NCBI RefSeq assembly: GCF_000346465.2 | Contig: NC_034011.1 | Location: forward strand, 5,236,440-5,300,439 | Source of the DNA: Prunus persica | Taxonomy: Eukaryota > Streptophyta > Magnoliopsida > Rosales > Rosaceae | DNA length: 64,000 nucleotides | Reading direction: 5' to 3' | Shown: piece after piece, positions 1 through 64,000 of the stretch | How positions within the stretch are numbered: the first letter of the stretch is position 1 | How the letters are laid out: every line of letters starts with the position of its first letter | Notes under the pieces: generated by a model | Seen by the model: only the letters and a program-made list of their open reading frames with translations | Databases searched by the model: none | Told to the model about the DNA's origin: nothing | Position numbers and translations under genes: made by a program

Positions 1-356
1 CCTGCCTGGCAGCCGACAGAGAAAATAGAATAAGACAAAAAAAGTTTGTTATCCAGCTGGAAATCCTACAGAGCAAGGATGACTAGTCATCCAGATGACT
101 AGTCATCATTTTATGAAAACAGTTTTAATGCCATGATATGCAATGCATACTTACCTTTGTCAAATTGCTTGAACCTCCATAGGATAGATGTTAGTTTAAG
201 AACACCTAGAGTAGCTATTCTTAAACTAAGCTTGAGCTTGATAAAATACAAAAAATCCTATTACATAACTTGTCAAGGGAAGCCAAAAAAAAATAACTCA
301 AAATTCATACATTAACAATGGTGATTAAATATTTGAATATATTTCAACAGTGAACA

Positions 357-424
357 GTATAGCCTTGTAGCTATACGAATTAAATATTTGAATATATTTC
401 AACGGTATAGCCGCGCGGCTATAC
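357..424. repeat. Two palindromic dyads with duplicated AT-rich flank
   Basis: The second dyad (405-424) is the perfect palindrome GTATAGCCGCGCGGCTATAC. The first, 48 bp upstream, is a degenerate version with the same outer arms. Each is preceded by nearly the same AT-rich segment (about 324-349 and 378-403). The dyad is the same as those in the large array at 47.6-55.2 kb, but the flanks here are different. Confidence 0.85.
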
Positions 425-476
425 TAATTGGTCCAAACATGACCTTCTCTGAAATGCCAAAGAGTGCAGAGAGTGA

Positions 477-600
477 GTGTGTGGGAGAGAGAGGGTGGGG
501 AGAGGGAGAGAGAGTTGGTGGTGTGAGAAGGGGGTGGGTGTGTGGGTTTGCCATCGGGTAGGGTGTGTGGGGGTGGTGGGTTCTGATGGGTGGCTGTGGT
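477..600. repeat. Purine- and GT-rich low-complexity tract
   Basis: A run of GA, GGGA and GTGG motifs with very few C bases on the plus strand. It produces spurious open frames on both strands. No function is visible. Confidence 0.7.
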
Positions 601-1024
601 TCTATTTTCCACTGCTTTTTTTTTTCTTTTCAAATTTTCTTAATTAGCTTATGTAGTATGTACACATCAGCTGTCACATTATGTAATATAAAATTGTGGT
701 ATAAAAATATGGTAAGACTAGTATTATTCTTATCCCTCTTCATATCGATACAATTTAAATGTTAATTTTTGGTTTTAAAACTTTCCACTTTCCACTTAGA
801 TTGATAAAATGAAAGTCGAAATAATGAGAAATGAAATTTGTCACTATAATCAGTCTCGAGATTTTAAGGGTTTTATGCAAAAATACAATTCTACTCACAC
901 AATTTTTTTTTCAATAATTATAAAGACATTACATATATATAAAGAACTTCTAATTATTGGAATAACTTACTCCTTTTTACAAAGTGAAATAATTTCTTAA
1001 TATTTTTAAGCATAAAAAGCACCT

Positions 1025-1182
1025 TTAGTTAAGAGTGCTGCTATTTCCATCCGCATATCCTATTTTCCCACCCAACATGTAATTTGAAAAAAAATACAAT
1101 CTTGTCTTTTCACTCACCATTATTCTTAAGGTGGGTGAGGAAATAGGACATGTAGGTGAAAATAGCATCACTTTTAGTCAAA
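1025..1182. mobile_element. Short MITE with long terminal inverted repeats
   Basis: The left 45 or so bases (from AGTTAAGAGTGCTGCTATTT) match the reverse complement of the right end (AGTGATGCTATTTTCACC in that direction), leaving a short centre. TTA occurs at both ends, which would fit a Tourist-like 3-bp duplication, but the exact ends are uncertain. Confidence 0.6.
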
Positions 1183-1771
1183 AATATATTAAATAAGATA
1201 ATCATTGGATTATATTGATGGGTATATAACTTTCAACCATTTAAGACTTGCAAAAAGAAAAATAAAAGGAAAAATTTGCTTGTTAGAAACCAAAAGCTCA
1301 AATATCATATTCATAAATTTGTAAGAGAAGCCCAAAAGGCTATCACACCATTACAGAGAAAGGGCTTTACCATATAAGGATAAATAAGAGGGCACCAAGA
1401 TAAAATAGTCCAGTTTTTCAAAAATTGTACAAATCAGTCGAATCATTGTCCGACAGTGGGATGAAATAAACTCTTAAGTCACTCATGCAGAGTAACATTG
1501 AACAACTCTCGGGTCACCATCCGACAGTAACTGGACTGATTTGTCCAATTTCTGAAGGACTGGACCATTTTAACATTTTGTCTTGTGTGAAGGAATTTTT
1601 TTTTATCATTTTCTGTTAAGAGAATCGTACTAGGCCTGGTAAAACCAACTGTGCTTGGCACATATCATTACATGGCTAAAATTTTTGGGGCCTAAAATTG
1701 TGTAAACCGTTGGACTATTTACCTGGGTTGCTTTTTTCTTTTGCCCAAACAATCTATATTTACTTAATTAA

Positions 1772-2042
1772 CTACTAGCCTATTCGCACGCGCTTCTGCA
1801 ATTGTGAGAGGTTTTTTTAAAAAAAAAAATTTAATTATTTTAGAATTTAAAAAAATAATGGGTAGTTGTGTTCCATAAAAATAAGACCTATTATCTAATT
1901 TTGTTTTAATATGAAAAAGTGTGAATTTACCATATTATCCTCATTTAATTAATAATTTCAATTCTTAATGTTTGCATAACTAATTACATTTTTTTGGTAT
2001 TTTGAATGTTTCACCAATCTCGGCTTTTTGCTATATATATAG
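1772..2042. repeat. Dispersed repeat, copy A
   Basis: It is clearly related to 57648-57940. Both begin near CTAGCC followed by an imperfect hairpin of CACGC/GCGTG type. Both share blocks such as TTCCATAAAA and CCTCATTTAATTAATAATTT, and both end at a CTATATATATAGA-like sequence. A non-autonomous Helitron or MITE is possible; no superfamily can be proven here. Confidence 0.55.
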
Positions 2043-2587
2043 ATTAAACCTCATATTATAAACTAATACAAATGATCGTTAGTGTGGTTTGAGGTACTCC
2101 TAATTTTATTGAGGACTTTCTTTTTTTTCAACAGATTCTATGAGTCGGGGTCAGACTTCATGTTTCCCCACTCCAATTTTCAAGTTCATATCCTCGCTCT
2201 CTAAGGTCTTTCGGAAAACAAATGATTGTTGTGTTTATCTGATTTTAAAAACATGTAAAATTGTCTAAGCAGTTCAAGGAATGTTGGCTTGCATGGGGAT
2301 TGAATGATCTGATGACTTTCTTTTTTAATAAAAATAATTAAAGTAAAAAGTAAAGATTGATCTTATGATTGTCATAACTTAAGGGCAAATTTATTTCAGA
2401 TTCTCATCCTTACAACCAATAACATAGAACTCTAGAACATGCATATTTTCTATTGCATTGCCCAGCCACACAATTCATTTTGGCTGAAATCACTACATAA
2501 AAGCAATCAAATTCCATTATGAATAATAAGATTTGTTAAGAATTACTACAACCACATGTTGCATAATTCTGTTCACGTGATCACTCT

Positions 2588-3173
2588 TTAGTTCTTTGTT
2601 GAAGCCTGAGCATTGGTGCATGTTCCCGAGCAAGAATCCACACAATTCTTCACCTTTTCTTCATCTGAGAAAAAAAAAAATTAAGACAAAGCGTCAGTCG
2701 AATACATACGTCACAAAACAAACACACAAACGAGTAAAATTTTAGCAACTATACGTATAATATCATCACGTACGTACGTGGTGTTATTAGTTCACCTATG
2801 TTATGAAATATGTATATTTATTGATATTATGCCATAAAATATAAGCTTGTTACCACCAGGGCGGTCACAAAATAGAGAGAGAAATGAAATTACTTGGATT
2901 ATCTTTGGTGCTGATATTAGTGCACAAAGAGGTGGCACAACCAAGCTTGCAGAAGTGGAGAGAATTTGTTTGGTGGCCGTCCGAAGGTTCAGGAGTTAGG
3001 ATGCACTTTTTCAAGCAGCGAATCCCACATTTGAGAGGATTGTGTTCATTGACAATGCAGATGCCAAAGCAAGCACCATAGCACAGTTGGAATAGTTGAG
3101 CTGTGGACTGCCCCATGACCAATCCCAGCACTAAACAAACCAGCACTGCGCACCTAACTTGTTTGCCTTCCAT
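2588..3173 (-). CDS. Thionin-like secreted cysteine-rich peptide 1
   Basis: The coding exons are 3173-2894 and 2664-2588, separated by a 229-nt GT-AG phase-1 intron; the product is 118 aa. I chose the ATG at 3173 (MEGKQV), not the in-frame one at 3194, because the paralogues start at the equivalent MDKK/MEKK/MENR position. Residues 1 to about 26 form a signal peptide ending in GQSTAQ. The mature part has CYGACFGIC and CGIRCLKKC (two C-x3-C-x3-C blocks), then FCKLGCATSLC, and an acidic second exon with CVDSCSGTC. This is the plant thionin-like family, of secreted and probably defence-related peptides. The donor is CCAA|GTAA, so the usual NPG at the junction becomes NPN. Its core promoter is less conserved than in the paralogues. 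Confidence 0.85.
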
Positions 3174-4857
3174 TCTCTCTCTTCTAGCAAACACCTAGCT
3201 AAGCTCTGAATTTGCTGAATGACAAGCTTTGTATTGTCTTAAAAGGGTTTATGTAGGCTAGATGGGTATACTGAATATGGTATATGTATATATATTCATA
3301 GCTAGATTGATCAATACCATATGTGACTTCAAATACGAGCCACTTGATTTCTATACATTAATAAAAATTCAATTTCGATTTTTCCTTTCCTTTTGGAGGC
3401 TTCAATCCCATGTTAGAATTTTTGGACAAGTAAAAAATTTAGCAGTAGTTTTCCCATTAGATTTTCTATATTTGACTTTTAGATTTTCAATTTGACTTTG
3501 AGCTCTATGAATTTTCCATAAACTATTGCCGTGTTCTAGTTTTCCCATTAGATTTTCTATATTTGACTTTTAGATTTCCAATTTGACTTTGAGCTCTATG
3601 AACTTTCCATCTAATAGGGTAATTTTAATCAGTAATTCATATAATATGAATTGTTATGGTGTTCGCCACATTAGTTGGTAATTAAAAATTGATAAATAAG
3701 TTGGTGTCATGAGTTAGCTGTGTCTCCTAAACTATTCCCATTTTAATATAGCCACATGAAATGCATGTGAGTGAGCCATTTCTAATGGTAATTTTGTTAT
3801 TTAATCATATATTTTATCTTCCCAACCTATCACTTCCTCCATTTCATTCCTTTCAAGCAGCACAGTGATAAAAATACCCTGAAAAAGAAAAGCATTATGT
3901 GTGCGGTACATGCCTACATGTATACAGTAGTAATGTAGCACCACATGGCATTTGCCAGCTGGTGGTTCGGACAAATGATGTGACGACACCTAGACAAAGC
4001 TACTAAAAGAAAACGAGGCTCCAGCGCAGCCCAGCTGCCATGGCAACAGGCCCTCCCAGCGAGATTTGGACCTCCAGCACGCAACAAAAGAAAGAAGGTA
4101 TTTCCGATGATTCTTTTGTCTACACATGCGAATTCATGGCATTTCAAAGACTCACGTACTGACGGTTTTCCAGCAAAGTTTATCTGAATAGATAGATAAT
4201 CAAAACCTATGATATAAATTACATTATGTAATGGCTATCCATGCCCAAAGACCTTCCCTGCTGCTGCTGATAGTATTTATGAATCTTTCTCTACATCCAT
4301 GGGAAAGCTTTGCAAGGTTTTTTTTTTTTTTTTTTCTCTCTCTTTTGGGTTGTTAATATTACAATAAATCCCACCTAAAATCTGTTTTAGAGTTTGTATA
4401 GGAAAGAATGATTTCCTTTCATGGTTTATAAGCACCAACACCTTTTAAACACTAAATAGAATATGGGCTTAATAGAAGCAAAGTTGGGCATCATCTTAAT
4501 TTGGTCGACCAATTTTTCAGATTTTTCTAACCAATAACATGTGAATTTATCATTGTGTATGATTGTAAGTACGCGGTAGATTTAAACATGGAAATGCGTC
4601 AATTGTTTCTGAATTGTCTATGCAAATAAATATAACAAGTAGACCCTATTTTTTCCTACAACAACATGTTTGGCTCATGAATTAGAGATTTGGGAACGGA
4701 TAGTCCATGCTAATTTAATCTGGACAAAATAAATCAGTAAAGAAACATCAATACAACGAAGTCATGAGATCTATGTATTTGGGACATATTGAAACACATA
4801 TCAGCTTTTGTCTAGTTCATCACCAGATTATTACATTTAAGAAAAGAAAACGTAACA
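3174..4857. other. Intergenic spacer, no gene seen
   Basis: It contains a 91-bp-period direct duplication (about 3447-3620), a poly-T run near 4320-4336 and AT-rich sequence. No supportable exon, TIR or target duplication was found. Confidence 0.55.
3447..3620. repeat. Two-copy direct duplication, period 91 bp
   Basis: The segment beginning AGTTTTCCCATTAGATTTTC at 3447 recurs at 3538 with only a few differences. It is a simple local tandem duplication. Confidence 0.85.
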
Positions 4858-5161
4858 TTATATCATATAATTATGTAGCCCCAACCAAAATCGTATTGTA
4901 GGAGGGCATTTGAAAACACCATCCAAGCAACTAGCCATACAAGTATCATAACACTCTGTTGACTCCGCATCCACAGTCATTCCACATTTCTCACACTGAA
5001 GAAAGCACATTTTATGGCAGCATGCTTTCTTTCGCAGGAATCAAACTATCATGATCACAAGATAAGATGAAGGGAACCATCGATGGATTTGCGGAGATTT
5101 TATCATCACCTTGTGTTCTAATTTCAGCTAAAACAGCACCAATAATTACCACACACTCCAT
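4858..5161 (-). CDS. Candidate divergent cysteine-rich secreted peptide
   Basis: A two-exon model fits. Exon 1 is 5161-5110 (MECVVIIGAVLAEIRTQ, signal-peptide-like) and exon 2 is 5024-4858, joined across an 85-nt intron with GTGATG donor and GAAAG acceptor; the product is 72 aa. Exon 2 has nine cysteines in the order CC-x3-C-x3-C-x2-C, then CYDTCMASC and a final C. The two C-x3-C-x3-C blocks are the same framework as in the neighbouring thionin-like genes, and strand and location agree. However, the spacing between the blocks is longer, the FCKLGC block is missing, and the splice sites are weak. Without the intron the frame shifts, so a pseudogene is the main alternative. Confidence 0.45.
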
Positions 5162-5230
5162 AATCTAATCATCGCCATAATAATGAGCCTAATTATCTCA
5201 ATATTGCTTTAATTTAGTACACAAGATGGG

Positions 5231-5726
5231 CACTGGCGGATCAAGAATTTTTTTAGCGGAGGTGCGATATTGACTAAGTATCGAAAAATAGTTTTTCGGA
5301 ATAATCAGTTTCTCAAGATAATTTTTGGCGGCTTTTATTCCTTACACATCAAATAAGAAAACTTGATTTTATGAGATTTTAGTATGAAGTATATATTGAC
5401 TTAATGAGCCATCATTTTTAGCCTAAATCATATTTTGCACTAAAACCGATTTTTCATATTTTGATTTGGTGGGAATTTGACTTTCTAGTATTTTTATTTG
5501 AATCCAAATGGAGGGTTCCTTATGTACATTGTAAACTTAAGTAAATGGAGTAATATAAAAATAAATGAAAGTAAAAGGACAAAGACATTTACTTAAATGT
5601 TGAAAATGAAAATAAGGTAATATGTACACCAATTGATCAAATGGGCAATTTGAAACACCTACAATGGTTTTTCCAACGAGGGGAGGTGCAGCTGCACCTC
5701 CTTGCGCCTTAATGGGTTCGCCATTG
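5231..5726. mobile_element. Non-autonomous hAT-like element with 8-bp TSD
   Basis: It starts CACTGGCGGATCAAG, and its end in reverse complement reads CAATGGCGAACCCA. It is flanked on both sides by AAGATGGG (5223-5230 and 5727-5734). An 8-bp duplication with a CA(G/C)TGGCGGA-type terminus is the hAT signature. The element is 496 bp with no transposase coding. An inner GGAGGTGCAGCTGCACCTCC palindrome lies near the right end. Confidence 0.85.
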
Positions 5727-5778
5727 AAGATGGGGAATTAAGAAAAGTCAAAATAATTACAGTCTAGCTTAATTACAT

Positions 5779-6240
5779 GTATGATGTGTTTACTAATCAG
5801 GAATTAGAATTCTCATCAAGAATTGAATTCCACCTATGGAGAATTCATGTGTTTACTTCATATCAAGGAATTGAAAAGTAAGTGGGGCCCATACAAACTT
5901 AGGAATTGAATTCTAATTCCTGAAGAACTAACTCATTAGGAATTCATCTTTTTTATCCATTATATCCTCACACAATTTTAAAAATTCTAAATTTGATATC
6001 TACTTTAACCTAACAACGAGGGTATTTTAATAATTAGTACCACTCTTACCCCTATTCCATATGATTTAGTAAACAATTTCAATAAGAATCTGGAATCTAA
6101 CTCCTCTCAATCTATTTGGTTTAGTAAACAACTTCAGTAAGAATCTAAAATCTAATTCTCCTCAATCCAACTCCTCCTCAATTCAATTCATCTTCAATTC
6201 AATTTCTTTTAATCTAATTATGAATTAGTAAAACATACTA
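5779..6240. mobile_element. MITE with inverted ends, unassigned superfamily
   Basis: The left end (GTATGATGTGTTTACTAATC) matches the reverse complement of the right end (AGTATGTTTTACTAATTC). AGGAATT/AATTCCT motifs are repeated in both orientations inside. There is no coding capacity. Ends are approximate. Confidence 0.6.
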
Positions 6241-6895
6241 ATAATATAAGAGGCTGAGTGTGTCTTTTGTATATAAGTATGAGGGCAAGGTTGATTAAAT
6301 ATTTTAATATTAATATTTGAGTAGGGTTTGCCCTTTCACCGGTCTAGACTCTTTTAGAGTAAGCAATTAAAAAAACAAAGAGGGTATCAATGTTTCTTAA
6401 CATGCATCGACGAACGTGTCACGTGGACGGCCTACTCAGCAATGTCTCGTCAATCGAGATGTGTCACGTAGACGGCCTACTCAGCAAGGACGGGGGGATT
6501 TATCACCCTTGTATTTAAGAATGCAATTGGCTGGGTTTAATCAAATATTCAATCTGAGCACTATTTGGAAGCTTTTGGAAGCTCTGCATCCTCACATGCT
6601 ATCATTTTGTCACTATTTTGGGGGTGTTTTTTTTTCCTCAGGATGTCGGTAAATTCAGTATTTTGGGGGGCCAAAAGAAAACAATAATTCAAAGCCCCAC
6701 ACTCACGAGAAAGCAAACCCGTGAACCTTATCACTTTCGAAATAGAACAGAGCCAGTCCAAGTCCAAGGCAAATCATATCATACAACTAAGGCCACAAAC
6801 TAATGTTTATATATTGCTTGGTTTTTAATACTAAATTAGCCTCCCATAATATGATTAGTTTATCAAGAATAATAAACATTTACTTATAAAAGTAA
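6241..6895. other. Intergenic; short direct repeat only
   Basis: A 27-bp sequence containing GTGTCACG then GACGGCCTACTCAGCAA occurs twice (about 6415-6441 and 6461-6487). No gene is visible in the rest. Confidence 0.5.
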
Positions 6896-7466
6896 TCATA
6901 AATTCTTCTTAGGCGGTGAGGTAATCTTGATTTTACATCTCCCTGAGCAAGAATCCACGCAGCCGCTCACTTTCTCTACCTCTACACTCAGAAAAAGAAC
7001 CCAAATTAAAACAAATAAACATGAAGAACAAATAAATTAAATCCATAGACAAGGGAAGTGGAATTTTCATTTTAACCTACAATCATCAGTTGTATATAAT
7101 TATGTGTCTATCTCTTTCATTAATAAACATACGATTACATATACAACCGGTGATAAGGGAGAATGATTTCGTACCTGGGTTTTGTTTAGTGCTGAAATTG
7201 GAACACAAGGTAGAAGCACATCCAAGCTTGCAGAAGTCATACTGATTGTGGTTTTGGATATTACTCTGACCTAAAGGAGGGTTTGGAATGATGCAATCTT
7301 TCAAGCATTCAAGGGTGCATGAGCCAACCGTGTTGTTAGGAATGATGACACAGAGGATGAAGCAGCTCCCATAGCAGCTTTCGAAAGAAGCAGTGGACTG
7401 ACCCACAAGCATCATCCCCAGCACCAAATAAGCGACCGCCAGTGACCTCAATTCCTTCTTATCCAT
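6896..7466 (-). CDS. Thionin-like secreted cysteine-rich peptide 2
   Basis: The exons are 7466-7175 and 6981-6896 with a 193-nt GT-AG phase-1 intron; the product is 125 aa. The start is MDKKELRS at 7466; upstream in-frame ATGs (7475, 7535) lie in the leader and the paralogues do not use them. The signal peptide runs to about GQSTAS. The mature part has CYGSCFILC, CTLECLKDC, then FCKLGCASTLC and NPG at the exon junction. Exon 2 continues with CVDSCSGRC and a basic tail. It is the longest of the five because of a longer loop before FCK and a longer C-terminus. Secretion and a defence role are inferred from the family. Confidence 0.88.
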
Positions 7467-7548
7467 CGATCTCATTCTCTCTGCCGACCGAACCAAGAAA
7501 TGACAAATGAAACTTATAGCTAAATGGCAGAGCACATGTCGCTACCCC

Positions 7549-7556
7549 TATTTATA
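7549..7556 (-). promoter_or_regulatory. TATA box of thionin-like gene 2
   Basis: TATAAATA on the minus strand, followed by GGGG, 83 bp upstream of the ATG. The same TATAAATA core is found upstream of genes 3, 4 and 5, and the GGG context upstream of genes 3 and 5. Confidence 0.7.
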
Positions 7557-8877
7557 ATGGCTTGGTTTATATGTGGACAGTCTGGATAGAACCGGTAGAG
7601 ACAGCAGCCAGGTAACTATGTTGGCATAATTGTTTGAAACGACCCGCTCCGAATTCCTTTCGACATCAGGCCCACTTATTAACAATATTCTTCTTTTCGA
7701 AAAAAAAAAAAAAAAAAAAGAGGCTCGAGACTTTCTGCTGAAATTTCGGCAAAGTCTCTTCTGAAAAATGGACTTTTCCCAACCAACAGCGTGCACAATA
7801 CAATAGCACACAGTTTATAAAATAGGCCTCCGGCCTTACATCCAACCCTAACCTGAACGATAACAGAACAATTCTAAAGAAATTCAGTTTACATATGCAA
7901 CAAGGGCAAGTAGAAGGCCAGTAAGGGAGTGATTTTTTCAGCGACACTAACAAATCACTCATATTATTAACACATATATATTTTTATTTATTAATACTAT
8001 ACAATAAATATAAATCCGTGAATGTTCTAATTAATACCACACATTAGGACTTCAATAAGTTACGGATTGGAGTCCTCTATGGCCGGTCTTGACTTTTGGG
8101 TGGCTTCGGACATAAATTAAAATGAGGCCTTCCGATTTTATACTAAAAAATAATTTTGTAATATTTAATTAACAATTTTGACCTAAAAATAAATAAATGG
8201 AAAGAAATTCAAAGATTTGAAACACTAATAAAAAGAAAACAAATAAAATTCTGATTTTTTTTTAATGAAGAATAAAATTCTGAATTTTTTATTTTTTTTG
8301 GCTTCTCAAGATTAATCCTAGTTGCTTCCTAGCCTTGCCCCAAGACTACTACAAATATTTTTTTATGGAGCTAAGGAGCTAAGCTCACTTTATATAATTC
8401 TAGGTTTTTCATGGACCAAGTAAAACAATAATTAAAATATATATATGTATAATTTTTGTATATTTGACTTTTTGACTTCAAACTGAAAAATATAATTTGA
8501 CAAGGTAAAAATTGCTTTCGATAAAGAAAGCAGCACATCATGAAATATTAAACTTGTTTCAATATCAAAAGAATATCAAACATTTGTAAATTATTATAGT
8601 TTGATTTTTCAAATGCAATATCAAAATAATTCTTGTAAATTTTAAATATAATTATGGATTTTGACCTAAAAAATAAATAAATGCTGCCAAAAAAAACCCC
8701 CAATTCAAAGATTTAAAGCAATAATAAAAAGATAACAAATAAAATTATGATATTTTTCAAAAAGAGGCGTTGGACTCCTGTGTTCTATTTAGCGAACATG
8801 CTATTTAGTGAACTACTTTCTAGGCTCACTATATTAGACGAGCGAGTGAGGTGTTTTCTTCACTGTTGGACTATATA
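7557..8877. other. Intergenic; local duplicated AT-rich block
   Basis: There is a poly-A run near 7700-7718. A segment around 8170-8260 (TTTTGACCTAAAAATAAATA onward) recurs at about 8650-8750. GGCCGGTCTTGACTTTTGGG at 8082 resembles the start of the repeat near 55590. No gene is visible. Confidence 0.5.
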
Positions 8878-9240
8878 GTGCCCGTTTGGCATTGCTTATT
8901 TGGGGTAATAAGTGATTTTTTAAAAATTTTGAGAAGCCCAACCCGTTTGGTAAACTGTGAGAAAATCACTTATTGTTAAAAATTGCTGTGAGAGAAAGCT
9001 ATAAGGGAAAGCAGCTAATTAGTTGCTTTCATTTTTTGATTATGCAGGAATCAGTTTCGAAGAGGCGCTGGGTTTAATGATTATGCGGCAATCATTTTTT
9101 GATTATGCATACAATCAATACCAACAATACTTTTAACAAAATTTTACCAAACGCCAAACTGTTTTTTCTCACAGCTGATTTCTCTCACAGCAAATCTGAC
9201 AGCGATTATTTTCACAGCACAGCAATGCCAAACTAGCCCA
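8878..9240. mobile_element. MITE with TTTGGCATTGC inverted ends
   Basis: It begins GTGCCCGTTTGGCATTGC, and its end in reverse complement reads TGGGCTAGTTTGGCATTGC. Several CTGTGAGAGAAA/TTTCTCACAG inverted sub-repeats lie inside. It is 363 bp and non-coding. No clear target duplication, so the superfamily is open. Confidence 0.7.
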
Positions 9241-9680
9241 TAACCTCATTTAAGTTAGTCTCGTATATTACCAAATATGAATTTCGAGTGTTATCTAACA
9301 CAGTCCAGTTCAGTAAGGCGTACCAAACATGGCCATGTAGAGCATATATGAATCTTGAGGCCCCCAAATTTGGGGGCCATGCCCAGGGTCGGCCTAACTG
9401 ACATGACTCCCTTTTAATCCATCTTACCTTCAGGATTGTGCAAACTTTCCATTCCTTCCATGCGACCACTTACAAATAATACAGGAGCGTTTTAGATCAT
9501 TTCTCCTTATTTTTTTCTTTCTTTCTATTTAAATTAAAGACTTAAACTATGAAGCGTGCCAACCCGTGAACATTTAGATAAGAACTAGTTTTGGAAGCAG
9601 AGCCAATCCAAAATAATATATCATTCATAATTCATTATTTTAGTTTCAAATTGGCCTTACATAATATGATTAGCTAAACC

Positions 9681-10664
9681 CTAATTCTTATTTGGTGGTA
9701 AGAAGGTATTCGAGGCGCATCTGTCTGAGCAAGAATCTACACAGCCGCCCACTTTCTCAATATCTGCACGCGAAAGATAACTCATGTTATTTGGCCAAAA
9801 AAAAGAAAAAAAACTCATGTTAAAAGGAGCAAGACAAATTAGGTCAAATTACAATTTTGACCCATGCAATTTATTTTGTTTTTAATTAAGGTCAAATTGG
9901 TAACTTCGTTTTATGGTTTGATGACGTATGTTTGGTCTTTTTTTTGTTGTTGCCACGTCATCAAACTGTCCAAAGAATAGGTAGACATGTGAATTTGGCC
10001 TTATTGCTGACTAATTAATGTAAAACATTAGAGATGTGGTTGTAATTGTTTGAACTAAAGTGGAAACTCTTCCAACTTATATGAAAGAAAGGGGGCATTA
10101 GAATTCTCATTCTTTAATACGATAGTTTTGTTTTGTTTTTTTTTTTCGCTAAGCTCATATATTAGATTAGATTTTGATTTTCGTTAATAGGTATATGATT
10201 ATAATTATGCACGTAGATACATGTAACGTGCAAACGAATGCATATATGTGAATGTATAATCTACTTAATTAATGAAAGACCAAAATTAAAATCTAATCTA
10301 AATTTAAGGGTTGATAACAAAATCATTTTATTCGATTATGACCTAAATGGAGGATGATTTAAGTTTGAAAATTATTTGTACCTGGGTTTTCTTGATCCAA
10401 TAAACTGGCACACAAGGAAGAAGCACATCCAACCTTGCAGAAGTAGTGACTGTTTTTGGGGACACTATGTAAAGAAGGACTGTCGAACGCACATTCAGCT
10501 ATGCATATAACGCCACATGCGGCAACCCCAAAAAGGCCTTTGGTTTTCCTACATTTATCCACGCAATTACCGTAGCATCCTGGATTGTCAACAGCACTGC
10601 TCTGCGCCACCAGAAACCCTAACACCAAGCAACCCATCACTAAACACATAACTCTATTCTCCAT
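9681..10664 (-). CDS. Thionin-like secreted cysteine-rich peptide 3
   Basis: The exons are 10664-10382 and 9763-9681. The 618-nt intron is the longest in the family here; it is GT-AG and phase 1. The product is 121 aa starting MENRVMCL. The signal peptide ends near AQSSAV. The mature part begins DNPGCYGNCVDKC, followed by CGVICIAEC, FCKVGCASSLC and NPG at the junction. Exon 2 gives CVDSCSDRC and an asparagine-ending tail. The first half shares the VDNP start with gene 4, so these two appear to be the closest relatives in the cluster. Confidence 0.88.
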
Positions 10665-10776
10665 TTTCTAACAAAGTTTTCTTAAGCCTCTCTCTCTCTC
10701 TCTAGCTTTGCACAATAAAATCTATCAGAAAAATTATTCAAAACCTAGATAGCATGAGGTTGCACTTCTTTACCCC

Positions 10777-10784
10777 TATTTATA
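10777..10784 (-). promoter_or_regulatory. TATA box of thionin-like gene 3
   Basis: TATAAATA followed by GGGG on the minus strand, 113 bp upstream of the ATG. A CT-repeat leader lies between them (10687-10702 on the plus strand). Confidence 0.7.
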
Positions 10785-12210
10785 CAATTTGCGAGGTCTT
10801 GCTAATATAGAGTACAATTCCACATGCGTTGTTAGAGTTCAACTCTCATCTTGCCTCTCTCTAGACTTTAAGCCTTCTTTCCCGAAAAGGAAGAAGAAGA
10901 AGAAGAAGAAGAAGTAGTAGAGGGGTTCAATTAAACACAAACATAAGAGGATGGTGTTGGTGTACATGTATGGGATCATAAATGCATAAGTGAATGGTGT
11001 ACATGTGGTTTGTTATGTTGGCTTATAAGTCAATGCGTGCGCTTGATTTGATAAGGCAATAATACGTGTGATTTTAGTGAGAAAAAAGAAAATATCAAAT
11101 AAATTAATTAGGACTAAGAAAAGAATACTTCTCAGGATTGTCATACCATGTAAATATGATAACACGGTAAGTTTAGCAAATTTTGTTTATTTTACTAATA
11201 AGAGAAGAGTTATTTGAAATTGATTTTTTTTTTTTTATTAGAAAGAGAAAAATCACTAAATCAAAAATAATTAGTGTAAGTCTAGCCAATGATTCAATGA
11301 ATAATATATTTGTACATATTCGAAAATTTTGTCTCTATTCTGACACATACCGGTGTATGGAAAATATGGTTTGTGTTTGTATAAAATTTTAATGTCTCAT
11401 CTGGTTATCATTGTAAGAATAGAAAGAAAAAAGAGAAGAAAGATTGAGAAAATTTTTGTCTTTATTTTTTCTATTAGTTTGAATGAGTAGCACAAGTGTT
11501 GTTACAAATGTACTTATTTATATATATTTGATGATAAAACAAAATGCACTTATATATACACTGAGATTTAACTTCTGCCCTAAGATAGCAGACTGAGTCT
11601 TAACAAGACTGCTCAACAGTCTAACCAATCTTCGGTGACATGCAAGATTGCATTTCCATCAATTAACATATGCTCTCGTCGCAAGTTTTTTTTTTTTTAA
11701 TGCGGAAACTGAAATTACAAAATGAAACCCTAGCACAAGAAAATTCAATACCTTATAGGATTTAAGACAAACTATCCCATACATTTTCATCTGTGCATAA
11801 GGTACGATTGCATATTCTTAGTTCATCTCTTTTTTTTTTACTTTTTAATACGGTCATGCCTAATTTTATCACTTTTACGGGAATTAATGTTATTAATGCA
11901 AATTATTTTCCGAACTATAACGTGTTCAAATGGAGAATTTTTTGGTTTGGTCGTGAAACCGCTATGTGATATTATTAATTTATTTATATTATTGTATATG
12001 TATTTATTTAATCTGTGAAATATCAATCATTTCTACCTATAGTTTTTTCTACAATTCACTCCATCAAGATGTTAGTTTAGTCGCTCAACCACAAATTGCA
12101 CGAGTAACACATAAGATTGTTCTTTTTTATTTCCAACTTAGCCTTACATCATATGGGCAGACTTCATACATTTGTGAAAGTATATATATAATTAAGAAAC
12201 CAAATCCTTC
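10785..12210. other. Intergenic; GAA microsatellite
   Basis: It contains an AAG/GAA repeat at about 10889-10914 and AT-rich DNA. Short frames at 11183 and 11838-12214 lack homology or composition signals, and I do not support them as genes. Confidence 0.5.
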
Positions 12211-12670
12211 TTAGTTATGTGGTAAGGTACTACTTATGCTGCATTTCTCTGAGCAAGAATCCACACAGTCGCCCACTTTCCCCATCTCTGCGTGCGAAAG
12301 AGAACTCAAGTTAAAAGAAGTTAAATCCATAAAAGTAATAAAAATACTAAATAATTTTTTAAAAAGAGTAGCTAGCTATACCTGGGTTTTCTGTATCGAT
12401 CAAACTGGCACACATGGAAGAAGCACATCCAAGCTTACAAAAGTAGTGATCGTCTTTGGGTACACTAAGTAAAGAAGGGCTGATGGCCAAGCATTGTGCT
12501 ATGCACGTGCCGGCACACGTGATAGCGCCAAACATGCTACCTTTGACACACTTAGGGAGGCAGCTGGCGTAGCAGTCAGGATTGTCGACAGCAGTGGACC
12601 GCCCTGTCAACGTGACCAACAACACCAAGGAAGCCATGGCTGCTCCCATATTCACTCCCTTCTTCTCCAT
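12211..12670 (-). CDS. Thionin-like secreted cysteine-rich peptide 4
   Basis: The exons are 12670-12382 and 12287-12211 with a compact 94-nt GT-AG phase-1 intron; the product is 121 aa starting MEKKGVNM. The signal peptide ends near GRSTAV. The mature part has DNPDCYASCLPKC, then CAGTCIAQC, FCKLGCASSMC and NPG at the junction. Exon 2 gives CVDSCSEKC and ends at TAA. Similarity to gene 3 extends through the VDNP start and the LLSVPKDDHYFCK region. No frame problems were seen, so it is likely functional. Confidence 0.9.
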
Positions 12671-12797
12671 TTTTTTTAGTTTAACCCTAGATCTCTGTGC
12701 TTAAATCAAGCTAGTAATTAGAAGAAGAAGATGTCACAAATAATATAATTCAAACCTAAATAGCAGCTCTCTAGGCTCTGGCTAGCTATAGAACTTC

Positions 12798-12805
12798 TAT
12801 TTATA
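12798..12805 (-). promoter_or_regulatory. TATA box of thionin-like gene 4
   Basis: TATAAATA on the minus strand, 128 bp upstream of the ATG. The downstream GGG context of the paralogues is missing here. Confidence 0.6.
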
Positions 12806-13574
12806 GAGATTGGTTTTTTCATTTTTTTAATTTAGTTTTAGCTGAATAATGCGTAAGCCTTCGTATATGTATGTAAGCCCACATGCATTGTTATACATCT
12901 AGTGATCTGTACATGTAACATGTGGATTGTCGAAGATTAACCGTGACTCAGACATAAGTGAATGATGGTAAGTCAATGGGTGTGTGTGCCCCTCCCCAAG
13001 TTAGATGGGCAATACTGAGTAAGCTTTAATTTAGTGTACATAAATACGGGACAGAAAAAGTACGTAAAAAATCTTACATGCGTGTGTTTTAGTCAAATAG
13101 TGATCATGATAAACTACAAGGACGTACGTGGAGAGGAGAAAGACTTGAGAACTCGTTTAATTCACATATTAAAAGTTTGAAAATGAAGAATTTGAGCATC
13201 CAACTCAAAATTAATTAATAATAAATACGGATCTTAAACGTTCGAAACTCTTACTCATGAAGGAGAAACCTCAAACCCTTGGGCGCCCCCTGGGTATGCA
13301 ATTCTCCTGTCTTTGGAATGCACTAGTTGCACTATTTAATGACTACATCATCCAAATTACAACTTAAAAATACCTTTTTTTATCTTAAAAATCTTGCCAT
13401 TTCTTTATGATGGGTGGTGGGTCTAGCAATCCAAAGAAAAACATTTGGACAAATTCAAAATTCTGTTTCTCAATTACAATCAAAGGGGTTTCTTTCTAAT
13501 GCATGTTATTCTTCTTCTCTTTTTTCTTTTTTTTTTCCTATCGATTTGTTATTGTTGTTTCAACGATTTGTCAT
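12806..13574. other. Intergenic spacer, no gene seen
   Basis: AT-rich sequence without supportable exons. The frame at 13414-13656 runs into the TRIM element and is not a gene. Confidence 0.5.
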
Positions 13575-13579
13575 ACCAG

Positions 13580-13942
13580 TGAAGAAAGTTGAAGTTCTAC
13601 CCAAAAACCAATTGGCAATGGGGAGAGTAGCCCAACTCCTTATAAACCCTTGCTAGGTTTCTCAACTTTTTAATGTGGGACTTTTTACCTTCACATTCTC
13701 ACACGCCCCGCACATGTGGCAAATTTTCAAGCCTAAAACGTAGACAACACATATTGGGTAATGTGGAGCACGTGTGGCCGTTGGGCTTTCACACGTGGGC
13801 TAACCTGCTCTAATACCAAGAAGGAAGTTGAAGTTCCACCCCAAAACCAATTGGCAATGGGGGGAGTAGCCCAACTCCTTATAAGCCCTTGCTAGGTTTC
13901 TCAACTTTCCAATGTAAGACTATTTACCTTCACATTCTCACA
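13580..13942 (-). mobile_element. TRIM-like mini LTR retrotransposon, complete
   Basis: Two direct repeats of 124 bp (13580-13703 and 13819-13942) flank a 115-bp centre. The left copy starts TG and both end CA; the right copy has A for the first T. ACCAG is duplicated on both sides (13575-13579 and 13943-13947). Read on the minus strand, TTGGTATTAGAGCAGG follows the 5' repeat, a diverged initiator-Met-tRNA primer site (canonical TGGTATCAGAGC). There is no coding capacity. Fragments of the family occur at 46476, 55518 and 57390. Confidence 0.85.
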
Positions 13943-14264
13943 ACCAGATGATGACGTGGTATGCCATAGAGTTTTTTTTGGCACGATGAGGTGGTATGAC
14001 AAGGACCTAAACATTTTTTTTCCCCACAATATTGGGCTTAATTGGTTCAAGGATTCTATTATGAATCCGTTGTTCTTTTACCCACACAAAATTCAAGACA
14101 ATAAAATTGCAAACACACTTTAACAATCCATATGAGAGTAATATTTATCTTCCATATATTTTTATTTTAAAATTAGCTTACATATATCTTGGCAGAAACT
14201 TCACTCATTTGTGAAAGTATATATAACATCATAATTAATTAACCAAAACCCCCTAGTCCTTGTT

Positions 14265-14720
14265 CTAATTAGGTGGTAAGGTATTCATCATGGTGCATTT
14301 CTCTGAGCAAGAATCGGCACAGCCACCCACTTTCGCAATCTCTGCACGCAAAAGAGAACTCAGATTAATTGAAGGAAAGTTGAATAAATCTGTGCAAAAG
14401 AGACTAGTGGAGGGCTTGAAACTCTAGAAGTACCATATACCTGGGTTTTCTCTAGTGATGAAACTGGCACACAAGGAAGAAGCACAACCAAGCTTGCAGA
14501 AGTAGTGATTGTCTTTTGGGACACTGCGTAATGAAGGACTTGCCGTCATGCAGTTTGCGGCGCAAAAACCGCTGCATATAAGGGTCGCCAACGGGCCACC
14601 GTAGAGACAAGTGAGGCATTGGGCGTAACACAGTGGATTCTCAACAGCTCTGGTACTGTTGGACTGCCCCAACACCAAGAAAGCGATGATCGCTAAAGAC
14701 ATCACCTCCTTCTTATCCAT
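14265..14720 (-). CDS. Thionin-like secreted cysteine-rich peptide 5
   Basis: The exons are 14720-14441 and 14341-14265 with a 99-nt GT-AG phase-1 intron; the product is 118 aa. I chose MDKKEVMS at 14720 over the in-frame ATG at 14765 because the latter lies 19 bp from the TATA box. The signal peptide ends near STRAV. The mature part has ENPLCYAQC, LTC, then CSGFCAANC, FCKLGCASSLC and NPG. Exon 2 gives CADSCSEKC, with alanine in place of the usual valine. The first C-x3-C-x3-C block has shifted to C-x3-C-x2-C, a small change in the disulfide framework. Confidence 0.88.
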
Positions 14721-14783
14721 TTTTTGTCTCTGGCTCACAACACAAGATATATCACAACCAATCAAACCTAAAATTTCTGTCCC

Positions 14784-14791
14784 TATTTATA
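14784..14791 (-). promoter_or_regulatory. TATA box of thionin-like gene 5
   Basis: TATAAATA followed by GGG on the minus strand, about 64 bp upstream of the chosen ATG, as in genes 2 and 3. Confidence 0.7.
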
Positions 14792-15744
14792 AAGACTCGG
14801 TATGTTGAAGTATTTCAGGACTATTAAGGTAGTTTTATTGATTTCTTATGGACTTGAAAAAAATAGTCCCTTTCATTTTGAGGGACACTCTTGTAGGGTC
14901 ATTCGTATTGTATTTCGATCATTCGAACCGTCTTTTTTTAAGTATCATTTCAAAGGTCATCTATACAAAAAATCACTAAATTCCATTTGACCACTCAATC
15001 ATGGGACTACACTGGGCTACAACCTAGGTAGCTTTTTGAAGAAATTTTTTAAAACCTATTGGCTCATGTAAGGTTTTTGAAGAAAAATAAAATTAAACTT
15101 ATATAGCCCATTAACTTGCAGTTTCCACTTGTGGTTGGGGACCTCGTTTTGTGGTCTTCTTGGCAGTTTCCCCACTATTTATATGAAGATATCTTTTTAG
15201 ACACCAAAAAAAAAAAAAAAAAAAAAGGTAAATAAACTCAATAATAGGGAAATATTATTTTTCTTAAGTCTGTTTTGTGGTCTACTTAGCGGTTTTCTCC
15301 ATTTCTTTTGTGTTAACCTTTTTTTTCATTTAATTTGTATTAGTTATATGCTAAATATATTGGAAATTAGCTCAGAGGGCTATGAACTAGCGTGGGTTTA
15401 CATAATTTAATGTGTACTTTTATTTCTAGAAAATATATAGAAATTGTAAATTAAAAATTATCATTAGATTTTAAGCTAAAAAGTTTATCTAGCCCACCTG
15501 TCGAAAAATTCCTGGTTATGCTCTTACACTCAATTAAATGGTTGTTATTTTATATTGTTTTCTTGAAGCATTGTGTTCTTATATTTTGTTGGTCACAACT
15601 AGATGTCTTAACAACTTTCAATTTGTCTTATTTTTTGCAAAAATGATCTATGAATGAATACTTGAAAAATAGATGGAATCATCTAAATAAACGTTAGAAG
15701 AGTTATGACCTTAAGATGTTTGAATCTTCAAGGATTGGGATAAC
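14792..15744. other. Intergenic spacer, no gene seen
   Basis: AT-rich with a poly-A run near 15207-15226. No TIRs, LTRs or exons were recognised. Confidence 0.5.
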
Positions 15745-16135
15745 TCAGTTTGGAGCCCTGGTTTCAGTCTCTCTTCCTGCAGGTTTGTATTCAGTTTTCG
15801 CCTTCTCCTCCTTCTTTAGGTCATGCAAAGAGTATCATGGGTTGCCCAAGATTGATCGACATACGAAAAAGAATCCAATGCTATGTCTTAGATGTGCTCC
15901 TGATTTGATAGGCAAAAGTACTGAGTAAAGGTTTTGGTGCACATGTTGGTTGCGGAAGATTTATTCCAACTCCCACACCACAAGTGCATGGTATTTTTTT
16001 ATTTTTCTTTTCTTTTCTTTTGGGTATGGCAGTGTTAGTCAAGAAGGCTAATTGTATCCTAAGTAATTGGAGGAATTGTATGTACCTCAAGAATTAATAG
16101 GCCACTCTAAAACAGTCATATGAATTATGGGCTCA
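15745..16135. repeat. Duplicated segment, copy A
   Basis: It matches 19320-19700 over its length with scattered substitutions and small indels. The plus-strand frame here ends RCAPDLIGKSTE-stop, just after a TTTCAGTCTCTCTTCCTGCAG splice-acceptor-like sequence, so the duplicated unit may contain an old last exon. The protein is not recognised. Confidence 0.7.
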
Positions 16136-16725
16136 ATTCTGTTGAAAGTGTCATCCTCGTATTCAAGTGAGTTGAATTTAAAGTCTTCCTTCAATTAAGT
16201 GAAGACAACTACCACTCAGTGAGGGACATACGAGAAATATCCCAAAAATGGTCTCAACTAATTCCTAAAAGATAAGCAAAAAGCCTAAAACTAAAAAGTA
16301 GAAACAAATTTAAATATTTTCTCACTTTTAGCTTTTATGTATTTTCCTTCACTTTTTATCCTTTTCAAGTGAAAAAGAAAAAAAATTCAAAACACAGCTA
16401 CTTCATTTTAAAGCCACAAATACATAAAACAATAGTCTATTAAAATAAATAAATAAACAAGAGTCTACGTCCAACAAAAATCATTTATAGATACCGATAT
16501 ATAAATAATAAAAAATTTAAAAACCTATTGTCATGTTGTGAGAACGTCAATTACATATATGTTAAATTTGATTTGGATGGTGGTAAGATCCATCGTAGAT
16601 CTTCGTTATAATTTCTTTGTGTTCATAAAAATTTAAAACTAAAAAAAAAAAAACACATGTTACTGCCATGTTTGGCCTCTACACAACAACAGCACAATCA
16701 CACCGGAGGGCAGAAAGGGCTATGT
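16136..16725. other. Intergenic spacer, no gene seen
   Basis: AT-rich, with poly-A near 16640. No supportable exon. Confidence 0.45.
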
Positions 16726-16947
16726 CTATGGTAGAGGCAGTGAGCCAAACAATCCACAAGACACCATTCTGTCACCGAAATTCTTCCACGTTTTTGACAT
16801 TGCAAGAAACACCTCGTCACAGCAATCACTACTGTGATCATCAAGATGTGGAATTAGACGGTGATGATGAGATGGTTGAGACATTTGGGCCCTCCCAGTA
16901 ACCAAAACCAAAATAAGAAAAAATATTGACACCACAAGAATTCTCAT
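16726..16947 (-). CDS. Candidate small secreted peptide, unrecognised
   Basis: A 73-codon frame starting MRILVVSIFFLILVLVTGRA has a textbook signal peptide with a cleavage-like GRA-Q. It is followed by a His-rich segment (SHHH), a CC pair and one further Cys before a stop. I do not recognise the family. A longer in-frame start at 16977 only adds a phenylalanine-rich leader. It could be a short secreted peptide gene, one exon of a longer gene, or a chance hydrophobic frame. Confidence 0.3.
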   Translation of the reverse strand: MRILVVSIFFLILVLVTGRAQMSQPSHHHRLIPHLDDHSSDCCDEVFLAMSKTWKNFGDRMVSCGLFGSLPLP

Positions 16948-18634
16948 GGATTTAAAAGAAGGAAAAAAAAAAAACACTAACTAAAATTGACCAATTGTGA
17001 TTGCACTGGCACCGCCTTGTTCCCTAAGCAAGCAAAAGACCAGTGCAGAAGAATTGCCGAGCAAATCTCCTTTGGCATAAAGCACACTACAAGAATAATG
17101 CAAGGCTTTGCTCACTGAGGCCCAGCCGGAAGCATTTATAATTGTAAGTGGCCACATGCCAGAGGAGACTTTGCCCTGTAATTGATCTAACTGCACAACC
17201 AAAGTTGAAAGTTGCAGAGAGATGCACCGGAGAGACCGTTATTTATGCTAACCCAGAGGAAGCATATCCTAAGGATCCTAAGGAACAATGCTTTCGTTTG
17301 TGTGTTGAAAAGTACACCTTTATCCATAAATCCCGTCCCACTTTTTCATGGTACAAAATTTTAGCTGTACAGACTACTTCATGAAGCTGATTTTAAAAAA
17401 ATGTGACTGTAATTAATCAACTTCTCAGTGCTAATCAGTACCATAAATGAGAAATTAATTCTCTAATTCGTTGTTGACTCGGGTTCTCGCTTAATTACAT
17501 CAACTAATGAGTCACTGTGGTTTAACAAACATGCAGTTTTACTAGCTTGCTAGGACGTGAAACAATATAAGCCAGTCATTGTTGAAAATCTTGAAAAGAA
17601 AATATGGGAAGCATTCTAAATATATAAGAAGGAAGATTCAGAGCATGTTCTCAATCTATCTTTTTCTTCTACTTGGTAATGTCACTTTCATTGCTTTCAG
17701 GACCAGCCAAATGGACCTAACAAAAGTTGATTTTGTTAGAGAAAACACTCGAGCCTGCATTCATGAATTCAACTCATGTGATGGACACACACACACACAT
17801 ATATATATATATAGTTCTATTATTTATTTGCAGCAACATACTGATTCTTTTATTTTTATTTTCCATAAAATTATATTATGATCACCAAGATCTAAATTTG
17901 ACAGTTGCATCTAAATTTCGGGACAAATCTATTAGCTAGGAAGTTTAGACTCCTCAACGTGTACGAGTTTTTAGGGTTTTATGTGGTTTTGGCAGAAACA
18001 TGTCATGATTTTAGAAAGCTGCAGCAGGATATCCCCTAGAACTCAAGTATATCCTCTAAATTGTTAAAATTAATGCACACTTGTGTCTTGAATAATATAG
18101 AATAATCTAGAAAAATTGAGAGAAGTTGACAAGTTAAAGTCGGCTCTACACTAGAAACATCCTACTAATTATATAATGTATTGTAACTAGATAATTCTAG
18201 ATTTATAGGACAACTAGTGGCTGAAAACACTCGAAAGTCGGTTACTGTGCAACAACCGACTTGACTAGTTATTTGCCAACTTAGAGGGTTGGTTTAGCAA
18301 CTCTATAAATATGCAAGCAGCCCACTTATGTAATCAAGCAAGAAAAGCTGAAAACTACCAGCTGCCCTGTATCCAACTAAGTCTCTAAAGCTTTGTAACT
18401 TTCCTCCATTCAAATATAATTACCTCGCTACTCTTTCAAAAAGTTTTCTATTCCACATCAAGCTATTGTCCTAAACACTAAACTACCAACCATTCTCTAA
18501 ACCTCTTCTCCCTTAAACTAAACCCTAAATTAAAGGCTGTCTTTAATTTGACTCCCTTTTAACCAATCCTTGTGTAACATTTACACCAAAACACTAAATA
18601 TGAATTGGACATCCAACATATATATATATATATA
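16948..18634. other. Gene-poor stretch with weak exon-like pieces
   Basis: A plus-strand frame at about 17190-17310 (RCTGETVIYANPEEAYPKDP, then QCFRLCVEKY) has amino-acid composition like a real exon but no match I recognise. A short frame starting at 17644 (MFSIYLFLLLGNVTF) looks signal-peptide-like. They cannot be joined into a convincing gene. The rest is AT-rich with CA/TA microsatellites near 17786-17813. Confidence 0.35.
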
Positions 18635-19029
18635 CAGTCCCCTTTTATTGAGGGATCCCTCAAATAATTTTATTTGAGGGACGCCCTTTAGGGTACCCTA
18701 CTATTTTTTTCTCAATGATCCAAACTATCTATTTTTTAGATCTTCATTCATAGATCATCCTTACAAAAAATTAGACAAATTGGAAACCGTTTCGACATCC
18801 AATTGTGTCTTACAAAATCAATGAACACGGTGCTTCAAGAAAATACTAAAATTTCAATAACTCAATTGAGTGGTCAAATGATATCTGATTCAAGTGATTT
18901 TTTGTAGAGATGATCTTTGAATGAGTATCTACAAAATAGACGGTTTGGATTAGCGAAATACAAATTGAGTGGGGCCTACAAGGGGTATCCCTCAAATTAT
19001 TTGAGAGATTCCTCAATAGAAGCTCTCTG
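18635..19029. mobile_element. MITE inserted in a TA microsatellite
   Basis: The ends CAGTCCCCTTTTATTGAGG and (reverse complement of the right end) CAGAGAGCTTCTATTGAGG are inverted repeats that continue through CTCAAATAA. Both ends abut TA repeats. A TA target with CAG termini would suit the Tc1/mariner group, though the TA repeats hide any true duplication. A truncated second copy lies at 38725-38888. Confidence 0.75.
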
Positions 19030-19319
19030 TATATATATATGTTTGTGTTCTTAGTGTCAATATTTCTTAATTGTTTTATTTTTCAACTCTCATAATATTT
19101 TATTCGAATCGAAACCCAATCTCTGTTAGCTGAGCTTCTTTTCTGAGGGAAGAAATTAAGTAAGAGGGAGGATCTGCAAAAGTAGAAATTGATGACACTG
19201 TCATGAAAAGAGTATCCCGCAAGTCCTCTACTCCAATTGCCACAAGTCCAATGGACTGTTAATAAAGTCCTCAACTCAAGCTCTCAACTCCTCTAAAGCC
19301 CAAAATGAATAAATTGTTT

Positions 19320-19700
19320 AGTGGAACCCTGGTTTCAGTCTCTCTTCCAGCACATTTGTATTCAGTTTTCGCATTCTCCTCCTTTAGGTCATGCAAAGAG
19401 TATCGTCGGTTGCCCAAGATTGATCGACATACGAACAAATCCAATGCTTAGTCTTAGATGTGCTCCTGATTTGATAGCCAAAAGTACTGAGTAAAGGTTT
19501 TAGTGCATATGTTGGTTGCGGAAGATTTATTCCAACTCCCGCACCACAAGTGCATGGTATTTTTTATTTATTTCTTAACTTTTCTTTTGGGTATGGCAAT
19601 GTTAGTCAAGAAGGCTAATTGTATCATAAGTAATTGAAGGGACTGTATGTACCTCAAGAATTAATAGGCCACTCTAAACAGTCGTATGAATTCTGTTGTC
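19320..19700. repeat. Duplicated segment, copy B
   Basis: This is the second copy of 15745-16135. The KSTE-stop frame is disrupted upstream by a stop (TTAG in place of TATG), so this copy is more decayed as coding sequence. Confidence 0.7.
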
Positions 19701-19816
19701 ACTGCCATAGCCCACTGGTACAAGAATATTGTGCGTTCCGAAACTAGAATATTAGAACTATCGATCAAGTATAAACTAATGCAACTAGGAGAGCATCTTT
19801 TTTTTCATAATGAAGG

Positions 19817-19836
19817 GTATAGCCGTGCGGCTATAC
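19817..19836. repeat. Single palindromic dyad
   Basis: GTATAGCCGTGCGGCTATAC: both arms intact, with central TG. This is an isolated copy, showing the dyad can occur outside arrays. Confidence 0.85.
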
Positions 19837-19851
19837 CGTTTAAATAAAATA

Positions 19852-20040
19852 TACAGAAAATTAGTTAAATACTCATTCCTAGACATAAAACTATAAATAA
19901 ACCCTATACTATTTAATGTATATAAACACATCCAAAATAAACCCAAAAATCGACAGCTGTCGATTTTTTCAATTCAACAGTTATATTGGATTATGGTTTT
20001 GCCCTTTTGCAATTTTGAGAAACAATCGACTTCAATTTTT
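19852..20040. repeat. Element end related to the 22.5-kb Mutator-like TIR
   Basis: It shares with 22530-22680 the run from TTAGTTAAATACTCATTCC, through CCTATACTATTTAA and ACCCAAAAAT, to a GACAGCTGTCGATTTTTT palindrome. A matching right-hand end was not found, so this is a solo or truncated end. Confidence 0.6.
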
Positions 20041-21039
20041 TTTTAAAATCTTTTATTTAAAAGAATTATGTTGTATATTGAAGAGGAATAAGAAGAAGAA
20101 ATGCATGCGCTCATGACTCATGGAGCAGCTTGTGGTGCTCTAGGCTCATCTTCTTCCCCCAATCCTTTCGAAGCTCTAGGCAATGCTCTTATCTGTTCTT
20201 CTTCCAAGACTTAGGTTTGTCGTTCTTCCTCGTTGCTTCTTTCACTTTCAATTTCTCTTCTCTGTTTCAAATTTTCAATCCTCAACGGCGTCATTTTCTT
20301 AGGCTTTCGTTTGATTCACGAGCAGGACGCCCACAGCTTATGTGCCATAATTTTATCCAGACGCTCATGGCCACATGCTGCACCAGATCTGAGAGAAGGC
20401 TCACAAGGATGAGCTTAAGAAGAACGAAGAGACCATTTCAAGGTTAGCCGAATCATATTGGTATGATCCGGTTTGATTATCGCCGAAATTCGAAGCTCGT
20501 TGAGCAATTTCTTTGCGATTTTTTGATTAATTTGAATATGTCGATAGTTCTTTCCCTTAGTTTTGCATTTCGTTTACAAATTGCAATAAATCAATTGATT
20601 AAAAAAAAAAATCTGAAAATTACTTGCTTGCTTATTTGTGTTAGTTCTAACATGATTTGTAATGTTGGTATTGTGTTTCTAGTTATTAGTAGAATGGTTG
20701 AACATCTACATAAACATTTACTGTTTGTATGATGTACATGCTAAGCTACTATTAGTTAGCAATTTTTGTTTCAGTCTTACCACTGCTTTTGCTATTACAG
20801 AAGGATAATAATGTTGTTTACTTGTTAAAATTCCTTTTTCAGCGGGTTGAGACCTATAAGTTATCTAGCCTGGTTTTGCTGCTGTAAATAAATTTTTTTA
20901 ATGTGAAAATATCTAGTGATTTCCCCTCAAATTCATTCCGTGAACCAAACGGGACCTAACTCTCTAAACTCTCTTAGTTATACAAAATTATATATGCAGA
21001 AATACATGCTTACTGCAATGGTTTCTCTATATTGCGCAG
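20041..21039. other. Possible captured sequence, unrecognised
   Basis: Sequence at about 20130-20450 has higher GC and exon-like composition (for example KAHKDELKKNEETISR after an in-frame stop) and ends at a donor-like AAGGTTAGCC. Lying directly inside a Mutator-like end, it could be a captured gene fragment. No gene was recognised. Confidence 0.3.
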
Positions 21040-21104
21040 ATCCTGACAAAGTGCAGGGCTGCGTCATGAACTGCTCGAAGTTGTGCAACAAAACTAATTA
21101 CTAG
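21040..21104 (+). pseudogene. Orphan last exon of a thionin-like gene
   Basis: After an acceptor (TATTGCGCAG) in the family phase, the sequence reads PDKVQGCVMNCSKLCNKTNY then TAG. It lines up with exon 2 of the five thionin-like genes (EKV-x2-CV-x-SCS-x2-C). It is on the plus strand, opposite to the cluster, and no exon 1 was found upstream. It is a broken or rearranged family member, unless a distant exon 1 was missed. Confidence 0.6.
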
Positions 21105-22278
21105 TCCATTACTAGCTTTTGTGCCAGGCCAAAGAGCACTATATATATGTAATGTCCTCATATATTATGGTTATGTATATTTTTGGTTTTTAATAATAAA
21201 AGGGCAATTTTTAGTGACGACTATAATGTTGTTGTTACGATAATGACCACAGTACCTTTTAAAAATAAAACTTTAATTACAATAATATGTATGAGATACT
21301 CGGTTTTTGGGACCCAAATGTCCACCCTTATTACTCCTAATTCTAAAAGGGCTCCTCTTGATCCAAGGGCACTATGTTCGGTTATCTTAGGGGCATTGTA
21401 GTGCAACTATATCCTTAGAAGATCATAAGTTGGTAAATGGTTGTGAGGCTCGGTAGGTATATATATATATCAATGTTGGACTTGTAATCATACTCATGGA
21501 CAATTGATCCATCTTATCGGGTGATCGGAGATGTTTGTTTGGGTGACTGGTGACCAGTGATAGAGGTCGAATTTTTAACTTCGGGGAGAGAGAATAAGCT
21601 TAAACATTTGGAATTTTCCTCTGCAGCCAATGCCCATGCTCTATATGTATTAAAGAGATTGTGAGAAGGATGGGGTTCAATGTCACTTCATGTGAAGCAT
21701 CCAAAATCAAAAGTTTTGAGCCCTTATGAGAAGAAGCCGAAAAAATAAGGTAAACATAGACATTTATTCCAACCAATATGACATTAGAAATTATTTTTTT
21801 CTGATACAAAAGTGATAGTATTTTATTGATGGATAGAAATTATACAAATACAAAAATTGAGCTAAGTTCTACAGAATTAGGCGAGCATCTATACACCAAT
21901 ACGGAATGCGACAATAGTCCATGACTCAACCGAACCCTCCGTATATGTTTGGCAATAATGGCTTTTAATGGTTGGGCTCCAGCTAATTGGGCTAGACGGT
22001 AGAAGAACAAGAAACCGTTTGTCCTGTGGATTTGGACTGTGTAAACGAAAAATTCATGCTGAAATAACTTTCCAAATTTACCCTCTTTCATGACATTTTG
22101 CTTTTATTTCTTTAAAATATAAAAAAGAAATCACAATTTCAAAAAATGGCCTCCTCCCTTAAAGCCATGTTTGGCATTTTTCATTTTTTTAAAATACTTT
22201 TATTTTTATATGCCAATTCAACCATGGAATCATCCCATTAGCTTTTTATATTTTTCTCTTACATACGATTTGAATAGC
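21105..22278. other. Intergenic spacer, no gene seen
   Basis: AT-rich, with a TA run near 21461. No supportable exon or delimited element. Confidence 0.45.
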
Positions 22279-22949
22279 TTAGAGCATTCACAATAATGCT
22301 CTCTATTTCTTAGCTAAAATTTAGTTAAGAATATAAGAAAGCTATTTTAGGAGCTCTTTAAAAAATTTCAACTCCAACCATACTCCATAATTTGAAGAGT
22401 CATAAATGCTATAACTCTTTTTTGATTGGTCCATTTCTATTAAAAAATAAAATAAAAAATAGTTAGCATTATATAAATATTTGAAATACTCATTAAATAA
22501 AACATCATTAAAAATATACAAAATTAGTGAAATACCCATTCCTAGACATGAAACTATAAATATACCCTATACTATTTAAAGTATAGAAACACACCCAAAA
22601 TAAACCCAAAAATTGACAGCTGTCGATTTTTTAAATTCAATAGCAATGTTGAATTATTGTTTTGCCCTTTTGCCCAAAATAAACCCAGCTCCAAGGCTCA
22701 ATTAAAATAATCGACGATTGCTCCTTCAAAATCTCGGAGCTGGTTTGTGAGAAATCGATGAGCTGCCGATTTAACTAACCTCACCGTCGGAGCCGCAACT
22801 CTAATTTTCATTGCTTTCTAGATCTCTCACTTGCTTTCTCACAGATCTTGCAGCTATTTCCAGATCTCATAGCTCAATCTCTGGCATCTTAGTCATATGC
22901 AAGGTTTTTTTACAACTCAGGAGGTGGACTCGGGTCCTGATCCATGAGG

Positions 22950-23260
22950 CCGACTCTTTCCTCCATCAACAATGATGCGTTGCAGAGGGCTTTTCTCTAT
23001 TCGGTGAGATCATCGAATCGAAGATCATCAACGACCGTGAGACCGAGAGGTCTAGGGGCTTCGGCTTCGTCACTTTCAACCACGAGAAGGCCATAAGGGA
23101 CGCGATCGAAGGCATAAACGGCTAGAACATCGACGGTCGTAACATCACCGTCAATGAGGCCCAATCTGGTGGAAGCGGCGATGGTGGTGGTGGTAATGGA
23201 GGTTAAAGCTGTGGAGGATATGGTGGCGTTGGCTACGGATCTAACGGCGTTGGCTACTAA
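22950..23260 (+). pseudogene. Glycine-rich RNA-binding protein (RRM) pseudogene
   Basis: The plus-strand frame shows ALQRAF, then after a frameshift FGEIIESKIINDRETERSRG, the RNP1 motif RGFGFVTF (near 23054-23077), and VNEAQSGG, running into a glycine-rich tail. This is the order of plant GRP7/GRP8-type proteins: one RRM followed by Gly-rich repeats, acting in RNA binding. Breaks are a frameshift near 22995, an in-frame TAG at 23123, a TAA at 23204 and loss of the RNP2 strand. No intron interrupts the RRM, so a retro-copy or an exon capture by the surrounding Mutator-like element is likely. Confidence 0.8.
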
Positions 23261-23739
23261 GGTGACGATCATCGTGAAGGCGGTGGGGATAGCGTCTCGA
23301 TGACGATTCAGTTTAGGTCACTAAGGTAATTTGTATTTGATATTCATTTGAGTTTTGAATTGTGATTTTAATTTTTTGTTGTTTATAATTTGGTTTGATT
23401 TTAGATTCGGTTTGGTTGTGAATTTGATCTTGTGTTTTGGTTTGAGCTGTGATTAAAAATTTGTGATATTGATCAACTTTAATCTCAAGTGAAAGAAGGT
23501 GCCCATAGCCATTGCCCCGCCATTCACATCATGATACCATTGACTATCACTGAGGTAATGAAGGTAACACTTTCAAATAGTTCTATGACATAGTATTAAC
23601 AGTATACTTCTATGACTTAGTATTAACAGTGTACTTTTTTTTTTTCTTGTAGATGTATTTTCCTTTTGCCTTTGCGATTATTTCTGATGAAACTATGGAC
23701 AATTGGAGGTGGTTTCTACACAGGATATCGGATGTCTTG

Positions 23740-24130
23740 AAATAGTAGTAACAATGTTTTTTATGAAATTGTATTAACAATGTTTTCTATAAAATGGTAG
23801 TAAAAATGTTTTTTATGAAATTGTATTAACAATGTTTTCTATAAAATGGTAGTAAAAATGTTTTTTATGAAATTGTATTAACAATCTATTTGTATGAAAT
23901 GGTATTAACAATATCTTTTTGTAAGAAATGGTATTAAAAATATTTTTGTATGAAATGGTATTAACAATGTTCTATTTGTATGAAATGGTATTAACAATAT
24001 CTTTTTGTAAGAAATGGTATTAAAATTTTTTTTTTTTTTTTGGGTATGAAATTGTATTAACAATGTTTTTGTATGAAATGGTATTAACAATGTTTTCCTA
24101 TGAAATGGTATTAACAATGTACTTCTATGA
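23740..24130. repeat. Minisatellite, TATGAAATGGTATTAACAAT motif
   Basis: Roughly 25-35-bp imperfect units built on TATGAAATGGTATTAACAAT with T-rich spacers, repeated about a dozen times. It lies inside the Mutator-like element downstream of the GRP copy. Confidence 0.85.
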
Positions 24131-24487
24131 CATGGTTTCCAGAGGTTCGATGGAGAAGGAAGGGTCGTAGGGGCATGCCCTTGGTTTTTGTTTTTATTTT
24201 ATTTTTTATTTTAAAAAAAATCTAGGTTGGGCTTGTTTTGGGTTTTTATGGGTTTTTTGTATTGGGCTTTTTTTAAGTTAGTTAGTGGCAGTCATGTAAT
24301 TTATAGGAAATTCAACACTCATTTTGTATGTAGTAAATGATTTTTGGGTATGTTTCTAAAGTGTATTTCATGTAGGGTTTTTTTATAATTTCAGCCTCTA
24401 TTTTGGGTATATCACTAAAGCTCCCTTAAAAATATAAGAAGCCACTAAGAAGAAGGTGGTTTAAAGAGCCCATTATAGATGCTCTTA

Positions 24488-25288
24488 TATGAGTTAGCAC
24501 AGTTGGCGAGAGTGATATTACTTCCGTTTACACAGTCTTGTTTTTCTTTATCTATACTAGAATAATTTAAATTATCATTTAATTTAAAATATAAATATAA
24601 ATATATATAATGTTTAAAAAAATTAAAAGAGAAAATATATATGTGTGTAATTTGGATCCAGATATGAAAATGGCAGAAGCTGATTGGTGGAGAGTACCTA
24701 CCAAACGTAAGTGAATCCACATGTGACAATAAGCATCTCACGTGTCAGAATCTAACTACACACTAATCTGTTTAGTTTCGGAATTGCCCCTCACGTCTGA
24801 GTCTCTGACCTCTCACTTCTCTTCTTGAAAACTCTCGAATTTCCCAAAATACCCCTGAGCAACTAATTCATTGTCTCAGATATTTCCGTAATTATTTTGC
24901 TTATCGAAATCTTTAACTCCTCCCCAAGTCTTTCCTCTTTCAATTTCTGACGGCATCATCCAAAATCCCCAAAATCTCTCTCTAGGGTTTTCACGAGTAA
25001 TATCCCTATCCCGAATAAAAGCCCCTAGTTTATGTTCAATTTGAGCTCCTAGGGTTTCAGCTTTGCCAGAATGTACATATTTGGCGTTTGATTCCCGCGA
25101 ATTTTTGGGTTTTACGGGTTTCGATTGAGGGCTTTTGTCTTTATTTGGTCGAATTCGTGTTTAGCTTTGGAGGAAGTTTGGGTTTTATCTGAGTGAAGTT
25201 TGAATTTTTTTTTTAAGGGCTTTTTGAGATTTTATTGGATTGCAGGAGCTTGGGGATTTAGGGTTTTTGTTGTGTTGGAGTTGAATTG
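24488..25288 (+). promoter_or_regulatory. Promoter and 5' leader region of CASC3 gene
   Basis: The first ~270 bp is AT-rich. From about 24760 the sequence becomes pyrimidine-rich (TCTCTCTAGGGTTTTCACGAG near 24978), which is typical of plant housekeeping leaders. The transcription start cannot be placed from sequence alone. Confidence 0.5.
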
Positions 25289-28200
25289 ATGGCTTCGGTG
25301 GGTGAGGAAGATGTGGACTATGAGAGTGATCCAGAGGAAGCAAAGCGATCTCTGGCGATGCGGAGGAGAGCAGCGGCGAGCGATGATGAGGAAGGTGAAG
25401 GAGAGGTGAGAGAGAAGCCGGGGGAGGATCCGAGGGCTGGGATTCACTCCGATGAATCGGACGACCAGGGTGGGGCTGCTGAGTACGATGATGACGAAGA
25501 AGAATTAGGCCTAGAAGAGGAAGAAGAGATTGATGAAGAAGAAGAGGGTGAAGATGAAGTTTTGGAACGGGAGGACTTGGAAGGCGATCAGGAGAGAGGC
25601 CGTGAAGGTGAGACGGGTGGAAGGATTGAGGTTTTGGCGGTGAAGGAATCGGACGGTGATGGGCGGAGGTCTGTGGAAGAGTCCATCGATGAGAATGCAG
25701 AAAATCAAGCGGCAGAAGAGGAGGAGAAGAAGGAGAACGAGCCATTTGCAGTGCCCACAGCTGGGGCTTTTTATATGCATGATGACCGCTTCAGGGACAA
25801 TGCTGTTGGTCGGCACAGGTATGGTTTATGTTTTTTGGTCGTATTTTCCGCCCATATGAATGTAGGTGTAGTTTGGCAGATGGGAGTTGTAGGAATATAT
25901 GGAAGTAAACTTGTGCAGCTGTGCTAGTGGTTTCCCTCAGGATTCATTATATGCCACTTACCCGTTTGGCTACTTTTTCTTATGCTCATATGAATTGTTT
26001 TATGTTAATTAATGTTAGTTTATTCGAGCTGTAGTATTGGACAGGCCAAAGTGATAGTTACGCACATATATGTTGTGTGTTTTTAACTCTGATGATTTTT
26101 GGTTTTTTTTTTCTTAATATAAAAATTGAACTATGGGACGGGTTAGCAGAATATTTGCTCAGATTTAGTTGTCCTTAAACTTCATCTGTGCTTGCATTCG
26201 ATGGATGTGGGCAACAGAGTTTCATCCCTACTCTTGTTGGGCTGTAAATTTTGTAACTAGAAAATGTTTTTGTCCCATTTCAATAAGATATGATGCTCAA
26301 AATCAGTGGCTGGTCTGTTGCAAGTTAGCGTTAATCACTTTGAATCTGCTCTTGGTCTATCCATTCTTTTACTATGCATGATATGCCTAGTTATATTGTC
26401 TCACGTGGCAACATTATATTAACTCCACAATTGCTCACAACTTAGAGTGGTTAGTCCTGCTGTTGGACCGGCCGAGATGAGTGCCACTAGAAGCGTAGGT
26501 CTTGTTTGGGGCCACCTCCCTTTGTTTGGCCCAGCCATTGCAATTGGATTGTCTACACTTGCCCCTCCAGATTAGTCGGGTCGTAGACTGGGATAACCAA
26601 AAGAGAAAAATACCGCAATTTCTCACCACCACTGCTTTGTCATACACTGGTTTATCATTTTTACTTCATACTGTACATACTATTATTATTAAAATTGAAG
26701 AAGTTTTTGTGCATTAGTTTCTAATCTGTGTAAGATTAAAATGAAATGAAAATCTGGATGGACAGAATTGCTTTTTCCTTGTGGTATCCCATCGAGCTAC
26801 CTATGCCAACTATAGTATTTTAGTTTTAACCTTTATAATTAAAATTTTCCAGTTTTGAGTTGCCTGCCATTCTTTTTTGTTTTGTTTTTTTGGGTCTAGT
26901 TATGGTGTGTATCAATGCAATAATTTGATATTTTTTTCTCTTAATAGACGAACACATGGTGGAAGGAAGTTGTGGGAGTCCAAAGATGAAAGGAAATGGG
27001 GGCATGATAAGTTTGAGGAGATAACTTTGCATGAAAGGCACAACGAAGAGGTAATGGTTGTATAGATGGTCATTCTGCATAATATTCTGTACGAAATATC
27101 TTTATCCATCTTTGACCTGACTTTCTGATGTACACCTCAGGGAAAGAAACCTTCTAAGGGTCCTCATGTAGGTCGTGGAAGAAACCGAGGTGTTGATCGT
27201 GGGTTTACCAGAGGCAACAGGTCTAAAGAATTTGACAATAATAATCAGAGACAGGTACCCGAGGGTGTGAGAGGGAGAGGGCCCAGAAGGTATGTACCTA
27301 CTTTCAGGAAGAATAACAGACAGACACCCCCAACACAAAGCAAACAGTGAGTACAAGTTGTTTTCATGGCACTAATCATGTCTGCATCCAATTCATGATT
27401 TGTTTGTAATCATCTGTCACATTGTTTTTATTGTCAGATCTGGAAAGCCTGTTGAGAAAAACATGCAAACAAATTCAGAACGAACATTTACTTCCACATC
27501 AAATGCAGAATCTGCCCCGGTTCCTGCTAGGAAAAATGTCTTTGCATCAAGCTTGAATTACTTTTCTCCTCCTTTTTACCCATCAGGCTCTTCCAGTTCC
27601 AATAAAGACATCACTCTGACCCAAAAACGGGATGTACAGGCTGGGAGTGGTAAGAGGAATGTTCGGTCATCTGTAGTGCAGGACAGTTTCCATGTTCCGC
27701 AAACCAATCCGCTGCTGCGAGGGAAGAATATAGCTGAATCTGTTGGTGTGGACAAGCTTTATATTGATGACTCCGTCAATCCATCTGGGAAGACGTTGAC
27801 CAACTTACAAATGCCATCTTCTGGGTCATCATTTGCCAATACTACTCAAGCTCCTCAGTCCAGGGTTCAAGGAAGGAGTGTTATTCCAGGACAGATGAGC
27901 TATCAACCTGCCATGTCTCAAAATCAAATGACTAGAGCTTCTCAGTCAACAACGCATCACCATGCAGTTCATCACAATCCTGTTCAAAGTCGATCTCAAT
28001 TGGCTGTACAAGCTTCTGCTCAGCAGTTGGGACAGCGTCCTGGAAGTGGATCTGGAACTTCCTCTCCACCCAAAACAACTATGTCACCAAACTCCTTTGA
28101 ATCTGGAGAAGTTGAATCACCTTCAGATTCAAGTAAATCTAAAGGTGCCCTGATTGCAAAGGGAAAAGGCAGTGTTCAAGGTAGTGGAAGGGGCACTCTT

Positions 28201-29967
28201 ACTTATGGTGGAGCTCAGGTTATGGGATCCACTCATGGAGATCAGAATTTTCCTGCAACTCCAGCCTTTTTGCCTGGTATTTTTATTGCATTGCCTTTTC
28301 TGTTCTCAATTTCTATGAAATCATATATTTATGGACCCTTAATTGTTGAAATGTAAGTGTAAATTTTAGGGGGGAAAACATATTGCTAAGCTAATCATTA
28401 ATCTATTCCCCGTGGTGTATTACACCGCAATTATAGGTTTTGACAACCACTGCTTCTCTGAACTGTTTATTGATGGGGACTGTCATTAGCTAGAATATGC
28501 AGACTACATGATATTGCATATTAGCTTGGTTCTTTTTCTAATATTTAAGCTTTGAGTAGAATATAATTTGAGATTGCATCTGGTTGGATGATTGTGCAGT
28601 TATGCAATTTGGGGGCCAGCATCCTGGGGGTATGGGAGTTCCTGCTGTTGGCATGGCATTCCCTGGATACGTTGCTCAGCCACAACTTGGTTTAGGAAAT
28701 CCTGAAATGACATGGTATGGTAATTATTTTAATATGCCATTATAGGTTCTTTATTTGGCATCGTCTTCTATTAGATCTTGTTGTTTATGGGAAGTCTATG
28801 TCTAGCTCACATGGTGGTTGGAAACTTTTCATGAGGAATTATTGTCTACTGTAAAGGGAATTAGATTAAATATCTTTCCTGTTGTATTTCATCCTGCAAG
28901 GATTTGCATTGTTTAAAGGAACTACTCATATCCGTCCTGCTAAAATATCTGCATGCTCTTTATTACCAAAATGTTAGGAGGATGGAGTTCCATGCCATGT
29001 CTTTTCTCTTCTAATGGAATGATTCTTTTTTATTCTTTCTATTACTGTGGTGGTAATTACTTGGATCTTTTTAGGTTGCCTGTGTTGGCGGGTGCTGCAG
29101 GAGCATTGGGGGCAACATATTGTCCACCCTATATCTCTGTTGATGGTTCTTATCATTCTCGCCCATCGGGACAAACGTCTTCTGTGGGTTCCTTAAGGTT
29201 GGTAGTATGGTCGTCTCTTTGACTATTTATGATTCTGAGATAATGTTCTATCCTGTATCATAACCTGCTTATTGTAGCGTTAAGCTTAGCTTGTTAAAAT
29301 TTTCTCTTTCAATATGACGTGTTGTCTTTTTTCTTGCTTTGTTTAAGAATTGTCTTTTTTGTATTTATATATTTATTCATTCATTTAAACTTCCCTTGTT
29401 CAAGTTGAAATAATTGTTTAAGGGGTTCTTTTTACTTCCACATGGGAGGGAGATCTTTTTTTTTTTTTAAATTTCTTAAAGAAAATATCCTTACGTACCT
29501 TTCTAAATTTTTGTGTGTTGTTTTTCAGCAAAGAGAATAACGCAACTAAAACCAATAACGAATGGAAGCCTTCACAAAAGCCTGGTATGACATTACCTTA
29601 TCTTTAGTTTTGCTTCTCACCTTTGTTATTACTCCTGGCCCCTTGGGTTGGCTGTTAAACACTCTATTTATTTTTACAGTGTGGTAGACTAACATAAGGT
29701 TTTTCCTTTACAGAAATTGTGGGCGATGAGTATGGGCAGCGACAAAATAAGCCTCGTAGGCAAGTCACTATGATGTTATCAAGCACAAATTTATTTCCTT
29801 TCCAGAATTGCTCCCTCCTGATCCAGGGTTGGGTTAGAGTGGTGGGGTTCATGCTATGTATTTCTGCCTTTTGTTGTGATTTGAATTTTTTTTCTTTCGA
29901 TACGTGCAGGTATTCACAGATGAACGTGGCCAGTGAAGTACTTCAAAATAATACTGAGCTTGTTTGA
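25289..29967 (+). CDS. CASC3/MLN51 (Barentsz) exon junction complex protein
   Basis: Nine coding exons join in frame: 25289-25818, 26948-27050, 27141-27346, 27438-28276, 28600-28714, 29075-29197, 29529-29584, 29714-29759 and 29910-29967, giving 691 aa. The start is MASVGEED at 25289. Residues 1-150 are highly acidic. About residues 151-211 are the SELOR core that clamps eIF4A3 and RNA (PFAVPTAGAFYMHDDRFRDN, then HGGRKLWESKDERKWGHDKF). The rest is low-complexity Gln/Ser/Pro-rich with RGRG patches. The protein is the fourth core subunit of the exon junction complex, acting in nuclear and cytoplasmic mRNA surveillance and localisation. All introns are GT-AG except the last, which has an AG|GCAAGT donor. 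The gene looks intact. Confidence 0.92.
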
Positions 29968-31380
29968 ATAAGTTGATAAAGGTTCTATCTTTGCCCTAAT
30001 TTAACTTTTCTGCTATTTCGGGTGTGACAGAGTTATAAGTTGTGATCATATGGTGCTGCAGGCCTTTGTCTAAGCCCTTTGTGATCTTCAGCCTATGTTA
30101 TGGAGCACTTTGGGCCGATGTGTTCAAAGATATCTTAGGTACTCAGTCTTGGTATTTGGTTAATTTGGTTTCTATGGTTTTTACTGTTTGGCACATCAAA
30201 CTGATAATTTTATATGGAGAGGAGTTTGCCATGCTTGATTTTTTTGACCGGTGTTCGCATCTGAAATGAGCAAACTGTATATTATGCCCAAATTTCTTCC
30301 ATAAATAATGACATTTTATTTATTTAAAAAAATGTGAGATTTCATAACGGATTGTCTCCTTCCTTTCATCTGGGCAATTTTTGAGGTGATCATTTGCATC
30401 TGCAGAAGAAGAATTAGATTTTATGTATGTGTAGTGTTGAAGAATCAGACAATCCAACCACCATTGTGTTTTTTTTTATCTGTACTTGGACAATCTGAAA
30501 ACTGAAATTCCTATTTTTCTTTTAGTCATTTTTTACTGCAAATATTAATTCAGTTGTACGCTTATCTCTCTCTCTACACTGTTTCCCTTTCCCCCTCTCT
30601 TTGTTCTTGCAGTTATGAATGACAAACACCTGCTCATGCTGCACTCACTTTAAGATCAATATTGTGGCTTGACGGGTGGCAGTTCCTTGTTTAAATGTTC
30701 GGTAGGAATTTGTTTTAGAGAAAGAAACTTTAACATCTTTTTGTCCTGCGAATTGGCATTGACGGTTGTAGCAACTTTGCTGTTTTCAGGTTTTCTTGTG
30801 GTTTGCTTCTTCATTGAAAAGCTTGTGAGAAACGTAGACGGGCTTCCTCATAAACTACTAGATAAAGAAAATTGAAAAAAAAAAAGTACAAGACTTATTG
30901 TGCAGCGGCAGTGTTTCTCGGTGGGGTTTTTAGAAGTGTTCTTTTATTGCTATACATGGGATTTTTTATATTTACATTGTTAAGTTGACCTTGGTAGTTT
31001 TTCCTGGCTTTGAGGGGTACTTTCCTCTTGTATTGGGCTTTCCTTTGTTTAGTTGAGGAATTGCAACCTGCATGAATATTGAAAGCTAGAGTTTTCTCTT
31101 GATCATTGAACTACCAATGCTGTATTCAGTGTTGCTATGATGGGTGAATTAATCATATGTTTAATTAATCAGTTTTCTTTGTATTTTTTTCTTCTTATTG
31201 TATTGTGTTTTTTACCTGAAGTTTGAAATTTGAAGTTCTGTTTTGCATGTTAAAGGATGTTCAATGCAGCACAGCATAATTTGCATGCTGGGGAGTGATA
31301 ATAATTTCGAATTGATGGGTATTTGTATCTAACGTTGAATTTTCCAACTGCATCCGAGATTCTAAGTTCAATATACCTAC
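29968..31380 (+). other. CASC3 3' region and spacer
   Basis: The sequence after the stop contains several acceptor-like TGCAG sites (30057, 30405, 30612), so a spliced 3' UTR is possible. No further coding exon could be supported. The poly(A) site was not identified. Confidence 0.4.
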
Positions 31381-31946
31381 TAGGGGTGGGCATCGGGACC
31401 GGAAAACCGGAACACCGAACCGAACCGGTGAAAAAAAACCGGAAAAAAAACCGGTTGACCAAAAAAGTCAACAAACCGGACCGGAACCGGACCGAACCGG
31501 TTCCAACCGGTTCCGGTTTTACATCTCTCCGCACCGGACCGGACCAAACCGGACCGGTCATATATTTTATATTTATATTTTTACAAAATTTTAAAATCTA
31601 ATGCCATATTTTAACTTTTATAATCACTAATTTTCCAAGTTCAACTTCAAAAAATTTCTAAATGTATGAATTGGATTATTTGTTCATTTTTAAGCTAAAA
31701 AAATAAGTTATTTATTATAATTTTTTTATAAAAAAAAATTTAAAAAATTTTTTTTTTAAAAAAAATTAAAAAATTAAAAAATTAATAATCCGGTTCAAAA
31801 CCGGACTGGAACCGGTTAGAACCGAACCGGCCGGTTTTTGAAATTTTTTTTGCCTAAACCGGACCAAATCGGACCGGTTAAATAATACCGGTTTCGGTTC
31901 CGGTTTGAGGTGAGAACCGGACCGAACCGGACCGCGCCCACCCCTA
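31381..31946. mobile_element. Non-autonomous hAT element, CCGG-rich, 8-bp TSD
   Basis: It starts TAGGGGTGGGC and ends GCGCCCACCCCTA, a perfect inverted pair in the outer 11 bp. It is flanked by ATACCTAC on both sides (31373-31380 and 31947-31954). Sub-terminal regions are packed with ACCGGA/CCGGT motifs in both orientations around an AT-rich centre. It is 566 bp with no coding. The TAGGGGTG terminus and 8-bp duplication are typical of plant hAT elements. Confidence 0.92.
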
Positions 31947-32077
31947 ATACCTACAGAAATTTGCGGGATTGTTTGGGATCAAACACAACTTGCATAGGCC
32001 AAAAACATGAAGGCTAGCCACGCGCAAGATTTTATTTATTAAAAATAAGAAAAAAGAATAATACAACACTAAGATAA

Positions 32078-32586
32078 GGGTGAACTGTTTTATTAGTTTT
32101 TGAATTTAGACTCGATTTGTATTTGAGTATTTCAATTTCCAAAATGGTTTTGTGGTTCTTTAACTTTAGTTTCGTTAAGACAAATAGTCATACCGTCAAT
32201 TTTGTTAACTTTTCTGTTAAGTGCAGGGGTAAAATAGTATTTTTGTATAAAATTGATTAAAATATGAAAAAAAACAAAATTAAACTCTCTCCCTCCCCCT
32301 CTATCTCGATTTCTACTCCCCTTAAACTTGATTTTTCTGTTTTTTGTTGGTTTTTTATTTGATTTTCTGTTATTGTTATTTTAAAGATATAATTATTTAT
32401 TTATTTTGTTTTAACATAAAATTACCATTTTGTCCATGCATTTAACAGGAAAAGTTAACAAAATTGACGGTAGGACTATTTGTCCAAATGAAACTAAAGT
32501 CGAAGGACCACAGGAACCATTTTGAAAATTGAGGTACTCAAATGCAAATCGAATTAAATTTTAAGGACTAATAAAACTGTTAACCC
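32078..32586. mobile_element. Mutator-like MITE with long TIRs and 9-bp TSD
   Basis: Ends GGGTGAACTGTTTTATTAG and (reverse complement) GGGTTAACAGTTTTATTAG continue as imperfect inverted repeats for about 160 bp each. CTAAGATAA is duplicated exactly at 32069-32077 and 32587-32595. A 9-bp duplication with long TIRs is diagnostic of the Mutator superfamily. It is 509 bp and non-coding. Confidence 0.9.
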
Positions 32587-32960
32587 CTAAGATAAAATAA
32601 AAAATTAAGTCCTGTGGGGTGAGCGTTGGGTCCAAAAGGAAATTAAATAATCAGAAATGACAATATAAATCGCAGGGCCAGGATTGGTTGTGAGACCCAC
32701 CGACGCCACCATGGGACCTCCAGCCTACAAATTTTCTTCAAAGCAGGTCAACTGCAATAATCTCGGAACATCTATCTAAGCAGGCTGGTCCACGTGGCCC
32801 GAAGCGATCGATCTTGCAGTTGTTGAACACGAACGCATGTTTATAGAATAGTTGTTGCCGCAGGGAATCACACCAGACTTGCTTCTGAATCCATTTACAA
32901 GGGTTGACTCGCACGTGCCATCAAAATCTGTTGAAATTTAGAGTTCAGACATAATAACGC

Positions 32961-33027
32961 TCTCTCTCTCTCTCTCTCTCTCTCTATTTACACTCAGTCA
33001 CTCTCTCTCTCTCTCGCTCTCTCTCTG
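32961..33027 (+). promoter_or_regulatory. CT microsatellite (Y-patch) at glycosyltransferase 5' end
   Basis: Long CT runs lie just upstream of the presumed first non-coding exon of the downstream gene. Pyrimidine patches of this kind are common in plant core promoters and leaders. They are also length-variable microsatellites. Confidence 0.55.
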
Positions 33028-33106
33028 CAACTTCTATATTTTTCACTCAAGAACTTGGAGATCTTGAAGTCTCAGCTTCAGAGGGCAGAGCATGCGATAA
33101 ATCCAT

Positions 33107-33868
33107 GTAAGTTATCTCTCAGCCATGAAGTTCATAGTTGATAACTGAATCAGTGAATCTTGTAGAACAACAGAAAACAGCAAAAGATTGAAATCTTTTT
33201 AATTTTCTTTTATTGGAGATATTTTCTTTGTGAGGTTTGATGATGAATGAGCTTTGAAAAAAATTGCATTATATCTTGGTTAAGTGTTGATCTGCGAGTC
33301 TTTGGGTGGTTTGGTTCAGTTCTTGGAGTCGCTTCCGAGAAAATGGAGGGAAAGAAAATGAATGAAGTCCAAGTTAGTTGATCTTTCTCAATAAGTTTTA
33401 AGCCCGAGTAGTTTCTTTCTTTGTTTGGCTGTGTTTCATTGCGAATACAATGCTGGAAAGGTAAAATACAAAAAAATTAAAAATGAAATTTTGGGTCTTG
33501 ATTTTTTTTTTCTTTCCTTTGTTATTTGTTAGTAGGGAAAACCAAGTTTTTCAATGGTTCAATCTTCATAGATAGCTATGGATGCTAAAATAACGATGGA
33601 TGAATCTGTGTGGTTTTTATATTTTGGTGTAACATGGAATGCTGAATGCAGTTATTCTGTTTGATTGCTCAGAACTCCAAATTACGCTCAGACAAATTAA
33701 AAGTTGAATCTTTGAGCTATTTAAGATCATAAAGAAAGATTCCAACAACTGATTTGACTCGGGAATCTATTTTAAGAAAAGAGAAAAAAAAGTATTCTCA
33801 ATGATTGAACAAGGGTTTTCTGCTTCTATTTATGGATAATGAATTTTATTTATTCTTAATTCTTGCAG
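33107..33868 (+). other. Probable 5'-UTR intron of glycosyltransferase gene
   Basis: There is a donor at ATCCAT|GTAAGT and an acceptor at TTCTTGCAG|CAACTC. The 131-nt leader between the acceptor and the ATG at 34000 has no upstream ATG in strong context. Introns at this position can boost expression. Transcript data would be needed for certainty. Confidence 0.55.
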
Positions 33869-33999
33869 CAACTCAAAGCACTGTAAGAGGTTAACCAGTT
33901 GCAGTGTTCTTAGAGGCCTTGCTACCAAATTAAGTGATAGATGTTCTTCAAACAATGTGGTTTGAGCTTTTTGGTGACATAGAATAGTCAAACAAACCA

Positions 34000-36900
34000 A
34001 TGGAGGAAAGCAGTAGGGGAGATTATAAGTCATCGAGGGGAAGTGGAAGTTTTAAGTCTACATTGTCAGGAAGATCAAGTCCGCGAAATTCTCCTTCATT
34101 TCGGAGATTGAATTCAAGCCGAACTCCACGGAGAGAAGCTAGAAGCAGCGGAGGTGTGCAGTGGTTTCGGAGCAATCGATTATTGTTTTGGTTGTTATTG
34201 ATTACCCTTTGGGCTTATCTTGGATTTTATTTTCAGTCCAGTTGGGCTCATAACAACAAGGAGAACTTCTTGGGGTTTGGAAATAAAGCAAGCAATGGAA
34301 ACTCAGACACTGAACAGAATGCGAGGAGAGATTTGCTTGCCAGTGACAGTTCTATGGCAGTTAAGAATGAGACCAACCAAAATCAAGTAAAAGCTGGTAA
34401 AAGCATAGATGTGGTTTTGACGAAAAAGGAGAATGGAGTTTCATCTCGTCGAAGCGCAAGTTCAAAGAAGAGGAGTAAAAAATCAGCTCGTAGTCTACGT
34501 GGTAAAGTGCATGGTAAGCAGAAGAAAACAGTGGAGGTTGAAGGCCATGAGACTGAGGAGCAGGAACTGGACATTCCTAAGACAAATACTTCTTATGGGA
34601 TGCTTGTTGGTCCATTTGGCTTTGTAGAAGATAGAACGTTGGAATGGAGTCCTAAAACGCGGTCTGGAACCTGTGACAGGAAGGGGGACTTTGCACGTCT
34701 TGTTTGGTCTAGGAGATTTCTATTAATATTCCATGAACTTTCGATGACTGGGGCTCCACTTTCTATGATGGAGCTGGCAACAGAGCTTTTGAGCTGTGGA
34801 GCCACGGTTTCTGCTGTAGTTCTTAGCAAGAAGGGTGGCTTGATGCCAGAGCTAGCAAGGAGAAGAATCAAGGTGCTTGAGGACAAAGTAGAACAAAGCT
34901 TCAAAACTGCCATGAAGGCAGATCTAGTCATTGCCGGGTCAGCAGTGTGTGCATCATGGATTGGTGAGAACTATTTTCCAAAAATCCGTTAATGTAATTA
35001 ATAAAATTTAAATTCAGTGCATTTGCTGATCTCAAAAAGTTTAAAGTGCATAATATTAACTAATCAACTCTACCTCCATTTTTCTCTGGGATGCATCAGA
35101 TATAAATTTCCAGTCAGTATTCCATTTGTAATTTCTAATTTGTATCTACATGGTTTCCTTCTTTTAACACTTTATTTTCTGTTGGTTTTTTCTTGTCATT
35201 AAAATTTCTGTTAAACTAAGTGACAATCATCTTAGCTATTTTATTAATTGACAGAAAGTGCCATTCTTAAGTGTGAAGTTGATTTGCTTTGCTTCATTTG
35301 CATGTATCATGTGGTATACTACAATACTAATAGACAATCAACATTTTATTTCAGATCAATACATGGATCATTTTCCAGCTGGTGCAAGTCAAATTGCTTG
35401 GTGGATCATGGAAAACCGGAGAGAATACTTTGATCGGGCGAAGGTTGTGCTTAACCGAGTGAAAATGCTGGCTTTTCTATCAGAATCACAGTCTAAACAA
35501 TGGCTAGATTGGTGCGAAGAAGAAAAGATTAAGCTGAGGTCTCAGCCTGCAGTTGTACCACTCTCTATTAATGATGAGCTGGCCTTTGTAGCTGGCATAG
35601 GTTGTTCACTTAATACTCCATCTTCTAGTACTGAGAAGATGCTCGAGAAAAGGCAGTTATTGCGAGATTCAGTCAGAAAGGAAATGGGGTTAACAGACAA
35701 TGATATGCTTGTGATGTCTCTGAGCAGTATAAACCCTGGAAAGGGGCAGCTCTTGCTTCTTGAATCAGCACGCTTGGTGATCGAAGAACCTCTGAAATAT
35801 AATTCTAAGATAAAAAACCCAGTACGTAAACGCCAAGCCCGCTCTACCTTGGCTAGAAAACATCACTTGAGAGCTTTGTTTCAAGAGTTGAATGATGATG
35901 GTGTATCATCAAATGAATTACCACTGTCCAACGAATCTGATGTCCAGTTGAATGAACCCCAGAAAAAAAAATTGCGGTTACGTAGTCTCTATACCTCTTT
36001 TGATGATACAGGTGATTTGACCTTCAATGTCACTCATAAGAGGAAAGTGTTGTCGGATAATGGAGGAACACTGGAACAGTCTGTTAAATTTCTTATTGGT
36101 TCTGTTGGATCTAAGAGCAATAAGGTGCTTTATGTCAAAGAACTTTTAGGATTCCTATCTCAGCATTCAAACATGTCAAAGTCAGTGTTGTGGACTCCCG
36201 CAACCACACGTGTAGCTGCATTATACTCTGCAGCTGATGTTTATGTCATGAACTCTCAGGTGATCCATCTTCTTAGTCTTAAGTGCTCTTATTTATGATG
36301 AGTGCATAGAGAAAAGCTATGGTTTTTTGCTTTTTAAATTAATTATATATAATGCTCAAATAGGGGAAAGAAAAAAATTCAACTGTGATTTTACGCATTT
36401 AAATGGTGGAGTCCCATGTCATAACAGAAGCACAATGTGTATGGTAGTATTGCTTGTTTGAATAAAAATCTTTTGTCAGTCTAATTTTTTAAGATGTACC
36501 ACGACTGAGGACAGACACGTGGAACTTCCTTTTCCACATGAGAAGATGGTATCTTTGGCAGTATTAATTGAGAACAAATCAGGTGATCATGAATCATGTC
36601 GAACAATTGTTGATAGAATAAGGTTGATTTTCCGATCTCTCTGAAGATTGATTTTGTTTTTTTTTAATATAAGGTCATTGCAAAAAGAAAAATATTGAAC
36701 AGGGAGCAGCTTGTGTGCACTCCACTGTGTGCACAAGTTTGATATGCCTTGTAGTATTAGCGAGGACTGCTCTCAAGTATTCAGACTTTTCTTCTGTATC
36801 GCAAATTCATGAATTCTATTGTAGATATCAATCCAATGATCTTGTCAAGAAAAAAAAATACACAAATAATAATAATAATAATAATAATACCAGGCTCTTG

Positions 36901-38201
36901 TAATCCAACTGCAAAATCATTGGTTCAACCCCCTAGTAGATTTCATCTGGTATAATGCATGTATGCATACCACCAAATGCTATTGTTCTGTTTAAAGCAT
37001 GGATTCCGTTCTTGGAAATCTAATTTTGTGTTTGTAACCCCACTTCTCATTTCAGTTGAATTTATAATCTTGATTTATGCTTGTACTCATTTAACTCATT
37101 ATCCTATTTTATTTGGAAATAACACTATATGTAAAATGGTGTACAGGGACTGGGAGAAACTTTTGGGAGAGTTACAATTGAAGCCATGGCATTCGGTCTT
37201 CCGGTATGACATCTGACTTGATTTTATTCCTCATCTTAAGGCCCGCTAGGATGATAGTTATACTGATGACATTTAGTCTCGCTAACTGAACCTACATATG
37301 CAAAGACATGCTATATGACTGTTGTGTGGCATAATCTTTCATTTCTGTCCACCTTCTGCGGTAGCATGAGTCATTACAATCAACAACAATGTTGATCAAA
37401 CTCCAAAAAAACTATAATAAAAAAACGGGAACATAAGGCTTAATTAAATTAGTTGATAACCAGTTGGACCTTAGGTATATTCTGGGGAGTTTCTGCAGCC
37501 AAGAAATAGGGCCCATCAAACAGTATAAATTGTTATGGCCTGTCAGACAGACACCGCATAACAAGTCTCCTATTGAGATCAGTAAACCTGTATTTATAGG
37601 GAGATGGGAGCTCATCTTCATAAACATGGTTATCAGGATTAAGTGAAAGTATCCTTCATTAGAAATAGAATTTGAATTGGCTGCAATGATGAAAAACCAG
37701 TGATTGTTTGTGCAGATTAGCATTGTAACGCCTTTCCCTGTTTTTTTCCTCTTAAAACAACATGAACCATGTAGAAGTACAGAATTAAAACCTGCTTGAA
37801 ACAAAATGGCATTACTATCTGTCGTCCGTACAATATCATTCCTATTTTCTACGAGTTTGACTCTCAAATGCAACTTCATTTCCATGCTGCTTTAGATCTT
37901 TTTGTGCACCGGACCTTGAATAGAATCAAATGAATGATGTCATTTTATGGAGCAGGTGCTTGGAACAGAAGCTGGAGGTACAACAGAGATTGTTGAACAC
38001 AATGTAACAGGTCTGCTGCATCCTGTTGGGCATCCCGGAACTCGTGTCCTTGCTGAAAATATCCGGTTTTTGCTTAAAAGCCCAAATGCAAGGAAGCAAA
38101 TGGGATTGAAAGGAAGAGAGAAAGTAGAGAGGATGTACTTAAAGCGCCACATGTACAAGAGATTTGTAGACGTTCTTCTCAAGTGCATGAGACCCAAATA
38201 A
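34000..38201 (+). CDS. GT4-like glycosyltransferase, type II membrane protein
   Basis: Four coding exons (34000-34963, 35355-36259, 37147-37203, 37956-38201) join in frame to 723 aa. Residues 1-60 are a Ser/Arg-rich cytosolic tail, and 61-78 are one membrane segment (LLFWLLLITLWAYLGFYF), as in Golgi type II enzymes. A Lys/Ser-rich stem follows. The N-terminal Rossmann half starts near FLLIFHELSMTGAPLSMMEL. The C-terminal half has the retaining-GT EX7E motif (E627-E635, GETFGRVTIEAMAFGLP) encoded mostly by the 57-nt third exon, then LGTEAGGTTEIV. A basic, poorly conserved insertion interrupts the GT-B fold in exon 2. It resembles the Arabidopsis family with At1g52420 and At3g15940 (recalled). 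The sugar donor and acceptor are unknown. The gene appears intact. Confidence 0.88.
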
Positions 38202-38724
38202 CGTCTCTCATTTGAGACATTCTCATTCTTTTATTTCTTCTCAAATTTAGAGGGTGCTGTGAGTATGGGAATTATGTTGCTCCGGCCAAATGATATTATA
38301 GATGCCAAGTTTGAGATTTTCTTGACGAAGTGTAGGAAACGTTTTTGATTGATTGAAAGGTTATTAGTTTAAAAATGAAGCTGAATGCTTTTTTCGTGTG
38401 ATAATGTCAAATGGTTAAGCGCATTTATTCATCTACCGATGTATTGTTTTCGATTCCCTCCTCTCATTATCGATTTATAAATTTTTTAAAAAAAAAGTTG
38501 TTTTACTAAACACTAAGTGCAGAATTTGTATCTCCAAATAACAGCCTGACTCAACATGACCTCTGTACTCCTTAGGCACCTCCGCTCTTGTCCAACTGTA
38601 GCTATTCAAATATAGCCCGGTTTTATTAATGTTTCTTAAAAATAGTATAGCTATGCAGCTATATTCAATTTTTAAAAAAAAAAAAAATGGTATAGCCGAG
38701 CGATGTGTGTATATATATATATAC
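38202..38724. other. Glycosyltransferase 3' region, then two degenerate dyads
   Basis: The 3' UTR probably ends within the first 200 bp. At 38644-38664 and 38694-38706 are decayed copies of the GTATAGCC dyad separated by a poly-A spacer, followed by a TA microsatellite. No gene is present. Confidence 0.5.
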
Positions 38725-38888
38725 ACAGTCCCCTTCTATTGAGGGATCCCTCAAATAATTTTATTTGAGGGGCGCCCTTTAGGGCACCCTACCATTTTTT
38801 TCTCAATGATCCAAACCATCTATTTTTTAGGTCTTCATTTATAGATCATCCTTACAAAAAATTAGACAAATCGGAAACCGTTTCGACA
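38725..38888 (+). mobile_element. Truncated MITE, joined to pararetrovirus sequence
   Basis: It matches the first ~165 bp of the complete MITE at 18635-19029 almost base for base and then stops abruptly at TTTCGACAT. The next base begins pararetrovirus coding sequence. The right half of the MITE is absent on the far side. Confidence 0.85.
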
Positions 38889-40707
38889 TTCAGGAGCCGA
38901 TTTAAATTGTATTCAGGAAGGCCTAGTTCCAACCCAATTTTATAAGAAATCAAGAGAAGTTTTAGGAACAACGTCTGGTAAAGCATTAAAATTAAATTAT
39001 GAATTACCCAAAGCCCATGTATGCCAAAATAACATATGTTTTAAAACGTCTTTTGTTTTAATTCAAAATATCACGGATGAAGTCATTTTAGGTTTACCCT
39101 TTATCTCTTTACTTTACCCTTTCCAAGTAGAATATGATGGCGTTACTTCCAGTCACCTAGGTGAAAGAGTTAAATTTGAGTTTTTAACCAAACCAGAATT
39201 ACACAATCTTAGGTTTTTACAGAAGTCAGTAGTTTCCAAATCAGTTAGATTAATTCAAAATAAGACAAAACAAGTTAATTTTCTCAAGCAAGAAATTAAG
39301 TTTAAACGTGTAGAACAACAGTTAGTAGATCAATCTTTACAGTCTCAAATAATTGAATTTGAAGAAAAATTAAAAAATGAAGTTTGTTCTGATTTACCTA
39401 ATGCTTTTTGGCACTGAAAGCAACATGTCGTTACTTTACCTTACGTTAAAACTTTTAGTGAAAAGAATATTCCCACTAAAGCCCGTCCAATCCAGATGAG
39501 TCAAGAGTTAATGGAATTATGTAAACAGGAAGTCACCGAGTTAGTCCAGAAAAGAATAGTTAGAAAAAGTAAATCACCCTGGTCATGTCCAGCTTTTTAT
39601 GTTCAGAAAAATGCAGAGTTAGAAAGAGGAGCCCCTCGTTTAGTAATCAATTATAAGCCCCTTAATGCAGTACTTGAATGGATTAGGTATCCAATCCCAA
39701 ATAAAAGAGATTTAGTCAATTAGTTAGAGAAAGCGGTTATTTTTAGCAAATTCGATATGAAAAGTGGTTTCTGGCAAATTCAAATTAAAGAATCAGATAG
39801 ATATAAGACTGCCTTCGTAACCCCTTTTGGTTATTATGAATGGAATGTCATGCCCTTTGGATTAAAAAATGCTCCTAGTGAAATTTTTAATCAATATAGT
39901 CAATTTTCCATAGTTTACATTGATGATGTCTTAATTTTTTCAGAGTCAATTGAGCAACATTGGAAGCATTTAAATAAATTCCTTCAGATAATCAAGCAAA
40001 ACGGTTTAGTTCTTTCAGCTAAGAAAATTAAGTTATTTCAAACCAATGTTAGATTTTTAGGATTTAATATTAATCAATCTCAGATAAGCCCAATTGATCG
40101 AGTTATCCACTTTGCTGATAAGTTCCCAGATCAAATTTTAGATAAGAATCAATTACAGAGATTTTTAGGATCATTGAATTATATTTCTGATTTTTATAAA
40201 AATTTAAGAAAATTATGCAAGCCCCTGTTTGATTGTCTCCAGAGCAATCTTCCTGCTTGGACTCCTGGTCATACAGAAATAGTTAAACAAATTAAAGTTC
40301 ATGTCAAGTCTCTTCCATGCCTTGGTATTCCTTCAGCCAATTCTTTGAAAATTGTCGAGACAGATGCTTCTGAGTCTGGTTATGGTGGTATCCTAAAGCA
40401 AAGAGTTTCCCTTGGGTCACCAGAGCAAATTGTCCGATTTCGTTCCGGAGTTTGGAGTCAATCTCAAATTAATTATAGTACTATTAAAAAAGAAATTTTA
40501 TCTATAGTATTATACATCAGTAAATTTCAAGATGATCTTTTAAATCAAATTTTTTTAGTTAGAGTTGATTGCAAATCTGCAAAGCATGTTTTAGAAAAAG
40601 ATGTTAAAAATATAGCTAGTAAACAGATTTTTGCACTATGGCAAGCCATTCTGAGTGTTTTTTATTTTGAGATTGAATATTTGAGAGGTAGTGAAAATAG
40701 TATACCT
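38889..40707 (+). pseudogene. Endogenous pararetrovirus (Caulimoviridae) PR-RT-RH fragment
   Basis: One plus-strand frame covers three polyprotein domains in order. The aspartic protease starts directly at its active-site loop (flap-side motif VILGLPFISLLYPF). The reverse transcriptase has MKSGFWQIQI, the catalytic IVYIDDVLIFS and FLGSLNYISDF. RNase H begins ETDASESGYGGIL and ends near LRGSENS. Caulimovirid affinity is judged from these blocks; a Ty3-type retroelement is the alternative. Breaks are an in-frame TGA (39415-39417), an in-frame TAG (39721-39723), a small in-frame gap just before the YIDD motif, and truncation at both ends. Movement and coat domains are absent. It is a dead fossil copy. 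Confidence 0.85.
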
Positions 40708-41208
40708 ATATATATATATATATAGGATCCTTTTTTTCTTTTAAATATTTTCCCCGATTTTCGTTTATCGATAAGAGTAATTTATAGCATTATCCATTAC
40801 TATTTTGTTAGTGCCCCAGTCTCTATTATCCCCTTTTTATTTTTCACTTTTCTAGAGTCATTACTTGTATAAAGAATTTAACACTTTCTCGTTCAATAAT
40901 CTATTATACATGTATGTACTTATTTTTTAATAATACATCTGTGTTCTGTACACGACTTAAAGGCTCGGTAAAACTTTAGCTTTTTAAAAAGCCGCGCGGC
41001 TATACTTATTTTGACATGTGGCTGCCTATTCGCTAGGCGGGTTGTCTTTAAAAAATATATATAGAATAGCCGCGCGGCTATACTTAGTTTTTTTCTGAAT
41101 TTTTTTTAAAAAATAGTACAGCCCCACTGCTATATTGGGTTCTATTAATGTTTCTTAAAAATAGTATAGTCAGGCGGCTATATATATATATTTAGTGTAG
41201 ACTTACAG

Positions 41209-41290
41209 AGGCGCAAGGAGGTGCACCTGCACCTCTTCTCGTCGGAAAAAAGCCATGGAGGTGCTATATTTGCCTCTCTGCGCTAGCGCC
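41209..41290 (-). mobile_element. Fragment of a hAT-like element
   Basis: GAGGCGCAAGGAGGTGCACC and the following bases match, in reverse complement, the right end of the hAT-like element at 5231-5726 (GGTGCAGCTGCACCTCCTTG). A hAT-type end (GGATCCACCACTG) also occurs at about 42280. Confidence 0.6.
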
Positions 41291-41639
41291 CAAGGTTTTA
41301 AAGCGTTATGTAAGGGGTCTGGAAATCACCTCAAGGAGCCAATCATTTGGCAAGTTACACAAACTAGCATGGTTCAAGGCAATGCAAGGTGCACGATGTG
41401 TTGCAGAGGTGCCTCTGATGGAAGCTGAGGCGATGGTTGACGAAGGAAGAAGATAACTCTATACCCTAATTTTCTTTTTCACAAACGACGTCGTCCTTTA
41501 GTTTTGTTTAATGAAACGCAGGTTTCAATGAAAGTTTTTTTAAAAGTCAAACTCTACCGTTTTGGTGAAATAAAATTCCTTTTCCTACCCAACTTTGACA
41601 AAATTAATAAATAAACAATAAAATTTAGCTAAAAACACT

Positions 41640-42015
41640 AGAAAGCTATTTTAGGAGCTCTCTATAAAATTTCAACTCCAACCATACTCCCTAGTTTAAA
41701 GAGTCATAAATGTTTTTAATAATTTTTAATTCAATTTTTAAATAAAGTGTAGACACCAAAGTAATAATAAAAATAGTTGGCATTAAATAAATCCTCAAAA
41801 TAATATTAAATATAGAAGTATTTAATTATAAGGAGTCACTAGGAGTCCTTTCTCTCTCCTCAAATTTAGGAGCTCCTAGAAGTCTCCTTATTTTAGGAGC
41901 TCCTAGAAGTCTCCTTATTTTAGGAGCTGGATAGAGAGTATGGTTGAAGATGGGTATTCCTCCCTAAATTTTAGCTAAGGAGGTGATTTAGGAAGTCCAT
42001 TGTGGATGTTGCCCA
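41640..42015. mobile_element. Rearranged Tourist-like MITE
   Basis: It shares with 22282-24484 the AGCTATTTTAGGAGCTCT and CAACTCCAACCATACTCC runs. It also shares the AGCTAAAATTTAG block, here on the opposite strand near the right end. AGGAGCTCCTAGAAGTCTCC is tandemly duplicated inside. The left TIR is missing. Confidence 0.5.
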
Positions 42016-42949
42016 ACTAGTTAAAACTGAAATGTTGAGTCTTGACCAATCTATTAAAACCTGTCACAGCTTTTCTACAAACCTTCCCTAGCTTATTCCT
42101 ATTTCTTTAGCAAGTCAGCCTAGATAAAAATAGTTTTAAGATTGATTATTTAGCTTCAATTACTTGATTATAGCTATTGTAATATATATTTCATTATAAT
42201 AATCATTTTAATATGTTCTTTAATTTTTTCTTAATTCTGTCCTATCAAAATCTTATTGCCCCTCCCTTGAAAACTTCATGGATCCACCACTGTATATATT
42301 TTGAGGATCCTTTTTTTCTTTTCAATTTTTTTGATAAGAGTAGTTTAGAGCATTATCCATTACTATTTTGCTTTTTTATTTTTTTACTTTTCCAGAGTTA
42401 TTACCCGTATAAAGAATTTACCACTTTCACGTTCAATAATCTATTATACATGTACGTACCTATTTTTCAATAATACATCCGTGTTCTATACAAGGCTTAA
42501 ATGCTCAGTAAAATTCATGGTTTTTAAAAAGCAAACGTACAATACTCGTACATATTTTTTTATGAATACACGTACTTTTTACAAAATTTTCAATAAGACA
42601 CAAAATTCACATATTATACAAATAATTCTCACATATTATTGAATAAAAATAATATATATTTTAAAATATTATATAGTGGCCGAACTTTTTAAGTTGTAAT
42701 TTGCCAAAATTTTGCCGAATAAAACATGTATATATATATATTTTTTTTATGTCTAGTATTTTATAAATAGTATAGCAGCTCGGCTATATTCGGTTTTTCC
42801 TGATACTTTTAAAAAATAATATCGTTGAATGGCTATACTCGGTTTTATTAATGTTTCTTTGAAAAGAAGTCTACAGTTATGTTCAAGCATATGTATATTC
42901 ATCCATTGACAACTCACAAGGAAGATAATAAGACAAGATAAGATGATAC

Positions 42950-43814
42950 CTCTGCCAAGGAGGGAGAGTGAGCATGGTGTATGCAAGTTTGATCTTACTG
43001 ACAACCCCTCCCAGTGATTTAAAGCTTGCAGCAGCCTGCCTAACTGCCTTCGATACAGTTGGGTGCTGCCAGGCCCATTCAAACTGCAAAGTTCCCAAGG
43101 GAACATTAGAAAGAAGGTCCCAAATGGCCAATTAATATACATCCTAAAATAATAATAAAAAACCTTCAATCCCACTTAGTCAAATCTTAATCAGGCCCAA
43201 ATTGATCCTAGAATTGGTGCCTACTCAAGACGGGTCCCAATCAAGCTGGAAATATCCTCAAATGACAAATAATTATCGGAATATAATTCTCAAGAAATTT
43301 GTCCCAATCAATCAAATTAAAAACACAAACAGATCATACAGAGCAATCAATAGACAAGTTAATTGTAAAGAGAACAAAAGAAAGAAATTAAGAGACCTGG
43401 TAAACATAGATGCACAAGACCATCTCCAAGCACCTTGCGCTATTGCACCATTTTGCTGTCTTATACGACGCCGTGGGTTCACTGTGAATCTGTATCAGAA
43501 TCACCCAAATAAGCACAAACAAAGGCACAGAGTTCAAGTGGGCTCTCTTATTACTCCAAGCTCTACAAGAAAGTCTCAAACTTTAAAGAAGTTCAGATCG
43601 AAAATGTTCAAATCAAGATTGATCTTATTATTCTCAACAGATTGGGAATTTGAAAAAATAAAATAAAAAGAATTAGGGGAAGATGGAAGGTACCAAATAT
43701 AGGTGTGGCCTTTGTAGCGGGGGCTGCGAGAGCTCAACAGCATGCGAAGAATCGTCCTTCTTCTGCATCTTCCTCCTCCGTGATTAGGATTTCTGGGATT
43801 TCTGCTTCTTCCAT
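42950..43814 (-). pseudogene. SLX1-like GIY-YIG endonuclease pseudogene
   Basis: Three exon remnants are in order: 43814-43694 (EEGRFFAC, then after a frameshift SPRYKGHTYI), 43481-43397 (VNPRRRIRQQNGAIAQGAW, then in another frame EMVLCIY) and about 43120-42950 (LQFEWAWQHPTVSKAVRQAA, then KIKLAYTMLTLPPWQ). These are the GIY-YIG nuclease domain of SLX1, the catalytic subunit of the SLX1-SLX4 Holliday-junction resolvase. Breaks are a frameshift after FFAC, a frame change with loss of a few codons after GAW, and absence of the C-terminal zinc-binding domain, beyond which dyad-bearing repeat sequence begins. The upstream leader looks intact, so this is probably a truncated duplicate. Confidence 0.8.
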
Positions 43815-43998
43815 CTCTCTTTTCAGGCGTATCTTATTAAAATGCAGTCAATCCAATTCGACCGTTGGAATATATTAACCCTTATTTCACTGTTTGAACT
43901 CTACGCCTCAGATTCCGTTTTCTACGGTCAGGATCTTGCGCTTGTACTTGGGGAGTGACAAAGTTTTTGCCACGTGGCCGGTTGCTTCTTGATCAACC

Positions 43999-44440
43999 AA
44001 AAAAAAGGTATAGCTGGTAGTATAGCCACGCGGCTATACTTAATTTGACACGTGCCCACCTAATCGAGGGAAGGTGACTTTTTTATATATAAATAGTATA
44101 GCCGCGCCTATACTCGGATTTTTCCTTATTTTTTTAAAAAATGGTATAGTCAAAAGGCTATACTCAATTTTATTTATTATTATAAAAATAGTATAGCCGC
44201 GCCGCTATACTTTTGTTTGACATGTGGCAGCCTATTCACTAGGCGGTTTCTCTTCTTTATTTTTCTTTAAAATAGTATAGCTGCCAGGCTATACTCGGTT
44301 TTATTAATATTTCTTAAAAATAGTATAGCCGGTCGGCTATACGTGGTTGTACTAATGTTTCTTAAAAACAGTATCGCCGCGCGCCTATACTCAATTATTT
44401 TCTAATGTTTTTTAATAGTATAGCCGATCGGCTATATGCG
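43999..44440. repeat. Cluster of eight or more GTATAGCC dyads
   Basis: Copies start at about 44018, 44098, 44144, 44191, 44274, 44321, 44371 and 44416, spaced about 45-80 bp. The spacers include a repeated TTTTATTAATGTTTCTTAAAA. Several have one arm mutated or two bases lost. TTTGACA(C/T)GTG follows the copies at 44018 and 44191, as beside dyads elsewhere. Confidence 0.85.
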
Positions 44441-44965
44441 TTATATATTTTTTGAGGATCCTTTTTTTTCTTTTCAATTTTTTCCCCAATTTTCATTTAT
44501 CAATAAGAGTAGTTTATAGCATTATCCATTACTATTTTGCCAGTACCCGAGTCTCTATTATCCCATTTTCATTTTTTACTTTTTCAGAGTTAATACTCGT
44601 ATAAAGAATTTACCGCTTTCACGTTTAATAATCTATTATACATGTGTTCTGTACACGTTTTAAAGCTTCGTTAAAAATTCAAGCTTTTAAAAAAGCAAAT
44701 GTATAATACTTGTATTGTACATATATGTATGTATTTTTCATATTTAATACACATATTTTAATAAGATACCCAAAATTCACATATTATACAAATAATTCTC
44801 ACATATTATTGAAAAAACATAATATATCTTAAAATTTTAAATATATTATACTAAAATATTATATAGTTGTAAAACATATTATACAAATAATTCTCACTTT
44901 TAAGTTGTAATTTGCCAAAAAAATTTCGAATAAAACACATACATATTTTTTCATGTTTAGTATTT

Positions 44966-45790
44966 TTATAAATAGTATAGCCACCCGGCTATACTATATT
45001 TCTTTATAAATTTTTTAAAATAGTATAGCCGAGCGGTTATACTCTTTATATTTATTTTTTAGGATCCTTTTTTTCCTTAAAATTTTTTCCTGATTTTCGT
45101 TTATCGATAAGAGTAGTTTAGAGCATTATCCATTACTATTTTGTCAATACCTGAGTCTCTATTGTCCCCTTTTTATTTTTTACTTTTTCAAAGTTATTAC
45201 CCATATAAAGAATTTATCACTTTCACATTAAATAGTCTATTATACACATATGTATGTATTTTTCAATAATACATCAGTGTTCTATACACATCTTCAAGAC
45301 TTGATAAATTTCAAGCTTTTTAAAAACAAACATACAATACTTGTATTGTATATGTACGTATGTATTTTTCATGTTTAATACACATTTTTTTAAAAAAATT
45401 TCAATACGATACATAAAATTCATATATTATACAAATAATTCTCACATATAATATATTTTAAAATTTTAAGTAAAGTATATAGTGGCCGAACTTTTAAGTT
45501 CTAATTTGGTAAAAAAATTCCGAATAAAACACGTACATATTTTTTCCCGTATAGTATTTAATAAATAGTTTAGCCGCATGGCAATACTCAGTTTTATAAT
45601 GTTCCTTAAAAAATAGTATAGCCGGGCGGTTTTATTAATATATCTTAAAATTTTAAATAAATTATATTAAAATATTATATAGTGACCGAACTTTTAAGTT
45701 GTAATTTGCCAAAAAATTTCTGAATAAAACAGTATGTATTTTTTTGCATTTAGTATATTATAAATAGTATAGTCGCGCGGTTATCCTCCT
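44966..45790. repeat. Further degenerate dyads in GGATCC-type repeat
   Basis: Dyads lie at about 44972 (central CC), 45023 (one arm changed), 45567, 45618 and 45768. They become more degenerate toward the right and are interspersed with the same AT-rich blocks as upstream. Confidence 0.7.
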
Positions 45791-46475
45791 TGACGTGATG
45801 CCAGTTGGTAGAATGAAGAGAACAAAAGACTGAAAGAGCAAAGAGATGCGTCCTTCGCAATTGGTAGTGTATCCTCCTTGGACTATAATTAAGTTTGAAA
45901 TTATGTGTCCTATGAATCCTATGCAGGCGTTCACTTTGTCACAAAAGCTCAACTTGGAAAAGTTTCAAAATTGGACGGCGGTGGTTTAAAATATATTAAG
46001 CAGTATTCGCTTAGTGTTTTTTTTTAGGACCTCTCTTATTGATAAGGATGATAACAGTCACAAACTACATAGATGTTAGGACTCGAGCCCAGAACCTTTC
46101 GTGAGGAGAGCATTTGTTTCAAAATTTTGCTCAGTTAAATTTTAATTAGTGTTTAATTTTCTATTTGTATCTTAAGAAGAAAACAAATGAATTATGTGAT
46201 TATATTTTTATGCTTAGCATCTGTAAAATTGATGCATCCGTAGGTACATTACTATTATTATTATTAAAGTAAGAATAACGTTAGTACAATTTTTGAGCTA
46301 CATAATTTAATCTTTATATGCCCACAACCAATAATGTACATATGTACATGTTCATACCCTATTAATAATATGCCAACATGAAGGAAGAAAATCAATTCAG
46401 TCAAATAATTGTGCTTAATGAAAATTAGATATCATTAAAAAATGAGAATCTAATTTTCTAATAATAATTATAACA

Positions 46476-46530
46476 TGAAGGAAGTTGAGGTTTCACCCCA
46501 AAACCAATTGGCAATGGGGGTAGTAGTCTA
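46476..46530 (-). mobile_element. TRIM LTR fragment
   Basis: TGAAGGAAGTTGAGGTTTCA and CCAATTGGCAATGGGGGTAG match one end of the TRIM repeats at 13580-13942. The match is lost after about 55 bp. Confidence 0.7.
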
Positions 46531-46630
46531 AGCACGTTCTTCATAAATATATGCTCATTAAACTTGTGTCACAGATGCAAATCCTATCATTGCACCAGTG
46601 GAGGCAACAAAATGACAGTTTACATAGTGT

Positions 46631-46965
46631 GAGATCCTCCAGATCACCAACAATTTAAAGAGGATTCTTGGCGAAGGTGGATTTGGAACAGTTTATCATG
46701 GATGCATAGACAAAACTCAAGTAGCTGTCAAGATGCTTTCACCGTCTTCAGTTCAAGGGCTTCAACAATTTCATTCTGAGGCACGTTTGTTAAATTACCA
46801 GAGGCTTGGATTTTTTTTAGCACTAGAAATCTAACTTCTGCAGAAACATTCCTTAATCTCCACATTATTTTTTATTTTCTGTGGATGCAGTGCAGACAGC
46901 ACTCCAGTTGTCTTCACTTGGGAAGGTAGACTTCAAATAGCTACAGATGCTGCACAAGGTGTGAA
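46631..46965 (+). pseudogene. Receptor-like kinase fragment
   Basis: The first piece (46631 to about 46790) encodes EILQITNNLKRILGEGGFGT, then VYHG and VAVKMLS: the glycine-rich loop and VAVK lysine of a plant receptor-like kinase. After an intron-like gap, a second piece (from about 46891, after GATGCAG) encodes FTWEGRLQIATDAAQG, the helix before the catalytic loop. Catalytic and activation segments and the whole ectodomain are missing. The pattern resembles malectin/LRR receptor kinases. It is a decayed gene fragment. Confidence 0.75.
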
Positions 46966-47589
46966 ACTAATAAATTATCTTGTACTCCTTTTTAGCTAAC
47001 ATCTCCTCAGGCCTTTGCCTAATGCTTCTTATGGAACACAAATGCCGACAGATACCTTGGCACTTGCCGTGCGGTATCACACTGGTCCAACAGCACTTAA
47101 TTATACACTACATAGGTGAGTGCAAAATCTCCCTGTTCATGATCGATAGATTAACTAATAACTAAGGACTGATGAAATATATATTTCTCCTGATTATCTA
47201 CGTTTTGTCTATGTCTATGGTTTGGATGTCATGGACGAAAATACAACTCGGCTGTACTAGTTTAGAGACCATTGCAACAATTAAGTCCAAAATATATTAA
47301 TATTAATATATAAGAGTATTGTACCTGCAGCTAATATATGGTGTTGCGAATTTCCATTTGCCACTTACCCATAAACAAGTGCCACAGCAACCATCAACGC
47401 AATACCCAATTAGAGAAACCACGTTCGTACGGTGAACTCTTATCAACAATCTCGCATGTTTGAGTTGAAATTAGTCCCACATTGGAACACTAGAATTCCT
47501 TGGAGGTCTTTATAAGACTTACTCTTGCAAACAGAGTAGTTCAGCCCGGTCAGGCAAGTGGCCCAATTGAGTGGCCTGTGGTCATATGA
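46966..47589. other. Intergenic; LTR-like sequence before the array
   Basis: No coding is seen. From about 47466 a TAGTCCCACATTGGAACACT sequence followed by TTTATAAGACTTACTC resembles the start and TATA region of plant LTRs, suggesting the array may sit in a retroelement. No second LTR was found. Confidence 0.4.
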
Positions 47590-50500
47590 CCTTTAGGCCA
47601 ATGGTTAATTAATATATTTAATTAATCAAAAGATTGGCCTTGGGCCTTGGGGCTCTTGGGGTCGGTGATTTAAATTAAACCCGATTAGTTAATTAATTAT
47701 TTTCAAATAATGTTTTGAATTTCATCCTTCTATTTGTTGTTTAAAATATAATTACTAATGAAAGTAATAAGAAAAGGCTAACATACTACTTAATTACATA
47801 TATTAAATTAAAGAAGTGGGCCAAAAAACAAAAGTTAAGACACTAATTTTATCTTTTTTAATTTGTTTTTTTAAAAAAAATTTCAAAGATTAAATTTTAA
47901 TTTTTAAAAGTATAGCCGCACGGCTATACAACGCCCAGGGCCCAGGTGCCACGTGTCAAATGAGTAAAGCCGAGCGGCTATACTATTTTTGGCAAAAAAA
48001 GGAAGATGAGTACAGCCGCGCGGCTGTACTATTTCTGAAAAAATTTCAAAAAGAATCTGGTATAGCCGGGCGGCTATACTGTATATGCATGCACACAGAC
48101 CCGCCCAGTGCTGATGCGCCACGCGTCAAAGGAGTAGAGCCGGTTTTTGGTTTTAGAAAAGTATAGCCGCGCGGCTATACTATTTTGAAAATCAATTCAG
48201 GGGAAAACTGGGTATAGCCGAACGGCTATACTATTTTGTTTTTAGTGTATATCATTTTTTTTTTATTCAATAATATGTGAGAATTATGTGTTCAATGGTT
48301 AATTAATACATATTCAATTAATCAAAAGGTTGGCCTTGGGCCTTTGGGCTCTTGGGGTCGGTGATTTAAATTAAACCCGATTAGTTAATTAATTATTTTC
48401 AAATAATGTTTTGAATTTCATCCTTCTATTTGTTGTTTAAAATATAATTACTAATGAAAGTAATAAGAAAAGGCTAACATACTACTTAATTACATATATT
48501 AAATTAAAGAAGTGGGCCAAAAAACAAAAGTTAAGACACTAATTTTATCTTTTTTAATTTGTTTTTTTAAAAAAAATTTCAAAGATTAAATTTTAATTTT
48601 TAAAAGTATAGCCGCACGGCTATACAACGCCCAGGGCCCAGGTGCCACGTGTCAAATGAGTAAAGCCGAGCGGCTATACTATTTTTGGCAAAAAAAGGAA
48701 GATGAGTACAGCCGCGCGGCTGTACTATTTCTGAAAAAATTTCAAAAAGAATCTGGTATAGCCGGGCGGCTATACTGTATATGCATGCACACAGACCCGC
48801 CCAGTGCTGATGCGCCACGCGTCAAAGGAGTAGAGCCGGTTTTTGGTTTTAGAAAAGTATAGCCGCGCGGCTATACTATTTTGAAAATCAATTCAGGGGA
48901 AAACTGGGTATAGCCGAACGGCTATACTATTTTGTTTTTAGTGTATATCATTTTTTTTTTATTCAATAATATGTGAGAATTATGTGTTCAATGGTTAATT
49001 AATACATATTCAATTAATCAAAAGGTTGGCCTTGGGCCTTTGGGCTCTTGGGGTCGGTGATTTAATTAAACCCGATTAGGTAATTAATATTTCAAATAAT
49101 GTTTGAATTTCATCCTTCTATTTGTTGTTTAAAATATAATTACTAATGAAAGTAATAAGAAAAGGCTAACATACTACTTAATTACATATATTAAATTAAA
49201 GAAGTGGGCCAAAAAACAAAAGTTAAGACACTAATTTTATCTTTTTTAATTTGTTTTTTTAAAAAAAATTTCAAAGATTAAATTTTAATTTTTAAAAGTA
49301 TAGCCGCACGGCTATAAAACGCCCAGGGCCCAGGTGCCACGTGTCAAATGAGTAAAGCCGAGCGGCTATACTATTTTTGGCAAAAAAAGGAAGATGAGTA
49401 CAGCCGCGCGGCTGTACTATTTCTGAAAAAATTTCAAAAAGAATCTGGTATAGCCGGGCGGCTATACTGTATATGCATGCACACAGACCCGCCCAGTGTT
49501 TATACACCACGCGTCAAGGAGTAGAGCCGGTTTTTGGTTTTAAAAAAGTATAGCCGCGCGGCTATACTATTTTGAAAATCAATTCAGGGGAAAACTGGGT
49601 ATAGCCGAACGGCTATACTATTTTGTTTTTAGTGTATATCATTTTTTTTTTATTCAATAATATGTGAGAATTATGTGTTCAATGGTTAATTAATACATAT
49701 TCAATTAATCAAAAGGTTGGCCTTGGGCCTTTGGGCTCTTGGGGTCGGTGATTTAAATTAAACCCGATTAGTTAATTAATTATTTTCAAATAATGTTTTG
49801 AATTTCATCCTTCTATTTGTTGTTTAAAATATAATTACTAATGAAAGTAATAAGAAAAGGCTAACATACTACTTAATTACATATATTAAATTAAAGAAGT
49901 GGGCCAAAAAACAAAAGTTAAGACACTAATTTTATCTTTTTTAATTTGTTTTTTTAAAAAAAATTTCAAAGATTAAATTTTAATTTTTAAAAGTATAGCC
50001 GCACGGCTATACAACGCCCAGGGCCCAGGTGCCACGTGTCAAATGAGTAAAGCCGAGCGGCTATACTATTTTTGGCAAAAAAAGGAAGATGAGTACAGCC
50101 GCGCGGCTGTACTATTTCTGAAAAAATTTCAAAAAGAATCTGGTATAGCCGGGCGGCTATACTGTATATGCATGCACACAGACCCGCCCAGTGCTGATGC
50201 GCCACGCGTCAAAGGAGTAGAGCCGGTTTTTGGTTTTAGAAAAGTATAGCCGCGCGGCTATACTATTTTGAAAATCAATTCAGGGGAAAACTGGGTATAG
50301 CCGAACGGCTATACTATTTTGTTTTTAGTGTATATCATTTTTTTTTTATTCAATAATATGTGAGAATTATGTGTTCAATGGTTAATTAATACATATTCAA
50401 TTAATCAAAAGGTTGGCCTTGGGCCTTTGGGCTCTTGGGGTCGGTGATTTAAATTAAACCCGATTAGTTAATTAATTATTTTCAAATAATGTTTTGAATT

Positions 50501-53500
50501 TCATCCTTCTATTTGTTGTTTAAAATATAATTACTAATGAAAGTAATAAGAAAAGGCTAACATACTACTTAATTACATATATTAAATTAAAGAAGTGGGC
50601 CAAAAAACAAAAGTTAAGACACTAATTTTATCTTTTTTAATTTGTTTTTTTAAAAAAAATTTCAAAGATTAAATTTTAATTTTTAAAAGTATAGCCGCAC
50701 GGCTATACAACGCCCAGGGCCCAGGTGCCACGTGTCAAATGAGTAAAGCCGAGCGGCTATACTATTTTTGGCAAAAAAAGGAAGATAAGTACAGCCGCGC
50801 GGCTGTACTATTTCTGAAAAAATTTCAAAAAGAATCTGGTATAGCCGGGCGGCTATACTGTATATGCATGCACACAGACCCGCCCAGTGCTGATGCGCCA
50901 CGCGTCAAAGGAGTAGAGCCGGTTTTTGGTTTTAGAAAAGTATAGCCGCGCGGCTATACTATTTTGAAAATCAATTCAGGGGAAAACTGGGTATAGCCGA
51001 ACGGCTATACTATTTTGTTTTTAGTGTATATCATTTTTTTTTTATTCAATAATATGTGAGAATTATGTGTTCAATGGTTAATTAATACATATTCAATTAA
51101 TCAAAAGGTTGGCCTTGGGCCTTTGGGCTCTTGGGGTCGGTGATTTAAATTAAACCCGATTAGTTAATTAATTATTTTCAAATAATGTTTTGAATTTCAT
51201 CCTTCTATTTGTTGTTTAAAATATAATTACTAATGAAAGTAATAAGAAAAGGCTAACATACTACTTAATTACATATATTAAATTGAAGAAGTGGGCCAAA
51301 AAACAAAAGTTAAGACACTAATTTTATCTTTTTTAATTTGTTTTTTTAAAAAAAATTTCAAAGATTAAATTTTAATTTTTAAAAGTATAGCCGCACGGCT
51401 ATACAACGCCCAGGGCCCAGGTGCCACGTGTCAAATGCGTAAAGCCGAGCGGCTATACTATTTTTGGCAAAAAAAGGAAGATGAGTACAGCCGCGCGGCT
51501 GTACTATTTCTGAAAAAATTTCAAAAAGAATCTGGTATAGCCGGGCGGCTATACTGTATATGCATGCACACAGACCCGCCCAGTGCTGATGCGCCACGCG
51601 TCAAAGGAGTAGAGCCGGTTTTTTGGTTTTTAGAAAAGTATAGCCGCGCGGCTATACTATTTTGAAAATCAATTCAGGGGAAAACTGGGTATAGCCGAAC
51701 GGCTATACTATTTTGTTTTTAGTGTATATCATTTTTTTTTTATTCAATAATATGTGAGAATTATGTGTTCAATGGTTAATTAATACATATTCAATTAATC
51801 AAAAGGTTGGCCTTGGGCCTTTGGGCTCTTGGGGTCGGTGATTTAAATTAAACCCGATTAGTTAATTAATTATTTTCAAATAATGTTTTGAATTTCATCC
51901 TTCTATTTGTTGTTTAAAATATAATTACTAATGAAAGTAATAAGAAAAGGCTAACATACTACTTAATTACATATATTAAATTAAAGAAGTGGGCCAAAAA
52001 ACAAAAGTTAAGACACTAATTTTATCTTTTTTAATTTGTTTTTTTAAAAAAAATTTCAAAGATTAAATTTTAATTTTTAAAAGTATAGCCGCACGGCTAT
52101 AAAACGCCCAGGGCCCAGGTGCCACGTGTCAAATGAGTAAAGCCGAGCGGCTATACTATTTTTGGCAAAAAAAGGAAGATGAGTACAGCCGCGCGGCTGT
52201 ACTATTTCTGAAAAAATTTCAAAAAGAATCTGGTATAGCCGGGCGGCTATACTGTATATGCATGCACACAGACCCGCCCAGTGCTGATGCGCCACGCGTC
52301 AAAGGAGTAGAGCCGGTTTTTGGTTTTAGAAAAGTATAGCCGCGCGGCTATACTATTTTGAAAATCAATTCAGGGGAAAACTGGGTATAGCCGAACGGCT
52401 ATACTATTTTGTTTTTAGTGTATATCATTTTTTTTTTTATTCAATAATATGTGAGAATTATGTGTTCAATGGTTAATTAATACATATTCAATTAATCAAA
52501 AGGTTGGCCTTGGGCCTTTGGGCTCTTGGGGTCGGTGATTTAAATTAAACCCGATTAGTTAATTAATTATTTTCAAATAATGTTTTGAATTTCATCCTTC
52601 TATTTGTTGTTTAAAATATAATTACTAATGAAAGTAATAAGAAAAGGCTAACATACTACTTAATTACATATATTAAATTAAAGAAGTGGGCCAAAAAACA
52701 AAAGTTAAGACACTAATTTTATCTTTTTTAATTTGTTTTTTTAAAAAAAATTTCAAAGATTAAATTTTAATTTTTAAAAGTATAGCCGCACGGCTATAAA
52801 ACGCCCAGGGCCCAGGTGCCACGTGTCAAATGCGTAAAGCCGAGCGGCTATACTATTTTTGGCAAAAAAAGGAAGATGAGTACAGCCGCGCGGCTGTACT
52901 ATTTCTGAAAAAATTTCAAAAAGAATCTGGTATAGCCGGGCGGCTATACTGTATATGCATGCACACAGACCCGCCCAGTGCTGATGCGCCACGCGTCAAA
53001 GGAGTAGAGCCGGTTTTTGGTTTGAAAAAAGTATAGCCGCGCGGCTATACTATTTTGAAAATCAATTCAGGGGAAAACTGGGTATAGCCGAACGGCTATA
53101 CTATTTTGTTTTTAGTGTATATCATTTTTTTTTATTCAATAATATGTGAGAATTAAGTGTTCAATGGTTAATTAATACATATTCAATTAATCAAAAGGTT
53201 GGCCTTGGGCCTTTGGGCTCTTGGGGTCGGTGATTTAAATTAAACCCGATTAGTTAATTAATTATTTTCAAATAATGTTTTGAATTTCATCATTTTATTT
53301 GTTGTGTAAAATATAATTACTAATGAAAGTAACAAGAAAAGGCTAACATACTACTTAATTACATATATTAAATTAAAGAAGTGGGCCAAAAAACAAAAGT
53401 TAAGACACTAATTTTATCTTTTTTAATTTGTTTTTTTAAAAAAAATTTCAAGATTAAATTTTAATTTTTAAAAGTATAGCCGCCCGGCTATACACGCCCA

Positions 53501-55190
53501 GGGCCCAGTGCCACGTGTCAATGAGTAAAGCCGAGCGGCTATACTATTTTTGGCAAAAAAAAGGAAGATGAGTACAGCCGCGCGGCTGTACTATTTCTGA
53601 AAAAATTTCAAAAAGAATCTGGTATAGCCGGGCGGCTATACTGTACATGCATGCACACAGACCCGCCCAGTGCTGATGCGCCACGCGTCAAAGGAGTAGA
53701 GCCGGTTTTTGGTTTTAAAAACGTATAGCCGCGCGGCTATACTATTTTGAAAATCAATTCAGGGGAAAACTGGGTATAGCCGGACGGCTATACTATTTTG
53801 TTTTTAGTGTATATCATTTTTTTTTATTCAATAATATGTGAGAATTATGTGTTCAATGGTTAATTAATACATATTCAATTAATCAAAAGGTTGGCCTTGG
53901 GCCTTTGGGCTTTTGGGGTCGGTGATTTAAATTAAACCCGATTAGTTAATTAATTATTTTCAAATAATGTTTTGAATTTCATCCTTCTATTTGTTGTTTA
54001 AAATATAATTACTAATGAAAGTAATAAGAAAAGGCTAACATGCTACTTAATTACATATATTAAATTAAATAAGTGGGCCAAAAAACAAAAGTTAAGGCAC
54101 TAATTTTATCTTTTTTAATTTGTTTTTTTTAAAAAAATTTCAAAGATTAAATTTTAATTTTTAAAAGTATAGCCGCACGGCTATACAGCGCCCAGGGCCC
54201 AGGTGCCACGTGTCAAATGCGTAAAGCTATACTATTTTTGGCCCAAAAAAAAAAGGAAGATGAGTACAGCCGTGCGGCTGTACTATTTCTGAAAAAATTT
54301 CAAACAGAATCTGGTATAGCCGGGCGGCTATACTGTATATGCATGCACACAGACCCGCCCAGTGCTGATGCGCCACGTGTGAAAGGAGTAGAGCCGGTTT
54401 TTGGTTTTAAAAACGTATAGCCGCGCGGCTATACGATTTTGAAAATCAATTAAGGGGAAAACTGGATATAGCCGATCGGCTATACTATTTTGTTTTTAGT
54501 ATATATCATTTTTTATTCAATAATATGTGAGAATTATGTGTTCAATGGTTAATTAATACATATTCAATTAATCAAAAGGTTGGCCTTGGGCATTTGGGCT
54601 CTTGGGATCTGTGATTTAAATTAAACCCAATTTGTTAATCAATTATTTTTAAATAATGTTTTGAATTTCATTCTTCTATTTGCTGTTTAAAATATAATTA
54701 CTAATGAAAGTAATAAGAAAAGGCTAACATATTACTTAATTACATATATTAAATTAAAGAAGTGGGCCAAAAAACAAAAGTTAAGAAACTATTTTTATAT
54801 TTTTATTTTTTTTTTTCAAAAAAAAATTTCCCAGATTAAATTTTAATTTTTAAAAGTATAGACGCACGGCTATACAGCGCCCAGGGCCCAGGTGCCACGT
54901 GTCAAATGCGTAAAGCTATACTATTTTTGGCCCAAAAAAAAGGAAGATGAGTACAGCCGCGTGGCTATACTGTATATGTATGTATACGGACCCAGCCAGC
55001 GCTTACGCGCCACGCTTCGAACGAGTAGAACTGTTTTTTTTTTTTTTAAACAGTATAGCTGCACGGCTATACGATTTTTAAAAGCAATTAATTGGAAAAC
55101 TGAGTATTGCTGGGCGGTTATACTATTTTATTTATTTATTTATAGTATATATCATTTTTATTCAATAATATGTGAGAATTATGTTTGATG
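47590..55190. repeat. Tandem array, 11 units of ~695 bp, palindrome-bearing
   Basis: The first dyad of each unit starts at 47910, 48606, 49298, 49993, 50689, 51385, 52083, 52780, 53474, 54167 and 54856 (steps 689-698). Most of each unit is AT-rich. A ~300-bp part carries six dyads: central CA; a variant with one altered arm; GTACAGCCGCGCGGCTGTAC; central GG; the perfect CG form; and central AA. A lone half-site also occurs. Each unit also has a GCCACGTGTC G-box-like site and ATGCATGCA. Most of units 1-8 are nearly identical; units 9 to 11 diverge progressively and the last is truncated. Frames of 68-76 codons recur but are by-products of the dyads. Confidence 0.95.
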
Positions 55191-56115
55191 TTTGATCCAC
55201 ATGATTTGGAGTGCCATATAGCAAGTCTGTTGGAGCTGCGTTTTCCCCTCCTAGAGGTGCCTTAAATATATACCTTTCTGGATCAACTCAACTTACAAGG
55301 GCTAGAAATGGAGAGGATGAAGCAAAGCCAAGAGGAAGCCTAAGCAAGTGAAACTCTCGCGAATAGGAGAAGAAGTCTATCAGCTCAAACTGAGAAAGAG
55401 GGGTGCAAACGGGGAACCACTTACACCGCCCTTTACTCTCTAACTAAGAAACGCGAGGAGTCTTCGGCAAAGCAACTCAAGACGGAGGTACACAGCTCGG
55501 AGCGGATGGTTGGTGTATCCCATAAGCCCTTGTTAGCTTTCTCAACTTTCCAATGTGTGACATTTTCACCTTCACATTCTCACATGATTAGGGTCGGCCT
55601 TGAGGTTTTAGTGGCCCACTACCATATATTAAATGAGGCTTTTTTATCTGATTTTTTTGTCATAATTTTTTTTTAAAACACAATCGATAATAAATAAACC
55701 AAAAGTACCACAAAGATAAAAATTAAATTTAAATAGCAAACAAAGAGGAATAAAACCTGATTTACTTATAGGAAGGAACTACACTCTCCACCTTGGAGAG
55801 ATCCTGGAGAAATAGATAGGGTTTGTTCATTTTAATAGATTGGAGGGAACAAGAACTGAGAAATCAATGGTTTGTTCCATGTAAAAGAACTGAAAAAAAA
55901 AAATTGGTTTTTCAAAAGGGTTTGAGTAATTTCTGAAGAAGATACATTTTTTAATTGACGGAAGAAGAGAAGTTTTAGAAGAGAAAAAAAAATGAGTTTT
56001 TTAGTGAGAGATTGAAGCACAAAAGAGAAGAAGAAATACTGAGAGATGTTCAAGAAAAGAAGAAGAAGAAAAAATAACAACGAAGACTTAGAAAAAAGAG
56101 GAGGAGACATAGAAC
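55191..56115. other. Intergenic with TRIM LTR fragment
   Basis: About 55518-55586 (CCCATAAGCCCTTG through ACCTTCACATTCTCACA) matches the right part of the TRIM repeat. The rest is purine-rich and AT-rich with no gene. Confidence 0.5.
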
Positions 56116-56658
56116 TAGGGCTCGTCAATGGGCCAGGCTGGGCTAGCCTGGCCAAAATTTAATGGGCTTAGACTGGGTCGGGCTGAGCTTTAAAGAGGAG
56201 AGATAAAATATCGGGCCGAGCCGGGACGGATTTTTTTTTAAAATTCAAAGCCCAAGCCCAACTAGAATGCCAATCGGGCCAGGCTTAGATGGGCCTACTT
56301 CATTCAAAAACAATCATAAACTTAATCATAAGGGCATTTTAGTCCAAATTTGATATTAAACTCACTTAATTCCAATATTTTCACATCAAACCAAATTCAT
56401 AAAATACCCAATAAAATCACACAACTTAATAAGATTTTTCACAAAAATAATAAAACCAAGTATTATTTTTGAGGTTATTACATAATTAAACCTTAATACA
56501 TTTTAAAAAATAATAAGTATCAAATTTTTTTTTTTAAAGGATGGTATGAATAAATATGCAAATTTTTGGTGATGTATTCAAGAAAAGCATGATTATATTT
56601 GGTGGTACGATTATGTTTCGTGATATGATTATATTTGGTGATGTGATATGTTGTTCAT

Positions 56659-56694
<36 letters not shown>

Positions 56695-57065
56695 TTGAAT
56701 TAATAATTGACACAAATTAATGTGCTAATCATCCAATTATAAACTAGGAATGAGTAAAGAAAAGTAAATGAAATGAAACAAATTATATATGTGATTTAAG
56801 TGATATAATCCTAAACCTAAACTCTTATTTATACATAATTATATATGTATGCGGGCCTAACGGGCCGGGATTTTGTGGGCGGGCCAGGCCGGGCTTTCTT
56901 GGGCAGGCCCGGCCCAGGCTTCAGACACTCAAGTCCAAGCCTAGCCCAGTCCAAGGCGGCCCAAGCCATCTCAAAGCCCATAACGGGTCAAGCCGGGCTT
57001 TTTTTTCAATGGACCGAACGGGCTCCCATCGGCCCATGAACCTGCGGGCCAAATGATGAGGCCTA
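56116..57065. mobile_element. Non-autonomous hAT element, GGGC-rich, 8-bp TSD
   Basis: It begins TAGGGCTCGTCAATGGGCC; its end in reverse complement reads TAGGCCTCATCATTTGGCC. CATAGAAC flanks both sides (56108-56115 and 57066-57073). Sub-terminal zones are full of GGCCCGGCC/GGGCC motifs around an AT-rich centre with a long TA run (56661-56690). It is 950 bp with no coding. Confidence 0.9.
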
Positions 57066-57647
57066 CATAGAACATCAGAAAATGAAGAGGAGGAGCCACG
57101 AGAGGAGACACAGGGGACAACTTTTATCTCTTCCGTAATTTTTTTTTTAAAATTGTCTCCTTTAATTTTGAATGTGGCCTTCCGTTCAAGAAGTTTGAGG
57201 CCTCAAGTTTTGGAACTCATCGATCCTTTAAAAATAAAAAGCTTTGGAACTCTCAATAAAATATATAAATTATAGGTATGTACAGGATATATATATATAT
57301 ATAGAATTTGGGGCCCCTTTGAACTGCGGCCCTAGTCGTCGCACTCCGCACCCATGCTCAGAGTCGGCACTGTACACGACTCTGCATATATGACGAATTT
57401 TTAAGTCTAACACATAGACAACACATATTGGATGATATACAGTACATGTGGTTGTTGGGCTTGCACACATGAACTAACCCGCTTCGATACTATGAAGAAA
57501 GTTGAGGTTTTACCTCAAAATCAGCGTAGCATGCAGAATATTCTTGATACTTAATTAAATAAATATGCATTGTTCAGACGCTAACTTTGGTTATCATTAG
57601 TTTAATTCAATTATTTCATTTCGCACTTTCTTTTCTCATACTAATAT
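57066..57647. other. Intergenic with TRIM internal fragment
   Basis: About 57390-57524 matches the TRIM centre plus the start of one repeat (GACAACACATATTGGATGAT, then TATGAAGAAAGTTGAGGTTT). A TA run lies at 57289-57302. No gene. Confidence 0.55.
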
Positions 57648-57940
57648 ACTAGCCCCTTGACACATGCTCACGCATGTGCCAATTGGTTTTCTTTTTTTTT
57701 ATTTTTTTATTTTTAGAATTAAGAAAAAATAACAGGGTAGTTATGTTCCATAAAAGTAGGACCTATTATCTTATTTTGTTTTTAATTTTAATTTTTTTAA
57801 TATTAAAAAATGTGAATTTATGATATTATCCTCATTTAATTAATAATTTCAATTCTTAATGTTTGAATTAACAAAGGGTATTTTCTGGTATTTTGAATGT
57901 TTCACCATTCTCTGCCTTTTGCTTTATATATATAGATGAA
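57648..57940. repeat. Dispersed repeat, copy B
   Basis: This is the second copy of the repeat at 1772-2042. Here the hairpin near its start is better preserved (CACATGCTCACGCATGTG). Confidence 0.6.
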
Positions 57941-58255
57941 TTGTTTTTGTTAAACTAGGATTATATGAACATAGATTATATGGTGACTAAACCCACATGT
58001 TTTGAACGTTAATTAAAGTGGTTACTTTTTCCAGCCGCAATCCGGAAACTTCCCAGCTAACTTTGCCACTTGGGAAACACGATTGCTCATGCTTCCTTAT
58101 CTCTACGGCCGGAACTTTTTTACTCTTCTCCAGCAAGTGTTTTTCCATTTGGTGACTTAGTTAGGGTTGCTATGGAATTAATATTCTGCGGAAGCAATTA
58201 TTCCAAATCATTACACTAGTAAATCATTTACAAGTAAACTTAATATTATTCTTTT
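57941..58255. other. Intergenic, nothing recognised
   Basis: AT-rich sequence up to the LTR boundary; no exon or repeat was identified. Confidence 0.4.
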
Positions 58256-58711
58256 TGTTATAAAATAACCTAGAATATGTGCGATAATTCAGAGCTGCAC
58301 GTAAAGTAGATGAGACACAGCATTTAACGAGGTTCGGCTATGCCTACGTCCTCGGAGAGCAGCAGTAGTAACTTTTCCACTATGTAAAATAATAGGACTA
58401 CAAGTTTAGTGTTTACAATATATGTGGCTCACTGAATTTTCTCTCTAGGAGAATTTCTCTCTGCTTCTCTTCCTTTCTCTTTTTTCTCCTCTTCTTCTTT
58501 CCGTTTCTCTTCTTATTTATAGGCTGAAATAATCAGAAATAATCACTATTCATCACTATTCATCATTGTTCACCCGTGACAGACAAACTCTATCAAAGCC
58601 GCCAAATGAACAGTAATGAACAGTAATGAAAACTCTATCAAGCCGCCAAATGAACAGTAATGAACAGTAATGAATAGTTAGTGGGCTCCACATGTTTATT
58701 CTTTTACAACA
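58256..58711 (-). repeat. LTR (3' LTR in element orientation)
   Basis: It starts TGTTATAA and ends TTACAACA, a near-perfect terminal inverted pair with TG...CA borders; length 456 bp. Inside are GAGGTTCGGCTATGCCTACG (common in plant LTRs) and a duplicated GCCAAATGAACAGTAATGAA block. The inner boundary is inferred from the terminal pair and the adjoining polypurine tract. Confidence 0.7.
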
Positions 58712-58722
58712 CTCCCCCTTGG
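58712..58722 (-). other. Polypurine tract
   Basis: CCAAGGGGGAG on the minus strand lies immediately next to the LTR, as expected for the plus-strand primer of an LTR retrotransposon. Confidence 0.65.
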
Positions 58723-58870
58723 AGACCACTAATGATATGTCGGTTGTATCATTAAAGACTTGCTTGGAGAAAACCTAGTAAGGTAGAAAACTGATGGAAA
58801 GAAGAGTACAACAATCTGTATAGCATACTTCTGGATGCTCCCCCTGATTAATATCTCCCCCTGATGTCTT

Positions 58871-59048
58871 CATGACTATCTTTTGGATTGAGAATCTTTC
58901 GGAGTGAGTGGATGATGTAGCCACCAACAATTCATATAGTAAATATATTTCCAGTGAATCATGACTATCTTTTGGATTGAGAATCTTTCGGAGTGAGTGG
59001 ATGATGTAGCCACCAACAATTCATATAGTAAATATATTTCCAGTGAGC
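58871..59048. repeat. Two-copy tandem repeat, period 89 bp
   Basis: CATGACTATCTTTTGGATTG at 58871 recurs at 58960, with the whole 89-bp unit nearly identical. It lies inside the LTR element. Confidence 0.9.
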
Positions 59049-61564
59049 TATCTCTATGTAAATCATAGAAATTTTCAGAGTACGCATATCTAATAACGCT
59101 TGGGCTATTTATAAGTTCACTTGAAAGAATATGCCCATACATGGTGTTATGCGGAAATAGCATCAAATATACCTCACATCATCCCAAAATGATGGTGATG
59201 GAGTTGAGCCTTATCTGGAAAATATGATGTCCGGTCCAACATACTTCCGGAAAATCCTTAAAGTGCCCAACGGATAATCCTCATAAAAATGCTTCAATAC
59301 TTTCTTAGTATAAGCAAGTATCTCGTTGGCATAATGCTCGATTTTTAAGTCGAGACAAATATTTCTGGAATTCTTGAGAAGCTTTAATGTGTTGCAAACA
59401 CATTATAATCAATATACTCACTGAGGCAATTTATGTACATTAACATTGAGTACAGATTTTGTGCTTCAGGCACATGTCCACAGACTTGCTTCATGCAATT
59501 TCAATCCTTTCAAGGATGTTGTTTAAAGGGATTAAACTCTATGACACATTATATAGCTTTAACCCAGCTATTTATACATCTTTAGAGAATCACTTCAGGT
59601 GATATGCTCTGTGCATTTAATAACCCTTAAAGATAACATGTTGGTCTCCGTAAATGTGCAATAAAGGGGCACAATTGAATCTATAAATATGGAGAAAACC
59701 CAACATCCCTTTTATGTCAAAAACATTGTGTCATGCAAAGTAGGTATATTCCTTTTTTATTCCGAACACCCAAGTATAACTTTTAATATTAACATCTTTT
59801 AGGGTTCGTACTGTGGGTTTGTTCTTTCACGTTCATTCTCATCTATAATGGAATTGCCTCATTCCATTTTGGCCAATGATATTGTCGACATTTAATAATT
59901 GAACGTGGTTCCAATCAACACAGCCCATTGATGATTTGAGTAGCTACTCCAAAACCAAAAATTGTCATTCATCAATTCATGATCCCACCATTCTCATGTG
60001 CATGCGCATGCATGAATTATAAGCATTTATTTGCCTTTGGGTACCCAAGCCACTTCATGGGGCTTTTATTATGTGAGAATGTGAATTATAACCTCCATTG
60101 GAGCGTTATTTAGTAGTAGGGCGTGGATAATCTCTACTTAGGGAGTTGGAACATTGAGAACCCATATATCTGTCATGCTGCAGGCATGCCACAGATTAAT
60201 ACATACATGTCAATTAATTTCTGGGACTTTAACCCATATTATGGGACTTTAACCCATATAATTTGCTACGCATTAGGCGTGCATAATATCAATATTGACA
60301 TGTCAAAGGATTGTCCATTTGGGACTTCAATCCACATCATTTGCTACGCAACAGGCGTGCATCATATTGATCGCTGCTATACCCATGTTATGTTCTTATG
60401 GGACTTTTAATCTGTGCAGTGTATTATCAATGTATCCAACTTGCAATCTGTAAAATTTGCATTAATAATTCATGGATACATACAAGTCATTCTTTTGGAA
60501 CGGACTTATCTCCCCATTTGGTTACCTTTCAAGATAAAATATCAAATAGGTATATAAGCATAAAATAACACAAGTATTGCTTACATCCTTAGGTGGGAGA
60601 AACTTTTCTCAAGTATCATTCAAGCTCATATCAGCCCAGTAAATATAATGTAGCGCTTGATGATCTAGTTATATCCTGCAAGAGCAAAAATCACAACTCT
60701 TTTGCCTCTGTCAAAACAAATAACCCTCATAGTTAGGATTACTTCATGGATTCATTCTTCAGATGTTCATTCTAAAGAAATAAAATCTCTTATGAACAGA
60801 GAGTTATAAAAAGAGAAAAAATGCAAAAATAATGTGATATTGATTGCAAGAGAAGGTAAGCAATCAGAGAAGGTAAGCAATCAGGGAAGGAAGCTGGTGG
60901 GAGCAGACAATAAGCTCTCATATCTCCTAGTCTAGAAGGACCTCAGGAGATTAGAGCATAAGGCCGCCTTTACAATTCCCTGATCTTGCAGAAACATGAT
61001 CAGGGATAGTCTTGCTTCCTGAATGGATGATCAGAGATAGTCTTGCTTCTCAGGCATATTAAGTGCTTACTGATAAGAAAAACAAGTAGATATCGCATCA
61101 CTAGGTATGGAGTAAACTGGATGTCTTCTGCAAAGAAAATTTCGTTAGTAACACATTTATACACAAATACAATGAATAGGTAGAACCGGTGAATTTCAAA
61201 TTAACCATAGGAAAATTGCGAGATTCTCGGGATGCTGTTGAAAAAGTGCGAGATTCTCGGGATGCTTTTGAAAAAGTAGCTCCGTGAAATCCGTAAAGCA
61301 AGATCGGCTTTGAAAATAATGCTTGAAAACGCCGAAAGTGTCGACATGCATTATTAGAGGCCACGTGAAGTTTTGGACTCTATGAAAGAAAAAGATAATA
61401 TGGGGATTCGAGAAGATATTGGGGTCCTGAAAAACAGTAGCCATATTTCCTCCTATAGATATGGCCTTTTTAAAACTTGATTGGAGCAACTGCGTTTCAA
61501 CTCAAATTTCTTCATTTTCTGAAACTTTAGTTTTCCTAAGACTTTCTTCGAAACCTTCTCAAAA

Positions 61565-62116
61565 ATGGCTTCCTCTTCTTCCTGCCCAAATTATTTCAAT
61601 TTAAATGATGCTCCAACAGCAAACAGTGACGCCAAAGTTTGGCGTCCATCCTTTGTATCCCAAAATCGTCATCTCACAGTTAATGATTCTGTGATGATGA
61701 ATGATGCTACTGCTGTCATAGTAGCTAGGAATTTCATTACTCCAATGGATGAAATGCTGTTAACAGGGAGGTCTGAGAAAGAGGCTATGGATGACTCAAT
61801 GGCTTTTAGCATTCAGAGTGCTGTTTCTGTTTCTAACATGGCTGATCGTTTGCGTGTTAGAGCAAACGAGGTTGAGAAGCTGACAACTGAAAATTCGTCT
61901 CTCCAAAGAATGCTTCATGTGTCTCAATAGGAGGTTGAGAAACTTAAAGGAGAGAATAATTCCTTGTTGAAACTGGTGAGTTCGTACTCAGTTGATACAC
62001 TGAGAAGGCTAGACATGCTGCAGGTCTCCAATGAAAGAATTTTGGGAGACCACGAGAAGCTCATGGCTAAGCTTAAGAGGCGTCGTCCTCTTCCTTCAGA
62101 GGCTTCCAGAACATAA
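61565..62116 (+). pseudogene. Antisense coiled-coil ORF of the LTR element
   Basis: A plus-strand frame of 183 codons starts MASSSSCPNYFNLNDAP and continues to TAA at 62114-62116, with one in-frame TAG at 61928-61930. The N-terminal half contains SDAKVWRPSFVSQNRHL. From about residue 95 to the end is a leucine/heptad coiled coil (VEKLTTENSSLQRML, then VEKLKGENNSLLKLV), and the C-terminus is basic (KLKRRRPLP). It runs opposite to the LTR orientation. I recall similar unnamed proteins in other plant genomes, but cannot verify that. The leader before the ATG is T/C-rich and gene-like. The TAG makes this copy probably inactive or two-part. Confidence 0.6.
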
Positions 62117-62958
62117 TGTAATTTTATAGATTTTACAGGGCCTGCACCTTCATTGCAGGTGGAAAAAATCTATCTGTTGTATGTTTCTGTAATAATAATT
62201 GTGCATATTCTTAAACTTGCACCTGTGGTTTTTACGTCTTTTCAAAATGACGGTTTGGAACCTTGTGCCTTATAGGTTCAAATAACCACATTGTCTCTCC
62301 CAAATTGCATGGTAGCCCGGAACTTTTGGCCTGGGCACAAACTCAGAATTTATTTGCCCTTTTCAAATGGACATGAAATATGAATTGAGTAAAAGTCACG
62401 ATAATATCGCAATATAGTAGTGAAGAGCATTAACTACTATATACCCACAACTTCAAGTTCAGGATCTCTCATATATTTGGATCCATGGGCTTCCGGCCCA
62501 GGTATAATAAAATATGTGGGGAGCCTCAATTCATTATTTGAGGTTTATATTGATATTATCCATTTCGCGGTGTATTCTTAACAACCGGAATTCACAAAAT
62601 ATATTTCTTCCTTGAGGTGTCGATTATAACAGAATCGAACTTTATTAAATTCATCATCTTCTTATGCCAAAGAAATATGTGGTGTACCACAATTTACAAT
62701 AATACCTCAAGGGTTGTCCATTTAATTGTTGGAACTTCAGGTTCTCAATACTCTTAAATTTTGAACTTCAGGCCAAAGCCACATATTCTCATGGTATGGA
62801 CATTTTTACAATTTTCTGTACATATTCCGGGACTTCAAGTCCTTACATAATTGTCCATATTTTGAGGAACTTCTGGCATCTCATTTAATTTCTCATCCAT
62901 GAGTTTAAGGAACTGCAGGTTCCCTTTTGTATATAGTGACGGTTTACCCAAAATGGTT

Positions 62959-63290
62959 CATATTTATGCATACGTCACTATTCATGTGAATAGTACTGTT
63001 CATCAAGTCATGAATACATATCTATTCATGTGTACAGTACATCTGCCAGTACAGTTATCATCCATGGCTCATATTTATGCATACGTCACTATTCATGTGA
63101 ATAGTACTGTTCATCAAGTCATGAATACATATCTATTCATGTGTACAGTACATCTGCCAGTACAGTTATCATCCATGGCTCATATTTATGCATACGTCAC
63201 TATTCATGTGAATAGTCTGTTCATCAAGTCATGAATACATATCTATTCATGTGTACAGTACATCTGCCAGTACAGTTATCATCCATGTGT
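62959..63290. repeat. Three-copy tandem repeat, period 111 bp
   Basis: CATATTTATGCATACGTCAC starts at 62959, 63070 and 63181, and the units are almost identical; the third has a small deletion. CTATTCATGTGAATAG inside each unit is a short palindrome. The open frame across it exists because 111 is a multiple of three. Confidence 0.92.
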
Positions 63291-63932
63291 ACGGCACTAT
63301 GAACCAATACGGTACTATTACATCATTAAGGAACCCCAACAAGTATAGTACCGGAGAGACTGCCAGCTCTCATATCAATATCATCATCAAGGATCTTCAA
63401 GTCCTGATGTAATTGTATGATGAGGATCAAGGAATTGCTGGTCCTGATCTGCATACTGTAAAAACTCATCATATAACACATTTAGTCCATAAAATAAATT
63501 GCTGGTAAATAAATTACTGGTATGGACGATAAACCCGCACCATACTTTAAATAAATTAAATGTGCGGTAAAGTAAACGTGCTTATATGGGCACTAATTCT
63601 GCTCCATACATTTAAATAAAAGCAAAGGCGTGGGCGATAAACTCGCACCACCCTTTTAAATAAATGTAAATGTGCGGTAATTTAAATTCATAAATTAAAT
63701 TGTTAGTATTAGTAACGGTCTCCCACTGATAATATGTTTAGTATTACCAAGGGTCCATTTTTGTTAATGGTTAGTAATAGAAAAGCAGATAAATATAGTA
63801 TATTATATTACCATCAACTTTTCATATATATATATTAGTGGAAAGCTAGATGCGTTGGCTTTTTTTCTTTACATCAACATAATGGTTAGTATTATAAATA
63901 ATAGTGCAGCACAAAAATTATACCTGAGAGCT

Positions 63933-63948
63933 TCTCGTGCTGATAACG
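63933..63948 (-). other. Primer-binding-site-like sequence
   Basis: Read on the minus strand, CGTTATCAGCACGAGA follows directly after the LTR end (TTATAACA). TTATCAGCACGAG next to a plant LTR is a familiar primer-site form (recalled). It fixes the orientation together with the polypurine tract. Confidence 0.6.
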
Positions 63949-64000
63949 TGTTATAAAATAACCTAGAATATGTGCGATAATTCAGAGCTGCACGTAAAGT
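63949..64000 (-). repeat. Second LTR, cut by window edge
   Basis: All 52 visible bases match 58256-58307, implying that the two LTRs have diverged little and the insertion is young, as far as can be seen from this short part. Confidence 0.8.

Follow-up and report, generated by a model that had tools for sequence, protein, structure and literature searches.

Does a short palindrome that recurs in a tandem array in peach (Prunus persica) mark a constraint on pairing between its own arms, a site for a protein dimer, or a repeat without function? The initial annotation of the 64-kb stretch of DNA analyzed here (the window, to which all positions without a chromosome label refer) described a 20-bp dyad with two 9-bp arms and a two-base centre, and took a change that appears in both arms as pointing to constrained pairing, to a dimeric binding site or to copying by template switching. 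We address the question from the window to the genome.

Results

The dyad GTATAGCCGNNCGGCTATAC had 82 matches in the window at ≤3 mismatches, against a mean of 0 in 100 shuffles, and 39 of them were exact, which bears out the statement that it recurs dozens of times. Most (63/82) lie from 47,600 onward, and 19/82 lie further left, from 357 to 45,767; dyad groups, array and AT-rich body are given without strand. The 63 dyads (47910..55123) belong to a tandem array (47599..55184) comprising about 10.9 units of ~695 bp; its right edge is where internal similarity stops at 55,184, and its 11 unit anchors run from 47,599 to 54,543 at a spacing of about 695 bp. Ten units are 92–100% identical to the query unit, with one further partial match at 72%, and this head-to-tail array of similar units is satellite DNA. 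A full unit contains six dyads and two cores resembling the G-box, CACGTG: TTGACACGTGGC on the minus strand (47948..47959), between the unit's dyads 1 and 2, and the degenerate GCCACGCGTCAA on the plus strand (48118-48129).

To the left of the array is an older, decayed dyad region (38645..45786), with dyads at 38645, 40986-41183, 42770-42838 and 44020-45786, partly ~48 bp apart and alternating with an AT-rich body. This body, identified by sequence similarity between dyad groups at 44444..44960, has relatives at 40701-40990, 42293-42730 and 45056-45550 and, inverted, at two other loci (L001 and L002). A pararetrovirus polymerase fragment ends ~260 bp from the dyads, adjoining those at 40,986. 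Further left, an isolated exact dyad (19817..19836) has ahead of it the module TAATGCAACTAGGAG, which precedes dyads at other loci too, and two isolated dyads, one decayed and one exact, lie within a short direct repeat at 357..424.

The array abuts the 5′ part of an LTR on the plus strand (47455..47600) with related places genome-wide; a query containing this piece gave 40 genome matches. We take the LTR to be copia-like from a gag motif and a sub-threshold Pfam match (E 0.035). The stretch 47,035-47,600 recurs whole or nearly so at C5:3960k, C3:21540k and C3:3977k. A receptor-kinase-like gene segment on the plus strand (46203..47306; window stretch identified by eye) is found at C7:736k as well. 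The CACTA-type element located at C7:722-736k was inserted separately.

The dyad family is far larger than the window shows. Genome-wide (227.5 Mb, 192 contigs) we found 4,142 exact dyads, whereas a reversed-pattern control gave 0 and uniform base use predicts ~0.003 exact copies. When exact arm pairs with spacers of 0–6 bp were counted, 4,142 of 4,188 had precisely 2 bp; the single arm substitution T>C at position 4, by comparison, has 1,151 copies by itself. In a sample of 449 hits in 34 loci, reduced to 289 non-redundant dyads, the consensus was AAATA-GTATAGCCG-NN-CGGCTATAC-T, with 1.2–1.8 bits in the arms and 0.2 bits in the centre; the values of the flanks are raised, each dyad having been oriented by its own flanks.

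No viral contig contained the exact dyad, and prokaryote genomes gave a single match, a chance level given the roughly 3.7 that uniform base use predicts for 257 Gb. Rfam gave no match at the dyads and one match, an miR399 precursor, elsewhere, and the peptide of an open frame through the dyad cluster of L041 was without relatives. A search of the listings of openly available literature found no publication describing the dyad; string matches there included many primers.

The arms were said to be kept and the centre nearly free. All 16 centre dinucleotides occur among 256 distinct dyads, but a search with fixed arms produces part of this contrast by itself, and we therefore retested it on units aligned through their linkers. 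The window unit at 48,412-49,110 was aligned to its best match at 15 loci, 14 of which were kept (L056 gave no alignment of 300 bp). Substitutions amounted to 6.2% in arms (76/1235), 18.8% in near linkers (520/2761), 12.5% in far linkers (419/3358) and 44.7% in centres (59/132), and the description thus stands in aligned units as well. Relative to near linkers, the rate ratio was 0.33 (0.28–0.38) for arms and 2.37 (1.98–2.74) for centres, by bootstrap over a set of loci that includes relatives. The commonest centre difference was CG/CA (52 of 276 differing pairs). Inversion of the spacer through the palindrome was rejected, because homologous centres were reverse complements in 8/407 pairs, not raised over random pairs (3.6%). 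Dyad-to-dyad exchange is a plain candidate for the fast centre.

The change read as compensatory is carried by GTACAGCCGNNCGGCTGTAC, of which the window has 10 copies (starts 48010, 48706, 49398, 50093, 50789, 51485, 52183, 52880, 53572 and 54264), one per full unit as the initial annotation had it. In nine units it is adjoined by GTAAAGCCGAGCGGCTATAC, which is changed at the same position of the arm without compensation, and the partial final unit has GTACAGCCGCGTGGCTATAC at 54,951, with the left-arm change and no right-arm change; the window's paired variant is therefore one inherited state. Genome-wide, position 4 (T>C) was unchanged in 4,142 dyads, changed on the left only in 599, on the right only in 552 and on both sides in 93, compared with 79.8 expected under independence (odds ratio 1.17, Poisson P 0.08), and without the window's 10 array copies 83 remained (P 0.38); these statistics treat copies as separate, and copies are not independent. 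Elsewhere in the genome, the frequency of the paired variant is close to what chance pairing of single changes would give. Position 8 (C>T) had 103 and 107 single-arm changes and 6 double ones against 2.7 expected (P 0.054), a weak excess resting on six dyads.

Among the 289 non-redundant dyads there were 15 matched double changes, where shuffles gave 8.9 ± 2.9 (P 0.04), and 15 unmatched ones, where shuffles gave 11.1 (P 0.15); dyads limited to ≤3 arm changes included 7 matched doubles, with 4.9 in shuffles (P 0.22). No clear compensatory excess was found at the two arm positions covered genome-wide or the nine covered in samples, a slight excess at most. Because the excesses are small and unmatched doubles rise too, double arm changes look like general decay; shared decay can give small excesses, and no pairing constraint is shown. 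Hence the paired change, multiplied in the window as array copies of one unit, does not carry the meaning first given to it. The variant is nevertheless more than copies of one array, since it occurs on C1, C2, C3 and C4, and matched pairs come close to being no commoner than expected, with slight excesses left (P 0.04 to 0.08). An argument from CpG decay was dropped because genome and sample counts disagree (1,151 for position 4 T>C and 210 for position 8 C>T in exact counts, 34 and 40 in the sample); arrays inflate the position 4 count.

The layout around the dyads is also regular. The start-to-start step is 40–54 bp in 122 of 247 linkers, and a G-box-like core is found in 7 of 136 linkers with a step <60 bp as opposed to 76 of 111 longer ones. 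The 45.4 kb around dyads contain 109 copies of CACGTG, compared with 23 in the remaining 131.9 kb of these loci; the 109 include array copies (86 distinct 36-mers), and the sequence context of CACGTG is TTGACACGTGGC. A module, AATGCAACTAGGAGGGTCCTT, recurs near dyads (175 + 134 places at ≤1 mismatch). A second dyad, CCGACGAA-NN-TTCGTCGG, was found at 508 places with spacers of 0–6 bp (control, 8) and lies alongside the main dyad in L045, L070 and L071. Other arrays have units of 648 bp (L035), ~870 bp (L036) and ~807 bp (C39), and the spacing of the paired variant elsewhere gives unit lengths of ~877, ~1,612 and ~2,064 bp. Most of the fetched loci were chosen through hits to the array, the LTR or the module, and others from one end of a chromosome; because several are also related by duplication, they do not sample the 4,142 randomly or independently.

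The arrays in L035, L042, L054 and L059 have kinase or malectin-like ORFs beside them; together with the segment at 46,203-47,306, found at C7:736k as well, this suggests that arrays seem to travel with segmental duplications. Among 12 further places fetched at LTR starts (L060–L071), dyads begin 140–460 bp downstream in five. In L045, a 2.7-kb dyad array breaks up PPR-gene-like sequence, for which a paralogue (L048/L050, PPR by Pfam) provides the empty site. Compared with it, the insertion at this one locus has ACT on either side, which may be a 3-bp target duplication such as CACTA transposons make; inverted ends are absent, and the left joint has GCACT in common with an internal unit, a joint that may be likened to those of break repair. 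In L040, a block of ~400 bp lies between two copies of a 230–255-bp host duplication, 82–84% alike in their aligned parts, and both begins and ends inside half-dyads. Terminal inverted repeats with fixed ends, by which a MITE is recognized, were absent at L045 and L040, the two loci whose ends could be placed. Two loci are too few to define a mechanism.

Discussion

We consider it somewhat probable, at roughly 55%, that the dyads are sites for a sequence-specific protein dimer within non-coding, tandem-prone, G-box-bearing repeat DNA. Slow arms, a fixed spacer and little coupling between the arms fit the two half-sites of a dimer, and little coupling suggests that each half-site is kept to the consensus independently. 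A dimeric site with a 2-bp spacer had been offered alongside the pairing constraint; as a geometry it agrees with the spacer count (4,142/4,188 at 2 bp) and the slow arms (6.2%), and it is a better reading than compensatory pairing.

The candidate protein would bind as a dimer, with one 9-bp half-site per arm and a fixed 2-bp gap. Its sites would alternate with G-boxes within the non-coding, tandem-prone portion of an abundant family of repeats, where clusters would expand by tandem duplication in units of 48 bp, ~100 bp and 650–2000 bp and would spread with repeat DNA, LTR pieces and segmental duplications. The binder may be a host transcription factor or a mobile-element product (a transposase, or a TnpA-like or VANC-like protein); we infer the binding, its dimeric state and these two origins from the pattern of the dyads. 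A Pfam scan of the 71 ORFs of at least 110 aa in the fetched loci found no transposase or binding protein, and no VANC or MULE transposase gene linked to the dyads; the matches were host genes (PPR, kinase, malectin-like, GST, mTERF and others), with retroelement integrase matches in L044 (below the cut-off) and L057. Besides this negative scan and the uneven sampling of loci, two points speak against a dimer site: the centre changes at 2.4 times the rate of near linkers, which selection on the arms leaves unexplained, and conversion among dyads could mimic slow arms.

In another reading, which we hold to be possible but unlikely, the dyads are a functionless minisatellite-like repeat, the arms being homogenized by conversion or template switching while exchanges and CpG decay scramble the centre. 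Exchange between dyads predicts slow arms together with a centre faster than linkers, CG/CA leads the centre differences (52/276), and arrays come in several unit lengths. Such a repeat accords poorly with a spacer that is strict genome-wide, with G-box-like cores co-kept in longer linkers and with the existence of isolated exact dyads, for example that at 19817.

It seems improbable that each dyad consists of two terminal inverted repeats joined end to end, or is a crossover site with the cut at its 2-bp centre, as in IS30-like junctions and serine-recombinase sites. The centre does change faster than arms or linkers, and the L040 block starts in the right half of a dyad and stops in the left half of another; however, inverted ends are missing from the L045 insertion, where GCACT is common to the left joint and an internal unit, L039 has whole dyads at its outer limits, and reverse-complemented centres are no more frequent in homologous pairs (8/407) than in random ones (3.6%).

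Slightly less plausible still is an origin as subterminal repeats of CACTA elements or as part of an endogenous pararetrovirus, whose polymerase fragment lies ~260 bp away. In PMC4219821, CACTA subterminal regions are described as holding motifs reiterated in direct and inverted orientation, to which TNPA-like binding is ascribed. In 64 flanks of 32 clusters from the fetched loci, TAGTG in the direction of an element end was found 4 times within 100 bp and 15 times within 300 bp, compared with 2 and 11 in the opposite direction, so CACTA ends bounding the clusters were rejected as not enriched; a stricter end pattern was absent at the flanks, the nearest lying ~215 bp from a cluster (L041). 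The pararetrovirus fragment adjoins dyads at 40,986, yet among the 124 polymerase matches listed none is on C1 below 2.65 Mb, where about 90 dyads are found among the matches listed (121 of 1,538 candidates were scored). An endogenous pararetrovirus thus gave no sign of being the carrier among the matches listed, beyond this one window neighbour. Endogenous florendoviruses of Prunus persica (PMC4241990) offer a comparison, in that a caulimovirid-like polymerase fragment adjoins one dyad group of the window; no wider association appears among the matches listed, and the available text of PMC4241990 mentions no such palindromes.

Selection for folding of DNA or transcript as a hairpin or cruciform, with pairing itself under constraint, is very improbable: single strands are indeed predicted to fold well, as had been proposed (−9.2, −8.6 and −6.2 kcal/mol, below shuffle means of −2.7, −2.6 and −1.4), and paired changes are in slight excess (P 0.04 to 0.08), but the excesses are small, unmatched doubles rise as well, the spacer keeps one length where a loop would be free to vary, and Rfam has no match at the dyads.

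In layout the dyads resemble VANDAL/VANC or CACTA subterminal motifs; membership in either is not assigned because CACTA ends are not enriched at the clusters and no coding partner was found at the fetched loci. VANC proteins of Arabidopsis are described as binding short motifs that built up, through the formation of tandem repeats, in VANDAL non-coding regions and even in one unrelated repeat (PMC5735166, PMC10398659). Both systems, as far as those descriptions go, have a short motif in non-coding tandem repeats, protein-bound in VANC and a putative site in the dyad, and repeats that are gained and lost quickly, with the motif also present in an unrelated repeat. The VANC motifs are 8–9 bp long, whereas the peach dyad is a 20-bp palindrome with a 2-bp centre and accompanying G-boxes, and VANDAL carries VANC, whereas no VANC-like or transposase gene was found among the 71 fetched-locus ORFs.

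The CACTA element TgmR* of soybean, as described in PMC4219821, likewise has many direct and inverted motif copies capable of forming stem-loops, placed near the element ends; the peach clusters differ in showing no enrichment of CACTA termini, and the empty-site locus L045 in having no inverted ends. SIRC of Arabidopsis thaliana (PMC10342631) are similarly short repeats interrupted by diverse sequence, for which the authors suggest a MITE origin, but by that description they are direct repeats, with no fixed palindrome in the abstract. By description, oyster Helentron arrays (PMC7492417) are also satellite-like arrays scattered by mobile elements. For Prunus, a review of transposable elements (PMC13359793) describes MITE-borne bZIP60 and PIF3 sites (the MITE-borne motifs of Morata et al.); the terms palindrom-, tandem, subterminal and satellite are absent from its available text.

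Motif arrays in non-coding transposable-element DNA are known targets of element-encoded anti-silencing and transposition proteins, though few such arrays have been worked out. In the peach dyads, more than 4,000 exact copies with rigid spacing and G-box partners make a ready bait for the putative binding protein, and arms at 6% against a centre at 45% give a clear footprint. A bolder proposal, which we put forward tentatively as rather unlikely, is that the dyad is the candidate recognition or cutting site of an undescribed selfish or domesticated protein that would have spread its 2-bp-spaced dimer site to more than 4,000 copies. If so, LTR pieces, satellites and gene flanks would carry sites coupled to G-boxes, a fast-rewiring enhancer or anti-silencing network, and the fast centre would show where the DNA is acted on, by the protein or by exchange between dyads. 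The dyad family allows a test of whether repeats spread ready-made regulatory sites.

The two-base centre of the dyad, the 20-bp palindromic site with two 9-bp arms, diverged 2.4 times as much as the near linkers, the intervening sequences closest to the dyads (window array and the 14 loci with units aligned to one window unit). A second palindromic motif, CCGACGAA-NN-TTCGTCGG, was found at 508 places in the peach genome when spacers of 0–6 were allowed, compared with 8 for the control; examples are at position 1197 of the fetched locus L045 and at C1:4413157. This motif shares some arrays with the first dyad.

At L040:2478–3368, a dyad block separates the two copies of a host duplication of 230–255 bp, and at L041:1786–7988, dyad clusters stand on either side of a MADS-box (SRF-TF) gene, with their linkers in the same orientation. 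On contig C7, two ends of a CACTA-type element lie approximately 14 kb apart (C7:722393–736750) within the receptor-kinase/array segment.

Within the window, we annotated a miR399 precursor on the minus strand (17047–17188) and two near-perfect tandem repeats, of 89 bp × 2 (58870–59046) and 111 bp × 3 (62953–63287). The window also contains an endogenous pararetrovirus (caulimovirid-like) fragment at 38866–40722, adjoined by TA repeats, in which Pfam identified RT and RNase H domains within 39724–40722. This fragment has at least 124 related matches across the genome.
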